Shown here: in pieces, positions 1 to 64,000 of the stretch
How positions within the stretch are numbered: position 1 is the stretch's first letter
Layout of the letters: the number at the start of each line of letters is the position of its first letter
Assembly: GCA_947500825.1 (NCBI GenBank)
Contig: CANMTR010000001.1
Coordinates: 186,001 to 250,000, forward strand
DNA from: an uncultured Paracoccaceae bacterium
GTDB lineage: Bacteria > Pseudomonadota > Alphaproteobacteria > Rhodobacterales > Rhodobacteraceae
DNA: 64,000 nt
Reading direction: 5' to 3'
Translations under genes and position numbers: made by a program
The notes under the pieces: model-generated
Told to the model about the DNA's origin: nothing
Database searches by the model: none
Seen by the model: the letters and a program-made list of their open reading frames with translations, nothing else

Positions 1-101
1 ACCTGACCATGGCGCAGGTCTCGGGCATCGTCCTGACCTCGGGCTCCTCGGACGGCAGCAACGAGTGCGAGGAAGTCTCGGCGATCGCCAACGACTCCTG
101 A
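1..101 (+). CDS. C-terminal end of an unidentified protein (partial)
   Basis: An open frame enters from the left edge and ends with TGA at 99-101, encoding about 32 residues. The tail is polar and acidic, rich in Ser, Gly and Glu, with one Cys. I do not recognise the family from so short a piece. A strong intrinsic terminator begins 25 bp after the stop, which supports this being the real 3' end of a transcription unit upstream of the porin. The start and function lie outside the window. Confidence 0.4.
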   Translation, partial: LTMAQVSGIVLTSGSSDGSNECEEVSAIANDS

Positions 102-125
102 TCTCGCCGCATTTACGGCAATGGG

Positions 126-154
126 ATGGCCGCCCCCCGGGGCGGCCATTTTTC
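126..154 (+). terminator. Intrinsic terminator after the partial gene
   Basis: A perfect 9-bp stem (126-134 with 141-149, arms ATGGCCGCC and GGCGGCCAT) closes a 6-base loop and runs into five T residues at 149-153. It isolates the porin gene from upstream transcription. Confidence 0.85.
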
Positions 155-318
155 GTTAAGGGCCTCCTCCGAAACTGTGACATGGCTGCACCAATCGCGG
201 GCGGCCGTCCCCTCGCGATCCCCGGTTCGCTTGATGCAAATCGGCAAAAAGCGCACTCCGATCACGTACCCATGAGGCGGCACTCCTCTTGGGGCCGGAA
301 CAGATCATGAGGGATAAC

Positions 319-1416
319 ATGCAAAAGCTGCTTCTTGCGTCCACGGCTCTGGTCGCGTCGACCTCCTTCGCCATGGCCGACGTGAACATCTCGGGTTTCG
401 CCGAAATGGGTATCTTCGGCGGCGAGAACGCCGACGGGTCGGAAATCGACACCCAGTTCCACAGCGACATCGACGTCTTCTTCGACATGGCGGGCGAGAC
501 GGATTCGGGCATCACCTTCGGTGCGGCGATCGACCTCGACTCCGTAGGCAGCGGTGCGTTTGATCCCGCCCGTGGCGGCGACGACACCTCGATCTTCGTC
601 TCCGGCGCGCTCGGCACGCTGACCATGGGCGACACCGACGGCGCCTACGACTTCGCCCTCTCCGAGGCGCTGATCGGCGGCTCGCTGCAGGACGACAACG
701 AGCACATCGGCTATAACGGCAACTCCGGCCTCGACGGCCTGTATGCCTACGGCGACGGCGACGAGGGCCAGGTCGCGCGCTACGACTACGCCTTCGGCGA
801 CTTCTCCATCGCCCTGTCGGCCGAGATCGACGACGACTCGGACGACGATTCGCTCGTGGAAATCGACAACGTCGAGTTCGACCTCGATCAGATTTCCGCC
901 GCGCTGGGCGAAGAGGCCCGCGACATCTCCAACGACACCGTCCTCGGGATCGGCTTCCGCTACGCCGGCGAGTTCGGCAGCACCTCCTTCGGCGTCGGCG
1001 TCGGCTACCAGCAGGCAGGCGACTTCACTGCGGTCTCCGTGGAAACGGACGACGAGGGCAACGTCACCGACATCGAGTACGACGACGACACGGCCCGTGC
1101 CTACGGCCTCAGCCTCGACGCCTCGATGGACAACGGCATCCAGGCGATCATCAACTACTCCGAGTTCGACAACTTCCCCGGCGACCGTGACAAGCACTAC
1201 GGCATCGCCCTGGGCTACGAGTTCGGCGCGCTGCTGGTCGCCGCCAACTACGGCCAGAACGAGTTTGACGACCGCGACAGCGACAAGGGCTACGCGCTGG
1301 TCGCCAACTACGACCTGGGCGGCGGCGCCGAGCTGCAGGGTTCCTACGCCGTCAACGAGCAGGGCGACGGCGAAGACTACGACCGCTTCTCCTTCGGGAT
1401 CGCGATGTCGTTCTGA
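319..1416 (+). CDS. Outer-membrane porin (alphaproteobacterial general porin type)
   Basis: Predicted 365-residue outer-membrane beta-barrel that would form a water-filled channel for small solutes. The first 20 residues are a Sec signal peptide (MQKLLLAST core, cleaved after AMA). The mature protein starts DVNISGFAEMGI, a first beta strand typical of rhodobacterial porins, and ends with Phe (FGIAMSF), the usual signal for BAM-mediated insertion. It is very acidic, with Asp-rich loops, as in marine relatives. ATG 319 is chosen because GAGGG lies just upstream and it gives a clean signal peptide; ATG 307 and TTG 289 are in frame but would add charged residues before the signal. It is monocistronic, between two terminators. 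Confidence 0.85.
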   Translation: MQKLLLASTALVASTSFAMADVNISGFAEMGIFGGENADGSEIDTQFHSDIDVFFDMAGETDSGITFGAAIDLDSVGSGAFDPARGGDDTSIFVSGALGTLTMGDTDGAYDFALSEALIGGSLQDDNEHIGYNGNSGLDGLYAYGDGDEGQVARYDYAFGDFSIALSAEIDDDSDDDSLVEIDNVEFDLDQISAALGEEARDISNDTVLGIGFRYAGEFGSTSFGVGVGYQQAGDFTAVSVETDDEGNVTDIEYDDDTARAYGLSLDASMDNGIQAIINYSEFDNFPGDRDKHYGIALGYEFGALLVAANYGQNEFDDRDSDKGYALVANYDLGGGAELQGSYAVNEQGDGEDYDRFSFGIAMSF

Positions 1417-1468
1417 TCCGACCCGGATCGAGGTTATTCCGATCCGATCCGGATCGATGCGAGATTGG

Positions 1469-1499
1469 GGGCGGTCCTTCGGGGCCGCCCTTTTCTTTT
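1469..1499 (+). terminator. Porin terminator with UUCG tetraloop
   Basis: A 9-bp stem (1469-1477 with 1482-1490, one G-U pair) is closed by the very stable C(UUCG)G tetraloop and followed by TTTTCTTTT. It is a textbook intrinsic terminator 53 bp after the porin stop. Confidence 0.9.
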
Positions 1500-1507
1500 G
1501 TCCGGGA

Positions 1508-1572
1508 CCGCGCGATCTTTCTTTTTACGCGCTCCCGCGCACTCTTTTGTTTTACGCGCCACCGCGCGATGG
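1508..1572 (+). repeat. 27-bp tandem repeat between porin and yggS
   Basis: Two adjacent 27-bp units (1508-1534 and 1535-1561) share CCGCGC at the left, a T-rich centre and TTTTACGCGC at the right. A third partial copy (CCGCGCGATGG) starts at 1562 and runs to the region of the yggS start. The T-rich centres stand out in this high-GC context. The units lie just after the porin terminator, so they may be part of the yggS promoter or leader. Confidence 0.7.
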
Positions 1573-1579
1573 ATGGGCC

Positions 1580-2236
1580 ATGGCACTGACGGACATCACG
1601 GAACGGATCGCCGCGGCGGAGCGGGACGCGGGGCGCGCGCAGGGCACGACCGAGCTGGTCGCCGTGTCCAAGAAGCAGCCCGACGCGCGCGTCGAGGCGG
1701 TCCTGGAGGAAGGGCACCGGACCTTCGGCGAGAATCGCGTGCAGGAGGCCGCGGGCAAGTGGCCCGCCTTCCGCGAGCGGTTCGGGGAGGTGCGCCTGCA
1801 CCTGATCGGGCCCCTGCAGACCAACAAGGCGCGCCAGGCGATGGAGCTGTTCGACGCGATCGAGGTCCTCGACCGGCCGAAGCTCGCCCGCGCCATCGCG
1901 CGGCTCGCGCAGGAGATCGGCGCCTGCCCCGACCTCTACGTGCAGGTGAACACCGGCGAGGAGGAACAGAAATCGGGGCTCATGCCCGGCGACACGGACG
2001 CCTTCGTGGCGGAATGCCGGTCGCTGGACCTGCCCGTGCGGGGGCTGATGTGCATCCCGCCCGTGGACGAGGAGCCGGCGCTGCATTTCTCCCTGCTGGG
2101 CCGGATCGCGGAGCGCAACGGCCTGTCGGGCCTGTCGATGGGCATGAGCGGGGATTTCGAGACGGCGATTCGCCTCGGGGCGACCAGCGTGCGCGTGGGC
2201 TCGGCCATCTTCGGCGCGCGGCCCTCCGAGACCTAG
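1580..2236 (+). CDS. yggS: YggS/PROSC-family pyridoxal phosphate homeostasis protein
   Basis: A 218-residue cytoplasmic PLP-binding protein of the YggS/YBL036C family. It buffers free PLP and supports amino-acid and vitamin B6 homeostasis, with no established catalytic activity. The PLP lysine is Lys31 in VAVSKKQP. Other family motifs are FGENRVQE (49-56), HLIGPLQTNK (74-83) and the C-terminal phosphate-binding stretch SGDFETAIRLGATSVRVGS. Length is normal for the family. ATG 1580 is chosen because it gives the family-typical N-terminus; no strong Shine-Dalgarno sequence is visible. The TAG stop overlaps the stop of the convergent L,D-transpeptidase gene through a shared CTAG. Confidence 0.92.
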   Translation: MALTDITERIAAAERDAGRAQGTTELVAVSKKQPDARVEAVLEEGHRTFGENRVQEAAGKWPAFRERFGEVRLHLIGPLQTNKARQAMELFDAIEVLDRPKLARAIARLAQEIGACPDLYVQVNTGEEEQKSGLMPGDTDAFVAECRSLDLPVRGLMCIPPVDEEPALHFSLLGRIAERNGLSGLSMGMSGDFETAIRLGATSVRVGSAIFGARPSET

Positions 2237-2748
2237 GGCACCAGGAGGGGCGTGCCGGGCGCGGCGCGGGCCGCCAGCCACGCGAGGTCCTCCGGCGCGA
2301 GGGCGATGCACCCCTCGGTCGGCGCGCAGCGGCGCCGCCAGCGATGGAGGAAGATCGCCGATCCGCGCCCCGGCACGGCGGGCGCGCTGTTCCAGTCCGT
2401 CACCAGCACCAGGTCGTAGAGCGGGTCGGGACGGCGCAGACGCTCGTGGGAGTGGGGCGAGGGCGCGCGGGCGGGGGCGTTGTAGCCCGGATCGCGCGGA
2501 TCGTCTGACCAGATATCACTCAGGCCGATGGGGACGGCCCAGGGTGCGGGGCGCGCGATCCGGTCGGGGCGGTAGAGGCAGCCGGTGACGCGGTGGCGCC
2601 CGCGCGGTGTGGCGCCGTCGCCCTCGCGCTTGGCGCGGGCGAGGCCGCCGCGCCCGATCGCGCAGGGCAGGAGCCGCCCGAAGGCCGCGAGGCCGCGGGG
2701 GGTGAGCGTCAGGCCCGGGCCGGTACGCGGCGTGGGCATGGCGCTCAC
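2233..2748 (-). CDS. YkuD-type L,D-transpeptidase family protein without a signal peptide
   Basis: A 171-residue YkuD-domain protein. The catalytic motif is HRWRRRCAPTEGCIAL: His135 and nucleophile Cys147 in the canonical GC(I/V)AL context. Family members make 3-3 peptidoglycan cross-links or anchor lipoproteins, but no Sec or Tat signal is visible here. Short signal-less YkuD proteins are common in alphaproteobacteria and their substrate is uncertain. The GTG start at 2748 overlaps the ribA TGA (GTGA arrangement), implying translational coupling; ATG 2739 is an in-frame alternative three codons in. The stop shares CTAG with yggS. Confidence 0.75.
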   Translation of the reverse strand: MSAMPTPRTGPGLTLTPRGLAAFGRLLPCAIGRGGLARAKREGDGATPRGRHRVTGCLYRPDRIARPAPWAVPIGLSDIWSDDPRDPGYNAPARAPSPHSHERLRRPDPLYDLVLVTDWNSAPAVPGRGSAIFLHRWRRRCAPTEGCIALAPEDLAWLAARAAPGTPLLVP

Positions 2749-3815
2749 GTCAGATGCCCCGACTTCTCGGCCTTCACGCGCAGGTAGTCGTGGTTGAAGC
2801 GCGTCTCGCCCACCCAGAGGGGCACGCGCTCGGCGACCTCGATCCCCTCCCGCGTGAGACGCTCGACCTTGCGGGGGTTGTTGGTCATCAGCCGCACCGA
2901 GGCCACGCCCAACTGGCGCAGGATCGCCGCGCCGAGGCCGAAATCGCGCTCGTCGTCGTCGAAGCCCAAGCGGTGATTGGCCTCCACCGTGTCGAAGCCC
3001 TGGTCCTGCAGGGCATAGGCGCGCATCTTGTTGGCGAGCCCGATCCCGCGACCCTCCTGGTTGAGGTAGAGCAGGATGCCGCCGCCCGCCTGCGCCATGT
3101 GGTGCAGCGCGGCGGAAAGCTGGGCGCCGCAGTCGCATTTCAGCGAGCCCAGCACGTCGCCGGTGAAGCAGGCCGAGTGGAGCCGCGCGAGCACCGGCGC
3201 CTTGCGGTCGGGGCGGCCGACCTCGACGGCGTAGTGTTCCTCGGCCCCGTCGCCGGGGCGGAATACGTGGAGCCGCGTATGCACCGCCGCCTCGATGGGC
3301 AGGCCCGCATCCACGACCCGCGCGAGGCGCGCCGGCGTGGGCGGGGCGATCTGGTCGATGGCGATCTCGGTCAGGTCGGGGGGCGGGGCGGAGACGGGCC
3401 GCACGACCACCGCCGGGAGGATCCGGGCGGACTTGGCCAGCGCGAGCCCGGCGCGCGCCAGCGTGGCGTCGCCGCCGCGGATGGCGGCGAAGGGCCCCTT
3501 CATCGGGGTGGCGAGGTCGCCCGCGGGGTCGATCATCGCGCCGAGCTGGCGGGGCAGGGTGTCGGGCGAGAGGGGCAGGCGGGCGAGGTCGCCGTCGTAG
3601 ATGCGGATCTTGAGCGTCTCGGCGCGGCGGTGGGTGAGCGCGAGCTCGGCCCCGCCGCCCTCGCACAGGGCGGAGAGGCGCTCGGCCGAGACCGTCTCGG
3701 CCCCCGCGACGAGGGCGCGGGTCGCGCCGTCGCGCACCACGACGGGAAGGCCCACGCGCAGGTCGCTGCGCGCGCGTGCCAGCCGTTCGGGCCCGGTGGG
3801 GGAAAGCGCTGTCAT
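2745..3815 (-). CDS. ribA: GTP cyclohydrolase II (riboflavin biosynthesis) with N-terminal extension
   Basis: A 356-residue protein whose C-terminal half (about 150-356) is GTP cyclohydrolase II, converting GTP to the diaminopyrimidine precursor of riboflavin. Zinc ligands Cys216, Cys227 and Cys229 are seen in CFTGDVLGSLKCDCG, followed by NQEGRGIGL and the conserved TNNP and NHDYL stretches. The first ~145 residues are an extension that does not look like a functional RibB synthase; it lacks the acidic DHBP-synthase motifs I would expect. Similar long RibA proteins occur in Rhodobacteraceae. The start is ATG 3815 (MTALSPTG); ATG 3827 is also in frame and neither has a strong ribosome-binding site. 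It is followed by the coupled YkuD gene. Confidence 0.88.
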   Translation of the reverse strand: MTALSPTGPERLARARSDLRVGLPVVVRDGATRALVAGAETVSAERLSALCEGGGAELALTHRRAETLKIRIYDGDLARLPLSPDTLPRQLGAMIDPAGDLATPMKGPFAAIRGGDATLARAGLALAKSARILPAVVVRPVSAPPPDLTEIAIDQIAPPTPARLARVVDAGLPIEAAVHTRLHVFRPGDGAEEHYAVEVGRPDRKAPVLARLHSACFTGDVLGSLKCDCGAQLSAALHHMAQAGGGILLYLNQEGRGIGLANKMRAYALQDQGFDTVEANHRLGFDDDERDFGLGAAILRQLGVASVRLMTNNPRKVERLTREGIEVAERVPLWVGETRFNHDYLRVKAEKSGHLT

Positions 3816-3956
3816 GGCGCCGGGCATAGGACCGGCGGCGGGGAAAGTGAAACGAATCCCGCCGCCACGACACGCCCCCGTGAGGCATTGTCGCATCCCT
3901 TGCGTCAAGTGAACCGCGCTCACACTTCCGCGTTGAGCCCGCGACGGAGGAAGACG

Positions 3957-4643
3957 ATGAGCACCTTGAAAAAAATCCTGCTGGTCGACGACGACGACGA
4001 CATGCGCGAGGCATTGAGCGAGCAGCTCGTGATGACCGAGGACTTCGATGTCTTCGAGGCGGAGACGGCCGCCCATGCCATGGAGAAGACGAAGGCGAAC
4101 CATTTCGACCTGGTGATCCTGGACGTGGGTCTGCCCGACACCGATGGACGCGAGTTGTGCCGGCTGATGCGCAAGCAGGGGGTGAAGTGCCCGATCCTGA
4201 TGCTCACCGGCCACGACAGCGATGCCGACACGATCCTCGGCCTCGACGCGGGCGCGAACGACTATGTCTCCAAGCCGTTCAAGTTCGCCGTGCTCCTGGC
4301 GCGCATCCGCGCGCAGTTGCGCCAGCACGAGCAGTCCGAGGACGCGGTGTTCCAGCTAGGCCCGTATTCCTTCCGCCCCGCGCAGAAGATGCTGGTGGAC
4401 GACGCCGAGAAGAAGATCCGCCTGACGGAGAAGGAGACGAACATCCTCAAGTTCCTCTACCGCGCGCCCGAGGGCGTCGTGCCGCGCGACGTGCTGCTGC
4501 ACGAGGTCTGGGGATACAACGCGGGCGTCACCACCCATACGCTGGAGACGCATATCTACCGGCTGCGCCAGAAGATCGAGCCGGACCCATCGAACGCCCG
4601 GCTCCTGGTGACCGAGACGGGCGGCTACCGCCTGTCGATGTGA
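3957..4643 (+). CDS. cenR: OmpR-family response regulator, CenR type
   Basis: A 228-residue two-component response regulator. The receiver domain (1-120) has the acidic pocket Asp11-Asp15, phospho-acceptor Asp56, Thr84 and Lys106. The OmpR/PhoB winged-helix DNA-binding domain (about 130-228) ends in THTLETHIYRLRQKIE and ETGGYRL. The close resemblance to the CenR orthologue known in Caulobacter and Rhodobacter is recalled, not searched. CenR is described there as an envelope and division regulator paired with the kinase CenK, which is not encoded here. The Tol-Pal genes in this window would be plausible targets. GGAGG at 3946-3950 supports the ATG. It is monocistronic. Confidence 0.88.
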   Translation: MSTLKKILLVDDDDDMREALSEQLVMTEDFDVFEAETAAHAMEKTKANHFDLVILDVGLPDTDGRELCRLMRKQGVKCPILMLTGHDSDADTILGLDAGANDYVSKPFKFAVLLARIRAQLRQHEQSEDAVFQLGPYSFRPAQKMLVDDAEKKIRLTEKETNILKFLYRAPEGVVPRDVLLHEVWGYNAGVTTHTLETHIYRLRQKIEPDPSNARLLVTETGGYRLSM

Positions 4644-4648
4644 GGGAA

Positions 4649-4671
4649 GGGGCGGCCCGAGCGGCCGCCCC
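4649..4671. terminator. Convergent hairpin between cenR and the secreted hypothetical
   Basis: A perfect 9-bp GC-rich stem (4649-4657 with 4663-4671) lies between two convergent genes. There is no T tract on either side, so if it terminates it probably does so weakly or with Rho. Confidence 0.5.
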
Positions 4672-4677
4672 CACACG

Positions 4678-5181
4678 TCAGTCGGCGTCGTCGTCCGTCC
4701 GGATCAGGGTCGATTGCACGTCGGCGGAGAGCGTGACGCCGTCCTCTGCCAGGACGCCGACGTTCTCTTCTCCCTCGCTCATCGTGGTGCGGATGTTGCC
4801 GGTGAAGAGGAGGCTGTCTCCCGTGGCCTCCAGGCTGCCGATGGTCAGGTCCACGGCATCGTCGGTGGCGGTCAGGGTGCTGCCGTCGCGGTTGAGCTCG
4901 ATGTCGGCGCTCTGTTTTTCGGGCTCCATGCTCGCGGCGTCGGCGAGGAAGGTCAGGCGCAGGCGGTCGGCCTCGTCCATGGGCGCGTCGGCGGGGTAGG
5001 CCTCGATCTGGACCTCGGTTCCGCCATCCGTCTCGCTCCAGCCGGTCTCGATGCCGTCGCCGTCCATGATCGTGTAGGCGACCTGCACCCCGTCGATGGT
5101 GCCGCTCAGGGTGCCGACCGTCTCCTGCGCGAAGGCGGCGGCGGGAAGGCAGAGGGCGAGGGCGGTCAGTGTCGTGCGCAT
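4678..5181 (-). CDS. Secreted hypothetical protein
   Basis: A 167-residue protein with a clear Sec signal peptide (MRTTLTALALCLPAAAFAQ, cleaved after AFA). The mature part is acidic and beta-rich (GTLSGTIDGVQVAY; FTGNIRT) and contains no Cys or recognisable catalytic motif. Repeated short strands suggest a periplasmic beta-sandwich or lipocalin-like fold, which is inference only. ATG 5181 is preceded by GGAGA. It is convergent with cenR and divergent from xthA. I do not recognise the family. Confidence 0.7.
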   Translation of the reverse strand: MRTTLTALALCLPAAAFAQETVGTLSGTIDGVQVAYTIMDGDGIETGWSETDGGTEVQIEAYPADAPMDEADRLRLTFLADAASMEPEKQSADIELNRDGSTLTATDDAVDLTIGSLEATGDSLLFTGNIRTTMSEGEENVGVLAEDGVTLSADVQSTLIRTDDDAD

Positions 5182-5293
5182 GGAGGTCTCCGTTTGTCGG
5201 GTTCGGGGCTCAACGACGGGGTCGCGGGGGGCGTTCCGGTGACATGCCGTCGCGTGGCCGCTAAGAGGCCCGCGACCCCGGAAAGGACAGCCC

Positions 5294-6076
5294 ATGCCCC
5301 TGACGATCTGCACCTGGAACATCAATTCCGTCCGCCTGCGCGCCGGCCTCGTGGAGCGCCTGCTGCGCGAGGAGGCGCCCGACATCCTGTGCCTGCAGGA
5401 GTGCAAGTCGCCGGTGGACAAGATCCCCTCCTTCGCGGAGGCGGGGTACGGCCATGTCGTGGCGCGCGGCCAGAAGGGCTACAACGGGGTGGCGATCCTG
5501 TCGAAGCGGCCCCTGGAGGAGGCGGGCGCCTTCGACCACGTGGACCTGGGCCATGCCCGGCACGTGGCCGCCCGCACCGAAGACGGCGTGACGATCCACA
5601 ACTACTACGTCCCCGCGGGCGGCGACAAACCCGACCGGGAGATCAACGACAAGTTCGGCCAGAAGCTCGACTACGTCTCCGCCATGCGCGACGCCTTCCG
5701 TGCCGATCCGCCGCGCCGCGCGATCCTGGTCGGCGACCTCAACATCGCGCCGCGCGAGGACGACGTATGGTCCCACAAGCAGATGCTGCGGGTGGTCAGC
5801 CACACCCCCGTCGAGGTCGCGCACCTGGGCGAGGCGCAGGAGGCGGGCGGCTGGGTGGACGTGACCCGCGCCGACATCCCCGAGGGGAAGCTCTATTCGT
5901 GGTGGTCCTACCGCAGCCCCGACTGGAACGCGGCCGACAAGGGCCGCCGGCTCGACCATGTCTGGGCCTCGCCCGATATCGCCGGCGCCGCCCATTCCAG
6001 CCGGGTGCGGCGCGAGGCGCGGGGCTGGGAGCAGCCCTCGGACCATGCGCCGGTCTTCGCGACCTTCGACATCTGA
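5294..6076 (+). CDS. xthA: Exodeoxyribonuclease III
   Basis: A 260-residue Mg-dependent endonuclease/exonuclease/phosphatase-fold enzyme that cleaves abasic sites and trims blocked 3' ends in base-excision repair. Catalytic motifs in order are WNINSVR (Asn pair), LQECK (metal-binding Glu), NYYVPAG (active-site Tyr), VGDLNIAP (Asp/Asn) and PSDHAPV (catalytic Asp-His). Length is normal. It is the first of four co-directional genes (xthA, ybbN-like, LON-domain, Trm112-like), 71 bp ahead of the next. Confidence 0.95.
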   Translation: MPLTICTWNINSVRLRAGLVERLLREEAPDILCLQECKSPVDKIPSFAEAGYGHVVARGQKGYNGVAILSKRPLEEAGAFDHVDLGHARHVAARTEDGVTIHNYYVPAGGDKPDREINDKFGQKLDYVSAMRDAFRADPPRRAILVGDLNIAPREDDVWSHKQMLRVVSHTPVEVAHLGEAQEAGGWVDVTRADIPEGKLYSWWSYRSPDWNAADKGRRLDHVWASPDIAGAAHSSRVRREARGWEQPSDHAPVFATFDI

Positions 6077-6147
6077 GGCGCGGCTTGCAAAGCCCCCGCC
6101 AGCGGCCCATCTGTCGCGGCGAAACCGTGAACCGGAAGGGACGAGCG

Positions 6148-7077
6148 ATGATCGAACTGGGACAGGGCGCCGGCCAGCCGAAAGCGGGCGACGATCTGAT
6201 CAAGGACACGACCGAGGCCGGCTTCATGGCCGACGTGGTCGAGGCGAGCCAGCAGGTCCCCGTCATCGTCGACTTCTGGGCGCCGTGGTGCGGCCCGTGC
6301 AAGACCATGGGCCCGATGCTGGAGGACGCCGTGCGCGCCGCTGGCGGCGCGGTGAAGATGGTCAAGGTCGACGTGGACCAGGCCCAGCAGATCGCGGCGC
6401 AGCTTCGCATCCAGTCGATCCCGACGGTCTATGCCTTCTACCAGGGCCAGCCGATCGACGGCTTCCAGGGGGCGGTTCCGCAAAGCGAGATCAAGGCCTT
6501 CGTCGACCGGGTGGCCGCCCAGGGCGGCGGCGCCCCGGCCGAGGGCGGCGACGGGCTGGCCGAGGCGGTGGCCCAGGCCGACGAGCTTCTGGAGCAGGGA
6601 GCGGCCGCCGATGCCGCGCAGGTCTTCACCGCGATCCTGGGAGAGGACCCCAAGAACGCCGCCGCGCATGGCGGGCTGGTGCGCGCCCATATCGCGCTGG
6701 GCGAGCTGGACCAGGCGGAGGCGATCCTGAACGGCGCCGACGCCGAGATCAGCCATGCGCCCGAGCTCGAGGCCGCCCACGCCCAGCTGCAGCTCGCCCG
6801 GCAGGCCGCCGGGGTGGGCCCGGTGGAGGACCTGCGCGCCCGCGTGGAGGCCGACGGGGGCGACCATCAGGCGCGCTTCGACCTCGCCCAGGCGCTCCAT
6901 GCCCACGGGCAGACGGAGGAGGCCGTGGACCAGCTTCTGGAGCTGTTCAGCCGCGACCGGGAATGGAACGAGGGCGCCGCTCGGGCGCAGCTTCTGACCA
7001 TCTTCGACGCGCTGCCGGCCAAGGACCCGATCGCGCTGAAAGGTCGCCGCAGGCTGTCGTCGATGATATTTGCCTGA
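6148..7077 (+). CDS. ybbN: Thioredoxin-fold co-chaperone, YbbN/CnoX type
   Basis: A 309-residue protein with an N-terminal thioredoxin domain (about 20-130) and a C-terminal tetratricopeptide-like helical region (about 150-309). The active site is WCGPC (Cys48 and Cys51), so unlike E. coli YbbN both redox cysteines are present. The family binds unfolded proteins during oxidative stress and hands them to DnaK or GroEL. It sits between xthA and a LON-domain protein, and the gene ends 27 bp before that gene. Confidence 0.9.
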   Translation: MIELGQGAGQPKAGDDLIKDTTEAGFMADVVEASQQVPVIVDFWAPWCGPCKTMGPMLEDAVRAAGGAVKMVKVDVDQAQQIAAQLRIQSIPTVYAFYQGQPIDGFQGAVPQSEIKAFVDRVAAQGGGAPAEGGDGLAEAVAQADELLEQGAAADAAQVFTAILGEDPKNAAAHGGLVRAHIALGELDQAEAILNGADAEISHAPELEAAHAQLQLARQAAGVGPVEDLRARVEADGGDHQARFDLAQALHAHGQTEEAVDQLLELFSRDREWNEGAARAQLLTIFDALPAKDPIALKGRRRLSSMIFA

Positions 7078-7104
7078 CCGGAGGGGCGGGCTAGCTCGCT
7101 CCTC

Positions 7105-7743
7105 ATGTACAGCGCCTCGGACCTCCCCCGAACGATTCCGGTTTTTCCGTTGCCCGGGGCGCTTCTGCTGCCCCGGGGGCGGCTGCCCCTCCACATCTTC
7201 GAGCCGCGCTATCTGCAGATGGTGGATGACTGCCTGAAGACGGGCGATCGGCTGATCGGTATGGTGCAGCCGCGCGAAGTGCCCGGCGGCGATCCGAAGC
7301 TGCAGTCCATCGGTTGCGCGGGGCGCCTGACGGCCCTGAGCGAGACCGAGGACGGGCGCTACATGATCACCCTGTCGGGCGTGTCGCGGTTCCGCATCTC
7401 CAAGGAGCTGGAAGGGTTCGCGCCCTACCGCCGCTGCGACGTGTCCTGGGACGGGTTCGGCCGCGACCTGGGCCAGGTGGAGCACGATCCCGAATTCGAC
7501 CGCGACAGGTTCCTGTCGATCCTGGGCCGCTACTTCGACGCCGAGGAGTTGAAGACCGACTGGTCGTCCCTGTCGGAGGCGGAGGACGAGCTGCTGATCA
7601 ACGCTTTGTCGATGATGTGCCCGTTCGAACCCGAGGACAAGCAGGCGCTGCTGGAGGCACCCGACCTCACCACCCGGCGCGAGACGCTGGTGACGCTGAT
7701 CGAGTTCGCCCTCGCGGGGGGCGGGGACGAGAGGTTGCAGTGA
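7105..7743 (+). CDS. LON peptidase substrate-binding (LON_N) domain protein
   Basis: A 212-residue stand-alone version of the Lon protease N-terminal domain, with no ATPase or protease domain. Diagnostic pieces are [26 protein letters not shown] near the start (read here as two adjoining blocks) and the GCAGRLTAL region. Such proteins are widespread in alphaproteobacteria, probably act in protein quality control or substrate recognition, and have no assigned reaction. It follows a YbbN-like co-chaperone, which fits a proteostasis role. Its TGA overlaps the GTG of the next gene. Confidence 0.88.
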
Positions 7744-7916
7744 CCACGACCGAGCGGCGGATGCTCGAGGCGCTGGTCTGCCCCGAGACCCATGCCGTCC
7801 TGAGCTACGACTCGGAGCGCCAGGAGTTGGTGTCCAGGGCGGCGGGGCTGGCATACCCGATCCGGGACGGCATCCCGATCATGCTGGCCGACGAGGCCCG
7901 GCGCATCGACGACTGA
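7740..7916 (+). CDS. Trm112-like small zinc-ribbon-family protein
   Basis: A 58-residue Trm112/UPF0434-type protein ([10 protein letters not shown]-like start, [14 protein letters not shown] core). In eukaryotes and archaea Trm112 activates methyltransferases, while the bacterial role is poorly defined. Only one Cys remains (in VCPET), so the zinc ribbon is degenerate, as in many bacterial members. GTG 7740 is chosen because it makes the GTGA coupling overlap with the LON-domain gene and gives the usual length; ATG 7761 would cut the first strand. Confidence 0.8.
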
Positions 7917-7947
7917 GGCCCCCGGACATGCCCCCCCCGGGGCGCGG

Positions 7948-9156
7948 TCAGAGCGGGCGGCCCGCCAGGAGGGCGGGGCGATCCCCGGTGAGGCCCGCGG
8001 CCTCGCGGATGAAGCCGCGCCTGAGGACGGGCATCCGTGCCACCGCCGCCAAGCCGATGTCGCGGGCAAGGCGGATTGCGGGGTTGTCGTTAGAAAAGAG
8101 GCGGTTCGCCCCGTCCGTGGCGAGCGCGAGCTGGACCGCGTCGAAACGCCGCCACCGCTCGTAGCGGGCGAGCACGTCGGCGCGGCCGATATCCTCGCCG
8201 CGACGCCGCGCCTCCACCAGCACCTCGGCCAGGGCGGCGACGTCCTTGAGGCCCGCGTTGAGGCCCTGCCCGGCGATGGGATGGACGGCGTGGGCCGCGT
8301 CGCCCAGGAGCGCCACCCGGTCGGCGGCGAAGCGCGTGGCGAGCGACAGGCCCAGCGGGTAGGTGAAGCGGGTGCCCTCCAGTGCGATCTCGCCCAGGAA
8401 ATCGCCGAAGCGAGGGCGCAGCACGTCGAGGTAGTCGGCGTCGGGGAGGGACTGGATGCCGCGGGCGCGCTCGCCGCGCTCGGTCCAGACGATGGAGGAT
8501 CGGTTCTTCGACAGCGGCAGGACGGCGAGCGGCCCCTCGGGCATGAAGAACTGGTGCGCGACCCCCCGGTGAGGGTGTTCGTGGGAGATGGCGGCGACCA
8601 GGGCGGTCTGCCCGTAGGACCATTCCACCCGCCGGATGCCCGCGCGGCGGCCGACCCCCGTGGCGCGCCCGTCGCAGCCCAGGAGGGCGGCGGCGCGGCG
8701 GATGCTGCCGTCGGCAAACGCGACCTCGACCCCGCCGGGGCCGGGGGACTGGCCGGTGACGCCCGACGCGATGCGCGTCACGCCGCCTGCGGCGTCGATG
8801 AGGGCGGGGCGCAGGTGGCGATCCTCCACCATGTGGCCCATGGGGCCTTCCTCGATCTCGGCGTGGTCGAAATGGAGGGTGAGGGGGGAGGGCCCCTCGC
8901 CCGCGCGCCCGTCGGAGATGCGGATGTCGAGGATCGGCTGGGCGCGGTCCGACACGGCCGCCCAGATCCCGAGCGCGCGCAGCAGGTTGCGCGAGCCGAC
9001 CGAGAGCGCGTAGCTGCGCCCGTCGAAGCCGGGATCGGACTGCGCGGCGGGGGCGCGCGGATCGGCGAGGGCCACGTCGAGCCCGTACAGGGAGAGGGCC
9101 ACGGCGAGCGTGGTTCCGTTCAGGCCGCCGCCGGCGATGATGACATCATGATCCAT
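7948..9156 (-). CDS. ubiH: UbiH/UbiF/COQ6-family FAD-dependent hydroxylase (ubiquinone biosynthesis)
   Basis: A 402-residue flavin monooxygenase of the aromatic-ring hydroxylase family that inserts oxygen into the quinone head group during ubiquinone synthesis. It has the N-terminal Rossmann fingerprint (DVIIAGGGLNGTTLAV, about 4-19), the DG-type motif LLGCDGRATGVGRRAG, and the second FAD motif ALLGDAAHAVHPIAGQGLN with the UbiH signature. The ring position it hydroxylates cannot be told from sequence alone. ATG 9156 gives the usual short N-terminus; ATG 9192 would add 12 residues. It is divergent from the amidase gene. Confidence 0.85.
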   Translation of the reverse strand: MDHDVIIAGGGLNGTTLAVALSLYGLDVALADPRAPAAQSDPGFDGRSYALSVGSRNLLRALGIWAAVSDRAQPILDIRISDGRAGEGPSPLTLHFDHAEIEEGPMGHMVEDRHLRPALIDAAGGVTRIASGVTGQSPGPGGVEVAFADGSIRRAAALLGCDGRATGVGRRAGIRRVEWSYGQTALVAAISHEHPHRGVAHQFFMPEGPLAVLPLSKNRSSIVWTERGERARGIQSLPDADYLDVLRPRFGDFLGEIALEGTRFTYPLGLSLATRFAADRVALLGDAAHAVHPIAGQGLNAGLKDVAALAEVLVEARRRGEDIGRADVLARYERWRRFDAVQLALATDGANRLFSNDNPAIRLARDIGLAAVARMPVLRRGFIREAAGLTGDRPALLAGRPL

Positions 9157-9221
9157 GGGCGGGATGATGGCCCGGAGCGGCGCGTTGTCCATGCGCCCGA
9201 GCGACGCGAGGAGGGACGAGC

Positions 9222-10550
9222 GTGAGCGACTGGCTGAAACTGGAAGCCCTGGAGATGGGGCGGGAGATCGCGGCGGGCCGGATCGACCCGGTCGAGCTGG
9301 CCGAGGCGCATCTGGACGCGGCCGAGGCGCACCCGGTGGGGCGGCTCGCCTATGCGCGCCTGACGCCCGGGCGGGCTCGGGCCGAGGCCGAGGCCGCGCG
9401 GGGGCGGGCGCGGGCCGGCACGGGGCGCGGGCCGCTCGACGGGGTGCCGCTGTCGTGGAAGGACCTGTTCGACAGCGCGGGGGTCGCCACGGAAGCCGGA
9501 TCGGCGCTCCTGAAGGGCCGCGTGCCGGAGCGGGACGCGGAGGTGCTGGCCAGCGCGAGCGCCGCCGGGACGGTCTGCCTGGGCAAGACCCACATGAGCG
9601 AGCTGGCGTTTTCCGGGCTGGGGCTCAACCCGATGACGGCGACGCCACCTTGCGTCAACGACGAGGGTGCCGTGGCGGGCGGCTCGTCGTCGGGGGCGGC
9701 GGCCTCGGTCGCCTTCGGGCTGGCGGCGGGGGCCGTGGGCTCGGACACTGGCGGATCGGTGCGGGTGCCGGCGGCCTGGAACGACCTCGTGGGGCTGAAG
9801 ACGACCTCGGGCACCCTGCCCATGGGGGGCGTGGTGCCGCTGTGCCCGCGATTCGACACCCTCGGCCCGCTGGCCCACTCGGTGGCCGACGCGGCCGCGA
9901 TCCGGGCGGCCATGTCCGGCCGACCCGCCCCCTCGCTCGACGGCGCTGATCTGTCGGGCACCCGGATCATGGTGCTGGAGACGGTGGCCCTCGACGACCT
10001 GGAGGGGCCGGCGGCGGAGGGGTTCGAGCGCGCGCTCGCGGCGCTGGAGCGGGCGGGGGCCACGCTGGTGCGCGGGCGGATCGAGGCGGTGGCGGAGGCC
10101 ATGCCCCTGTCGCGCACGCTGTTCGCCGGCGAGGCCTACGGCGTCTGGAAGGAGGCGATCGAGGCCGACCCCGACGCCATGTTCGGGGAGATCCTGGCGC
10201 GGTTCCGGGCCGGGCGGCATGCCAGCGCGGTGGAGTTCGTGGCCGCGTGGCGGCGGCTGGAGGAGCTGCGCGGCGCCTACGCGCAGGCGAGCGCGGGTGT
10301 GGACGCGGTGGCGCTGCCCACCTGCCCGATCATGCCCCCCGACCGGGCACGGCTGGAGAGCGACGCGGATTACTACGCCGAGACCAACCTCGCGACGCTC
10401 AGGAACACCCGGATCGGCAACCTGATGGGCCTGCCGGGGCTGACGCTGCCCACGGGCGTGCCCTCCGCCGGGCTTCTGCTCCAGACGCCGCCGCGGACGG
10501 AGGGGCGGCTTTTGCGGCTGGGGGCCGCGGCCGAGCGGGCCTTGGCCTGA
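9222..10550 (+). CDS. Amidase-signature family amidohydrolase
   Basis: A 442-residue amidase-signature enzyme. The Ser-cisSer-Lys triad is visible as Lys80 (PLSWKDLF), Ser155 (AGGSSSG) and nucleophile Ser179 (SDTGGSV). It hydrolyses amides, but the substrate is not predictable. It is not GatA in context, since there is no gatB or gatC, and it is slightly shorter than typical GatA. It starts at GTG 9222 with GAGGAGGG just upstream. A hairpin-forming GC-rich stretch at 10569-10603 lies between it and the aminotransferase; no T tract follows, so I do not call it a terminator. Confidence 0.85.
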   Translation: MSDWLKLEALEMGREIAAGRIDPVELAEAHLDAAEAHPVGRLAYARLTPGRARAEAEAARGRARAGTGRGPLDGVPLSWKDLFDSAGVATEAGSALLKGRVPERDAEVLASASAAGTVCLGKTHMSELAFSGLGLNPMTATPPCVNDEGAVAGGSSSGAAASVAFGLAAGAVGSDTGGSVRVPAAWNDLVGLKTTSGTLPMGGVVPLCPRFDTLGPLAHSVADAAAIRAAMSGRPAPSLDGADLSGTRIMVLETVALDDLEGPAAEGFERALAALERAGATLVRGRIEAVAEAMPLSRTLFAGEAYGVWKEAIEADPDAMFGEILARFRAGRHASAVEFVAAWRRLEELRGAYAQASAGVDAVALPTCPIMPPDRARLESDADYYAETNLATLRNTRIGNLMGLPGLTLPTGVPSAGLLLQTPPRTEGRLLRLGAAAERALA

Positions 10551-10654
10551 AAGTCACATGGCCGGCCCCGGGGGCGGGGATGGCTGGACCCCGGCCGCCC
10601 CCGCGGGGTAGGGTCGGGTCAAAGGGGCGACAGACCCCGATCTCGAGGCGAAAC

Positions 10655-11833
10655 ATGCAGTATCCCCGGCGGTTCGAGGCTCTGCCCGACTATGCATTCC
10701 CGCGTCTGCGCGCCCTGCTCGACCACCACGAGCCGTGGGACGAGGTCGTGTCCATGTCCATCGGCGAGCCGCGCCACGACCCCCCCGCCTTCGTGGGACG
10801 GGTCATGGCCGAGGCGGCGGCCGGCTTCGGGCGCTACCCGCCGAACGACGGCAGCCCCGAGCTGCAGCGCGCCATCGCGGGCTGGATCGCGCGCCGCTAC
10901 GGCGTGGAGGTGGACGGCGCGCGGCAGGTCCTGCCGCTGAACGGCACCCGCGAGGGGCTGTTCAACGCGGCCCTCGCCCTGTGCCCCGAGAGCGCGGCGG
11001 TCCTGATGCCCAACCCGTTCTACCAGGTCTATGCCGTAGCCGCGCTGGCGGCGGGGGCGGAGCCGGTCTACGTGCCCGCGACGGAAGGGACGGGGTTCCT
11101 GCCCGATTTCGCGGCGCTGGGCGCCGAGGTGCTGGACCGCACCGCGATCGTCTATGTCTGCTCGCCGGCCAACCCCCAGGGGGCGGTGGCGGACAGGGAC
11201 TACTGGCGCACGCTGATCGGGCTGGCCGAGCGGCACGATTTCCGCATCTTCGCCGACGAGTGCTATTCCGAGATCTGGCGCGACGCGGCGCCCGTGGGCG
11301 CGCTGGAGGCGGCCGCCGGGATGGGGGCGGACCCCGAGCGGGTGATGGTGTTCCATTCCCTGTCGAAGCGGTCCAACCTGCCGGGGCTGCGCTCGGGCTT
11401 CCTGTGCGGGGGGGTGGATGCGGTGGCGCGGTGCAAGCGCCTGCGCGCCTATGCCGGCGCGCCGCTGCCCGGCCCGGTGCAGGCGGTGAGCGCCGCCGTG
11501 TGGGACGACGAGGCCCATGTGGAGGCGAGCCGGCAACGCTATGTCGCGAAGTTCGACATGGCCGACGCCGCGTTCGCGGGCGTGGCGGGAGCCGGGGCGC
11601 CGGAGGCGGGGTTCTTCCTGTGGCTTCCGGTGCCCGATCACGTGGGGGACGGCGAGGCCGCGGCGCTGAAGCTGTGGCGCGAGAGGGGGGTGCGGGTGCT
11701 GCCCGGCGCCTACCTGTCGCGCGACGTGGGGGGCGAGAACCCGGGGCGCGGCTACGTGCGCGCGGCCCTGGTGCCCCACGAGGACGAATTGGCGCGCGGG
11801 CTGAGTGCCTTGCGCGACTGCCTGTACCGGTAA
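10655..11833 (+). CDS. Class I/II PLP-dependent aminotransferase
   Basis: A 392-residue fold-type I aminotransferase. The PLP lysine is Lys238 in [16 protein letters not shown], with Asp201 and Tyr204 (DECYSEI) contacting the cofactor and PANPQG matching the family NP(T/Q)G element. The sequence is closest in style to DapC/N-succinyldiaminopimelate aminotransferases, which would place it in lysine and peptidoglycan precursor synthesis, but this substrate is inference. It ends 13 bp before ftsK, so the two are probably co-transcribed. Confidence 0.88.
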
Positions 11834-11846
11834 CGACGAGGACGCG

Positions 11847-14603
11847 ATGGCAAGCTACCAGGCGAAGGGGCGCGACCCCCTGTTCGACAGCGACACCCAG
11901 GCGCTGCTGGAGCGGCGCGGGCGCGAGCTGGTCGGGCTGGGGCTGATCGGGGCGGGGATCGCGGTGGCCGCGCTCCTGTGGAGCTACGTTCCCGACGATC
12001 CCTCCTGGCTCGCGGCCACGTCGGAGCCGGCGCAGAACGCGCTGGGCCGGCTCGGCGCGTCGCTGGCCTCGCCCATGATGGTGATCGCCGGGGCGGGGGC
12101 CTGGGGCATCGCCGTGGCGCTGGTGGTCTGGGGCGCGCGCTTCGTGGCCCACAGGGGGGCCGAGCGGGCCATGGCGCGCGCGATCTTCGCTCCCATCGGG
12201 GTGGCGCTCCTGTCGGTGTACCTTTCCACCCATGTGCCGGGGCCGGGCTGGGAGCAGAGCTTCGGGCTGGGGGGCCTCTTCGGGGACACGGCGCTGGGCT
12301 CGCTGCTGGGCGTGCTGGGCGTGTCCACGCCCCTGGGGCTGAAGCTGACGGCGCTGGTCCTGATGCTGGCGACGCTGGCGGCGGGGGGCTTCGTGCTGGG
12401 CTTCACCCGCGCGGAGCTGCAGGGGATCGGGGCGTGGCTGCTCCACGGGTCGGTCGTGACCTATGCGGGCCTCGTCCGGGCGCTGGGCCTGGGCCGGCAG
12501 GGCATGGGCGCGGGCGCGCGCGCCGCCGCCGGGCGGCTGGCGCAGGCGCGCGCGGCGCGGGCGGAGGCGGACCCGCGGCCAGGCCCGCTGGCGCGGCTGC
12601 GCGCGCGGCTGTCCAGGGGCCGGGAGGAGGACGAGATGCTGCTCGCGCCCGAGGCGGAGGCGTCCGATCCGGGCGAGGAGCGGCTGCGCGCGCGTATCGC
12701 CGACGCGATCCGCCAGCGCGGCGGCGCCGCGCCGGCCTCCCCCGCGCAGCGGATCGAGCCAGAGCTGACGCGCCGGCCCCTGATCGCCCCGCGCGGGGCG
12801 GAGCGGCCCGCGCCCGAGGCCGGGGACACGGACCTGTTCGGCGCGGAAGCCGAGGACGACTTCGTGGTGGGCGACTGGGACGACGACGACGACTACGACG
12901 CAGGCGCGGACATGGCCGACGCGGCCATGCCCCGGGCCCCGCGCCGCCCCGCGCCGGGCCAGGCCGCGCCACAGACCGCGCCCGCGATCCGGCGCGAGGC
13001 ACCGAGCCCGCGCGAGCAGGGCTTCGCCCCCGAGGCGGCGCCCGCGCGCGCCCGTGTCGCGGCCCCGGAGGCGGAAGAGGCGGAGGGCTTCGAGGCGCCG
13101 CCGCTCGACCTTCTGACCGACCCCGCGACGATCCAGCGCCATGTCCTGTCGGACGAGCGGCTGGAGGAGAACGCCCGCATGCTGGAAGCCGTGCTGGAGG
13201 ATTACGGCGTGCGCGGCGAGATCGTCTCGGTCCGGCCCGGCCCGGTGGTGACCATGTACGAGCTGGAGCCCGCGCCGGGCCTGAAGGCCAGCCGGGTGAT
13301 CGGCCTCGCCGACGACATCGCGCGGTCCATGTCGGCGCTGTCGGCGCGCGTCTCGACGGTGCCGGGGCGGTCGGTGATCGGCATCGAGCTCCCGAACGAG
13401 AACCGCGAGATGTGCGTGCTGCGCGAGATCCTCGCGAGCCGCGCCTTCACCGACCGGGGCGGGCTGCCCCTGACCCTGGGCAAGGACATCGGCGGCGACC
13501 CGGTGGTGGCGAACCTCGCCAAGATGCCGCACCTTCTGATCGCGGGGACCACCGGCTCGGGCAAGTCGGTGGCGATCAACACCATGATCCTGTCGCTCCT
13601 CTACAAGCTGACGCCGGAGGAATGCCGGCTGATCATGATCGACCCCAAAATGCTGGAACTGTCGGTCTATGACGGCATCCCGCACCTGCTGTCGCCGGTG
13701 GTGACCGACCCCAAGAAGGCCGTCGTGGCCCTGAAATGGGTCGTGGGCGAGATGGAGGACCGCTACCGCAAGATGTCCAAGATGGGCGTGAGGAACATCG
13801 AAGGCTACAACAGCCGCGTCCGCGACGCCCTGTCGAAGGGCGAAATGTTCGAGCGCACGGTGCAGACCGGCTTCGACGACGATACCGGCGAACCGGTGTT
13901 CGAGACCGAGGAGATGCAGCCCGAGGTCCTGCCGTTCATCGTGGTGGTCGTGGACGAGATGGCCGACCTGATGATGGTGGCAGGCAAGGAGATCGAGGCC
14001 TGCATCCAGCGGCTGGCGCAGATGGCGCGGGCGAGCGGCATCCACCTGATCATGGCGACCCAGCGCCCGTCGGTGGACGTGATCACCGGCACGATCAAGG
14101 CGAACTTCCCCACGCGGATCAGCTTCCAGGTGACGTCGAAGATCGACAGCCGCACGATCCTGGGCGAGCAGGGGGCCGAGCAGCTCCTGGGGATGGGCGA
14201 CATGCTCTACATGGCGGGGGGCAGCCGGATCACCCGCGTCCACGGCCCGTTCTGCTCGGACGAGGAGGTGGAGGACGTGGTCAACCACCTGAAGTCCTAC
14301 GGGCCGCCGGACTACAAGTCGGGCGTCGTGGAGGGGCCCGAGGACGGCAAGTCGTCGGATATCGACGCGGTGCTCGGCCTCGCCGGACAATCAGGGGGAC
14401 CCGAGGGCGACGAGGAACTCTACGACAAGGCGGTGGCGATCGCGATCAAGGACCGCAAGTGCTCGACCTCCTACATCCAGCGCAAGCTCGGCATCGGGTA
14501 CAACAAGGCCGCGCGGCTCGTGGAGGCGATGGAGGAGGAGGGCGTCGTCAGCTCGGCCAACCACGTCGGCAAGCGCGAGATCTTGGTGCCCGAACCGGGC
14601 TGA
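11847..14603 (+). CDS. ftsK: DNA translocase FtsK
   Basis: A 918-residue divisome-associated DNA pump that moves chromosome termini away from the septum and activates XerCD dimer resolution. The N-terminal ~200 residues hold four membrane helices. A Pro/Ala-rich acidic linker (about 240-420) contains an Asp-run (WDDDDDYD). The RecA-like motor follows, with Walker [10 protein letters not shown] at about 565-573 and Walker [12 protein letters not shown]. The C-terminal winged helix (gamma domain, [19 protein letters not shown]) reads KOPS. All parts are present. It converges on dps. Confidence 0.96.
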
Positions 14604-14604
14604 G

Positions 14605-14688
14605 GGCCGGGGCGCGCGGCACCGCGCCCCGGCCGCATCGGACCGCGCGGGCGCGCCGGGGAGAGGGAACCCCCGACGCGCCCGCGCG
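14605..14688. terminator. Two tandem strong hairpins between ftsK and dps
   Basis: Stem 1 pairs 14605-14616 with 14623-14634 (12 bp perfect). Stem 2 pairs 14644-14655 with 14677-14688 (12 bp), with an inner GGGG/CCCC that extends it. Neither has a T run. Sitting between convergent ftsK and dps stops, they probably form a bidirectional transcription barrier. Confidence 0.6.
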
Positions 14689-14694
14689 CGGGTC

Positions 14695-15180
14695 TCAGGG
14701 CTTGGCGGGCGCGTTGGCGCCGATGAACCAGGCGTCCTTGTCGATCTGGCGCGACACTTCCGTGAACAGGTCCTCGGTGTCGTCGTCGCCGATCTCGCCC
14801 GATTCGGCGATGGCGCCGCGGACCTTCCCGCCCACGTCGAGGAAGCGCTCGCGCAGGGCCTCGATGTGGATCTGGATGTCACGCTCCTCCAGCGGATAGG
14901 GCGCCATCGTGGTCTTCTCGGCCACGACCTCGGCGGTGCCGTGGGCGTAGCCGCCCAGGATCACGGCGCGCTCGGCGATGAGGTCGGAGCTTTCGCGCAG
15001 CCGGTCGGCGACCTCGTCGAGAAGCTCGTGGACACCGATGAAGCCGGGGCCGCGCAGGTTCCAGTGGGCCTGCTTGGTGGCCAGGGCCAGGGAGACCACG
15101 TCGCTCAGGCGCGCGTTCAGGAGGTCGATCACCTTGCTGCGGGTGTTGTCGTTCAATCCGGCGACAAAAGCTTCGGGCAT
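14695..15180 (-). CDS. dps: Dps-family DNA-protecting ferritin
   Basis: A 161-residue mini-ferritin that forms a 12-subunit cage, oxidises iron with hydrogen peroxide and shields DNA in starvation and oxidative stress. The inter-subunit ferroxidase ligands are visible in KQAHWNLRGPGF (His), HELLDEVADR (Asp/Glu) and further helices; the length is normal. The N-terminus lacks the Lys-rich DNA-binding tail of E. coli Dps. The 190 bp shared with divergent lolA contains a GTCAT-CGC-ATGAC inverted repeat at 15295-15307, whose role is unknown. Confidence 0.93.
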   Translation of the reverse strand: MPEAFVAGLNDNTRSKVIDLLNARLSDVVSLALATKQAHWNLRGPGFIGVHELLDEVADRLRESSDLIAERAVILGGYAHGTAEVVAEKTTMAPYPLEERDIQIHIEALRERFLDVGGKVRGAIAESGEIGDDDTEDLFTEVSRQIDKDAWFIGANAPAKP

Positions 15181-15370
15181 GGGGAATCCTTTCCAGAATA
15201 TCGGTGGGGCGCCCCGCGGGACGCCTCTCGCCCCCGAAAAGACACGAAGGCGGCCAACGGTTCCGGCAATCGGTCGCCGGCAGACGGTGCGGATGTCATC
15301 GCATGACGATGGCAGCGGGTGCCAGGATACCTAGATCAGACCCGGACACGGACGAACGGAGCCCGATTTC

Positions 15371-15985
15371 ATGTTGAGCCGCAGAACCTTCCTCGCCGGA
15401 ACCGTCGGCGCCCTCGCCGCGGGAACCTTCGCCGGGCCGGCGGCCGCGGCGCCGATCCCGCTGGGCACGCTGTCGCAGTATCTCAACGGCCTGACAGCGG
15501 CCGAGGCGGAGTTCACCCAGATCAACGCCGACGGCACCATCGCCACCGGCACGCTCTACATCAACCGGCCCGGGCGGATGCGCTTCGACTACAACCCGCC
15601 CGAGGAGATGCTGGTGATGGCCGGGGGCGGACAGGTCGCGGTGTTCGACGGCGCGTCCAACAGCCGCACGCCCGAGCAGTACCCCCTGAGCCAGACACCC
15701 CTGTCGATCATCCTGGCGCGGAACGTGAACCTGGGCCAGGCGGGCATGGTCACCGGCCACCGGCAGGAGGGCAACAAGACCATCGTCACCGCCCAGGACC
15801 CGGAGAACCCGCAATACGGCAGCCTCGAGATGGTGTTCACCCCGGGCCCGGTGCAGCTCAGGCAATGGGTAGTGGTCGACGGGCAGGGCAACCGCACGAC
15901 CACCGTGCTGGGCAGCCTGTCGCGTGTGGACGGCCTGCCCTCGCGCTATTTCTCGATCCCCACGGAGATCCGCTCGCGCTCCTAG
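15371..15985 (+). CDS. lolA: Outer-membrane lipoprotein carrier LolA
   Basis: A 204-residue periplasmic chaperone that ferries lipoproteins from LolCDE to the outer membrane. The signal region MLSRRTFLAG followed by a hydrophobic Ala/Gly stretch to PAAAAP fits the twin-arginine consensus (SRRTFL), whereas E. coli LolA uses Sec. The mature part has the LolA hallmarks AEFTQIN and GTLYINRPGRMRFDY. The start ATG 15371 is preceded by GGAG at 15358-15361. The stop is shared through CTAG with the convergent transglycosylase gene. Confidence 0.9.
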   Translation: MLSRRTFLAGTVGALAAGTFAGPAAAAPIPLGTLSQYLNGLTAAEAEFTQINADGTIATGTLYINRPGRMRFDYNPPEEMLVMAGGGQVAVFDGASNSRTPEQYPLSQTPLSIILARNVNLGQAGMVTGHRQEGNKTIVTAQDPENPQYGSLEMVFTPGPVQLRQWVVVDGQGNRTTTVLGSLSRVDGLPSRYFSIPTEIRSRS

Positions 15986-16566
15986 AGGCGCCCGCAGGAC
16001 GTGAGCTGGCGGTGGTAGGTGACCGCGCGCGAGGCGACGCGCTCGGACACCGCCATCAGCCAGGGCTTGGAGCGGTGGCTGCCGCGGGCGTAGCCGGTGC
16101 GCCCCTCGTGATAAGCGAGATACTGGTTGCGCGCGTCGCGGGTGGAGATGCCCAGGCCCTCCCGGGTCTGGTTCATGTACCAGCCCATGAAGTCGGTGGC
16201 GTCGTCGATGTCGTCGCGCCGAGCCCGGCCGCGCCCGGTCTTGCGCTTGTATTCCTCCCAGGTGCCGTCGAGGGCTTGGGAATAGCCGTAGGCGGAGCTC
16301 TGCCGCCCCATGGGGATGACGCCCAGCGCGAAGCGCAGGGGCGTGCGGGCGTTGCCGATGAACTTCGACTCCTGGTGGATCGTCGCCATCTGGACGGCCA
16401 CCGGCACGCCCCAGCGCCGCTCGGTGCGCTTGAGCGCGCGGGTGTAGTGGGGGCGTTCCTGCAGGATCGCGCAGGCGTTCTCGAGGTTTCTGGGCGCGGT
16501 GCCCTCCGTCGCGCCGCACGAGGCGACGAGGATCAGGAGCGCAAGCGCTCGGAATGTTCTGCTCAT
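15982..16566 (-). CDS. Lytic-transglycosylase-like (SLT domain) lipoprotein
   Basis: A 194-residue lipoprotein. The signal ends in a lipobox (LVASC, Cys17). An SLT-fold domain follows: HQESKFIGNAR carries the candidate catalytic Glu, then AYGYSQALDGTW, the conserved GYSQ element of goose-lysozyme-like transglycosylases, and NQYLAYHEGRTGY. It would cleave peptidoglycan glycan strands from the outer-membrane side. It is short compared with MltC or Slt70 and carries only the catalytic domain. The stop shares CTAG with lolA. Confidence 0.85.
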   Translation of the reverse strand: MSRTFRALALLILVASCGATEGTAPRNLENACAILQERPHYTRALKRTERRWGVPVAVQMATIHQESKFIGNARTPLRFALGVIPMGRQSSAYGYSQALDGTWEEYKRKTGRGRARRDDIDDATDFMGWYMNQTREGLGISTRDARNQYLAYHEGRTGYARGSHRSKPWLMAVSERVASRAVTYHRQLTSCGRL

Positions 16567-16806
16567 GTGCTGCCGCTCGATGGTTTGTTGTGGTTTGTCG
16601 TTTTGGGAACGAGGGTAGCACCATCGGGGCGCCCGATAAACAAAACTCGCACCCCCGGCCCTCGGGGGGCGGCGAATCGGCGCAACCGGGTGGAGAGACC
16701 GTGCGAGGCTGAGTCACAGTGTGTTTCGCGACGAATGCGCCCGCAGCATGGACATCCGGGCCCGGCTGCGACAAGTTTGGCAGCGCTGACCGCCACGAGG
16801 ACGACA

Positions 16807-17133
16807 ATGCTGAAGACCCGCGCCCGATATCACCTTGGCCAGATCGTCCGGCACCGCAAGCACCCGTTCCGGGGCGTGGTGTTCGACGTCGACCCGACCT
16901 TCGCCAACACGGAGGAATGGTACCAAGCGATCCCCGAGGAGGCGCGCCCGGCCAAGGACCAGCCCTATTATCACCTGCTGGCCGAGAACGACCAGAGCTA
17001 CTACGTGGCCTATGTCTCGGAGCAGAACCTGCAGGCGGACTATTCCGGCGAGCCGGTGGGCCACCCCGATTTGCCGGACTTCTTCGGCGAGATCGAGGAC
17101 GGCTCCTACCCGCTTCACGTCCAGCTGAACTGA
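16807..17133 (+). CDS. hspQ: Heat shock protein HspQ
   Basis: A 108-residue HspQ/YccV-family protein that in enterobacteria modulates Lon-dependent proteolysis and binds hemimethylated DNA. Diagnostic pieces are YHLGQIVRHRKHPFRGVVFDVDP and PYYHLLAENDQ-YYVAYVSEQNL, given here as short blocks of the conserved core. The ATG is preceded by GAGGA. It is monocistronic, with 240 bp upstream shared with the divergent SLT lipoprotein gene, and ends 4 bp before the convergent ggt stop. Note the LON-domain protein and FtsH elsewhere in the window. Confidence 0.92.
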   Translation: MLKTRARYHLGQIVRHRKHPFRGVVFDVDPTFANTEEWYQAIPEEARPAKDQPYYHLLAENDQSYYVAYVSEQNLQADYSGEPVGHPDLPDFFGEIEDGSYPLHVQLN

Positions 17134-17137
17134 GGCG

Positions 17138-18715
17138 TCAGTAGCCCAGGGCGCAGCCGTCCTTGCGCGGGTCGGAGCCGCCCTCCAGCACGCCCGCCGC
17201 GCGGTCGATGCGGATGGCCTGGGCGCCGCCGATGGCCGTGTCGGGCACCGTGACCCGGTGGCCCATCTCCGACAGCTTCGCGCGCACCGCGTCCGGGTAG
17301 CCGCGTTCCACCTTCATCTCGCCCGCGTCGGAAAAGCTGCGCGGGGCGTCGATCGCCGTCTGCGGGTCCATCCCGTAATCGGCCAGGTTGGTGAGGAAGC
17401 GGGCGTGCCCGTTGGGCTGGTAGGCCCCCCCCATGACGCCGAAGGCGACCTCCACGTCGTTGCCGCGGGTGAGCATCGCGGGGATGATCGTGTGCATGGG
17501 GCGCTTGCCCGGACCGGCCTCGTTGGGGTGGCCGCGCTCCAGCGAGAAGCCCGCGCCGCGGTTCTGGAACAGGATGCCGAACCTGTCGGATGCGAGCCCC
17601 GAGCCGAAGCCGTGGAAGATCGAGTAGATGAGCGACACCGCCATGCGATCACGGTCCACCACGGTGATGTAGACCGTGTCGCGGTGGACATTGGCCGAGG
17701 CCGCGCGGGGATCTGCCATGGCGCGGGCGGGGTCGATCAGGGCCGCGAGGTCGCGCGCGGTTGTCCCGTCGAGCATGTGGCCCAGCCGGGCGGTGTGGTC
17801 GGGATCGGCCAAGAAGCGGTCGCGGGCGTCGTAGGCGAGCTTGGCGGCCTCGGCCTCGAGATGCGCGCGGTCCGCGCCAAGGGGGTCGAGGGACGCGAGG
17901 TCGAACCGGGCCAGGATGTTGGCCATCAGGATGGCGGTCGCGCCTTGGCCGTTGGGCGGGTGCTCCACCAGGTCGAGATCGCCGTGGGGGCCCCGGATCG
18001 GATCGACGTCGTCCGACCGGCAGGCGGCGAAGTCGTCGAGGGTGTGGGCGCCGCCCGCCGCGCGCAGGGCGTCGACCATGTCCTGGGCCACCTCGCCCTC
18101 GTAGAAGCCCGCGCGGCCGTCGGCGGCGACCCGGCGCAGCACCTCAGCCTGCAGGGGCGCGCGGAAGAGGGTGCCGGGGCCGGGGGCGCGGCCCTGGGGC
18201 AGGTAGTGGCGCCGCGCGGCGTCGGTGAGCTTGCCCGCCTCGGCGGCCCAGTCGAAGGCCACCCGGTGGGCCACGGGCACGCCGGCCTCGGCGTAGTGGA
18301 TTGCCGGGGCGAGGGAGGTGGCGAGCCCGGCGCGGCCGTGGTCGGCCGAGAGCCGGCAGAAGGCGTCGATGGCGCCCGGAACGGTCACCGAGGCGCCGCC
18401 CGAGAGGGGCATCGCGGCGTGGCCCGCGCCGCGCAGGGCGTCGGGGTCGAGGCCCGCGGGCGCCCGGCCGGAGCCGTTCAGGGCGTGGATGCGGCTGTCG
18501 GGCTCGGCCACCAGGGCGAAGCAGTCGCCCCCGATCCCGGTCATCTGCGGCTCGGCGATGCCCAGAAGGACCGCGCCGGCGATCGCGGCGTCCACCGCGT
18601 TGCCGCCCGATTCGAGGATCTGTACCGCGACCTTGGCCGCGAGCGGGTGGGAGGTGGCGCACATGCCGTTCGCGGCGAAGACCGGGGACCGGCCGGGGAG
18701 GTGGAAGTCGCGCAT
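17138..18715 (-). CDS. ggt: Gamma-glutamyltransferase-family protein without a signal peptide
   Basis: A 525-residue Ntn-hydrolase that would autocleave into large and small subunits before the nucleophile Thr347 (HRDTVYITVVD). The oxyanion and binding region MGGAYQPNGH and the GGNAVDAAIA start motif are present. The usual family transfers or hydrolyses gamma-glutamyl groups of glutathione in the periplasm. Here no signal peptide is seen, so a cytoplasmic GGT-like hydrolase is more likely and the substrate is open. The small-subunit motif after Thr differs from the canonical TTHFSV. Confidence 0.82.
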   Translation of the reverse strand: MRDFHLPGRSPVFAANGMCATSHPLAAKVAVQILESGGNAVDAAIAGAVLLGIAEPQMTGIGGDCFALVAEPDSRIHALNGSGRAPAGLDPDALRGAGHAAMPLSGGASVTVPGAIDAFCRLSADHGRAGLATSLAPAIHYAEAGVPVAHRVAFDWAAEAGKLTDAARRHYLPQGRAPGPGTLFRAPLQAEVLRRVAADGRAGFYEGEVAQDMVDALRAAGGAHTLDDFAACRSDDVDPIRGPHGDLDLVEHPPNGQGATAILMANILARFDLASLDPLGADRAHLEAEAAKLAYDARDRFLADPDHTARLGHMLDGTTARDLAALIDPARAMADPRAASANVHRDTVYITVVDRDRMAVSLIYSIFHGFGSGLASDRFGILFQNRGAGFSLERGHPNEAGPGKRPMHTIIPAMLTRGNDVEVAFGVMGGAYQPNGHARFLTNLADYGMDPQTAIDAPRSFSDAGEMKVERGYPDAVRAKLSEMGHRVTVPDTAIGGAQAIRIDRAAGVLEGGSDPRKDGCALGY

Positions 18716-18793
18716 GTCGGTGCCTCGTGCGTGGCCGGTGGCGCGAAGCTAGCGCGGCGGGGGCGGGAGGGAAACCGCCTCCGCCGCGTGCGC

Positions 18794-19306
18794 TCAACTG
18801 CCCCGCAGGCGGCGGGCGAAGCGCATCTCGAAGCGCAGGCGGTTGCAGCCGCCGCGCCGGGCATACTCGATCCTGTCGGCCAGCGTGCGGATCAGGAACC
18901 AGCCGTAGCCGCCCTCGGCGGGGCCTTGGACGTCGATCCCGTCGTGGTGGGGGCAGCAGCCCTCGGGCAGGCAGTACCCCGGCATCGGGTGTCCCTCGTC
19001 GATCACGTCGAAGCGCAGATGCGACCCGATGCGGCGCACCGTCAACTCCACCAGGCCGGTGGCGTTGTTGCCGTAGGCGTGCTCGGCGACGTTGTTGAGC
19101 ACCTCGGCCAGGACCAGCTCGACGCTGCCGGCCGCCGCCTCGCTCAGCCCGAGCCCCGCGAGACCCTCCATCACGCTGGCCAGGGCCCGACGCACCGCGA
19201 AGTCCTGGTTGGGATAGAGCACGCGCAGCTCGAACTGGCCGGGTTGTCGGGAGAGGTCTTCGACGAGAACCGGACCGGCTCCCGGCTCAGACAGCGCGAA
19301 GGGCAT
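18794..19306 (-). CDS. RsbW/SpoIIAB-like ATP-binding serine kinase (anti-sigma type)
   Basis: A 170-residue GHKL ATPase. The N box is ELVLAEVLNNVAEHAYG, G1 is DEGHPMP and G2 is GGYGWFLIRTLADRIEY. Such proteins phosphorylate a STAS-domain partner and sequester a sigma factor or other target. It overlaps the upstream STAS gene by 20 bp, so the two are co-translated. A CLPEGCCPHH segment with three Cys and two His is unusual for RsbW and might bind a metal. No sigma factor or PP2C phosphatase is adjacent, so the target is unknown. Confidence 0.82.
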   Translation of the reverse strand: MPFALSEPGAGPVLVEDLSRQPGQFELRVLYPNQDFAVRRALASVMEGLAGLGLSEAAAGSVELVLAEVLNNVAEHAYGNNATGLVELTVRRIGSHLRFDVIDEGHPMPGYCLPEGCCPHHDGIDVQGPAEGGYGWFLIRTLADRIEYARRGGCNRLRFEMRFARRLRGS

Positions 19307-19640
19307 CCGCGGACTCCTGCGGCGCGGTGGGCGCCTCGGCGTGGATGACGAAGACGCGGTCCATCTGGGTGAGGCGGAAGACCTTCTCGACCGCCGGGGT
19401 GAGGGCGGCGATTTCGAGCCTGGTGTCGGGGGCAAAGATCTTCATGGCACCGATCACGGCGCCCAGCCCGGAGGAATCCATGAAGTCTATCGGCGACATG
19501 TCGAGGATCACGCGGTGCGGAGCCTCGGCGGAGAGGCGGGACATGGCGTCCTTGAAGGCGACCGACGCCGCGGCATCCAGCCTGCGTTCGGTCGGTATGA
19601 CGATCATGACGTCGCCATCGAGAAAAGCGTGTAGATTCAT
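19287..19640 (-). CDS. STAS-domain anti-sigma-factor antagonist (RsbV/SpoIIAA-like)
   Basis: A 117-residue single STAS domain. The phosphorylation site is conserved in IDFMDSSGLGAVIG, where Ser57 matches Ser58 of SpoIIAA. By family knowledge it binds the anti-sigma kinase when unphosphorylated and releases the target. The start ATG 19640 (MNLHAFL) is chosen over the upstream in-frame start at 19682, which adds an unrelated tail. It is the first gene of a two-gene unit with the ATPase and divergent from the RluA-type gene. Confidence 0.85.
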   Translation of the reverse strand: MNLHAFLDGDVMIVIPTERRLDAAASVAFKDAMSRLSAEAPHRVILDMSPIDFMDSSGLGAVIGAMKIFAPDTRLEIAALTPAVEKVFRLTQMDRVFVIHAEAPTAPQESADALRAV

Positions 19641-19775
19641 CTGGTCCGGCCTTTCGGATGGTGGCGTGGCCAATCTAGGCAAGGATGTGCTAACGCCGCC
19701 TTACCCTTCGACAATTGCGGACCTTTCGGATGCGACCTTGCCTTTCCCGTGCGCCCACCAGCGGAGGCTCGGCCC

Positions 19776-20423
19776 GTGTCGGCTGAGGATTACGCGCCCC
19801 CCGGAGACCCGCCCCAGATCCTCCACGAGGACGACGAGCTGCTGCTCGCGGTGAAGCCCGCGGGCCTCTTGTCGGTGCCCGGGCGCGGCCCGGCGCTGGC
19901 CGATTGCCTGATCGCGCGGTTGCAGGCGCGGGGGCCTGCGCTGCTGGTTCACCGGCTGGACAGGGACACCTCCGGCGTCATGGTCTTCGCCCGCACCCGC
20001 GCCGCGCAGAGGCACCTCGGGTTGCAGTTCGAGCACCGCCGGCCCCGCAAGAGCTACGTCGCGCGGGTATCGGGCGAGATGGCGCAGGAGAGCGGCCGGG
20101 TAGACCTGCCGATGATCGTGGACTGGCCCAACCGGCCGCGCCAGAAGGTCGATTTCGAGGCCGGGCGGGCGGCCCGGACGGATTGGGCGGTCGAGGCGCG
20201 GGGTGCGGGCGAGACGCGCGTGCGCCTGTCGCCGCTGACGGGGCGGTCGCACCAGCTTCGGGTGCACATGCTGGAACTCGGCCACCCGATCCTGGGCGAC
20301 ACGCTCTACGCGACGGGCGCGGCGGCGGCGCATCCGCGCATGATGCTGCACGCCGAAGTCCTGGAGCTGCACCACCCCGACGGGGGGCGGTGGCTGCGGT
20401 TCGAGGCGCCAGCGCCGTTCTGA
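19776..20423 (+). CDS. RluA-family pseudouridine synthase
   Basis: A 215-residue pseudouridine synthase that isomerises specific uridines in rRNA or tRNA. The catalytic Asp62 lies in the family motif HRLDRDTSGVM (59 onward), with the later RSHQLRVHML and GHPILGDTLY elements intact. There is no S4 domain, which suggests a RluA- or TruC-like rather than RluC/D-like member; the exact target site is not predictable. GTG 19776 is chosen because GGAGG (19763-19767) lies 8 bp upstream; GTG 19749 is in frame but without a ribosome-binding site. Confidence 0.88.
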   Translation: MSAEDYAPPGDPPQILHEDDELLLAVKPAGLLSVPGRGPALADCLIARLQARGPALLVHRLDRDTSGVMVFARTRAAQRHLGLQFEHRRPRKSYVARVSGEMAQESGRVDLPMIVDWPNRPRQKVDFEAGRAARTDWAVEARGAGETRVRLSPLTGRSHQLRVHMLELGHPILGDTLYATGAAAAHPRMMLHAEVLELHHPDGGRWLRFEAPAPF

Positions 20424-20427
20424 GGTC

Positions 20428-21018
20428 TCAGAGCAGGAAGTCCTGCACCGCCTGGATCTCCGACTGTGGGACCTCGTGGCCGCCCGGATGCCAGGCCAGG
20501 GTGACGTCGGCCTTCTGGGCGGTGAACCAGTCTGCGAGGCCCTGGGTCATGCCCGCGGGGCAGATCGGGTCGGACTGGCCGGCGGTGATCAGCACCCGCG
20601 TCATGGCGAGATCGGGGGCGGGGCCGGGCACCCAGGGGATCAGCGGGTGCATGAGGACGAGCGCGTCGAAGAGGTCGGGATGGGCGATGGCGGTGGCCGC
20701 GAGGATGTTGGCACCGTTGGAGAAGCCGATGCCGGTGACGTGGAGCGCGCCCGTCCGCTCCGCCTCGGCGCGCACGAAGGCCGCCATGGCCCCGGCGCGG
20801 GTGGCGAGGTCGTCCATGTCGTAGACGCCCTCGCCGTGGCGGCGGAAGAAGCGCGCGGCCCCGCCCTCGTGCACATCGCCCTCGGGGGAGACGACGTGGT
20901 GGGCGGGCAGGAAGGTGCGGGCCAGCCCGTGGAGCTGGTCGGCGTCGGCGCCGGTGCCGTGGAACGTCAGCGCCAGCCGGGGCTCGGTACCGTCGGTGCG
21001 GCGGGCGTCGTAGGGCAT
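20428..21018 (-). CDS. Alpha/beta-hydrolase (carboxylesterase/phospholipase type, MhqD-like)
   Basis: A 196-residue alpha/beta-hydrolase. The triad is Ser100 in GIGFSNG, Asp150 in TAGQSDPICP and His181 in GGHEV; the oxyanion region is TFHGTG. The sequence resembles MhqD-type hydrolases. It lies 37 bp downstream of a ring-cleavage-type dioxygenase gene, the partnership seen in the Bacillus mhq regulon for quinone and catechol detoxification. The substrate is inferred, not shown. Confidence 0.82.
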   Translation of the reverse strand: MPYDARRTDGTEPRLALTFHGTGADADQLHGLARTFLPAHHVVSPEGDVHEGGAARFFRRHGEGVYDMDDLATRAGAMAAFVRAEAERTGALHVTGIGFSNGANILAATAIAHPDLFDALVLMHPLIPWVPGPAPDLAMTRVLITAGQSDPICPAGMTQGLADWFTAQKADVTLAWHPGGHEVPQSEIQAVQDFLL

Positions 21019-21055
21019 CGGTATCGTCTCCTTGGGAAAGCCGCAGGGTAGGGCG

Positions 21056-21961
21056 TCAGTCGAGGGGGGCGAGATGCTTTTCCAGCCGGTCGCGCAGATG
21101 GGCGTGCTGGGCCGGCAGGCGGAGCGCCTCGCCCAGGTGGGCGCGATCCTCGTCGCGGTCGAACCCGGGCTCGTCGGTGGCGACCTCGAACAGGATGCCG
21201 CCCGGGCTGCGGAAGTAGATCGCCCAGAAATAGTCCCGGTCGATCACCTGGGTGACGTCGTGCCCGGCCTCCGCCAGGGCCTCGCGCACCTCGAGCTGGC
21301 GGGCGCGGGTCTCGACCGAGAAGGCGACGTGGTGGACCGATCCCGCCCCCTGCCGGGCGCGCGGCGCGCCGGGGCTTTCCACGAGATCGACGAGGCCGGC
21401 GCGCCCGCCCGGTCGGGCCATGCGGGTGACGGCGCCCTCGCTGGCCGTCTCCTCGAAGCCCATGAGGCGCAGCAAGTCGGCGGTGGGGCCGGTCTCGGCC
21501 AGGGTCATGGCGACGGAATGGAAGCCGCGGATGGCGTGCTCGGCGCCCACGGTCGCGGTGTGGGGCGGGCGATCGTCCTCGGCCTCGACCAGGAGGAAGG
21601 CGTCGCCGTCGGGACCTTGCGTGCGGACCGCCGGGGTGCCGAACGGGTCGGCCGCGACCTCGCCGCCCAGGCGCTCGGCCCAGAAGCCGGCCGCGCCGCG
21701 CGGGATCGAGAGGCGCACCTCGCCCACCTCGCCGGTGCCGCGGCTGCCGCGCGCAGCGCCGGGGAACGGAAAGTAGGTCATGGCCGAGCCGGGCCGGCCC
21801 AGCTCGTCGCCGTAGTAGAGGTGGTAGACGTCGGGCGCGTCGAAGTTGACGGTCTTCTTCACCCGGCGCAGGCCGAGGGTGCCCGTCCAGAACCGGTCGA
21901 CGGCGCAGGCGTCCGAGCCGATCGAGGTGACGTGGTGCAGGCCGTTGATCTGGGTCAGCAT
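21056..21961 (-). CDS. VOC-family ring-cleaving dioxygenase (MhqO-like)
   Basis: A 301-residue vicinal-oxygen-chelate protein with two glyoxalase-like modules. Metal-ligand candidates are the HH pair in INGLHHVT (9-10), the HH in SVHHVAFSV in the second half and the Glu in GGILFEVATD. By family it opens hydroquinone or catechol rings using Fe(II). It pairs with the downstream MhqD-like hydrolase, probably one operon. The 256 bp to the divergent peroxiredoxin gene hold a GGAAC-cgtc-GTTCC inverted repeat that could serve either direction. Confidence 0.85.
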   Translation of the reverse strand: MLTQINGLHHVTSIGSDACAVDRFWTGTLGLRRVKKTVNFDAPDVYHLYYGDELGRPGSAMTYFPFPGAARGSRGTGEVGEVRLSIPRGAAGFWAERLGGEVAADPFGTPAVRTQGPDGDAFLLVEAEDDRPPHTATVGAEHAIRGFHSVAMTLAETGPTADLLRLMGFEETASEGAVTRMARPGGRAGLVDLVESPGAPRARQGAGSVHHVAFSVETRARQLEVREALAEAGHDVTQVIDRDYFWAIYFRSPGGILFEVATDEPGFDRDEDRAHLGEALRLPAQHAHLRDRLEKHLAPLD

Positions 21962-22123
21962 GGGGGCCTCCTTTCGCTCGACCCTGACCTAGGCGCCGGG
22001 GCGCGAGCGCGAAAGCCGTGGCGGGAGAGGGGGTCGGTGCGAAGGCGCACATGAGCGCGGCCGGGCACCGTTCCGCCGCGCGGGGAGTGGCGCGGAAAAC
22101 GGACCCGTAGGCCCGCGCGGAGC

Positions 22124-22137
22124 GGAACCGTCGTTCC
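22124..22137. promoter_or_regulatory. Perfect inverted repeat upstream of the peroxiredoxin gene
   Basis: GGAAC and GTTCC arms surround a 4-base centre, 81 bp before the peroxiredoxin ATG and 163 bp before the divergent dioxygenase start. It looks like a small dimeric-repressor site. The regulator is not encoded next to it and its function is unproven. Confidence 0.3.
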
Positions 22138-22217
22138 TGTCGATGGCGGGCGCCGTTGGCGCAAGCGGGTGCGAAGCCTAGGTGAGGCGTCGAGATATAT
22201 CCAAGGAGCGACCCCAG

Positions 22218-22871
22218 ATGACGCTGCGCCTGAACGAGACCGCACCCGACTTCACCGCCGACAGCACCGAGGGCGAGATCCGCTTCCACGAGTGGATCGG
22301 CGACGGATACGCCGTGATCTTCAGCCACCCGAAGGATTTCACCCCCGTCTGCACCACTGAGCTGGGCGCCATGGCGGGACTGGCCGGGGAGTTCGCCAAG
22401 CGCGACGCCAAGATCATCGGCGTGTCGGTGGACCCGGTGGAGGAGCACCACAAGTGGAAGTCCGATATCGCGACCTTCACCGGCAACGAGGTGTCCTATC
22501 CGATGGTGGGGGACCCCGAGATGAAGATCGCCAAGCTCTACGGGATGCTGCCCGCGAGCGAGGACCGCGTCGAGGGACGCACGCCCGCCGACAACGCCAC
22601 CGTGCGGACGGTCTTCATCGTCGGGCCGGACAAGAAGGTGAAGCTGTCGATGACCTACCCGATGACCACGGGGCGGAACTTCGACGAGATCCTGCGCGCG
22701 CTCGACTCGATCCGGCTGACGGCGCAGCACAAGGTCGCCACCCCCGCCGGCTGGCAGCCGGGCGGCGAGGTGATCCTGACGCCGGCGGTGTCCGACGAGG
22801 AGGCGCGCGACAAGTTCGGCGGCTTCGAGCAGCGGCTTCCCTATATCCGCACCGCCAAGCTGCCCGACTGA
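22218..22871 (+). CDS. 1-Cys (Prx6-type) peroxiredoxin
   Basis: A 217-residue thiol peroxidase that reduces hydrogen peroxide and organic or lipid hydroperoxides. The peroxidatic Cys45 sits in PKDFTPVCTTE, and the Prx6-like C-terminal extension (GWQPGGEVILTP) is present. I see no resolving Cys, so an external thiol is needed. ATG 22218 has AAGGAG at 22203-22208. It is monocistronic with its own terminator at 22901-22927, and shares its upstream region with the dioxygenase/hydrolase pair, suggesting a joint redox or electrophile response. Confidence 0.93.
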   Translation: MTLRLNETAPDFTADSTEGEIRFHEWIGDGYAVIFSHPKDFTPVCTTELGAMAGLAGEFAKRDAKIIGVSVDPVEEHHKWKSDIATFTGNEVSYPMVGDPEMKIAKLYGMLPASEDRVEGRTPADNATVRTVFIVGPDKKVKLSMTYPMTTGRNFDEILRALDSIRLTAQHKVATPAGWQPGGEVILTPAVSDEEARDKFGGFEQRLPYIRTAKLPD

Positions 22872-22900
22872 CCCCGGCGAGGGCCGCAGGGACCCCGAGG

Positions 22901-22927
22901 CGCCGCCCCTTGCGGGGGCGGCGTTTT
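22901..22927 (+). terminator. Peroxiredoxin terminator
   Basis: A 9-bp perfect stem (22901-22909 with 22915-22923) with loop TTGCG is followed by TTTT. Confidence 0.85.
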
Positions 22928-22943
22928 CGCGTAAGGCCGGGCC

Positions 22944-23828
22944 ATGGACGACAATCTGAAAGGGATCGGGCTGGCGCTCGCGGGGTCGCTGGCCATCGTG
23001 CCCGACACGCTGCTGATGCGGCTGTCGGGGCTCGGGGCCGCCCAAATGGTGGCGTGGCGCGGCCTGCTCATGGCGACGGTCCTGATCCTGCTCTGGACGG
23101 TCGTCTCGCGCAAGCGGGGCCGCGACCTGGCTGTGGCCTTCACGACGGCCGGGGGCCTGGGCGCGATCGCCGTGCAGGCGGCCAATGCAGGCCTCTTCGC
23201 CTACGGGGTCGCCAACGCGCCGGTGGCGATGGTGCTGTTCGCCGTGGCGACGGTGCCGATCTGGTCGTCGCTGATGGGGGCCGCGTTCCTGGGCGACCGG
23301 ATGGAGCGCACGACGCTGGCCGCCTCGGTTATGGTGCTGGCGGGGATCGGCATCTCCGTCTCGGGAGGCGGGCACGGCAGTGCCGCGGGCAGCGCGCTCG
23401 TGGGCGCGATCTGCGGCCTGGGCGTGGCGCTGGCGCTGGCGTCGAGCTTCACCCTCTACCGGGCGTTCCCGGCGCTGCCGGTCTTCCTGACGGTGGGGGC
23501 CGGGGCGTTGATCTCGGGCAGTCTCGGCTGGGCCGTGTCGGACACGATCACCCGGACCGACGGCTGGCTGCCGGCGATCTGGGTGACGGGCGCGCTGATC
23601 CTGCCCGTCACCTTCACCACGCTGGGGATCGCCTCGCGCTACACGGTCGCGGCGAATGTGAGCCTGCTTCTGTTGCTGGAGACGGTGTTCGGTCCGATCG
23701 CGGTCTGGGCGGTGCTTGGCGAGGCGGTGGGACCCGCCGGGCTTGCCGGGGGCGCGGTGGTGACCGCCACCTTGGGCCTCTACCTGTGGGACCAGCGGCG
23801 CCGGACGCTGGCGCGGGCAGGGGCCTAG
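22944..23828 (+). CDS. EamA-family (drug/metabolite transporter) permease
   Basis: A 294-residue inner-membrane protein with about ten hydrophobic helices in two EamA repeats (about 8-140 and 150-285). Repeat features include the WRGLLMA stretch in half one and the final LLLLLETVFGPIAVWAVLGE, a typical EamA ending. It is a secondary transporter of small metabolites, and the substrate and direction cannot be inferred. The stop TAG is shared through CTAG with the convergent receptor-channel gene. Confidence 0.88.
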   Translation: MDDNLKGIGLALAGSLAIVPDTLLMRLSGLGAAQMVAWRGLLMATVLILLWTVVSRKRGRDLAVAFTTAGGLGAIAVQAANAGLFAYGVANAPVAMVLFAVATVPIWSSLMGAAFLGDRMERTTLAASVMVLAGIGISVSGGGHGSAAGSALVGAICGLGVALALASSFTLYRAFPALPVFLTVGAGALISGSLGWAVSDTITRTDGWLPAIWVTGALILPVTFTTLGIASRYTVAANVSLLLLLETVFGPIAVWAVLGEAVGPAGLAGGAVVTATLGLYLWDQRRRTLARAGA

Positions 23829-24955
23829 TCGGCACCCGGCCCGAGGTAGCGGGCGGTGAGGGCGCCCCATTCGGGCGAGCGGACATAGGCGAGGAGCGCG
23901 CGGTTGAGCGGCTCGCGCAGGTCAGACCCCTCGGGCAGGGCGATGCCGTAATCCTGGCGGCCGATCTCGTCGGGCAGGACGCGGACCGCGCCCCGGAAAT
24001 CCTCCTGCGCGGTGAAGAGCATGAGCGGGCGGTCGTGGACGAAGGCGTCGATCCGACCGTCAAGAAGCGCCTCGAAGCCCTCGGCCACGCCGTCGAACCC
24101 GCGCGCGTCGATGCGGCGGGAGGCGAGCTCCTCGGCGCCGGAGCTGCCGGCGATCGCGCCCACGCGCACGCTGTCGAGGTCGGCCACGCCGCCCACGCGG
24201 GAGCCGAGCTGGCCCACGGTGAGCGAGGCGGCGATGGCGGCGGTGAAGCTCGCCACGATGATCATGGCGGTGAACATCCACACCAGCCCGACGATGCGCC
24301 CGCCCAGGGTGCGCGGGCTCTTGTCGCCGTAACCCACGGTGGTCATGGTCACCGCCGCCCACCAGAAGCCGTCGCCCAGGCCCCGGACGGGGTCGCGGCG
24401 GAACTCCTCGGCGTTGCCGCGCCGCTCGAAGAGCCAAACGGCCACGCCCGCCGCCAGGAGCACCGCCGAGAGGCCCGCCAGCACCACGGCGAACTGCCAG
24501 GTGAAGATGTTGCGCAGGACCCGCAGCCAGCCGCCCGTTGCTGCAGGATCGACGGCGATCCCGAGGCCCGTGGAGTAGTAGGGGAAGGTGAAGTCCACCG
24601 ACGCCTCTCGGGCGGGGGTGATCGATAGCGCGGCGATGGCGGCGTCGTAGCGGCCGCCGGCGGTGCCCTCCACCATGTCGGATAGGCCCTCCGCCTCGGC
24701 CAGGGTATAGTCGAGGTCCAGCTCGTCGGCGACGGCGGCCAGGAGGTCGATGGCGATCCCCGTCCATTCCCCGTCCGCGCCGCGGAAGGAGAAGGGGGGC
24801 GCCACGCGGGTCGCGACGGTCAGCTCGCCCTCGACCCCGGCGGCGTCGCCCGCGGCCGCTCCGAGATCGGGCTGGGCGCGGTTCGGGGTCTCGTCCTGGG
24901 CGAGGGCGGGACCGGCGAGGAGGAGGGCCGCAAGGGGCGCGATCAGGTATCTCAT
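23825..24955 (-). CDS. GluR0-like ligand-gated potassium channel (prokaryotic ionotropic glutamate receptor)
   Basis: A 376-residue protein in the order signal peptide (1-19), ligand-binding lobe S1 (about 45-140), TM1 (about 153-175), re-entrant P-loop, TM2 (about 219-240) and lobe S2 (about 250-350). The P-loop carries TTVGYGDKSP (filter at 205-210), the potassium-channel signature. S1 has SITPAREASVDFT, where Arg116 matches the ligand carboxylate-binding Arg of glutamate receptors and amino-acid-binding proteins. This is the GluR0 architecture of cyanobacterial receptors. A simple ABC binding protein is excluded by the pore. Ligand unknown; likely an amino acid. Confidence 0.88.
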   Translation of the reverse strand: MRYLIAPLAALLLAGPALAQDETPNRAQPDLGAAAGDAAGVEGELTVATRVAPPFSFRGADGEWTGIAIDLLAAVADELDLDYTLAEAEGLSDMVEGTAGGRYDAAIAALSITPAREASVDFTFPYYSTGLGIAVDPAATGGWLRVLRNIFTWQFAVVLAGLSAVLLAAGVAVWLFERRGNAEEFRRDPVRGLGDGFWWAAVTMTTVGYGDKSPRTLGGRIVGLVWMFTAMIIVASFTAAIAASLTVGQLGSRVGGVADLDSVRVGAIAGSSGAEELASRRIDARGFDGVAEGFEALLDGRIDAFVHDRPLMLFTAQEDFRGAVRVLPDEIGRQDYGIALPEGSDLREPLNRALLAYVRSPEWGALTARYLGPGAD

Positions 24956-25008
24956 GGGGAGGGGAGATAGGCCGCATCGCCGGACCGTCACGCGAACGGC
25001 CCGGCCCC

Positions 25009-25107
25009 TCAAAGGATCATCAGGCGGATTCCGTAGGCCACGATCCCTAGCCCCGAGACGCTGAGTGTCCAGATCGCGACGAACCACGCGATGCGGCGCC
25101 ACCACAT
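25009..25107 (-). CDS. DUF2474-type small subunit of cytochrome bd
   Basis: A 32-residue single-helix membrane peptide (starts MWWRRIAWF, then one hydrophobic helix). Its ATG overlaps the cydB TGA by one base (TGATG), so it is translationally coupled. DUF2474 peptides are found after cydAB of the cyanide-insensitive type and, like CydX, are thought to stabilise the oxidase. It is short enough to be missed by standard gene calling. Confidence 0.82.
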   Translation of the reverse strand: MWWRRIAWFVAIWTLSVSGLGIVAYGIRLMIL

Positions 25108-26132
25108 CAGTGGTACCCTTCGCCGTGCTTTATCTTGCCGCGGAACACCCAGTAGGCGAAGGCGGTATAGCTCAGGATCAGCGGCACCAGGACCACCGCG
25201 CCGACGAACATGAAGAGCTGCGACTTGAACGGGCTCGCCGCCTCGGTGAGCGTGACGCTGGTGGGGATGACATAGGGCCACATGCAGACCCCGAGCCCGA
25301 GAAAGCACAGGCCGAACAGCCCCAGCGTCAGGACGAAGGGCATCCAGTCGTTGGATTCGTTGTAGAGTTCCTTGCCCAGCATCAGCACGAAGCCGATCAC
25401 CAGGACGGGGATGATCGCCACCTCGAGCATGTGGGGCCAGGCGAACCAGCGGGTGAAGTATTCCTGCTCGAGGAAGGGGGTCCAGAGGCTGACGACGCCG
25501 ATGAAGCCCACGGTGACGAAGCCCAGGACCCGGGCGAGGTTGCGGGCCTGGTTCTGCACCTTGCCCACCGTCTTGAGGTTGAGCCAGCAGGCCCCGAGGA
25601 GCGCGTAGCCCGCCACCACGGCGAGGCCGCAGATTGCCGAGAAGGGCGTGAGCCAGTCCCACCAGCCGCCGCCGTAGCTGCGCCCGTCGACCTCGATCCC
25701 CTGCAGGAGGGCGCCCAGGATGATGCCCTGGCTCAGGGCCGCGACGGTGGAGCCGCCGATGAAGGCGCCGTCCCAGAAGACCTCGGAGAAGCGGCCGCCG
25801 GCGCGCCAGCGGAACTCGAACGCGACGCCGCGGAAGATGAGCGCCAGAAGCATGGCGATCACCGGCGGATAGAGCGCGGGCATGATGATGGCGTAGGCCA
25901 GGGGGAAGGCGGCGAAGAGGCCGCCGCCGCCCAGCACCAGCCAGGTCTCGTTGCCGTCCCAGACGGGGGCGACGGTGTTCATCAGGAGGTCGCGGTCCTC
26001 CTTCTCGGGGAAGGCGGGGTAAAGGATGCCGAGGCCGAGGTCGAAGCCGTCGAGGACGACGTAGACATACACCGAGAAGGCCAGGAGGATTGCCCAGGCG
26101 ATGGTGAGGTCGATGCTGATGCCGAGGCCCAT
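25107..26132 (-). CDS. cydB: Cytochrome bd ubiquinol oxidase subunit II
   Basis: A 341-residue integral membrane protein with about eight helices. The start carries VVLDGFDLGLGILYP, the conserved CydB opening, followed by WDGNETWLVLGGGGLFAAFP. It pairs with CydA and lacks haem ligands itself. It lies 4 bp after cydA and overlaps the DUF2474 peptide by one base, so all three form one unit. Full length. Confidence 0.95.
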   Translation of the reverse strand: MGLGISIDLTIAWAILLAFSVYVYVVLDGFDLGLGILYPAFPEKEDRDLLMNTVAPVWDGNETWLVLGGGGLFAAFPLAYAIIMPALYPPVIAMLLALIFRGVAFEFRWRAGGRFSEVFWDGAFIGGSTVAALSQGIILGALLQGIEVDGRSYGGGWWDWLTPFSAICGLAVVAGYALLGACWLNLKTVGKVQNQARNLARVLGFVTVGFIGVVSLWTPFLEQEYFTRWFAWPHMLEVAIIPVLVIGFVLMLGKELYNESNDWMPFVLTLGLFGLCFLGLGVCMWPYVIPTSVTLTEAASPFKSQLFMFVGAVVLVPLILSYTAFAYWVFRGKIKHGEGYH

Positions 26133-26136
26133 GATG

Positions 26137-27552
26137 CTACTCCGCGGGTGTGGCGTCTGGCGTGGTACCGGGGGTGATGCCCCCGGTGCGGATCGGGCCG
26201 GGCTCGCTCTCGGGCGTTTCGGCGACCTCGGGCGGCTTCGACATCAGGCGCAGCAGGTAGACGATGCCGGCGCCGAACACCGCGAAGTAGATCACGATGA
26301 AGGCGATGAGCGACCCGCCCACGGCCTGGGCGCCCAGGGGCGACATGGACTCGGCCGTGCGCATCTCGCCATAGATCGTGTAGGGCTGGCGGCCGACCTC
26401 GGTGGTGATCCAGCCGGCGAGCACCGCGACGAGGCCCGAGGGCGCCATGACGAGCGAGGCACGGTGGAGCCAGGTGTCGTAGTAGAGATCGCCCCGCCAG
26501 CGCGACCAGAGCGACCAGGCGCCCACGCCAAGCATCAGCATCCCGATCGCCACCATGACGCGGAAGCTCCAGAAGACGATGCCCACGGGCGGCTCCTCGG
26601 AGCGGGGAACGGCGTCGAGCCCCTCCATCGAGGCGTCCCATCCCTTGCCCAGGATCGGGCCGCCGATGCGCGGGATCGACAGCTCGTAGCGCATCTCGCC
26701 GGCCTCCTGGTCGGGGATGCCGAACAGGATGAGCGGGATGCCGTCGTCGTAGCTCTCGAAATGGCCCTCCATGGCGAGGACCTTGTTGGGCTGGTACTCG
26801 TAGGTGTTGAGGCCGTGCTCGTGGCCCAGCACGATCTGCAGCGGCGCGACCACGGCGGCCATCCACATGGCCATGGAGAACATCGTGCGGACGCCGGAAT
26901 TGTCGCGCCGCCCCTTCAGGAGGTGCCAGGCGCCGACGCCGCCGACGATGAAGGCGGTGGTCAGGTAGGCGGCCGTCAGGGTGTGGGCGAGGCGGTAGGG
27001 GAACGAGGGCGAGAAGATCACCGCCAGCCAGTCGTCGGGCAGGAACTGGCCGTTCTCGCCCATCACGAAACCCGCGGGCGTGTGCATCCAGCTGTTCACC
27101 GACAGGATCCAGGTGGCCGAGATCGCGGTGCCCACCGCGACCATCAGCGTGGCGACCATGTGGAGCTTGTTGCCCACCTTGTCGCGGCCGAACAGCATGA
27201 TCCCGAGGAACCCGGCCTCGAGGAAGAAGGCGGTCAGGACCTCGTAGGCCATGAGCGGGCCGATCACGGGCCCCGCGCGGTCCGAGAAGACCGACCAGTT
27301 GGTGCCGAACTGGTAGGACATGACGATGCCCGAGACGACGCCCATGGCGAAGGAGATCGCGAAGATCTTCACCCAGTAATTGAACAGGCGCAGATACGCC
27401 TTGTCGCCATTGCGCAGGTAGATCGCGTTCAGGACCGCGAGGTAGCTCGCGAGACCGATCGAGAACGCGGGGAAGATGAAGTGGAACGCGACGGTGAAGC
27501 CGAACTGGATCCGCGCGAGAACGAGGGCGTCGAGTCCGAGAAACGTCTCCAT
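26137..27552 (-). CDS. cydA: Cytochrome bd ubiquinol oxidase subunit I, cyanide-insensitive (short Q-loop) type
   Basis: A 471-residue quinol oxidase subunit that carries haems b558, b595 and d and reduces oxygen at the membrane without pumping protons. His24 in VAFHFIFPAF fits the N-terminal haem ligand; the quinol-site region and the GWITTEVGRQPYTIYG element are intact. The Q-loop between helices VI and VII is short, as in CioA rather than E. coli CydA. The C-terminal ~40 residues are a Pro/Glu/Thr-rich tail. The start is ATG 27552. Confidence 0.93.
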   Translation of the reverse strand: METFLGLDALVLARIQFGFTVAFHFIFPAFSIGLASYLAVLNAIYLRNGDKAYLRLFNYWVKIFAISFAMGVVSGIVMSYQFGTNWSVFSDRAGPVIGPLMAYEVLTAFFLEAGFLGIMLFGRDKVGNKLHMVATLMVAVGTAISATWILSVNSWMHTPAGFVMGENGQFLPDDWLAVIFSPSFPYRLAHTLTAAYLTTAFIVGGVGAWHLLKGRRDNSGVRTMFSMAMWMAAVVAPLQIVLGHEHGLNTYEYQPNKVLAMEGHFESYDDGIPLILFGIPDQEAGEMRYELSIPRIGGPILGKGWDASMEGLDAVPRSEEPPVGIVFWSFRVMVAIGMLMLGVGAWSLWSRWRGDLYYDTWLHRASLVMAPSGLVAVLAGWITTEVGRQPYTIYGEMRTAESMSPLGAQAVGGSLIAFIVIYFAVFGAGIVYLLRLMSKPPEVAETPESEPGPIRTGGITPGTTPDATPAE

Positions 27553-27583
27553 GGGCGGCCTTTCTGTTGGTCGCCAGAAACGT

Positions 27584-27616
27584 AAACAACCCGCCGCGAA
27601 TGTCCAACGCGGCGGG
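27584..27616 (-). terminator. Terminator of the Tat-exported L,D-transpeptidase gene
   Basis: On the minus strand a 9-bp perfect stem (27616-27608 with 27598-27590) is followed by TTGTTT. It lies 28 bp after the L,D-transpeptidase stop and upstream of cydA. Confidence 0.7.
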
Positions 27617-27643
27617 CCCGTGTGTTTTGTCGCAGCCCCGGCG

Positions 27644-28219
27644 TCAGGCGGTCGTCATCTTGGGATAGAGGACGACGCGGGCATCCATCGGCACCTGGGC
27701 GTAGAGTTGCCGGATGTGCTCGTTGGTGAGCCCGGCGCAGCCATTCGACACCGCGCGGCCGATCGTGTTCACGTCCGCGGTGCCGTGGATGCGCAGGTAG
27801 GTGTCGCCGCGGCCCTGCTGGAACAGGTAGAGCGCGCGGGCGCCGAGCGGGTTGCCGGGGCCGCCCTCCATCCCGTCCTCGGCGTACTGGGCGTATTTCT
27901 CGGGCTCGCGCTCGACCATGTCGGGGGTGGGCGTCCAGGACGGCCATTCCTTCTTGGCGCCCACGTAGTACTGCCCCGGCTCGTAAAGGGCGTCGCGCCC
28001 GACCCGGATGCCGTAGCGCCAGGCCTGGCCGCCCGGCAGGGTCCAGAAAAGCTGGAAGTGGTCGGGGAAGACATGCACCTCGCCGGGCGGCAGCGGCTGG
28101 CGCATGGTGATCAGCGCCGGCTGGAGGTGGGGCGGGAGCGCCTGTGCGGCCGCGCCGCGCGCAAAGGGCAGGGTGGCGATGGCGGCCGCGCCGGCGGCCA
28201 TGAAATCTCGGCGGTTCAT
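27644..28219 (-). CDS. Tat-exported L,D-transpeptidase
   Basis: A 191-residue YkuD-domain enzyme. The N-terminus MNRRDFMAAGAAAIA is a twin-arginine signal, cleaved near AAAQA. The catalytic site is HGTADVNTIGRAVSNGCAGL, with His145 and nucleophile Cys161. It would form 3-3 cross-links in peptidoglycan or tether proteins to it. The start ATG 28219 has AAGGA about 11 bp upstream; ATG 28231 would add four residues. It is a separate transcription unit between cydA and the rplJ leader. Confidence 0.88.
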   Translation of the reverse strand: MNRRDFMAAGAAAIATLPFARGAAAQALPPHLQPALITMRQPLPPGEVHVFPDHFQLFWTLPGGQAWRYGIRVGRDALYEPGQYYVGAKKEWPSWTPTPDMVEREPEKYAQYAEDGMEGGPGNPLGARALYLFQQGRGDTYLRIHGTADVNTIGRAVSNGCAGLTNEHIRQLYAQVPMDARVVLYPKMTTA

Positions 28220-28355
28220 CACGTGGGGCATCCTTTTTGTCGCGCTCGATATACGGATAAATCCTCGGTCGGAAAAGTTCGCATGCGGTTGACGGACGCA
28301 GATGTGACAAGGCAGGCTCGCCGTTGCGCCGCCGCGGGAAAGCCCGCGCGGGCCC

Positions 28356-28384
28356 TTGGCATTTCCTTCCGAACGCCCTAGAGA
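28356..28384 (+). promoter_or_regulatory. Candidate housekeeping promoter for the rplJL-rpoBC operon
   Basis: TTGGCA (28356-28361), a 17-bp spacer and TAGAGA (28379-28384) form the best sigma-70-like pair in the 388-bp gap between the L,D-transpeptidase gene and rplJ. The -10 match is only partial. If used, it gives an rplJ leader of about 220 nt. Confidence 0.35.
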
Positions 28385-28539
28385 TCGCGTCACGGGCGGT
28401 ATCCGCGATTCGCGGGGCCGTCCCTTCGTCCGAGACGGTGGGTTGGCGCGAGTGCCGGTAATTCCTGCCTGAGACGGGAAGAGACATTCTCTCGGGGCCG
28501 TTCGTCACGGCCGCCACGGGATGTGCGACCCGTTCGGAC

Positions 28540-28600
28540 CGCATGGCCGGGATCTTCCCGGTCGGACTGAGCCGGAGGGGTCGCCCTCCAAGACTTGGAG
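28540..28600 (+). promoter_or_regulatory. rplJ leader with tandem hairpins (candidate L10 autoregulation site)
   Basis: Two perfect hairpins precede rplJ: CCGGGA/TCCCGG (28547-28561) and GGAGGG/CCCTCC (28574-28589). The latter competes with an overlapping CCAAG-A-CTTGG fold (28588-28598) that would cover part of the rplJ ribosome-binding site (GGAG at 28597-28600). L10(L12)4 binding to its own leader is established in other bacteria. The rest of the gap (28232-28540) shows no gene. Confidence 0.45.
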
Positions 28601-28607
28601 TAAAACT

Positions 28608-29126
28608 GTGGATAGAGCCCAGAAAGAGAAAGTGGTCGAGGAACTCGGCCAGATCTTCGAAAGCTCTGGCGTCGTGGTGGTCGCGCACTACCAAGGCCTC
28701 ACGGTTGCCGAGATGCAGGACCTGCGCGCGCGGATGCGCGAAGCTGGCGGGTCCGTTCGCGTTGCCAAGAACAGGCTCGCCAAGATCGCCCTCGACGGGT
28801 CGCAGATGGCCGACATCAGCGATTACCTGACGGGCCAGACCGTCCTGACCTATTCCGAAGACCCCGTGGCCGCGGCCAAGGTGGCGGACGAATACGCCAA
28901 GCAGAATCAGAAGTTCTCGATTCTCGGCGGCGCCATGGGCGGGACGAAGCTGGACCAAGCCGGCATCACGTCGGTCGCAAAGCTGCCCAGCCGCGAAGAG
29001 CTCATCGCTCAAGTGGTGTCGTGCATCGGTGCGCCCGCGTCGAACATCGCCGGTGCGATCGGGGCCCCTGCTTCGAATATCGCGAGCATCCTGTCGACCA
29101 TCGAGGAGAAGGCCGAGGCGGCCTGA
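28608..29126 (+). CDS. rplJ: 50S ribosomal protein L10
   Basis: A 172-residue stalk-base protein that anchors L7/L12 dimers. The N-terminus [16 protein letters not shown] and the [10 protein letters not shown] core are typical. The C-terminal half carries a duplicated GAPASNIA octet ([22 protein letters not shown]) before the L12-binding helix, as I recall from other Rhodobacteraceae. The start codon is GTG 28608 with GGAG 7 bp upstream. First gene of rplJ-rplL-rpoB-rpoC; rplK-rplA, commonly upstream, are not in this window. Confidence 0.96.
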
Positions 29127-29191
29127 TCCCGGCAACGCGCGGCTTGACCGTCGCGACGCCCAGATACATCTAGTTGAACGGAATCGAGAAA

Positions 29192-29572
29192 ATGGCTGAT
29201 CTTAAAGCTCTTGCCGAGCAAATCGTGAACCTGACGCTGCTGGAAGCGCAGGAACTGAAGCAGATCCTCAAGGACGAGTACGACATCGAGCCCGCCGCCG
29301 GCGGCGCGGTGATGATGGCCGGACCCGCCGACGGCGCCGGCGGTGCCGCCGAGGAGGAGCAGACCGAATTCGACGTGATCCTGAAGAGCGCCGGCGCTCA
29401 GAAGATCAACGTCATCAAAGAGGTCCGCGCGATCACCGGCCTGGGCCTGAAAGAGGCCAAGGAGCTGGTCGAGGCCGGCGGCAAGGCCGTCAAGGAAGGC
29501 GTCGACAAGGCCGAAGCCGAGGAAATCAAGGGCAAGCTCGAAGCGGCCGGCGCCGAAATCGAGCTGAAGTGA
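29192..29572 (+). CDS. rplL: 50S ribosomal protein L7/L12
   Basis: A 126-residue acidic ribosomal stalk protein that recruits elongation factors. The N-terminal dimerisation helices ([20 protein letters not shown], in short), the Ala/Gly hinge around 38-55 and the C-terminal domain with [23 protein letters not shown] are all present. It is 65 bp after rplJ and ends 255 bp before rpoB. Confidence 0.97.
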
Positions 29573-29581
29573 TCCGCCTGT

Positions 29582-29697
29582 CGGGCCCTGAAACGGCCCG
29601 ATACGCGTAAGGAACTGGCCGATCCCGGGATTTCCCGGGGTCGGTCGCCGCGTCTCGGAAAGGGCGATCTTACGTCTTCGTGAGGTCGGCCCTTTCC
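29582..29697 (+). promoter_or_regulatory. Three consecutive hairpins between rplL and rpoB (attenuator or processing region)
   Basis: Hairpin 1: CGGGCC/GGCCCG, 29582-29600. Hairpin 2: 29619-29630 with 29633-29644, nearly perfect. Hairpin 3: GGAAAGGGC/GCCCTTTCC, 29657-29697, with an inner GATCT/AGGTC stem. None has a long T run. In E. coli the same gap holds an attenuator and an RNase III cleavage stem that lower rpoBC relative to ribosomal proteins; an analogous role here is inference. Confidence 0.55.
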
Positions 29698-29827
29698 CAG
29701 GGGCGGCATCGGATCGGGCGGCCGTCTGTGGGAGGACGGTCAGGGATTGATCCGGACCCCGGCTTCGCCCGGGCGCGCGACCTTCCCAGGGATCGCGAGC
29801 CTGCGAACAGTAAAGGTGCGTGTCTCC

Positions 29828-33982
<4,155 letters not shown>

Positions 33983-34058
33983 TCCGCGGCCCCCGGGGCA
34001 GGGTCTCGACGCGAGACTCTGCCTCTCCCCTCACGCACCCGTTCAGCAAGGACCGAAC

Positions 34059-38303
<4,245 letters not shown>

Positions 38304-38321
38304 TCGGCGACGGTCGATGCG

Positions 38322-38347
38322 AAGGCCCCGCCCCGGCGGGGCCTTTC
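38322..38347 (+). terminator. rpoBC operon terminator
   Basis: An 11-bp perfect stem (38322-38332 with 38335-38345) has only CC between the arms, so the innermost pairs must open to form a loop. It is followed by a short T run within CTTTCGCG, 19 bp after the rpoC stop. Confidence 0.8.
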
Positions 38348-38430
38348 GCGTTCCGCGCGCGCGCGGGTGGCGGGGGCGGCCTTGACCGCCCCCGCGTCCA
38401 GGGACATTTCCAGCCGGGGAGACGGGGCGC

Positions 38431-39387
<957 letters not shown>

Positions 39388-39396
39388 GCGAGGCCG

Positions 39397-39861
39397 TTAC
39401 CGCAAGGTGTCGTCGCCAATCTCCGGCAACTCGGCCAGTTGGTCTGCGCCGAGTTGGGTGAGGTAGGCGACCTCGCCATCGTCGAGAAGGACCAGCGCCA
39501 GGTCCTGGATCGAGAGGAACACCCGCCGGTCGTCGACATCTCCCACCACACCGGCATAGGCGCTGTCCTGGGCAACCACGAGGTCGGAGACCGTGCCGAC
39601 CTCGCTCCAGCCGTCGCCGATCCGCTCGTAGACCGTGGACGCGGTCCAGCCATCGCTGTCGGCGTCGCCGGTGACGTAGAGGGGCGCGTCCTGGAACCGG
39701 GCGCCGGGGATCAGCTGGTCCGCCGCCGTGTCCAGCACCGTCGCGCTGGCGGGGGCGTCGGACCCTCCCCCGGACTGCTGCTGTCCGGCGTCGCTCTGGG
39801 CGGCTGCCGGGAACGCCGACAAGGTCAGCATCGCCGTTCCCGTGATCACGCTTTTCATCAT
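39397..39861 (-). CDS. Secreted PRC-barrel-like protein
   Basis: A 154-residue exported protein. The signal peptide (to about residue 22, AFPAAAQ) is followed by a Gln/Ser/Gly-rich linker and two short beta modules. The second (GWSEVGTVSDLVVAQDSAYAGVVGDV) has the look of a PRC-barrel: a small strand, a turn with a regulated loop and a VxxxVG ending. PRC-barrels bind photosynthetic or ribosomal partners or act as structural modules; no function can be given. GAGGAA precedes ATG 39861. It lies 62 bp downstream of the co-oriented GST gene. Confidence 0.65.
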   Translation of the reverse strand: MMKSVITGTAMLTLSAFPAAAQSDAGQQQSGGGSDAPASATVLDTAADQLIPGARFQDAPLYVTGDADSDGWTASTVYERIGDGWSEVGTVSDLVVAQDSAYAGVVGDVDDRRVFLSIQDLALVLLDDGEVAYLTQLGADQLAELPEIGDDTLR

Positions 39862-39922
39862 GTCGCCATTCCTCGGTCAGGGTGCAGAACAAACGGCGCC
39901 GGACGCGAAGCGTTCCTGCGTC

Positions 39923-40630
39923 TCACGCGACCGGGCCGTCCGGATCTGGGATGTTGCGGCCCTTCGCGACGGCGTCGCGGTCATTGAAGCGCGCCAGGTA
40001 GGCCACCGCGTTGGTATGGTCGTCCCATCCGACCATGTCCTTCGCGCCGTAGAACTCCAGCGCGTTGAGCCACGGCGCAATGGCGATGTCGGCGATGGAG
40101 TAGTCCCCCGCCACCCAGTCCCGCCCCTCGAGCTGGCGGTCGAGCACGCCCAGGAGGCGGGCGGATTCGCCGATATAACGCTCGCGCGGATAGGGATCTT
40201 TCACATCCTTGCCGCCGAGTTTCACGAAATGGCCCATCTGGCCGAACATCGGCCCGAGCCCGGCGACCTGCCAGGCAAGCCAGGTCTGCACCTCCCACCG
40301 CTTGCGACCCTCGCCGCCGAGCTGGCCCGTCTTTTCGGCCAGGTAGGTGAGGATCACGTGGCTCTCCCACAGGCCGATGGCCTGCCCGTCCGGCCCGTCG
40401 GGGTCGATCATGGCCGGGATCTTATTGTTGGGGTTGAGGGAGAGGAACTCGTCGCTCTTCACGTAGTCGTCGCCCAGGGGGACGAGGTGCGGCTCGTAGG
40501 GGAGGTGCATCTCCTCCAGCGCGATGGAGGCCTTCACGCCGTTGGGCGTGGGATAGGAATAGAGCTGGATCACGTGGGGGTTGTCGGCGGGCCATTTGCG
40601 GGTGATGGCGAAGTCGGCGAGATCGGGCAT
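39923..40630 (-). CDS. Glutathione S-transferase (YghU/YfcG Nu-class type)
   Basis: A 235-residue GST. The N-terminal thioredoxin-like domain (about 18-100) has IQLYSYPTPNGVKASIALEEM, LNPNNKIPAMIDPDG (cis-Pro) and ESHVILTYLAEK (Glu-Ser that bind the gamma-glutamyl group). The all-helical C-terminal domain carries DYSIADIAIAPW, the N-capping motif of the family. Nu-class members have disulfide-bond reductase activity. ATG 40630 has GGAG 6 bp upstream. It is divergent from the Ku-like gene. Confidence 0.9.
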   Translation of the reverse strand: MPDLADFAITRKWPADNPHVIQLYSYPTPNGVKASIALEEMHLPYEPHLVPLGDDYVKSDEFLSLNPNNKIPAMIDPDGPDGQAIGLWESHVILTYLAEKTGQLGGEGRKRWEVQTWLAWQVAGLGPMFGQMGHFVKLGGKDVKDPYPRERYIGESARLLGVLDRQLEGRDWVAGDYSIADIAIAPWLNALEFYGAKDMVGWDDHTNAVAYLARFNDRDAVAKGRNIPDPDGPVA

Positions 40631-40745
40631 GAGGGGCTCCGTTTGGCGGTGTCGGAACGGACCTAGGCTCCCTGCGAGGGCCGTCACCCCGCGCTGGGCG
40701 CGCAAGGCCCGTGCGCTAGAGTCCCGGGCTGAAGGAGGATGCGCC

Positions 40746-41135
40746 ATGGCCCCATGCGCCGTCTGGAGCGGGCAGCTTCGCCTGCCGCTCGTCACCACCC
40801 CGGTGGAGATCCATGCGGCGACCACCTCCGGCTCGCGGCTGCGCGACGCCAAGACCGTGGAGGGCATGGGCCCGGTGGAGCGCGAGGATATCGTCAAGGG
40901 ATACGAGACCGGCGACGGCGACGACGTCCCTATCGACTCCGACGAGCGGAAGGACCTGGAGTTGAAGACCTCGCGTCGGCTGGAGATCGTGCAGGTGGTG
41001 GAGCAGGGCGAGATCGCGCCGCTCCGCTGCGACCGTCCCCGTTACGCGGTGCCCGGCGACGAGCCGGCCGAGGACGCCTATCGCGTCGTCCGCGACGGCC
41101 CGTCCCGCGGCCTGGGCGGGAGGAAGGCGTCGTGA
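40746..41135 (+). pseudogene. Truncated Ku-like protein (NHEJ end-binding, likely non-functional)
   Basis: A 129-residue ORF. The start (MAPCAVWSGQLRLPLVTTPVEIHAAT) and the block REDIVKGYETGD...LELKTSRRLEIVQVVEQGEIAPLRCDRPRYAVPGDE...AEDAYRVVRDG match bacterial Ku. Two parts are missing: the segment between about residues 30 and 40 that normally holds FNQINKKTG-type strands, and everything after ~residue 120, which forms the rest of the DNA-encircling barrel. Normal Ku is about 260-300 residues. The frame is intact and AAGGAGG precedes the ATG, so it may still be translated. It is coupled to the next gene by a GTGA overlap. Confidence 0.8.
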
Positions 41136-42040
41136 CGGCTGACCGGTTGGAGAACGACACCGCGCCCCGCGGCTCCGCCCGCACCGACGAGCCGCAGGGG
41201 AAAGGGCGCGAGGGGCGCGCCGGCGGAGCGCTGTGGTTCTCCGTCCAGAAGCACGACGCCTCGTCGGTGCATTACGACCTGCGGCTCGAATGGGACGGTG
41301 TGCTCCTGTCCTGGACCATCCCGAAAGGGCCGGCCCCGGTCACCGGCGAACGGCGGCTGGCGCGGCGCACCGAAGACCACCCGCTCGACTACGGCGATTT
41401 CGAGGGGACGATCCCCGAGGGCGCCTGTGGCGGCGGGACGGTCATGTTGTGGGGCCGGGGCACGTGGGCCCCGCGCGGCGACGTGGCCGACATGGTGGCC
41501 GACATGCTGGCCGACGGAAACCCGAAGATGGACGTGGATGGCGCGCGGATGCGGGGCGGCTGGGCCCTGATCCGGTTCGCCAAGGGCGGCGAGGGGGCCT
41601 GGCTCCTGATCAAGGAGCGGGACGGGGAGGCGGGCGACGATCCCGACGCGCTGACCGGGACGTTCGGCACCTCCGTCGCGAGCGGGCGCAGCATGGAGGA
41701 GATCGCGCGCACCCAGCGCGTCAAGCGGCCAAAGTTCCGCGCGCCGCAGCTCGCCACGCTGGCGGACGAGGCCCCGGAGGGGGAGGGCTGGAGCGACAGG
41801 ACGAAGCTCGACGGCTACCGCGCGCTCGCCGCCATTGGGACGGATGGCCCCACCATGTGGACGTGGCGCGGGCACGTGTTTGCCGCCGCGTGCCGGGCGG
41901 GGGCGCCGGTGGCCGGTCCGGTGACCCGGGACGAGCTGGAAAGCCTCGCGGGCGAGGGCGCCTTCGACATCGGCGCGATCGCCGAGCGGATCACCGAGGA
42001 CGTGCCGGGCGCGCTGGAGCGGGGGCGCGCCGATGGCTGA
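41132..42040 (+). CDS. Shrunken LigD: complete 3'-phosphoesterase domain with remnants of ligase and polymerase domains
   Basis: A 302-residue ORF; normal PE-Lig-Pol LigD is about 800-850. The phosphoesterase domain (about 33-165) keeps all catalytic residues I can map: His41, His47, Asp49, Arg51, His83 and Tyr87 (SVQKHDASSVHYDLRLE; EDHPLDYGDFEG). At 199-235 a ligase-domain start appears (PQLATLADE...TKLDGYRALA, Lys225 at the nucleophile position). Around 245-255 it switches to what looks like the polymerase-domain tail (AGAPVAGPVTRDELES). About 550 residues are absent without a frameshift. GTG 41132 has GGAGGAAGG upstream. The stop overlaps ybgC by 8 bp. Confidence 0.85.
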   Translation: MTADRLENDTAPRGSARTDEPQGKGREGRAGGALWFSVQKHDASSVHYDLRLEWDGVLLSWTIPKGPAPVTGERRLARRTEDHPLDYGDFEGTIPEGACGGGTVMLWGRGTWAPRGDVADMVADMLADGNPKMDVDGARMRGGWALIRFAKGGEGAWLLIKERDGEAGDDPDALTGTFGTSVASGRSMEEIARTQRVKRPKFRAPQLATLADEAPEGEGWSDRTKLDGYRALAAIGTDGPTMWTWRGHVFAAACRAGAPVAGPVTRDELESLAGEGAFDIGAIAERITEDVPGALERGRADG

Positions 42041-42422
42041 TCCGCACCTCTTTCCCGTCACGGTGTACTACGAGGACACCGACATGGGCGGGATCGTCTA
42101 CCACGCGAACTACCTGAAGTTCATCGAGCGCGCCCGGTCGGACATGGTGCGGCGCCTCGGGATCGACCAGAACGCCATGCGGGCGGCGGGCGGCGTCTTC
42201 GTCGTCCGGCGGATCGACGCGGAGTTCGTCGCCCCCGCGCGGCTCGACGACGTGCTGGAGGTGCGCACGGAGATCGCCGCGGCCACGGGCGCGCGGCTGT
42301 CGCTGGCGCAGTCGGTGCATCTCGGCGCGACGGAGCTGTTCCGCGCCCGGGTGGAGATCGTGGCGGCCGATCCCGTGCGCGGGCGACCGCGCCGCCTGCC
42401 GCCGGAGCTGCGCGGGGCCTGA
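42033..42422 (+). CDS. ybgC: Tol-Pal-associated acyl-CoA thioesterase YbgC
   Basis: A 129-residue hot-dog-fold thioesterase. The catalytic motif VYYEDTDMGGIVYHANYLKFIERARSD is complete, with Asp17 in the active-site position. It hydrolyses acyl-CoA or acyl-ACP thioesters and is co-encoded with tolQRAB in many proteobacteria. The ATG lies within the last codons of the LigD-like ORF (8-bp overlap), so it is probably co-transcribed with it. tolQ follows after 136 bp. Confidence 0.93.
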   Translation: MADPHLFPVTVYYEDTDMGGIVYHANYLKFIERARSDMVRRLGIDQNAMRAAGGVFVVRRIDAEFVAPARLDDVLEVRTEIAAATGARLSLAQSVHLGATELFRARVEIVAADPVRGRPRRLPPELRGA

Positions 42423-42443
42423 TCGGGCGGGAATCGCTCTACC

Positions 42444-42494
42444 TTTGCGCGAATTCGCTTCACCGCTTTGTGCGAGAGGAGTGGCTTTTGCGCG
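42444..42494 (+). promoter_or_regulatory. Three TTTGYGCG direct repeats upstream of tolQ
   Basis: TTTGCGCG (42444), TTTGTGCG (42467) and TTTGCGCG (42487) lie on the same face at 23- and 20-bp spacing, about two helical turns apart, ending 64 bp before the tolQ ATG. They look like a cooperative regulator-binding array. An OmpR-type factor such as CenR is a candidate; this is inference only. Confidence 0.4.
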
Positions 42495-42558
42495 CAGGCT
42501 GGGGTAGGTATCGGGAGAGAGGCCCGCAAAGAGGCCCGGCAGAGCGAAGAGCAGTCCG

Positions 42559-43254
42559 ATGGAAACCGAAACACTCGCGGCGGCGGGACAGATGGATTTC
42601 TCCATGCTGGCCCTGTTCGCGCGCGCCTCCCTCGTCGTCAAGCTGGTGATGCTGCTGCTGATCGCGGCCTCCGTCTGGTCCTGGGCGATCATCATCCGCA
42701 AGCACATGGCCTTCCGCGCCGCGCGGGCCGAGGCGGCGCGGTTCGACGCGGCGTTCTGGTCCGGCGAGCCGCTCGACGACCTCTATCGCCAGCTCGGGCC
42801 GGAGCCGGACGGGCGCGCCGCCCGGGTCTTCGTGGCCGGCATGACCGAGTGGCAGCGCAGCCACCGCGACGACGGGCGCCTGATCCCCGGCGCCCAGGCA
42901 CGCATCGACCGGTCCATGGACGTGGCCGTGGGGCGGGAGGCCGACGACATGGAACGCGGCCTGCCGATCCTGGCCACGATCGGGTCCACCGCCCCCTTCG
43001 TGGGCCTGTTCGGCACCGTCTGGGGCATCATGACCGCCTTCATCGACATCGCCGAGCAGCAGAGCACCAACCTCGCCGTGGTGGCGCCGGGCATCGCCGA
43101 GGCGCTCCTGGCGACGGGGCTGGGCCTTCTGGCGGCGATCCCGGCGGTGGTGTTCTACAACAAGCTGTCGGCCGACCAGGGACGGATCGTGGGGGGATAC
43201 GAGTCCTTCTCAGACGAGTTCTCCACCCTCCTGTCGCGCCAGCTGGATACCTGA
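42559..43254 (+). CDS. tolQ: TolQ proton-channel subunit of the Tol-Pal system
   Basis: A 231-residue inner-membrane protein with three transmembrane helices, homologous to ExbB/MotA. The long cytoplasmic loop follows helix 1 (VKLVMLLLIAASVWSWAIII). Helices 2 and 3 contain IGSTAPFVGLFGTVWGIMTAF and APGIAEALLATGLGLLAAIPAVVFYN. It forms the proton-driven motor with TolR that powers TolA during outer-membrane constriction. First of tolQ-tolR-tolA-tolB-pal-cpoB. tolR starts one base after its stop codon. Confidence 0.96.
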   Translation: METETLAAAGQMDFSMLALFARASLVVKLVMLLLIAASVWSWAIIIRKHMAFRAARAEAARFDAAFWSGEPLDDLYRQLGPEPDGRAARVFVAGMTEWQRSHRDDGRLIPGAQARIDRSMDVAVGREADDMERGLPILATIGSTAPFVGLFGTVWGIMTAFIDIAEQQSTNLAVVAPGIAEALLATGLGLLAAIPAVVFYNKLSADQGRIVGGYESFSDEFSTLLSRQLDT

Positions 43255-43255
43255 C

Positions 43256-43726
43256 ATGGGCGCGGGCGCCATCTCGAAGGAAGCGCGCGGGTCGCGGCGG
43301 CGGCGGCGCAGCCGCGTTCGGCCCATGTCGGAGATCAACGTGACGCCCTTCGTGGACGTGATGCTGGTCCTGCTGATCATCTTCATGGTCTCCGCGCCGC
43401 TCCTGACCGTGGGGGTGCCCATCGAGCTGCCCGAGAGCGCGGCCGAGGCGCTGCCCACCGAGCGGGAGGAGCCCTTGAGCGTCACGCTCACCGCCGACGG
43501 GCGCGTCCTCCTGATGGACGCCGAGACCGAGAGCGGCGACCTGATCGCGCAGTTGCGCGCCATCGCCGCCGAGCGGGAGGGGCGCAAGGTGTTCCTGCGC
43601 GCCGACGGCGCCGTGCCCTATTCGCGCGTGGCCGAGGTGATGGGCGCGCTGAACGCCGGCGGCTTCAACCAGATCGGCCTGGTGACGGATGCGGGCGGGC
43701 GGCGGCTCGACGGCACGGACGAGTAG
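43256..43726 (+). CDS. tolR: TolR, Tol-Pal motor subunit
   Basis: A 156-residue single-span protein. The Arg-rich N-terminus precedes MSEINVTPFVDVMLVLLIIF, where Asp34 is the essential proton-carrying residue (Asp23 in E. coli). The periplasmic part (about 55-150) ends in GFNQIGLVTDAGG, the peptidoglycan-binding ExbD-like fold. Length and order are normal. Confidence 0.95.
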   Translation: MGAGAISKEARGSRRRRRSRVRPMSEINVTPFVDVMLVLLIIFMVSAPLLTVGVPIELPESAAEALPTEREEPLSVTLTADGRVLLMDAETESGDLIAQLRAIAAEREGRKVFLRADGAVPYSRVAEVMGALNAGGFNQIGLVTDAGGRRLDGTDE

Positions 43727-43748
43727 GCGGGGAGCCCGGGGCGCGCGC

Positions 43749-44858
43749 ATGGACACGCCGCTGATCATATCCGGTGGGGCGCATCTGGGGCTGGCGCTCG
43801 TGCTGCTCTTCGGCGGCCTGTTCTCGCGCTCGCCGGAGCCCGCGGTCGAGTCCGCCGAGGTCACGGTGATGAGCGAGGAGGAGTTCGCGGCCCTGACCCG
43901 CCCCGAGACGGGCGAGGCCGCGCCGCCGCCCCTGGCCCCGGCCGAGGCGCCTTCGGCCGCCGTGGACCCGGACGCGCCCGAGGACCAGCCACCGCCCGAG
44001 GAGCCGCGCGTAGTCGACCCCGCGCCCGCGGCGGAGCCCGCGCCCGTGCCCGAGCCCGAGGCGGCGCCGGCCGCCGCGCCGGACCTGCCCCAGGCGGAGC
44101 GGGACGTGCCAGCGCCCGCGCCCCGCGTGGCGCCGGAGCCCGCGCCGGCGCCCCCCGCCCCGGCCGAGGTCGCGCCCGAGACGCGCGAGGCGGTGACGCC
44201 CGACGAGACCACCGAGGAGGCGCAGATCGTGGAGGAGGCCCCCTCCGCCGCGCCGCAAGCCGCCGCGCCGGAAATCGTCACGGAGGCCGAAGAGCCCGCG
44301 ACCACCGCCGCGCCGCGCGTGGCCGACCGTCCGCGCTCCCGGCCCGAGCGGACGGCGCGGGCCGAGCCGGACCCGGAGCCTGCACAAGAGCCAGAACCCG
44401 AACCCGCGCCCCGGACCGAGGCCGAGACCTCCACCGCCTCGTCGGACGCGATCGAGGACGCGGTCGAGGACACCATCGCCGGGCTCGAGGAGCGCCTCGA
44501 CCGGGGCCAGCTCTCGGGCGCGCCCGCCGGCCCGCCCCTGACGCAGGGCGAGCGGGAGGCCTTCCGCCTGCAGGTGCGCGACTGCTGGACGGTGGATGTG
44601 GGCTCCGAGGCGGCGGACGTGACGGTGACGATCCGCTTCAACATGACGCCCGACAACCGGGTCGTTTCGGGGTCGCTGCAACAGGTCGCCGCGTCGGGCG
44701 GGTCGGCCTCGGCGCAGCGCACCGCCTTCGAATGGGGCCGGCGCGCGATCCTGCGCTGCCAGGTCGAGGGCGGGGGTTACGATCTGCCCGCAGACAAGTA
44801 CGCCCAATGGCAACAGGTCGAAGTGACCTTCAATCCGCGCGACATGCGCGTCCGCTAG
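43749..44858 (+). CDS. tolA: TolA-like/energy-transducer periplasmic protein of the Tol-Pal system
   Basis: A 369-residue protein. One N-terminal membrane anchor (about 5-25) is followed by a long Pro/Ala/Glu-rich periplasmic spacer (about 40-230) with many EPAP/PEPE-like repeats. A folded C-terminal domain (about 265-369: REAFRLQVRDCWTVDVGS, NMTPDNRVVSGSL) belongs to the TonB_C/TolA class. The spacer is Pro-Glu-rich rather than the Ala-Lys helix of E. coli TolA. Position between tolR and tolB fixes the role. Confidence 0.9.
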   Translation: MDTPLIISGGAHLGLALVLLFGGLFSRSPEPAVESAEVTVMSEEEFAALTRPETGEAAPPPLAPAEAPSAAVDPDAPEDQPPPEEPRVVDPAPAAEPAPVPEPEAAPAAAPDLPQAERDVPAPAPRVAPEPAPAPPAPAEVAPETREAVTPDETTEEAQIVEEAPSAAPQAAAPEIVTEAEEPATTAAPRVADRPRSRPERTARAEPDPEPAQEPEPEPAPRTEAETSTASSDAIEDAVEDTIAGLEERLDRGQLSGAPAGPPLTQGEREAFRLQVRDCWTVDVGSEAADVTVTIRFNMTPDNRVVSGSLQQVAASGGSASAQRTAFEWGRRAILRCQVEGGGYDLPADKYAQWQQVEVTFNPRDMRVR

Positions 44859-44870
44859 GACGGGGGAGAC

Positions 44871-46202
44871 ATGATCACCATCCGCACGATTGCCCTGGCC
44901 GCGCTGGCGGCCCTCGCCACAGGCTTCTCCGTTCCCGCCACGGCGCAGGACGGCCCCCTGAGGATCGAGATCACGGAAGGCGTGGTCGAGCCGCTGCCCT
45001 TCGCCCTGCCGACCTTCGTGGCCGAGGACGGGGGCGCGGGCGAGCTTGCCGCCGATATCAGCCAGGTGGTGGCCGCCGATCTGACGGGCACGGGCCTGTT
45101 CCGCCGCATCCCGTCGGAGGCGTTCGTCTCCGAGGTGACGGAGTTCACCTCCACCGTGACCTACGCCAACTGGAAGGCGATCAACGCGCAGGCGCTGATC
45201 ACCGGGGCGGTGACCACGGAGGGCGACACGGTGACGGTCAAGTTCCGCCTGTTCGACGTGTTCTCCGAGGCGCCGCTGGGCGAGGGGCTGCAGATGCGCG
45301 GCAGCCGCGAGAGCTGGCGGCGGCTGGCGCACAAGGTGGCCGACGCCGTCTATTCCCGGATCACGGGCGAATCGGGCTACTTCGACAGCCGGGTGGTGTT
45401 CGTGTCCGAGCAGGGGCCGAAGGACCAGCGCCAGAAGCGGCTGGCGGTGATGGACTACGACGGCGCGAACGTGCAGTACCTGACCGACGGGCGTTCGCTG
45501 GTACTGGCGCCGCGCTTCTCGCCCTCGGGCGACCGGGTCCTCTATACCAGCTACGAGAGCGGGTTTCCCCAGATCTACCAGATGGACGTTGGATCGGTCA
45601 CGCCCCGCCCGTTGCCGGTGCCGGCGGAATCCATGACCTTCTCGCCGCGCTACGCGCCCGACGGGGAGACCATCGTGTTCTCGGCCGCGACCAACGGGAA
45701 CACCGACATCTACCGCCTGCGCCCCGGCGCGAGCACGCCCGAGCAGCTGACCGACGCCCCCTCGATCGAGACGGCGCCCTCCTACAGCCCCGACGGCAAC
45801 CGCATCGTGTTCGAGAGCGACCGTTCGGGCACGCCGCAGCTCTACGTCATGCCGGCGAACGGGGGCGAGGCGCGGCGGATCAGCTTCGGTCAGGGGCGCT
45901 ACGGCACGCCCGTGTGGAGCCCGCGCGGCGACCTGATCGCCTTCACCAAGCAGAACCAGGGTCGGTTCCATATCGGGGTGATGCGCACCGACGGGTCCGA
46001 GGAGCGGCTACTGACCGCGTCGTTCCTCGACGAGGGACCGACTTGGGCGCCCAACGGGCGGGTGCTGATGTTCACCCGCGAGAGCTCCGGGGCGGGCGGC
46101 TCGTCGTCGCTCTACTCGGTGGACGTGTCGGGCCGGAACCTGAGCCTGGTGGACACGCCCGAAGCTGCATCGGACCCGGCGTGGTCGCCGCTCCTGCCCT
46201 GA
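44871..46202 (+). CDS. tolB: TolB periplasmic beta-propeller of Tol-Pal
   Basis: A 443-residue periplasmic protein with a Sec signal (cleaved after ATAQ, about 25), a small N-terminal domain (about 28-160) and a six-bladed propeller. The propeller repeats carry the TolB signatures [44 protein letters not shown] and [16 protein letters not shown]. It binds Pal and TolA. It starts 12 bp after tolA. Confidence 0.97.
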
Positions 46203-46264
46203 CGTTCCCATGGGCGGCGCGGGATGCTAAGGAGCGGGCAAAGAGGACGAGAGAGGCGGCAGTG

Positions 46265-46798
46265 ATGCGTGGTTTCAAGGTGGGTCTGTCGATCCTGTGC
46301 GTGGCGGGACTGGCCGCCTGTTCCGATCCGGGGCGGTTCGGCCCCGGCGCGGGCGGCCCGGGCATGGGCCCCGGCGCGAACGGCTTCGGCCAGCCCGGCA
46401 GCGTGGGCCAGGGGGCGCTCGATCCGTCCTCCGCGGCCTATTTCGAAGAGACGGTCGGCGACCGGGTCCTGTTCGCGGTGGACCAGTCCACCCTGTCGGA
46501 CGAGGCGCGCGGGCGCCTCGCGCAGCAGGCGCAATGGCTGTCGCGCAACCCCGAATACACCGCCGTGATCGAGGGCCATGCCGACGAGCAGGGCACGCGG
46601 GAATACAATCTCGCCCTGGGCGCGCGGCGCGCGGCCTCGGCGCGCGACTTCCTGGTGGCCCAGGGCGTGGCGGGAAGCCGCCTGCGCACCGTGACCTACG
46701 GCAAGGAGCGCCCGATCGAGATCTGCTCGACCGAGGAATGCTACAACCAGAACCGCCGGGCCGTGACCGTGATCGCCGCCGGCGGGCTGACGGGCTAG
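46265..46798 (+). CDS. pal: Peptidoglycan-associated lipoprotein Pal
   Basis: A 177-residue outer-membrane lipoprotein. The lipobox is VAGLAACS (Cys19). A Gly/Pro-rich linker (about 25-60) leads to the OmpA-like peptidoglycan-binding domain (NPEYTAVIEGHADEQGTREYNLALGARRA, with the conserved Asp and Arg). It tethers the outer membrane to the cell wall. GTG 46262 directly precedes the ATG in frame and is less likely. Confidence 0.96.
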   Translation: MRGFKVGLSILCVAGLAACSDPGRFGPGAGGPGMGPGANGFGQPGSVGQGALDPSSAAYFEETVGDRVLFAVDQSTLSDEARGRLAQQAQWLSRNPEYTAVIEGHADEQGTREYNLALGARRAASARDFLVAQGVAGSRLRTVTYGKERPIEICSTEECYNQNRRAVTVIAAGGLTG

Positions 46799-46802
46799 GC
46801 CG

Positions 46803-47609
46803 ATGCTGCGCCTCGCCCTCATCGCCGCGCTCCTCCTTCCCGGCGTCGCCCGGGCCCAGGACGACGAGACCCTGGCCGACATGCGCCAGGAGCTTCAGGT
46901 CCTGTTCGTCGAGGTCCAGCGCCTGAACCGGGAGCTGTCCACCACCGGCGGGCCGCGCACGAACCTCGCGGGCACCGGCGCGCTGGAGCGGATCGACGCC
47001 ATGGAGGCCGAGCTGCGCCGCCTCACCGGGCTGACCGAGGAGCTGGAGAACCGGATCAACCGGGTGGTCAGCGACGGCACCAACCGCATCGGCGACCTGC
47101 GCTTCCGCATCTGCGAGCTGGAGGAGGGCTGCGATATCGCCACCCTCGAGGAGACGCCCCCCCTGGGCGGCGTCGAGACGCCCCAGGCGGCGCAGCCCGC
47201 CCCCGTGACCGAGGGCGCCGAGCTGGCGGTCGGCGAGCAGCAGGATTTCGACCGGGCGCAGGCCGCGTTCGACGAGGGCGATTTCGGCCGCGCCGCAGCG
47301 CTCCTGCGGGACTTCACCGAGACCTATACCGGCGGCCCGCTCACCGGAGAGGCCCATTACCTGCGCGGCGAGGCGCTGGGCGAGACCGGCGACGACGCCG
47401 GTGCGGCGCGCGCCTATCTCGACGCGTTCTCGGGCCAGCCGGAGGGGCCGCATGCGCCCCGCGCCCTGCTGGAGCTGGGCCGCAAGCTGGGCACGCTGGG
47501 CCAGCAGGCCGATGCCTGCGCGACGCTGGGCGAGGTGCCCACGCGCTTTCCAGACAGCGCCGCGGCCGGCGAGGCGCGCGACGTGCGGAGCGACCTCGGC
47601 TGCTCGTGA
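46803..47609 (+). CDS. cpoB: Tol-Pal system coordinator CpoB (YbgF)
   Basis: A 268-residue periplasmic protein with signal peptide (after ARAQ, about 19), an N-terminal coiled-coil (ADMRQELQVLFVEVQRLNRE onward, about 25-110) and C-terminal TPR repeats (about 150-268). It links Tol-Pal constriction with peptidoglycan synthesis by PBP1B in E. coli. An inserted short CRICELEEGCD stretch follows the coiled coil. It is coupled to tilS by a GTGA overlap. Confidence 0.92.
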   Translation: MLRLALIAALLLPGVARAQDDETLADMRQELQVLFVEVQRLNRELSTTGGPRTNLAGTGALERIDAMEAELRRLTGLTEELENRINRVVSDGTNRIGDLRFRICELEEGCDIATLEETPPLGGVETPQAAQPAPVTEGAELAVGEQQDFDRAQAAFDEGDFGRAAALLRDFTETYTGGPLTGEAHYLRGEALGETGDDAGAARAYLDAFSGQPEGPHAPRALLELGRKLGTLGQQADACATLGEVPTRFPDSAAAGEARDVRSDLGCS

Positions 47610-48844
47610 GCGCCTCGGGCGACGGCCTCTCCGACGGGGTCGCGTCCCTGTTCGACGCGCCCGGGGGCGTGGGCGTGGCCGTTTCGGGCGGGGGCGATTC
47701 CCTGGCGCTTCTCGACCTCGCGATCCGCGCCGGCGCCGCACGTGGCTGTGCGGTCGCGGCGGTGACGGTCGATCACGGCTTGCGGCCGGAGGCGGCGGAC
47801 GAGGCCCGGGCGGTCGCCGCGTTCTGCCGCGACCGCGGCGTGGCCCACGAGACCCTGACCTGGAAGTGGGACGGGGCCGGAAACCTGTCCGCACGCGCGA
47901 GGGCGGCGCGATATGCCCTGATCGGCGCCTGGGCGGTGCGGCGGGGGCTGGCCCGCGTGGCGCTGGGCCACACCCGCGACGACGTGGCCGAGGGCGTGCT
48001 CATCCGCCTGCGCCGGGCGCCGGGGGTGGACGGGCTGGCCCGGATGCCCGCGCGGTTCCGCCGCGACGGGACGGAATGGCGCCGCCCGCTCCTGGAAACG
48101 GGCCGGGCCGGCTTGCGCGCCTACCTGGAGGCGCGCGGGATCGCCTGGGCGGAGGACCCGACCAACGCCGATCCCGCCTACGACCGGGCGCGGGCGCGCG
48201 AGATCCTGCACGCGCTCGCCCCCATGGGTGTCGGCGCCGAGAGCCTGGCCGCGACGGCGGCGAGCCTCGCCCAGGCGCAGGAGGCGCTCGATACCTTCAT
48301 GGCGCGGGAGGCCGCGCGGGTCGTGCGCGAGGACAGGGGCGACCTGCTGCTCCACCGCCGCCCCGACCCGCCGGTCCCGCCCGAGATCGACCGCCGCCTC
48401 GTCCGCGCGGCCCTGCGCTGGGTCGCGGGACCGCGCGCGCAACCCCGCCACGCGGCGCTGGAGGACCTCGCCGCCGCGCTGGAGACCGAGCGCGTGCGCA
48501 CTCTGGCGGGCTGCCGCATCGCGCGGGAGGGGGACTGGTGGCGCATCGGGCGCGAGGCTGCGGCGGTCGCTGGGCTGTCCTCGGCCACGGACGCTCCGTG
48601 GGACGGGCGGTGGCACATGGCCGGGCCCCACGCCCCCGACCTGCGCATCGCCCCCCTGGGGGAGGCCGTGGCGGACTGTCCCGACTGGCGCGCCACCGGC
48701 CTGCCGCGTGCCTCGCTGATGGCCGGCCCGGCGGTCTGGCGCGGGCCGGTCCTGGTGGCCGCGCCGCTCGCGGCGCTGGATCGGGGCTGGCAGGCGACCG
48801 CCGGGGGACGCGGCAAATTCGCGGCGTTCTGTCTTCGTGATTGA
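47606..48844 (+). CDS. tilS: tRNA(Ile)-lysidine synthase
   Basis: A 412-residue essential enzyme that converts C34 of tRNA(Ile2) (CAU anticodon) to lysidine so it reads AUA. The N-type ATP pyrophosphatase PP-loop is SGGGDS (27-32), with VTVDHGLRPEA and LGHTRDD nearby; the usual Ser-Gly-Gly-x-Asp-Ser is intact. The C-terminal half holds the tRNA-binding domains. The start is GTG 47606, overlapping cpoB by 4 bases. It sits between the tol cluster and ftsH, as in other Rhodobacteraceae. Confidence 0.93.
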   Translation: MSASGDGLSDGVASLFDAPGGVGVAVSGGGDSLALLDLAIRAGAARGCAVAAVTVDHGLRPEAADEARAVAAFCRDRGVAHETLTWKWDGAGNLSARARAARYALIGAWAVRRGLARVALGHTRDDVAEGVLIRLRRAPGVDGLARMPARFRRDGTEWRRPLLETGRAGLRAYLEARGIAWAEDPTNADPAYDRARAREILHALAPMGVGAESLAATAASLAQAQEALDTFMAREAARVVREDRGDLLLHRRPDPPVPPEIDRRLVRAALRWVAGPRAQPRHAALEDLAAALETERVRTLAGCRIAREGDWWRIGREAAAVAGLSSATDAPWDGRWHMAGPHAPDLRIAPLGEAVADCPDWRATGLPRASLMAGPAVWRGPVLVAAPLAALDRGWQATAGGRGKFAAFCLRD

Positions 48845-48868
48845 ATCGCACCGGGCGATGGTTATCTA
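48841..48868 (+). promoter_or_regulatory. Candidate promoter for ftsH
   Basis: TTGAAT (48841-48846), overlapping the tilS stop, is followed 16 bp later by TATCTA (48863-48868). It fits a sigma-70-like pair and also loosely an alphaproteobacterial heat-shock (TTGAA-type) promoter, suitable for ftsH. Weak evidence. Confidence 0.35.
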
Positions 48869-48908
48869 GGCATGAGGCAGGGTGCGAGGCATCCCCTTCC
48901 CACCGTCG

Positions 48909-48914
48909 AGGAGG
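48909..48914 (+). promoter_or_regulatory. Ribosome-binding site that sets the ftsH start at TTG
   Basis: AGGAGG, a full Shine-Dalgarno match, lies 5 bp before TTG 48920. The upstream ATG 48872 has no such site, and homologous FtsH proteins begin at the residue encoded by this TTG ([10 protein letters not shown]). Confidence 0.75.
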
Positions 48915-48919
48915 CCATT

Positions 48920-50833
48920 TTGGGAAACGCGCGTAACATCGCATTCTGGGTCGTGCTGTTTCTGCTCGTCCTGGCATTGTTCAATCTGTTTTCCGGCGGG
49001 CAATCGAGCCTGAACTCGCGCTCGGTGAGCTATTCCGAGTTCGTGAGCCAGGTGGAAGCGGGCGACGTCAACAGTGTCACTCTGGATGGCGAGCAGGTCA
49101 TGTTCCGCGGCGCGGACGGCCAGGAATATTCCACCGTACGCCCCGACCAGGGCGGCGAGTTGACGGACCGGCTGATCGCCAACGACGTGACCGTCAACGC
49201 CGAACCGCAGGAACAGTCGGGCTTTACCACGCTCCTGATGAGCTTCCTGCCGTTCCTGCTGCTGATCGGCGTCTGGATCTACTTCATGAACCGGATGCAG
49301 GGCGGCGGTAAGGGCGGTGCCATGGGCTTCGGCAAGTCCAAGGCGAAGCTCCTGACCGAGAAGCACGGCCGCGTGACCTTCGACGACGTGGCGGGCATCG
49401 ACGAGGCCAAGGACGACCTCGAGGAGATCGTCGAGTTCCTGCGCAACCCGCAGAAGTTCTCGCGCCTGGGCGGCAAGATCCCCAAGGGGGCGCTCCTCGT
49501 GGGTCCTCCGGGCACCGGCAAGACGCTCCTGGCGCGCGCCGTGGCCGGCGAGGCGGGCGTTCCCTTCTTCACGATCTCGGGTTCCGACTTCGTCGAGATG
49601 TTCGTGGGCGTCGGTGCCAGCCGCGTGCGCGACATGTTCGAGCAGGCCAAGAAGAACGCCCCCTGCATCGTGTTCATCGACGAGATCGACGCGGTCGGCC
49701 GGTCTCGCGGCGTCGGCTACGGCGGTGGCAACGACGAGCGCGAGCAGACCCTGAACCAGCTCCTGGTGGAGATGGACGGCTTTGAGGCCAACGAGGGCAT
49801 CATCATCGTCGCGGCGACGAACCGCCCCGACGTCCTCGACCCCGCGCTTCTGCGTCCGGGCCGCTTCGACCGGCAGGTCCAGGTTCCGAACCCCGACATC
49901 AAGGGGCGGGAGAAGATCCTGGGCGTCCATGCCCGCAAGGTGCCGCTCGGCCCCAATGTGGACCTGCGCATCATCGCCCGCGGCACGCCCGGGTTCTCGG
50001 GCGCGGATCTCGCGAACCTCGTCAACGAGGCGGCGCTCATGGCCGCCCGCGTAGGCCGTCGTTTCGTCACCATGGACGATTTCGAGAACGCCAAGGACAA
50101 GGTCATGATGGGGGCCGAGCGCCGCTCCATGGTCATGACCGAGGACGAGAAGAAGCTGACCGCCTACCACGAGGCCGGGCACGCCGTCGTGGGCCTGCAC
50201 GTCCCGCAGCACGATCCCGTCCACAAGGCGACGATCATCCCGCGCGGTCGGGCCCTCGGCCTCGTCCTGTCGCTGCCCGAGCGCGACCAGCTGTCGGTGA
50301 CCTATACCAAGTACACGTCCAAGATCGCCATGGCGATGGGCGGGCGCGTGGCCGAGGAGTTGAAGTTCGGCAAGGACAACGTGACCTCCGGCGCGGCCTC
50401 CGACATCCAGCAGGTGACGAAGATCGCCCGCGCCATGGTCACCCAGTTCGGCTTCGACGAGGAGATCGGGTATATCGACTACGCCAACGAGCAGCAGAGC
50501 TATCTCGGCGGCTACTCGGGCGGCAAGGACCACTCGGCTACCACCCAGCGGCTGATCGACGAGAAGGTCAAGGCGCTGGTGGACGAGGGATACGACACCG
50601 CCAAGCGCGTCCTGACCGAGAAGAACGAGGAGTGGGAGCGTCTGGCCCAGGGCCTTCTGGAATACGAGACCCTGACCGGCCCGGAGATCATGAAGGTGAT
50701 GAACGGCGAGACGCTGAACCGCGGCGACGACGACGACTCGTCCGATCACGGGTCTAGCTCCTCCATCGCCTCGATCCCCAAGACGAAGCCGAAGGCCAAG
50801 CCCGGAAGCGGGCCAGAGCCGCAGCCGACCTGA
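48920..50833 (+). CDS. ftsH: ATP-dependent zinc metalloprotease FtsH
   Basis: A 637-residue membrane-anchored AAA protease that degrades membrane proteins and regulators such as RpoH. Two transmembrane helices (about 8-25 and 106-123) flank a short periplasmic domain. The AAA module has Walker A GPPGTGKT (195-202), Walker [12 protein letters not shown] and the SRH. The protease zinc site is HEAGH (417-421). The acidic C-terminal tail is short. Start is TTG 48920 as the Shine-Dalgarno sequence dictates; ATG 48872 would add 16 residues that do not look like FtsH. Confidence 0.95.
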
Positions 50834-50859
50834 CGCGGCGGCACCTTCTTCGAACGCCT

Positions 50860-50890
50860 GACGGGCCCGGCGGACATGCCGGGCCCGTTC
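50860..50890 (+). terminator. ftsH terminator
   Basis: An 11-bp perfect stem (50860-50870 with 50877-50887) with loop GGACAT lies 27 bp after the ftsH stop, with only two T residues after it. Confidence 0.65.
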
Positions 50891-50956
50891 GCGTTCCGGC
50901 CTTTCCTCCAGCGGCGCGGCGGGTATGCTGACCTCCACCGACCGGAGGCCCGTTCC

Positions 50957-51541
50957 ATGCCCGCGCTGATCCCCACCGACCATACCGCCTGCATCGTCTG
51001 GCTGGGCCGCGTCCCGCACAGAGACCGCCGCCCCGTGGACGGGGAGGGGGTGGCGGATATGCCGCTCGACTTCGGGGGCATGGTCGGCGAGCATCACGCG
51101 GGCACGACGCGGCCCTCCTGCGGGCGCGTCACCGCTCAGCACCCCAAGGGCACCGAGATCGCGAACGTCCGCCAGCTTTCGATCGTCTCGGTGGAGGAGA
51201 TGGACGCGATCGCCGCCGAGATGGGCCTCGACGGGCTCGACCCCGCCTGGCTCGGCGCGTCCATCCTGATCGAGGGGATCGGCGACTTCACGCATGTCCC
51301 GCCCTCGTCGCGCCTGCAGGGGCCGGACGGGGCGACACTCGTCGTCGACATGGAGAACGAGCCCTGCCAGCTTCCCGCCATGAAGATCGAGGAGGAGCTG
51401 GGCGAGGCCGGGCGCCGCTTCAAGCCCGCGGCGGAGGGACGGCGGGGCGTGACCGCCTGGGTGGAGCGCCCCGGCACCCTGCACGAAGGAGATATCTTGC
51501 GTCTGCACGTGCCGGGGCAACGATCATGGCGCGGACGGTAA
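50957..51541 (+). CDS. MOSC-domain protein
   Basis: A 194-residue MOSC-domain protein (molybdenum-cofactor sulfurase C-terminal type). The conserved Cys137 lies in VVDMENEPCQLP, and ANVRQLSIVSVEEM and RRGVTAWVERPGTLHEGDIL match the fold. MOSC proteins carry sulfur or detoxify N-hydroxylated compounds with the molybdenum cofactor; no partner reductase is adjacent. ATG 50957 has GGAGG 9 bp upstream. The role is unknown beyond the domain. Confidence 0.85.
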   Translation: MPALIPTDHTACIVWLGRVPHRDRRPVDGEGVADMPLDFGGMVGEHHAGTTRPSCGRVTAQHPKGTEIANVRQLSIVSVEEMDAIAAEMGLDGLDPAWLGASILIEGIGDFTHVPPSSRLQGPDGATLVVDMENEPCQLPAMKIEEELGEAGRRFKPAAEGRRGVTAWVERPGTLHEGDILRLHVPGQRSWRGR

Positions 51542-51608
51542 CACTCCGTTGACGCAACCGGAGGCAGTCTGTCCGCATTGCGCGAGCGACACTCCGGGAG
51601 ATTCGACG

Positions 51609-51680
51609 ATGAATGCCGCCTCCGTTTTTCATGGTGCCCTGCTCGTGGGCTTCGCCATCGCCGCGCTGATCCTGACCTGA
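51609..51680 (+). CDS. Candidate 23-residue hydrophobic peptide
   Basis: A short ORF with GGGAG about 10 bp upstream encodes one membrane-spanning stretch (MNAASVFHG, then mostly Leu, Ala, Val, Ile, ending LILT). It lies between the MOSC gene and the convergent thioesterase, 7 bp from the latter's stop. Such small membrane proteins are often missed. There is no family match and it could be chance. Confidence 0.35.
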   Translation: MNAASVFHGALLVGFAIAALILT

Positions 51681-51687
51681 GCGCCGC

Positions 51688-52092
51688 TCAGGCCGGGATC
51701 ATCGTGCCCTGCAGGATCGCGACCTCGCGTTCCTCGCCGGAGGCATCCAGGGCCGACACGGTCGCACCGACCACGACGATCCGCCGGCCCGGCTTGACCA
51801 CGCGTCCGCGGGCGATCAGCCGCAATCCCGATGCCGGGCGCAGGAGGTTGATCTTCATCTCCGCGGTCAGCGGCTCGGCATCCTCCGCCATCAGCGTCGC
51901 CGCGGCATAGCCTGCCGCCGTGTCGCCCAGGGCGAAGGTCAGGCCGGCATGGGCGTAGCCGTGCTGCTGGCGCGCGAAATCCCCGATCGGCGCCTCGACC
52001 ACCGCATGGCCCTCGCCGAGCTCCGTCAGCTCGGCGCCGAAGGTCGTCATCATCGTCTGCCGCGCGAAGCTCTGGCGGATCGCCTCGGTCAT
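51688..52092 (-). CDS. PaaI-family hot-dog thioesterase
   Basis: A 134-residue hot-dog-fold protein (Thioesterase 4HBT type). The catalytic-region motif RQQHGYAHAGLTFALGDTAAG matches PaaI/YdiI-like thioesterases, with AEMKINLLRPASG after it. It probably acts on acyl-CoA thioesters; the substrate is not known. The ATG overlaps the pdeM TGA (ATGA), so it is coupled to the repair genes upstream. Confidence 0.85.
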   Translation of the reverse strand: MTEAIRQSFARQTMMTTFGAELTELGEGHAVVEAPIGDFARQQHGYAHAGLTFALGDTAAGYAAATLMAEDAEPLTAEMKINLLRPASGLRLIARGRVVKPGRRIVVVGATVSALDASGEEREVAILQGTMIPA

Positions 52093-52763
52093 GCGCTGGC
52101 CCGTCGCGGCAGGGGCACGGCGCAGGGGCACGGCCCGGTCAGGATCGCGCAGGCACCCTCGGCCATCAGCCCCGCCAGGACCGGTGAGGTCCAGTCCAGA
52201 CCGCCCGTATAGGTGCCGTAGGCGGGCAGGATCGCGCGGGCCGCGTCGAAGAGCAGGCAGGGCCGCGACAGGCGCCGCCCCCGGACCGACAGCCGCGCCT
52301 TGGGGTGGTAATGGCCCGACATCTCGCCCGCGGCCCCCGGCTCGGCGATATGGCGCAGGACCAGGGGGCCCAATCCCATCTCGGGGGCCGTGCGGCCGCC
52401 CAGACCCTCCGGCGCGGGGTCGTGGTTGCCCGCGATCCAGACCCAGTCGCGCCCCTCCTGCATCCGCGCGATCCACTCCGCCTCGGCCGGATCGCACCCC
52501 GCGCGCGCCGCGTCGTCGTCGAAGGAATCGCCCAGGCAGACCACGCGGCCGGGCCGGGTGGCGGCGATGTCGGCGTCGAGCCTGGTCAGCGTGTCCCGCG
52601 TCTCGTAGGGGGGCAGCATCTGGCCGGAGCGGCGGGCGACGCGCTCGGACTTGCACAGGTGCAGGTCCGACACGATCAGCGTGCCCGCATCGGGCCACCA
52701 GACGCCGCCCGAGGGCAGCATCGAGAGCGCGGCGCCGCGCAGGTCGAAGGCGTAGGCGGTCAT
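52089..52763 (-). CDS. pdeM: Ligase-associated DNA-damage-response endonuclease PdeM
   Basis: A 224-residue calcineurin-fold metallophosphoesterase. The metal motifs are SDLHLCKS, LGDSFDD, AGNHD and SGHYHPK. It belongs to the ligase-associated repair cassette (helicase, ligase, exonuclease and PdeM), here with only the helicase upstream. It starts 40 bp after the helicase stop and is coupled to the downstream thioesterase. No adjacent ligase or exonuclease gene is seen. Confidence 0.9.
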   Translation of the reverse strand: MTAYAFDLRGAALSMLPSGGVWWPDAGTLIVSDLHLCKSERVARRSGQMLPPYETRDTLTRLDADIAATRPGRVVCLGDSFDDDAARAGCDPAEAEWIARMQEGRDWVWIAGNHDPAPEGLGGRTAPEMGLGPLVLRHIAEPGAAGEMSGHYHPKARLSVRGRRLSRPCLLFDAARAILPAYGTYTGGLDWTSPVLAGLMAEGACAILTGPCPCAVPLPRRASA

Positions 52764-52803
52764 GGCGCCAGCGATACCGCCCGCCCGGGGGCCGCGCAAG
52801 CGC

Positions 52804-55245
52804 TCAGCCGGGCGCGCGCCAGCGCCGCTCGTCCTCGGCGGTGATCTGCAGGCCCGCGCCCTCCATCAGCCGCTCGGCCTCGTCCGCGAGGAGCTTCTCG
52901 CTCGCCGCGCCCTCCACCGGCACGCGCCCCGCTTCGAGGAACAGGGGCGCGGCCAGGGGCGTGGGGCGGCGCGCGCGCACGTGGTCGATCCGCCCGGCGG
53001 TGCGCGCCAGCATCTCCTCGATGCGGCCGAAATCCACCAGGCCCTTCAGCGCCTCCTCCCGGGTGATGTCGAGGAGCAGGTGGTCGGGGTCGTAGCGGCG
53101 CAGCGTGTCGTAGAGGATATCCGACGAGAAGGTCGCCTGCTTGCCCGACTTGCGCTGGCCGCGCGTCTGCCTGTCGACCAGCCCCGCGATCACCGCCGAC
53201 TGCTTGAAGGTCCGCTTCATCACCGCGTTGCCCCCCAGCCAGGTCTCGAACGCGTCGCGCAGGTCGTCGCCGTCGAACAGCGGCGCGGGGTCGCGCACCT
53301 CTTCCAGCCCCCAGACCAGCGTCGCGTAGTCGGTGGAGACGAAGCCCAGCGGCCCCAGGCCGGCCGCCTCCATCCGCTGGGTGACCAGAAGGCCCAGCGT
53401 CTGCATCGCGTTGCGCCCCGCGAAGCCGTAGATGCAGGTGCAGTGCCGGTCGAGGAACGGGAAGCTCTCCACCAGGATGCGGTCGGCCTCGGGCAGGCGC
53501 GATCTCTCCCGCTGCAGGTGCAGCCACTGCCGCGTGGCGGGGGGCAGCTCGGGCCAGTCGTCCTGGCGGAACATCGACAGGATGCGGTGGCTGAGCTGGG
53601 TGGAGGTGGCGAACTTGGTGCCCATGAAGGTGGCGATCCGGGGCGGCTTGTCGGGCTTCGGCGAGACCTCGACCACCATCTCCTTCAGCCCCTCGTAGCG
53701 CACGATCCGGCCCCCGATGAGGAACGTGTCGCCGGGGCTGAGCGTGGCGGCGAAGCCTTCCTCCACCTCGCCCAGGGGCACGCCGGCGCGGCGGTTCCTC
53801 AGCCGGACCTTCAGCAGGTCGGTGTCCATGATCGTGCCCACGTTCTGGCGGATGCGCGCCGCCCCGCGCGGATCACGCAGGCGCCACAGGCCGTCCGCCT
53901 CCACCAGCCGCTGCCAGCGGTCGTAGGCCCTGAGCGCGTAGCCCCCGGTGGCGACGAAATCGAGGCAGGCGTCGAACTGGGCACGGGTCAGCCCCGCATA
54001 AGCCCCGGCGCTCGTTACCTCCGCAAAGAGGTCACCCGCGTCGAAGGGGCCCGAGGCCGCGCGGATCAGGATATGCTGGCACAGCACGTCGCGCGGCCCG
54101 GGGCCCCGCGGGTCGCCGTCGAGGTCGCGCTCCCTGACCGCCTGCAGGGCGGCCACGCATTCCACCACCTCGAAGCGGTTGGCGGGGACCAGCAGCGCCT
54201 TCGACGGCGCGTTGTAGCGGTGGTTGGCCCGCCCGATCCGCTGCACCAGCCGCTTGACGTTCTTGGGCGCGCCCACCTGGATCACCAGGTCCACGTCGCC
54301 CCAGTCGATCCCGAGGTCCAGGCTGCCGGTGCAGACGATCGCGCGCAACTCGCCCCCGACCATGGCGGCCTCGGTCCTCGCGCGCTGCTCGCGGGAAAGC
54401 GAGCCGTGGTGGATGCCGATGGGCAGCGCGTCCTCGTTCTGTAGCCACAACTCGTGGAAGAAGATCTCCGCCTGCGCCCGGGTGTTGTGGAAGATGAGCG
54501 TGGTGCGGTGGGCGCGCACCTGGTCCAGAACCGCGGGGATGGCGTATCGCCCCCCGCCTCCCGCCCAGGGGGGCGGTGCCGCCACCTCGAGCATCGAGAT
54601 ATCCGGCTCCGGCCCCGGATCGGCGTGGACGATCTCGCACGGATCGGGGTTGCGCGCGAGGAACCGCGCGATCCCCTCGGGGTCCTCCACCGTCGCCGAC
54701 AGGCCAACGCGTCTCAGGCCCGGCACCAGGGCATTGAGCCGCGACAGGGCCAGCATGAGCTGGTCGCCGCGCTTCGATTCCGCCAGCGCATGGATCTCGT
54801 CCACCACGATGCGCCTCAGCCCGGCGAAGATCCTGGGCGCGTCCTCGTAGGAGAGCATCAGCGCCAGGCTCTCGGGCGTGGTCAGCAGGATGTGGGGCGG
54901 GTCCGCGCGCTGGCGGCGCTTGACGCTGTAGGACGTGTCGCCGGTCCGGTCCTCGATCCGCACGGGAAGGCCCATCTCCTCCACCGGCCGGGTCAGGTTG
55001 CGCCGGATGTCGCTCGCCAGGGCCTTCAGCGGCGAGACATAGAGCGTGTGCAGCCCCGCATGGCCACCCTCCGCCAGCTCGGCCAGGGTGGGCAGGAACC
55101 CCGCCAGGGTCTTGCCGCCCCCCGTGGGCGCGATCAGCAGGAGGGAGGGGGCCTCGGCCCGTTCCAGCATCTCGGCCTGGTGGGGGTGGATCGACCATCC
55201 GCGCGCGGCGAACCAGTCGTCGAAGGGGGGCGGCAGGTCGGTCAT
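52804..55245 (-). CDS. Ligase-associated DNA-damage-response DEXH-box helicase (Lhr-type)
   Basis: An 813-residue superfamily-2 helicase. Walker A is APTGGGKT (39-46), the DEIH box spans 149-152 (VVDEIHAL), SAT follows in VGLSATVED, and motif VI is QRIGRANHR. The Lhr-type winged-helix and C-terminal beta region complete it. It is the helicase of the ligase-associated repair cassette (shorter than full Lhr of about 1500 residues). Divergent from the NAD(P)-binding gene. Its usual partners, an ATP-dependent ligase and exonuclease, are not next to it. Confidence 0.9.
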   Translation of the reverse strand: MTDLPPPFDDWFAARGWSIHPHQAEMLERAEAPSLLLIAPTGGGKTLAGFLPTLAELAEGGHAGLHTLYVSPLKALASDIRRNLTRPVEEMGLPVRIEDRTGDTSYSVKRRQRADPPHILLTTPESLALMLSYEDAPRIFAGLRRIVVDEIHALAESKRGDQLMLALSRLNALVPGLRRVGLSATVEDPEGIARFLARNPDPCEIVHADPGPEPDISMLEVAAPPPWAGGGGRYAIPAVLDQVRAHRTTLIFHNTRAQAEIFFHELWLQNEDALPIGIHHGSLSREQRARTEAAMVGGELRAIVCTGSLDLGIDWGDVDLVIQVGAPKNVKRLVQRIGRANHRYNAPSKALLVPANRFEVVECVAALQAVRERDLDGDPRGPGPRDVLCQHILIRAASGPFDAGDLFAEVTSAGAYAGLTRAQFDACLDFVATGGYALRAYDRWQRLVEADGLWRLRDPRGAARIRQNVGTIMDTDLLKVRLRNRRAGVPLGEVEEGFAATLSPGDTFLIGGRIVRYEGLKEMVVEVSPKPDKPPRIATFMGTKFATSTQLSHRILSMFRQDDWPELPPATRQWLHLQRERSRLPEADRILVESFPFLDRHCTCIYGFAGRNAMQTLGLLVTQRMEAAGLGPLGFVSTDYATLVWGLEEVRDPAPLFDGDDLRDAFETWLGGNAVMKRTFKQSAVIAGLVDRQTRGQRKSGKQATFSSDILYDTLRRYDPDHLLLDITREEALKGLVDFGRIEEMLARTAGRIDHVRARRPTPLAAPLFLEAGRVPVEGAASEKLLADEAERLMEGAGLQITAEDERRWRAPG

Positions 55246-55331
55246 GGTCGCCCAGATAGCGGTGGCGGGCGCCCTTCGCCATGCGGCGCGGCCGCCCTAT
55301 CTCCCCGCCCGACCGAAGGAGGAGAGCGGAC

Positions 55332-55982
55332 ATGCGGATCGTGGTGATCGGGGCGACCGGGGGCGTGGGCGCGCGGCTCCTGCCGATGCTCGTCGAGGCG
55401 GGGCACGAGGTGCACGGCCTGCATCGCCGCCCCGAGCAGGCGCGCGAGCTGCAGCGCGCCGGCGCCACCCCCCGTGCGGGCGACCTGATGCAGATGCGCC
55501 AAGCCGACTTCGCGGCCCTCGTGCGCGGCGCCGACGCGGTGGTCTTCTCGGCCGGCGCGGGCGGCGCCGGCGCGGAACAGGCCACGCGGATCGACGGCGA
55601 CGGCCCGGGCACGCTGGCCGGGGCGATGGCGGCCGAGGGCGTTTCCCGCCTCGTCCTCGTCTCCGCCTTCCCCGAGGCCGGGCGCGACCGCGACCTGGGC
55701 GAGGGGTTCGAGCATTACATGGCCTGCAAGAAGCGCGCCGACGCGGACGTGGCCGCCTCCGGGCTCGACTGGGTCCTCCTCCGCCCCGGCACCCTGCAGG
55801 ACGCCGAAGGCGACGGCCGGGTCCGCGCGGGCCGCGCCGTGCCCTACGGCCCCGTCGCCCGCGGCCACGTGGCCGCGGCGATCGTCGCCATCCTCGACCG
55901 GCCCCGGCTCACCCGGGAGGCGATCGAGCTCACCGACGGCGACACCCCCCTCGACGCGGCGCTCGACGCCCTCGCGCGCTAG
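55332..55982 (+). CDS. NAD(P)H-binding atypical short-chain dehydrogenase/epimerase-like protein
   Basis: A 216-residue NAD(P)-binding Rossmann protein. The dinucleotide motif is VIGATGGVGARLLP near the N-terminus. The substrate side has the KKRADADVAASGLDWVLLRPGTL layout of the NmrA/SDR_a5 group, with no YxxxK pair in the standard place. It may be a regulator or reductase. The start ATG 55332 has GGAG upstream. It ends 4 bp before the convergent comM stop. Confidence 0.83.
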   Translation: MRIVVIGATGGVGARLLPMLVEAGHEVHGLHRRPEQARELQRAGATPRAGDLMQMRQADFAALVRGADAVVFSAGAGGAGAEQATRIDGDGPGTLAGAMAAEGVSRLVLVSAFPEAGRDRDLGEGFEHYMACKKRADADVAASGLDWVLLRPGTLQDAEGDGRVRAGRAVPYGPVARGHVAAAIVAILDRPRLTREAIELTDGDTPLDAALDALAR

Positions 55983-55983
55983 G

Positions 55984-56022
55984 CCCTCACCCTTTTTCAA
56001 GTACCCCGGGGGAGCCGCGCCC
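55984..56022 (-). repeat. Copy A of a dispersed repeat that encodes the ComM C-terminus
   Basis: On the minus strand the comM 3' end reads CTCC, then GGGGTACTTG, AAAAAGGGTGA and GG. It matches copy B (62244-62284) in its ordered blocks. The TGA in the element is the comM stop. Confidence 0.5.
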
Positions 56023-57573
56023 CCGGCGCGGCGGGGGCGGAGCCCCCTCCCGCCCCGCCTCCGCCCCGGCGCCCGTGGCAAGGCGGAACGACAGCGCCTC
56101 GGCCACCTGCGGCGCCCCGACCTCCGCGTCCCCCGACAGGTCGGCGATGGTGCGCGCGACCCGCAGCACCCGGTGGTAGCCCCGGGCCGACAGGCCGAAC
56201 TTCTCCGCCGCCCGGCGCAGCAGGTCGCGCCCGGCCGCGTCCGGCGTGGCGATCCGGTCGAGGAGGGCGCCGTCCGCGTCGGCGTTCACCCGCACGCCCT
56301 CGACCCCCTCGAACCGCGCCGCCTGCACCTCCCGGGCCGCGGCCACGCGGGCGGCCACATCGGCGGAACTCTCGCCCGCGGGCGGCAGCTCCAGGTCGGC
56401 GTATCCCACGGGCGGCACCTCCACGCGCAGGTCGAACCGGTCCATCAGCGGCCCCGAGATCCGGCCCAGGTAGTCCTGCCCGCAGTCGGGCGCCCGGGCG
56501 CAGGCCCGGCCCGGATCGGGCAGATAGCCGCAGCGGCACGGGTTCGCGGCCGCCACCAGCAGGAACCGGCATGGGTAGCGCACATGGGCGTTGGCGCGCG
56601 AGACCACGACCTCGCCCGTCTCGATGGGCTGCCTGAGCGTCTCCAGCACCTGCCGCGCGAACTCGGGCAGCTCGTCGAGGAAAAGGACGCCGTTATGCGC
56701 GAGGCTGATCTGGCCGGGCTTGGCGCCCTTGCCCCCGCCGACGATCGCGGCGGGCGAGGCGGTGTGGTGCGGGTCCTGGAAGGGGCGGCTGCGCGCGATG
56801 CCGCCCTCGTCGATCAGACCCGCGAGGGACTGGACCATCGAGGTCTCCAGCGCCTCGGCGGGCGACAGGGGCGGCAGCAGGCCGGGCAGGCACCGCGCCA
56901 GCATGGACTTGCCCGCGCCCGGCGTGCCCACGTAGATCAGGTGGTGCCGCCCGGCGGCCGCGATCTCGAGCGCGCGCTTGGCCCGTTCCTGCCCGCGCAC
57001 GTCGCGCAGGTCGCGGACGGCGGCGGCGGCGGTGACCTCGCCCGGCTCGGCGGCGGCGAGGGGGCGGTGGCCCGCGAAATGGGCGATCACCTCGCCCAGG
57101 CCCGCCGGCGCCAGCACGCGGGCGGCGTCCACCCACGCGGCCTCGGCGCCGCAGGCGGCAGGGCACAGGAGGTCGCGCCCGTGTTCGGCGGCGTGGAGCG
57201 CGGCCGGCAGGGCGCCGGCCACCGGCACCAGTGTCCCGTCGAGCGACATCTCCCCCAGGGCCACGACGCCCTCGACCGCGTCCACGGGCAGGGCCCCGAT
57301 CGCGGCCAGGAGCGCCAGCGCGATCGGCAGGTCGAAATGCGCGCCCTCCTTGGGCAGGTCGGCGGGGGCGAGGTTGACGGTGATCCGCTTAGAGGGAAGC
57401 GCGATCGACAGGGCGGCCAGGGACGCGCGCACCCGCTCGCGCGCCTCGCTCACCGCCTTGTCGGGCAGCCCCACCAGCGAGAAGCTCGGCAGGCCCGGCG
57501 AGACGGCGCACTGCACCTCCACCGCGCGGGTCTCGATCCCCTCGAAGGCGAGCGTATGGGCACGGGCGATCAG
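55987..57573 (-). CDS. comM: YifB/ComM-family Mg-chelatase-like AAA ATPase
   Basis: A 528-residue AAA+ protein. The N-terminal Lon-protease-like domain (RAHTLAFEGIETRAVEVQCAVSPG) lacks a visible Ser-Lys dyad. The ATPase has Walker A GTPGAGKS and Walker B GVLFLDELPEF. The zinc-finger-like CRCGYLPDPGRACARAPDCGQDY follows. In competent bacteria ComM promotes branch migration during recombination. The family start (IARAHT) is preceded in frame only by CTG 57573 with AAAGGA 8-9 bp upstream; TTG 57612 lies upstream in frame without a ribosome-binding site. The last ~10 codons (SPGVLEKG) fall in a dispersed repeat. Confidence 0.85.
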   Translation of the reverse strand: MIARAHTLAFEGIETRAVEVQCAVSPGLPSFSLVGLPDKAVSEARERVRASLAALSIALPSKRITVNLAPADLPKEGAHFDLPIALALLAAIGALPVDAVEGVVALGEMSLDGTLVPVAGALPAALHAAEHGRDLLCPAACGAEAAWVDAARVLAPAGLGEVIAHFAGHRPLAAAEPGEVTAAAAVRDLRDVRGQERAKRALEIAAAGRHHLIYVGTPGAGKSMLARCLPGLLPPLSPAEALETSMVQSLAGLIDEGGIARSRPFQDPHHTASPAAIVGGGKGAKPGQISLAHNGVLFLDELPEFARQVLETLRQPIETGEVVVSRANAHVRYPCRFLLVAAANPCRCGYLPDPGRACARAPDCGQDYLGRISGPLMDRFDLRVEVPPVGYADLELPPAGESSADVAARVAAAREVQAARFEGVEGVRVNADADGALLDRIATPDAAGRDLLRRAAEKFGLSARGYHRVLRVARTIADLSGDAEVGAPQVAEALSFRLATGAGAEAGREGAPPPPRRGRGSPGVLEKG

Positions 57574-57692
57574 GGCGCATATCCTTTCGGGAAAGATGCC
57601 CAAAGCCCTAGGGGCGCACGGTTTCGGCCGTGTTAACGCGGCTTCGGCGGGGGGGCGTCCTAGTGCGCGCCGGACCGCGAGCAACATTTTTC

Positions 57693-57719
57693 GGGAACTT
57701 TCTGGCACCCCGTTCGTAA
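57693..57719 (+). promoter_or_regulatory. Candidate ECF-sigma promoter upstream of rpoH
   Basis: GGGAAC (57693-57698), a 16-bp spacer and CGTAA (57715-57719) resemble GGAAC-N16-CGTT-type ECF promoters. A second candidate is CGATCC (57721-57726) followed 18 bp later by TTGGATAAC. RpoHII genes in Rhodobacter are driven by the ECF factor RpoE, so a stress-type promoter is expected here; which pair is real is open. Confidence 0.4.
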
Positions 57720-57799
57720 ACGATCCGAACGCGCAGGGTAACGATTGGATAACTTTTCGCCAAAAGCGCGACCACCTGACGTCCCTTGGGGGTAGAGAC

Positions 57800-58678
57800 A
57801 TGGCTTTCGACGGCTTTTCCGATCAGACTCTTTCCCGCCGCGCCATGCAGGCGGAACTTCTCGACGCAGAGACCGAACTCGAACTGGCCTATGCCTGGCG
57901 CGACCAGCGCGACGAGGCGGCACTGCACCGTCTGATCACGGCCTACATGCGGCTCGCGATCTCGATGGCGGCCAAGTTCAAGCGCTACGGCGCACCCATG
58001 AACGATCTCATCCAGGAAGCGGGGCTCGGCCTGATGAAGGCCGCGGACAAGTTCGACCCCGACCGGGGCGTGCGCTTCTCCACGTACGCGGTGTGGTGGA
58101 TCAAGGCCTCGATCCAGGATTACGTGATGCGCAACTGGTCCATGGTGCGCACCGGGTCCACCTCCAGCCAGAAGTCGCTCTTCTTCAACATGCGCCGGGT
58201 CCAGGCGCGTCTGGAGAGGGAGGCGGCCTCGCGCGGCGAGTATCTCGACAAGCACCAGATGCGCCACCTCATAGCGACCGAGGTGGGCGTGCCCCTTCAT
58301 GACGTGGAGATGATGGAGGGGCGCCTCGCCGGGTCCGACTTCTCGCTCAACGCGACCCAGTCGACCGAGGACGAGGGCCGCCAGTGGATCGACGCGCTGG
58401 AGGACGATACCGCCCAGGCCGACGAGACGGTCACCCAGGCCAAGGACATCGACACCCTGCGCGTGTGGCTGGTGGACGCCATGCAGCAGCTCAACGAGCG
58501 CGAGCGCTTCATCGTGCGGGAGCGCAAGCTGCGCGACCAGCCCCGCACGCTGGAAAGCCTCGGCACCGAGCTGGGCCTCTCCAAGGAGCGGGTCCGGCAG
58601 CTCGAGGCCGCGGCCTTCGGCAAGATGCGAAAGGCGCTCGAGACGCAATGCACCGAGGTCCGCAACTTCCTCGCATGA
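57800..58678 (+). CDS. rpoH: Heat-shock/oxidative-stress sigma factor RpoH (RpoHII type)
   Basis: A 292-residue group-3 sigma-70 factor. Region 2 contains YMRLAISMAAKFKRYGAPMNDLIQEAGLGLMKAADKFDPDRGVRFSTYAVWWIKASIQDY (short blocks here), the RpoH box QKSLFFNMRRVQARL, and region 4 the helix-turn-helix SLGTELGLSKERVRQLEAAAF. The details (LNATQS, DVEMM, SDFSLN) match my recall of RpoHII, which serves singlet-oxygen and heat responses. It is coupled to the next gene by ATGA. Confidence 0.9.
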   Translation: MAFDGFSDQTLSRRAMQAELLDAETELELAYAWRDQRDEAALHRLITAYMRLAISMAAKFKRYGAPMNDLIQEAGLGLMKAADKFDPDRGVRFSTYAVWWIKASIQDYVMRNWSMVRTGSTSSQKSLFFNMRRVQARLEREAASRGEYLDKHQMRHLIATEVGVPLHDVEMMEGRLAGSDFSLNATQSTEDEGRQWIDALEDDTAQADETVTQAKDIDTLRVWLVDAMQQLNERERFIVRERKLRDQPRTLESLGTELGLSKERVRQLEAAAFGKMRKALETQCTEVRNFLA

Positions 58679-59484
58679 AGCGCCCCGTGCTTGCGCTTGC
58701 CGGCCTCGCCCTGCTCTGGGCGGGGCCGGTTTCGTCTCGGGAGGTGGCGGCCGACGCGGTGCCGCTGGACGCCCCCGTCGTGGTGATGGGCGAAGAACAC
58801 GACGTGCCCGCCCACCACGCCAACCAGGCCGATTGGGTCGCGCGCATGGCGCCCGCGGCCGTCGTGTTCGAGATGCTGCCTCCCGACCTGGCCGGGACGG
58901 CCATGGAACGGCGGAACGCGCCGGAGGCGGAGCTGGGCGCCGCGCTCGACTGGGACACGCGCGGCTGGCCCGACTTTTCCATGTATCATCCGATATTCAT
59001 CGCCTCGGGGGACGCGCTGATCCTCGGCGCCGAGGTCCCGCGGGAGGCGCTGTCCGAAGCGGTCGCCGACGGCGCGGCGGCGGCCATGGACGATCCCGCC
59101 CTCTTCGGGCTGGACGAGGTGCTGCCCGCCGCGGAACAGCAGGCGCGAGAGGCCGAGCAGGCGGAGGCCCATTGCGACCTCCTGCCGGCCGAGATGCTGC
59201 CCGGCATGGTTGAGGCGCAACGCCTGCGCGACGCGGCGCTGTCCGCGGCGGTGCTGGAGGGGCTGGAGCGGACCGGCGGGCCCGTGGCGGTGATCACCGG
59301 CAACGGGCATGCTCGCACCGACAGGGGTGTTCCGCGCCTTTTGGAGCGGGCGCGGCCCGATCTGGAGGTGACCGCGCTGGGGCAGGTGACGGCGGCAAGG
59401 GAGGAGGCGCCGTTCGACGCCTGGGTGCTGACGGAGATGCCGCCCGAGCGGCTGGTGGAGGACCCCTGTGCCGCGCTCAGGTGA
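58675..59484 (+). CDS. ChaN-family haem-associated protein
   Basis: A 269-residue DUF399/ChaN-like protein with an N-terminal signal (MKRPVLALAGLALLWAG, about 1-22) but no lipobox Cys seen. Conserved pieces are VVMGEEHDVPAHHANQ near the start (acid-His pattern), EMLPP, HCDLLPAEMLPGMVEAQRLRDAALS and VVITGNGHARTDRGVP-like VAVITGNGHARTDRGVP. ChaN of Campylobacter binds haem and is linked to iron uptake. It starts within the rpoH stop (ATGA), implying it is part of that stress operon. Confidence 0.82.
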   Translation: MKRPVLALAGLALLWAGPVSSREVAADAVPLDAPVVVMGEEHDVPAHHANQADWVARMAPAAVVFEMLPPDLAGTAMERRNAPEAELGAALDWDTRGWPDFSMYHPIFIASGDALILGAEVPREALSEAVADGAAAAMDDPALFGLDEVLPAAEQQAREAEQAEAHCDLLPAEMLPGMVEAQRLRDAALSAAVLEGLERTGGPVAVITGNGHARTDRGVPRLLERARPDLEVTALGQVTAAREEAPFDAWVLTEMPPERLVEDPCAALR

Positions 59485-59527
59485 CGCCCTTGCCGCCCCC
59501 CGTGCGCGGGCCTAGGGTCGCGCGGCG

Positions 59528-60718
59528 ATGCTGACCAACACCCATATCCTGTTGATCGTCGGCGGCGGGATCGCCGCCTACAAGTCGTTGGACCTGATCC
59601 GGCGCCTGCGGCGCGCGGGCGCCGAGGTAACGCCCGTCCTGACCCGCGCGGGCGCGGAGTTCGTCACGCCGCTGTCGGTGTCGTCGCTGGCGGGAAAGCG
59701 CATGTTTTCAGACCTCTGGGACCTGACCGACGAGGCGGAGATGGGGCATATCCAGCTTTCGCGCGTGGCGGACCTGGTGGTGGTGGCGCCCGCGACCGCC
59801 GACCTGATGGCGAAGATGGCCCAGGGCCGGGCGGACGACCTGGCCTCGACCCTGCTGCTGGCGACCGACACGCCGGTGTTGATCGCCCCCGCCATGAACG
59901 TGCGGATGTGGGAGCATCCCGCCACGCGGAGGAACCTGGCCATCCTGGAATCCGACGGGATCGAGGTGGTGGGGCCGGGCATCGGCGACATGGCCTGCGG
60001 GGAGTACGGTGCGGGAAGGATGTCCGAGCCGGACGAGATCCTGGCGTCGGTTTCGCGTCGGTTCTCCGTCGGAGTCCTGGAGGGTAAACACGTGCTGGTC
60101 ACGAGCGGGCCGACCCATGAACCCATCGACCCCGTGCGCTACATCGCCAACCGCTCCTCGGGGGCGCAGGGCACGGCCATCGCCCGCGCCGCGCGGGAGG
60201 CGGGCGCGCGGGTGACCTTCGTCACCGGACCGGCCAGCGTCGCTCCGCCCTCGGGCGTCGAGGTGGTGGCCGTGGAGACGGCCGCGCAGATGGCGGCGGC
60301 GGTGGAGGCGGCGCTTCCCGCGGACGCGGCCGTCTTCGCGGCGGCGGTGGCCGACTGGCGCGTGGCCGAGCCGTCCGCGCGCAAGACGAAGAAGGCGGAC
60401 GGCGCGCGCCCGGCGCTGGACCTGGTGGAGAACCCGGACATCCTGGCGGGCGTGGCGCGCCGCGCCGACCGGCCCGCCCTGGTGGTGGGATTCGCCGCCG
60501 AGACCCACGACGTGGTGGAGAACGCGCGCGCCAAGCGGGCGCGCAAGGGATGCGACTGGATCCTGGCCAACGACGTGTCCGAGGGGACGGGGATCATGGG
60601 CGGGACCGAGAACGCCGTCACCCTGGTGACGGGCGAGGGGGAGGAGACCTGGGAGCGCGCGGGCAAGGATGCCGTCGCCCGGCGGCTGGTCGCGCGGATC
60701 GCGGAGCGGCTGGCATGA
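59528..60718 (+). CDS. coaBC: Bifunctional phosphopantothenoylcysteine decarboxylase/synthetase
   Basis: A 396-residue CoA-synthesis enzyme. The CoaC domain (1-~180) binds [19 protein letters not shown] with the catalytic His, [11 protein letters not shown] and [10 protein letters not shown] with the active-site Cys. The CoaB domain (~190-396) has [26 protein letters not shown] and the Lys-rich KTKK region. It joins 4'-phosphopantothenate to Cys and decarboxylates it. It overlaps dut by 4 bases. Confidence 0.95.
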
Positions 60719-61176
60719 TCGTCGAGGTGATGCGGATGCATGGCGCGGACGAGGCCGTGCCGCTGCCCGACTACGCCAGCGCGGGCGCCGCCGGGGCGGA
60801 CCTGCGCGCCAACCTCGCGCCCGCCGACCGGGCGGCGGGGCTGCGCCTGGCGCCCATGGCGCGCGCGGTGGTGCCCACGGGGATCGCCGTGGCCCTGCCG
60901 GACGGGATCGAGATGCAGGTGCGCCCGCGTTCGGGGCTGGCCGCGCGCCACGGCCTGACGCTGCTCAACACGCCCGGAACGGTGGATGCCGACTACCGCG
61001 GCGAGGTGGGGGTGATCCTGGTCAACCTCGGGGCCGAAACCGTGACCATCGCCCATGGCGACAGGATCGCCCAGGCCGTGATCGCGCCGGTGGCGCGGGC
61101 GCGCTTCGTGGAGACGGCGGCGCTCGGGGAGACGGCCCGGGGCGCGGGCGGCTTCGGATCGACGGGGCGCGGCTGA
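60715..61176 (+). CDS. dut: dUTP diphosphatase
   Basis: A 153-residue trimeric dUTPase. The five family motifs appear in order: motif 1 [12 protein letters not shown], motif 2 [12 protein letters not shown], motif 3 [17 protein letters not shown] with the catalytic Asp, motif 4 GDRIAQAVI and motif 5 GAGGFGSTG. It hydrolyses dUTP to keep uracil out of DNA and provide dUMP. It begins in the coaBC stop (ATGA) and its TGA shares one base with the next ATG. Confidence 0.96.
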
Positions 61177-62240
61177 TGGTGCTGGCCCTCGCCCTCGCCG
61201 TCGCGATCTGGACCATCGGCGGGCGCCTGGGCTGGCCGCGGCAGGCGCGGGTGATCGCGCTCGGCCTTCTCTATGTCCTGGTGCTGGCGGCGAACGTGGC
61301 GCTGCCCCGGGGCGCGGCCTTGCGCGAGGCGCTGGGCGGATCGGCCGGAGAATGGCTGGTCTTGGGGGGGCTGGGCGCGGTCGTGCTGGCCTATGCCAAG
61401 GGCCTGGGCAGGCTGCGCCAGCGCGTGCGCCCCGAGAACCGGCCCGAGAACCGCCCCGGCACTGTGGCCCAGGGGACCTTCGCCCCCGGCGAGCTGGACC
61501 GCTATGCCCGCCACGTGGTGCTGCGCCAGATCGGCGGCACCGGGCAGCGCCGGCTGAAGGAGGCGCGCGTGCTGGTGGTGGGCGCGGGCGGCCTCGGCTC
61601 GCCCGCCATGCTCTACCTCGCCGCCGCGGGCGTGGGCACGGTGGGGGTGATCGACGACGACGCCGTCGAGGCCACCAACCTGCAGCGCCAGGTGATCCAT
61701 GCCGACGCGCGCGTGGGGATGGCCAAGGTGTTCTCGGCCAAGGCGGGGATGGAGGCGGTGAACCCGCATGTCTCGGTGCGGCCCTATCACCGCCGCCTGA
61801 CGGAGGAGATCGCCGCCGAGCTGGTGGCCGATTACGACATCGTCCTGGACGGCTGCGACGACCTCGCCACCCGCTACGTGCTGAACCGGGCCTGCGCGGC
61901 GGCGCGGGTGCCGCTGGTCTCGGGGGCGCTGTCCCCGTGGGAGGGGCAGCTCACGACCTTCGCGCCGTGGGCGGGAACGCCGTGCTACGCCTGCGTCTTT
62001 CCCGAGGGGCGCGCCGAGGGGCTGGCGCCCACCTGCGCCGAGGCGGGGGTGCTCTCGCCCCTGCCGGGGATCGTGGGCGCGATGATGGCCGCCGAGGCGA
62101 TCAAGGAGATCACCGGCGCGGGGCAGGGCCACCGGGGGCGCATGGCGATCCACGACGCGCTCTGGGGCGAGCACCGGGAGATCGGGCTTTCCCGGCGCGC
62201 GGACTGCCCCGTCTGCGGACCTGTCGGCGGCGCGGGCTGA
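61176..62240 (+). CDS. moeB: Membrane-anchored ThiF/MoeB-family adenylyltransferase
   Basis: A 354-residue protein. The first ~75 residues hold two hydrophobic helices; the ThiF/MoeB domain starts about 105 (ARHVVLRQIGGTGQRRL). It has the nucleotide site VGAGGLGSPAML, DDDAVEATNLQRQVIH, a Cys in TCAEAGVLSPLPGIVG and two zinc Cys pairs (CYAC and CPVC). MoeB activates MoaD and ThiF activates ThiS; no partner gene is adjacent, and no rhodanese domain is fused. The two-helix anchor is unusual for the family. It overlaps dut by one base. Confidence 0.9.
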   Translation: MVLALALAVAIWTIGGRLGWPRQARVIALGLLYVLVLAANVALPRGAALREALGGSAGEWLVLGGLGAVVLAYAKGLGRLRQRVRPENRPENRPGTVAQGTFAPGELDRYARHVVLRQIGGTGQRRLKEARVLVVGAGGLGSPAMLYLAAAGVGTVGVIDDDAVEATNLQRQVIHADARVGMAKVFSAKAGMEAVNPHVSVRPYHRRLTEEIAAELVADYDIVLDGCDDLATRYVLNRACAAARVPLVSGALSPWEGQLTTFAPWAGTPCYACVFPEGRAEGLAPTCAEAGVLSPLPGIVGAMMAAEAIKEITGAGQGHRGRMAIHDALWGEHREIGLSRRADCPVCGPVGGAG

Positions 62241-62243
62241 GGG

Positions 62244-62284
62244 GCGCCTCCGGCGGGGGTATTTGCCGCAAAGGGTGAAGGAGG
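62244..62284 (+). repeat. Copy B of a dispersed intergenic repeat
   Basis: Just after the ThiF/MoeB gene stop: GCCTCCGGCGG, GGGGTATTTG, CAAAGGGTGA and AGG. It matches copy A at 55984-56022 in the order GGGGTAYTTG ... AAAGGGTGA.GG. From memory, similar CCTCCGGCGGG-type blocks follow many stops in Rhodobacteraceae. Confidence 0.5.
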
Positions 62285-62338
62285 GTGGCCGCGCGCCTCC
62301 GACCCGCTAGGCTATGGCAGATGGACAAGGAGACAGAC

Positions 62339-64000
62339 GTGAGCAACCCGCTGCTGCAGGACTGGGAGACGCCGTTCGAGGTGCCGCCCTTCGACCGGAT
62401 CGGGGACGGGGATTTCCGCCCCGCGGTGGAGGCCGCGCTGGAGGAGGCGCGCGCCGAGGTGGACCGGATCGCCGGCTCCGAGGAGCCCGCCACCTTCGCC
62501 AACACCGTCGTCGCGCTGGAGGAGGCCGACGAGACCCTGTCGCGGGTGCTGGGGGCGTTCTATACCCTGCTGGGGGCGGATTCGACGCCGGAGCGGCAGG
62601 CGCTGGCGCGCGAGTTCTCGCCCATGCTGTCGGCGTACGGCTCCGACGTGGCGCTCAACGAGGCGCTGTTCGCCCGGATAGAGGCCGTGTGGGAGGCGCG
62701 CGAGGAGCTGGAGCTGAACGAGCAGGACGCGCGGCTCCTGTATCTGACGCGGCGCAGCTTCGTGCGCTCGGGCGCGCAGCTCGAGGGGATCGCCAAGGAC
62801 CGGCTGCGGCAGGTGAGCGAGAGGCTGTCGGGCCTCGGGGTGGACTTCACCCAGAACCTCCTGGCCGACGAGCGCGACTGGCAGATGGTGCTGGACGAGC
62901 GCGACCTGGAGGGCTTGCCCGACTTCGTCGTCGACGGGGCGCGTGCGGCGGGCGAGGAGCGCGGCACCGGCGCGCCCACGATCACCCTGTCGCGGTCGCT
63001 GATCGTGCCGTTCCTGCAGTTCTCCCCCCGCCGGGACCTGCGCGAGGCCGCCCACCGGGCCTGGGCCGCGCGGGGCGCGAACGGCGGCGAGACCGACAAC
63101 CGCGCCATCGCCGCCGAGATCCTGGAGCTGCGCGAGGAACGCGCGGGCCTTCTGGGATACGACAGCTTCGCGGAGTTCAAGCTCGAGACGCAGATGGCCA
63201 AGACGCCCGAGGCGGTGCGCGAGCTTCTGATGAAGGTGTGGCGCCCGGCGCGGGCGGCGGCCGAGGAGGACGGCCTGCGCCTGGCGGCGATGATGCACAA
63301 CGACGGGGTCAACGGCGACCTCGAGCCCTGGGACTGGCGCTTCTACTCGGAGCGGCGGCGGGCGGAGGAGCACGACCTCGACGACGCGCAGCTCAAGCCG
63401 TACCTGCAGCTCGAGCGGATGATCGAGGCGGCGTTCGACTGCGCGAACCGCCTCTACGGGATCGAGCTGACGCCGGTGGAGGTGCCGCTCTATCACCCGG
63501 ACGTGCGCGCCTGGGAGGTGACGCGGGACGGGCGGCACCTGGGGCTGTTCCTGGCCGACTACTTCGCGCGGGGGGGCAAGCGGTCCGGGGCGTGGTGCTC
63601 GGCCATGCGCGACCAGAAGGGCGAGGTGCGGCCCGTCGTGGTCAACGTGTGCAACTTCGCCAAGCCGCCCGCGGGGCGCCCGGCGCTCCTGTCCTACGAC
63701 GACGCGCGGACGCTGTTCCACGAGTTCGGCCACGCGCTGCACCAGCTTTTGTCGGAGGTCAAATACGCGTCCATGAGCGGGACGAGCGTGGCGCGGGACT
63801 TCGTCGAGCTGCCCTCGCAGCTCTTCGAGCACTGGCTGGAGGTGCCCGAGGTGCTGACCCGCTTCGCCACCCACGTGGAGACCGGCGAGGCGATGCCCGA
63901 CGAGATGCGCGACCGGGTGATCGCGGCCTCGACCTTCGACATGGGGTTCCAGACGGTGGAGTATCTCGGCTCCGCCATCGTGGACCTGGAGTTCCATGCC
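62339..64000 (+). CDS. M3-family oligopeptidase (Dcp/OpdA type), partial at window end
   Basis: The frame is open for 554 codons to the end of the window with no stop. The protein is a zinc metallopeptidase of the M3 family; the zinc motif HEFGH is at 461-465 (HEFGHALHQLLSEVKYASMSGT), preceded by FCNF-like VCNFAKP and followed by FVELPSQLFEHWL. It degrades short peptides in the cytoplasm. GTG 62339 is chosen because AAGGAG (62327-62332) sits 6 bp before it; ATG 62321 is in frame but without a site. The C-terminus lies outside. Confidence 0.92.
   Translation, partial: MSNPLLQDWETPFEVPPFDRIGDGDFRPAVEAALEEARAEVDRIAGSEEPATFANTVVALEEADETLSRVLGAFYTLLGADSTPERQALAREFSPMLSAYGSDVALNEALFARIEAVWEAREELELNEQDARLLYLTRRSFVRSGAQLEGIAKDRLRQVSERLSGLGVDFTQNLLADERDWQMVLDERDLEGLPDFVVDGARAAGEERGTGAPTITLSRSLIVPFLQFSPRRDLREAAHRAWAARGANGGETDNRAIAAEILELREERAGLLGYDSFAEFKLETQMAKTPEAVRELLMKVWRPARAAAEEDGLRLAAMMHNDGVNGDLEPWDWRFYSERRRAEEHDLDDAQLKPYLQLERMIEAAFDCANRLYGIELTPVEVPLYHPDVRAWEVTRDGRHLGLFLADYFARGGKRSGAWCSAMRDQKGEVRPVVVNVCNFAKPPAGRPALLSYDDARTLFHEFGHALHQLLSEVKYASMSGTSVARDFVELPSQLFEHWLEVPEVLTRFATHVETGEAMPDEMRDRVIAASTFDMGFQTVEYLGSAIVDLEFHA

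Follow-up and report, generated by a model that had tools for sequence, protein, structure and literature searches.

Two short genes resembling ku and ligD lie directly in front of ybgC and pose the question of whether they are what deletion has left of an NHEJ operon or a reduced end-processing module in which a 3'-phosphoesterase (PE) is retained. They were found in a 64,000-nucleotide stretch of DNA from an uncultured Paracoccaceae bacterium, here called the window. The original prediction, made from the letters of the window, had left both readings standing and took the clean frame and the expression coupling to ybgC-tol as grounds for testing the second. We consider it probable that an NHEJ operon is in the middle of being lost at this place, and give roughly an even chance to the idea that operon coupling to ybgC-tol is the cause of the kept frames.

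The two genes are coupled as had been described, with intact frames and overlapping ends. AAGGAGGA precedes ku, as read from the sequence, and the features that follow are collected in Table 1. Against Pfam, the Ku stub (P0001) matches Ku (PF02735) with an E of 7.6e-11 over profile positions 25-125 of 190 only, with an internal gap of 13 codons; a complete Ku beta-barrel domain is not present. The LigD stub (P0002) contains a complete PE domain, matching LigD_N (PF13298) over positions 1-107 of 107 (E 6.1e-35). Of a primase-polymerase domain there is only a scrap, matched by LigD_Prim-Pol (PF21686) at positions 214-249 of 254 with E 0.13 and 12.3 bits against a cut-off of 27.4. Pfam retrieved no ligase domain in P0002, whose ligase-domain stub stops shortly past Lys225, the residue that we take to be the lysine of the ligase KxDG motif. 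Lys225 had been placed at the start of the ligase domain and is indeed present, though in changed surroundings (SDRTKLDGYR, vs VHETKFDGYR in the related genome G012). The names of the tol genes downstream of ybgC are our own assignment from sequence and order.

Table 1. Features of the ku-ligD locus and its surroundings (positions in the window; residue numbers are those of the LigD stub)
Feature	Positions	Strand	Remarks
Glutathione S-transferase-like gene	39923..40678	-	between small divergent gene and ku
Ku stub, 129 aa	40746..41135	+	N-terminal part of Ku beta-barrel domain
ku/ligD overlap	41132..41135	+	GTGA
LigD stub, 302 aa, GTG start	41132..42040	+	4-base overlap with ku, 8-base overlap with ybgC
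PE N-terminal segment (residues 3-33)	41138..41230	+	Arg13, Glu20 kept; Asp14->Gly, Phe15->Ser, Tyr9->Asp
PE core (residues 34-163)	41231..41620	+	has His41, His47, Asp49, Arg51, Glu81, His83, Tyr87; changes Tyr99Cys, Asp108Gly, Leu131Pro
Tandem copy of GTGGCCGACATG	41483..41506	+	12-base in-frame insertion in PE
Ligase-domain stub (residues 201-244)	41732..41863	+	presumed KxDG lysine present
Deletion junction(s)	41864..41893	+	net -1473 bases in the ligase-polymerase part, or -306 and -1167 if split by an FAAAC island
Polymerase C-terminus remnant (residues 255-302)	41894..42037	+	further 48-base deletion
ligD/ybgC overlap	42033..42040	+	8 bases
ybgC-like thioesterase gene	42033..42422	+	start inside ligD; tolQ, tolR next

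In another genome of the genus, G012, the same place holds a full-length Ku (292 aa) and a full-length LigD (809 aa), flanked by accA and a small divergent gene on the upstream side and by ybgC and tolQ on the downstream side; there, too, ku-ligD lies directly upstream of ybgC-tol and overlaps it. Because of these full-length genes, the alignment establishes both short genes as products of in-frame deletion, an origin that had been proposed from the window. Of two marks of a pseudogene, truncation relative to an intact relative in the same place is present, and a frameshift or internal stop is absent, both stub frames being open. Relative to G012, the Ku stub has lost 13 codons (-39 bases) internally and a net 150 codons (-450) of its C-terminal half, the two losses that had been predicted, and it retains its last residues (KAS) and the overlap with ligD. 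In LigD, a net 491 codons (-1473 bases) are gone from the ligase-polymerase part and 16 codons (-48) near the end; a large loss had been foreseen, although its figure of about 550 residues was somewhat high. The remaining LigD changes are +3, +12 (the tandem copy, missing from all nine other aligned sequences) and a net -18 in the linker, the length of which varies in intact relatives also. Every net indel length in the two stubs is a multiple of 3 in the alignment to G012, in which gaps are not reliably placed within the two large deletions: the aligned sequence there is broken up by islands of 7 to 14 bases, and two individual Ku gaps have lengths (220 and 80) that do not divide by 3.

An assembly error collapsing full-length genes is very improbable. 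Although the genome carrying the window (G000; 3.93 Mb) is split over 247 contigs, the stubs sit inside a contig of 493,896 bases, the differences consist of several separate net in-frame gaps with raised substitution in the remnants, and neither Ku, nor PE, nor polymerase is matched elsewhere in the assembly. A genome-wide search retrieved one Ku match and one PE match, those of the stubs, and no LigD polymerase match in any contig, so a second NHEJ copy elsewhere in the assembly was rejected. No polymerase or ligase partner genes were found among the genes flanking the PE stub. The genome has one other gene with an ATP-dependent ligase domain, on a different contig, and such a gene occurs in all 14 genus genomes. 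Bacterial Ku binds DNA ends as a homodimer and recruits LigD; with the C-terminal half seen in G012 Ku deleted, the Ku stub has probably lost dimerisation. Given the missing parts and the single copies, the remnant should be incapable of Ku-LigD end joining.

The ybgC stretches of all 13 other genus genomes were compared with that of the window (14 genomes including G000). In the 12 besides G012, tblastn with these genes found neither ku nor ligD in the ybgC stretch, leaving the ku-ligD-ybgC arrangement in 2 of 14 genomes; among the 13, G012 also has the ybgC closest to that of the window (78%). Across the 14, Ku is matched in nine genomes, PE in nine and LigD polymerase in eight, and five have neither a Ku nor a PE match. 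The arrangement is most likely due to a rearrangement in the lineage shared by G000 and G012. In five of the 12 others, ybgC is preceded, at a distance of no more than 11 bases, by a gene of 208 to 213 aa (loci L031, L033, L036, L037 and L040); four more have this gene 0.4 to 1.9 kb upstream, and three lack it among the listed ORFs. The first 60 residues of one of these genes gave no Pfam match at E 0.01. A sequence that we take to be RuvB-like was searched for in four genomes; its distance from the start of ybgC is 1.7 kb in G001, 14 kb in G007 and about 200 kb in G012, and G000 has it on a different contig. The glutathione S-transferase-like gene upstream of ku gave no tblastn match in the G012 stretch.

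Why the frames have stayed open can be addressed through the indel lengths. If lengths were random, the chance that all would be in frame is (1/3)^6, about 0.0014, for six events (-39, -450, -306, -1167, -48 and +12) and 0.004 for five, a rough argument that assumes independent, single events and involves no formal test. These figures speak against plain neutral decay, in which the in-frame indels would be due to chance, or to a sample of very recent loss, and ybgC-tol would have no role. The events number only five or six, however, and the absence of stops is weak evidence, because the DNA is GC-rich and the ligD frame is open across the ku region too. We regard neutral decay of this kind as unlikely. 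The clean frame, which the original prediction had named as a reason to test the second reading, is not specific evidence for PE function, since the frame is equally kept in the Ku stub and in the tail of LigD.

In the course of events that we propose, full-length, overlapping ku and ligD directly before ybgC-tol, as in G012, would have been the starting point. Several net in-frame deletions then stripped Ku of its C-terminal half and LigD of almost its whole ligase and polymerase domains, and the PE is the last part whose catalytic centre is intact, although its conserved sites are being substituted. The frames would most likely have been kept because ku, ligD and ybgC form an overlapping translation chain, in which a frameshift would cut ybgC-tol expression, leaving only net in-frame changes. 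The full-length copy in G012 and the lack of ku-ligD in the ybgC stretch of the 12 others, the single Ku and PE matches without any polymerase match, the indel lengths in multiples of 3, the relaxation of Ku and ligase stub, conserved-site changes in all parts, the unseen substitutions and low score of the PE (below) and the GTGA and 8-base overlaps all speak for decay held in frame in this way. Against it, GC3 of ku (0.92) and ligD (0.93) is similar to that of the neighbours and gives no sign of long decay. A scan of positions 40500-42600 found no promoter-like or terminator-like site, and thus no promoter-like site before ku, which counts against the coupling, as does the small number of events on which the frame argument draws; alphaproteobacterial promoters need not fit the consensus used. 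Since omega = 1 is rejected for the remnants too (below) and the PE core is raised in two pairs, decay and coupling as its cause, taken jointly, are held at middling confidence.

Whether the PE is still a working enzyme was approached through its conserved residues. An excerpt of the review PMC8656161 gives His42, His48, Asp50, Arg52, His84 and Tyr88 of Pseudomonas aeruginosa LigD as key PE residues. Their equivalents in P0002 (His41, His47, Asp49, Arg51, His83 and Tyr87) are all kept, as the original prediction had read them, and are identical in all 92 homologues that remained of 103 after dereplication at 95%. The same excerpt describes residues 14, 15, 21 and 82 as needed for 3'-phosphatase activity and dispensable for the removal of 3'-ribonucleosides, and part of PMC4797286 also ties the N-terminal extension to phosphate removal. 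Of this set (Arg14, residue 15, Glu21 and Glu82), P0002 keeps Arg13, Glu20 and Glu81, and the equivalent of residue 15 is Gly14; among the 92 homologues, this residue is Asp in 89, Asn in two and Arg in one. The excerpt of PMC8656161 prints residue 15 as Arg; counted from the alignment, the 2lj6 chain starts RDF at position 14, and position 14 of P0002 corresponds to Asp15 of P. aeruginosa LigD. If active, the stub PE would be expected to remove 3'-ribonucleosides and to be poor at removing phosphate.

Substitutions have also accumulated elsewhere in the domain. At columns at least 90% conserved, the PE of G000 shows 10 departures, the most among 93 sequences and tied with L063 and L066, and seven of these departures occur in none of the 92 homologues (Tyr9Asp, Asp14Gly, Phe15Ser, Leu46Val, Ala62Thr, Tyr99Cys and Asp108Gly). 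The PE of G012 has four departures at conserved columns and no unseen substitution; the separate PE genes L063, L066 and L065 have three, one and five unseen substitutions, respectively. Position 131 is Pro in G000, and Leu (79), Phe (9), Ala (3) or Met (1) in the homologues. Order-wide, PE was matched at 67 places in 64 of 390 genomes. Of these matches 66 are near-complete, and none of them scores below that of G000 (122.8 bits; the next is 130.7); the sole lower score belongs to a 71-codon fragment. The 12-base insertion may add to this low score. The loss of the Asp15 equivalent, Tyr99Cys and the other changes were absent from the original prediction. On sequence grounds, the PE appears as the last part with an intact catalytic centre, yet one gathering substitutions at conserved sites, and it may still be active or already failing.

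Codon models were fitted to the PE core (residues 34-163), Ku (1-117) and the ligase stub (201-244). In a ten-sequence fit, omega of the PE core on the G000 branch is 0.077 vs 0.087 in the background, and omega = 1 is rejected (p = 6.9e-7). A six-taxon fit of genus genomes, with a topology fixed by us and G004, G005 and G013 dropped, gives 0.081 (grid 95% 0.04-0.2) vs 0.052 for the PE core (p = 3.2e-5 vs 1, 0.36 vs background), 0.168 (0.08-0.4) vs 0.084 for Ku (p = 0.0012 and 0.15) and 0.212 (0.04-1.0) vs 0.015 for the ligase stub (p = 0.34 and 0.057). An earlier Ku fit, which included the distant G005 and G013 copies beside G012, had given 0.250 with p = 0.023 vs background, the values that became 0.168 and 0.15 in the six-taxon refit. 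With Ku and the ligase stub pooled, omega is 0.150 vs 0.058; no relaxation lies 3.47 lnL below the best fit and omega = 1 lies 8.92 below. In the same test, the PE core gives 0.072 vs 0.047, with no relaxation 0.55 and omega = 1 10.78 lnL below. Rejection of omega = 1 over the whole branch for Ku and ligase stub (8.9 lnL) indicates that any relaxation was recent or partial. Fits for small regions were unstable and were left out (linker omega 7.4; PE N-terminus branch length 12).

Pairwise dN/dS between G000 and G012 is 0.156 for the PE core, 0.444 for Ku and 0.541 for the ligase stub, vs 0.078-0.175, 0.250-0.324 and 0.076-0.164 in four intact pairs. Against G008 and G001, respectively, G000 gives 0.200 and 0.264 (PE core, somewhat raised over the four intact pairs), 0.521 and 0.594 (Ku) and 0.218 and 0.374 (ligase stub). 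The PE N-terminus and the linker show no clear excess over intact pairs when compared with G012, and the neighbours give 0.142 (accA), 0.218 (ybgC), 0.132 (tolQ) and 0.130 (tolR). Where five intact members of the genus all share one residue, G000 departs from it at 16 of 75 sites for Ku, 6 of 14 for the PE N-terminus, 10 of 101 for the PE core, 4 of 15 for the linker and 8 of 35 for the ligase stub. The proportion is lower in the PE core than in Ku and ligase stub together (24/110; Fisher p = 0.024). Judged in the same way against the other four, G012 has 5 of 106 in the PE core and 8 of 118 in Ku and ligase stub, so that G000 is raised about two-fold over G012 in the PE core and about three-fold in the remnants. 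PE and remnants can be fitted with a single relaxation fraction, about 0.055 of the branch, as neutral decay would have it, and the difference between them is not significant (p = 0.24). The Ku and ligase remnants thus look relaxed, the PE less clearly, and the data do not separate the PE from the rest. 

The rival reading is the reduced end-processing module, in which the PE would be selected as a Ku-independent remover of 3'-ribonucleosides that is a poor 3'-phosphatase, and the scraps would serve only to keep the PE translated. The six catalytic residues and Glu81, with roles described in excerpts of PMC8656161 and PMC4797286, argue for it, as do a PE core omega of 0.072-0.081 without significant relaxation and the lower proportion of conserved-site changes in the PE core; values of 0.07-0.08, near background, also stand against decay. 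The PE changes at the Asp15 equivalent, Tyr99, Asp108 and Leu131, the lowest score among near-complete matches, the two-fold rise over G012, the raised PE core dN/dS against G008 and G001, the shared relaxation fraction and the lack of a relative with this form in the searches below weigh on the other side. We rejected dN/dS as proof of PE function because the branch includes time before the deletions and one fraction fits all parts. A retained enzyme is accordingly a possible explanation but an unlikely one, and less likely than decay, its main support being a low omega, which may largely reflect time before the deletions. A more specific form of it, in which a LigD relic freed of Ku, ligase and polymerase would act as an independent 3'-ribonucleoside remover that has lost its phosphatase and is co-made with the Tol machinery as the first translated segment of the tol operon, we consider more doubtful still.

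A search for short forms in related genomes had been suggested, and none of this form was found. The same short form was not seen elsewhere among the genus genomes with PE (9 of 14), among the family genomes with a match (40 of 295, a short frame at a contig end in G171 being left out) or at the 67 PE places of the order. Four of the best 80 of 543 relatives have a frame below 600 aa around the PE (L076, L100, L116 and L118). Two of these (L116 and L118) run off an end, and L076 and L100 were rejected on inspection of their loci; L072, short in the match list, proved full length in sequence. Short PE ORFs of the family were set aside as well: eight of the 11 loci fetched have LIG and POL beside the PE, and of the other three, tblastn found POL only at L151, LIG pieces and Ku at L064 and neither at L148. 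Judging from these loci, a PE encoded as a gene of its own is ordinary in the family, a point in favour of a retained enzyme. Ku was not matched in any of the four separate-PE genomes searched (G361, G507, G384 and G156), so the split PE, LIG and POL set may work without Ku. Within these searches, there is no clear case besides G000 of a PE without any LigD-type partner.

The stubs can be set against known systems. In gene pair and place, as seen at the G012 locus, they resemble the fused PE-LIG-POL LigD with Ku of the P. aeruginosa type; the PE is 74% identical over the aligned stretch, and P0002 matches the P. aeruginosa PE structures 2lj6 (E 1.9e-40) and 3n9b (E 5.4e-40). They differ from this type by the deletion of both the ligase and the polymerase domain of LigD and of Ku's C-terminal half. 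P0002 also matches the separate archaeal PE of Methanocella paludicola, of the split-operon kind (5dmp, E 2.2e-34), both being PEs without fused ligase or polymerase. Separate PE genes are described as operonic with polymerase and ligase in part of PMC4797286, whereas the PE of G000 has no LIG or POL neighbours, arose by deletion and still carries scraps of the ligase and the polymerase. According to an excerpt of PMC7719229, Ku and LigD are frequently gained and lost in bacteria, with one-step loss of both inferred as the likeliest route. Compared with the losses in that excerpt, the present one would have been caught part-way, through net in-frame deletions. In the short listings of open-licence literature searched, no title dealt with such a LigD relic.

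The full-length copy at the same place makes a part-way path of NHEJ loss readable, by in-frame deletions and with the PE last. If the in-frame pattern is due to the tol genes, gene loss would be shaped by operon position, and decaying genes would look intact to annotation. Should the PE enzyme have been kept instead, LigD end processing would be useful apart from end joining.

Two further genomes carry divided or duplicated PE genes. In G361, contig 5 (L148, 2440-3045) holds an intact 201-aa PE near a below-cut-off polymerase trace, and contig 10 (67416-68874) holds a full polymerase match with a PE fragment, which looks like two copies that shed complementary parts. G060 has one PE match in a 910-aa frame and, at L064 on its 9.1-kb contig 56, a second copy of the PE (176 aa) with Ku and ligase pieces next to it.
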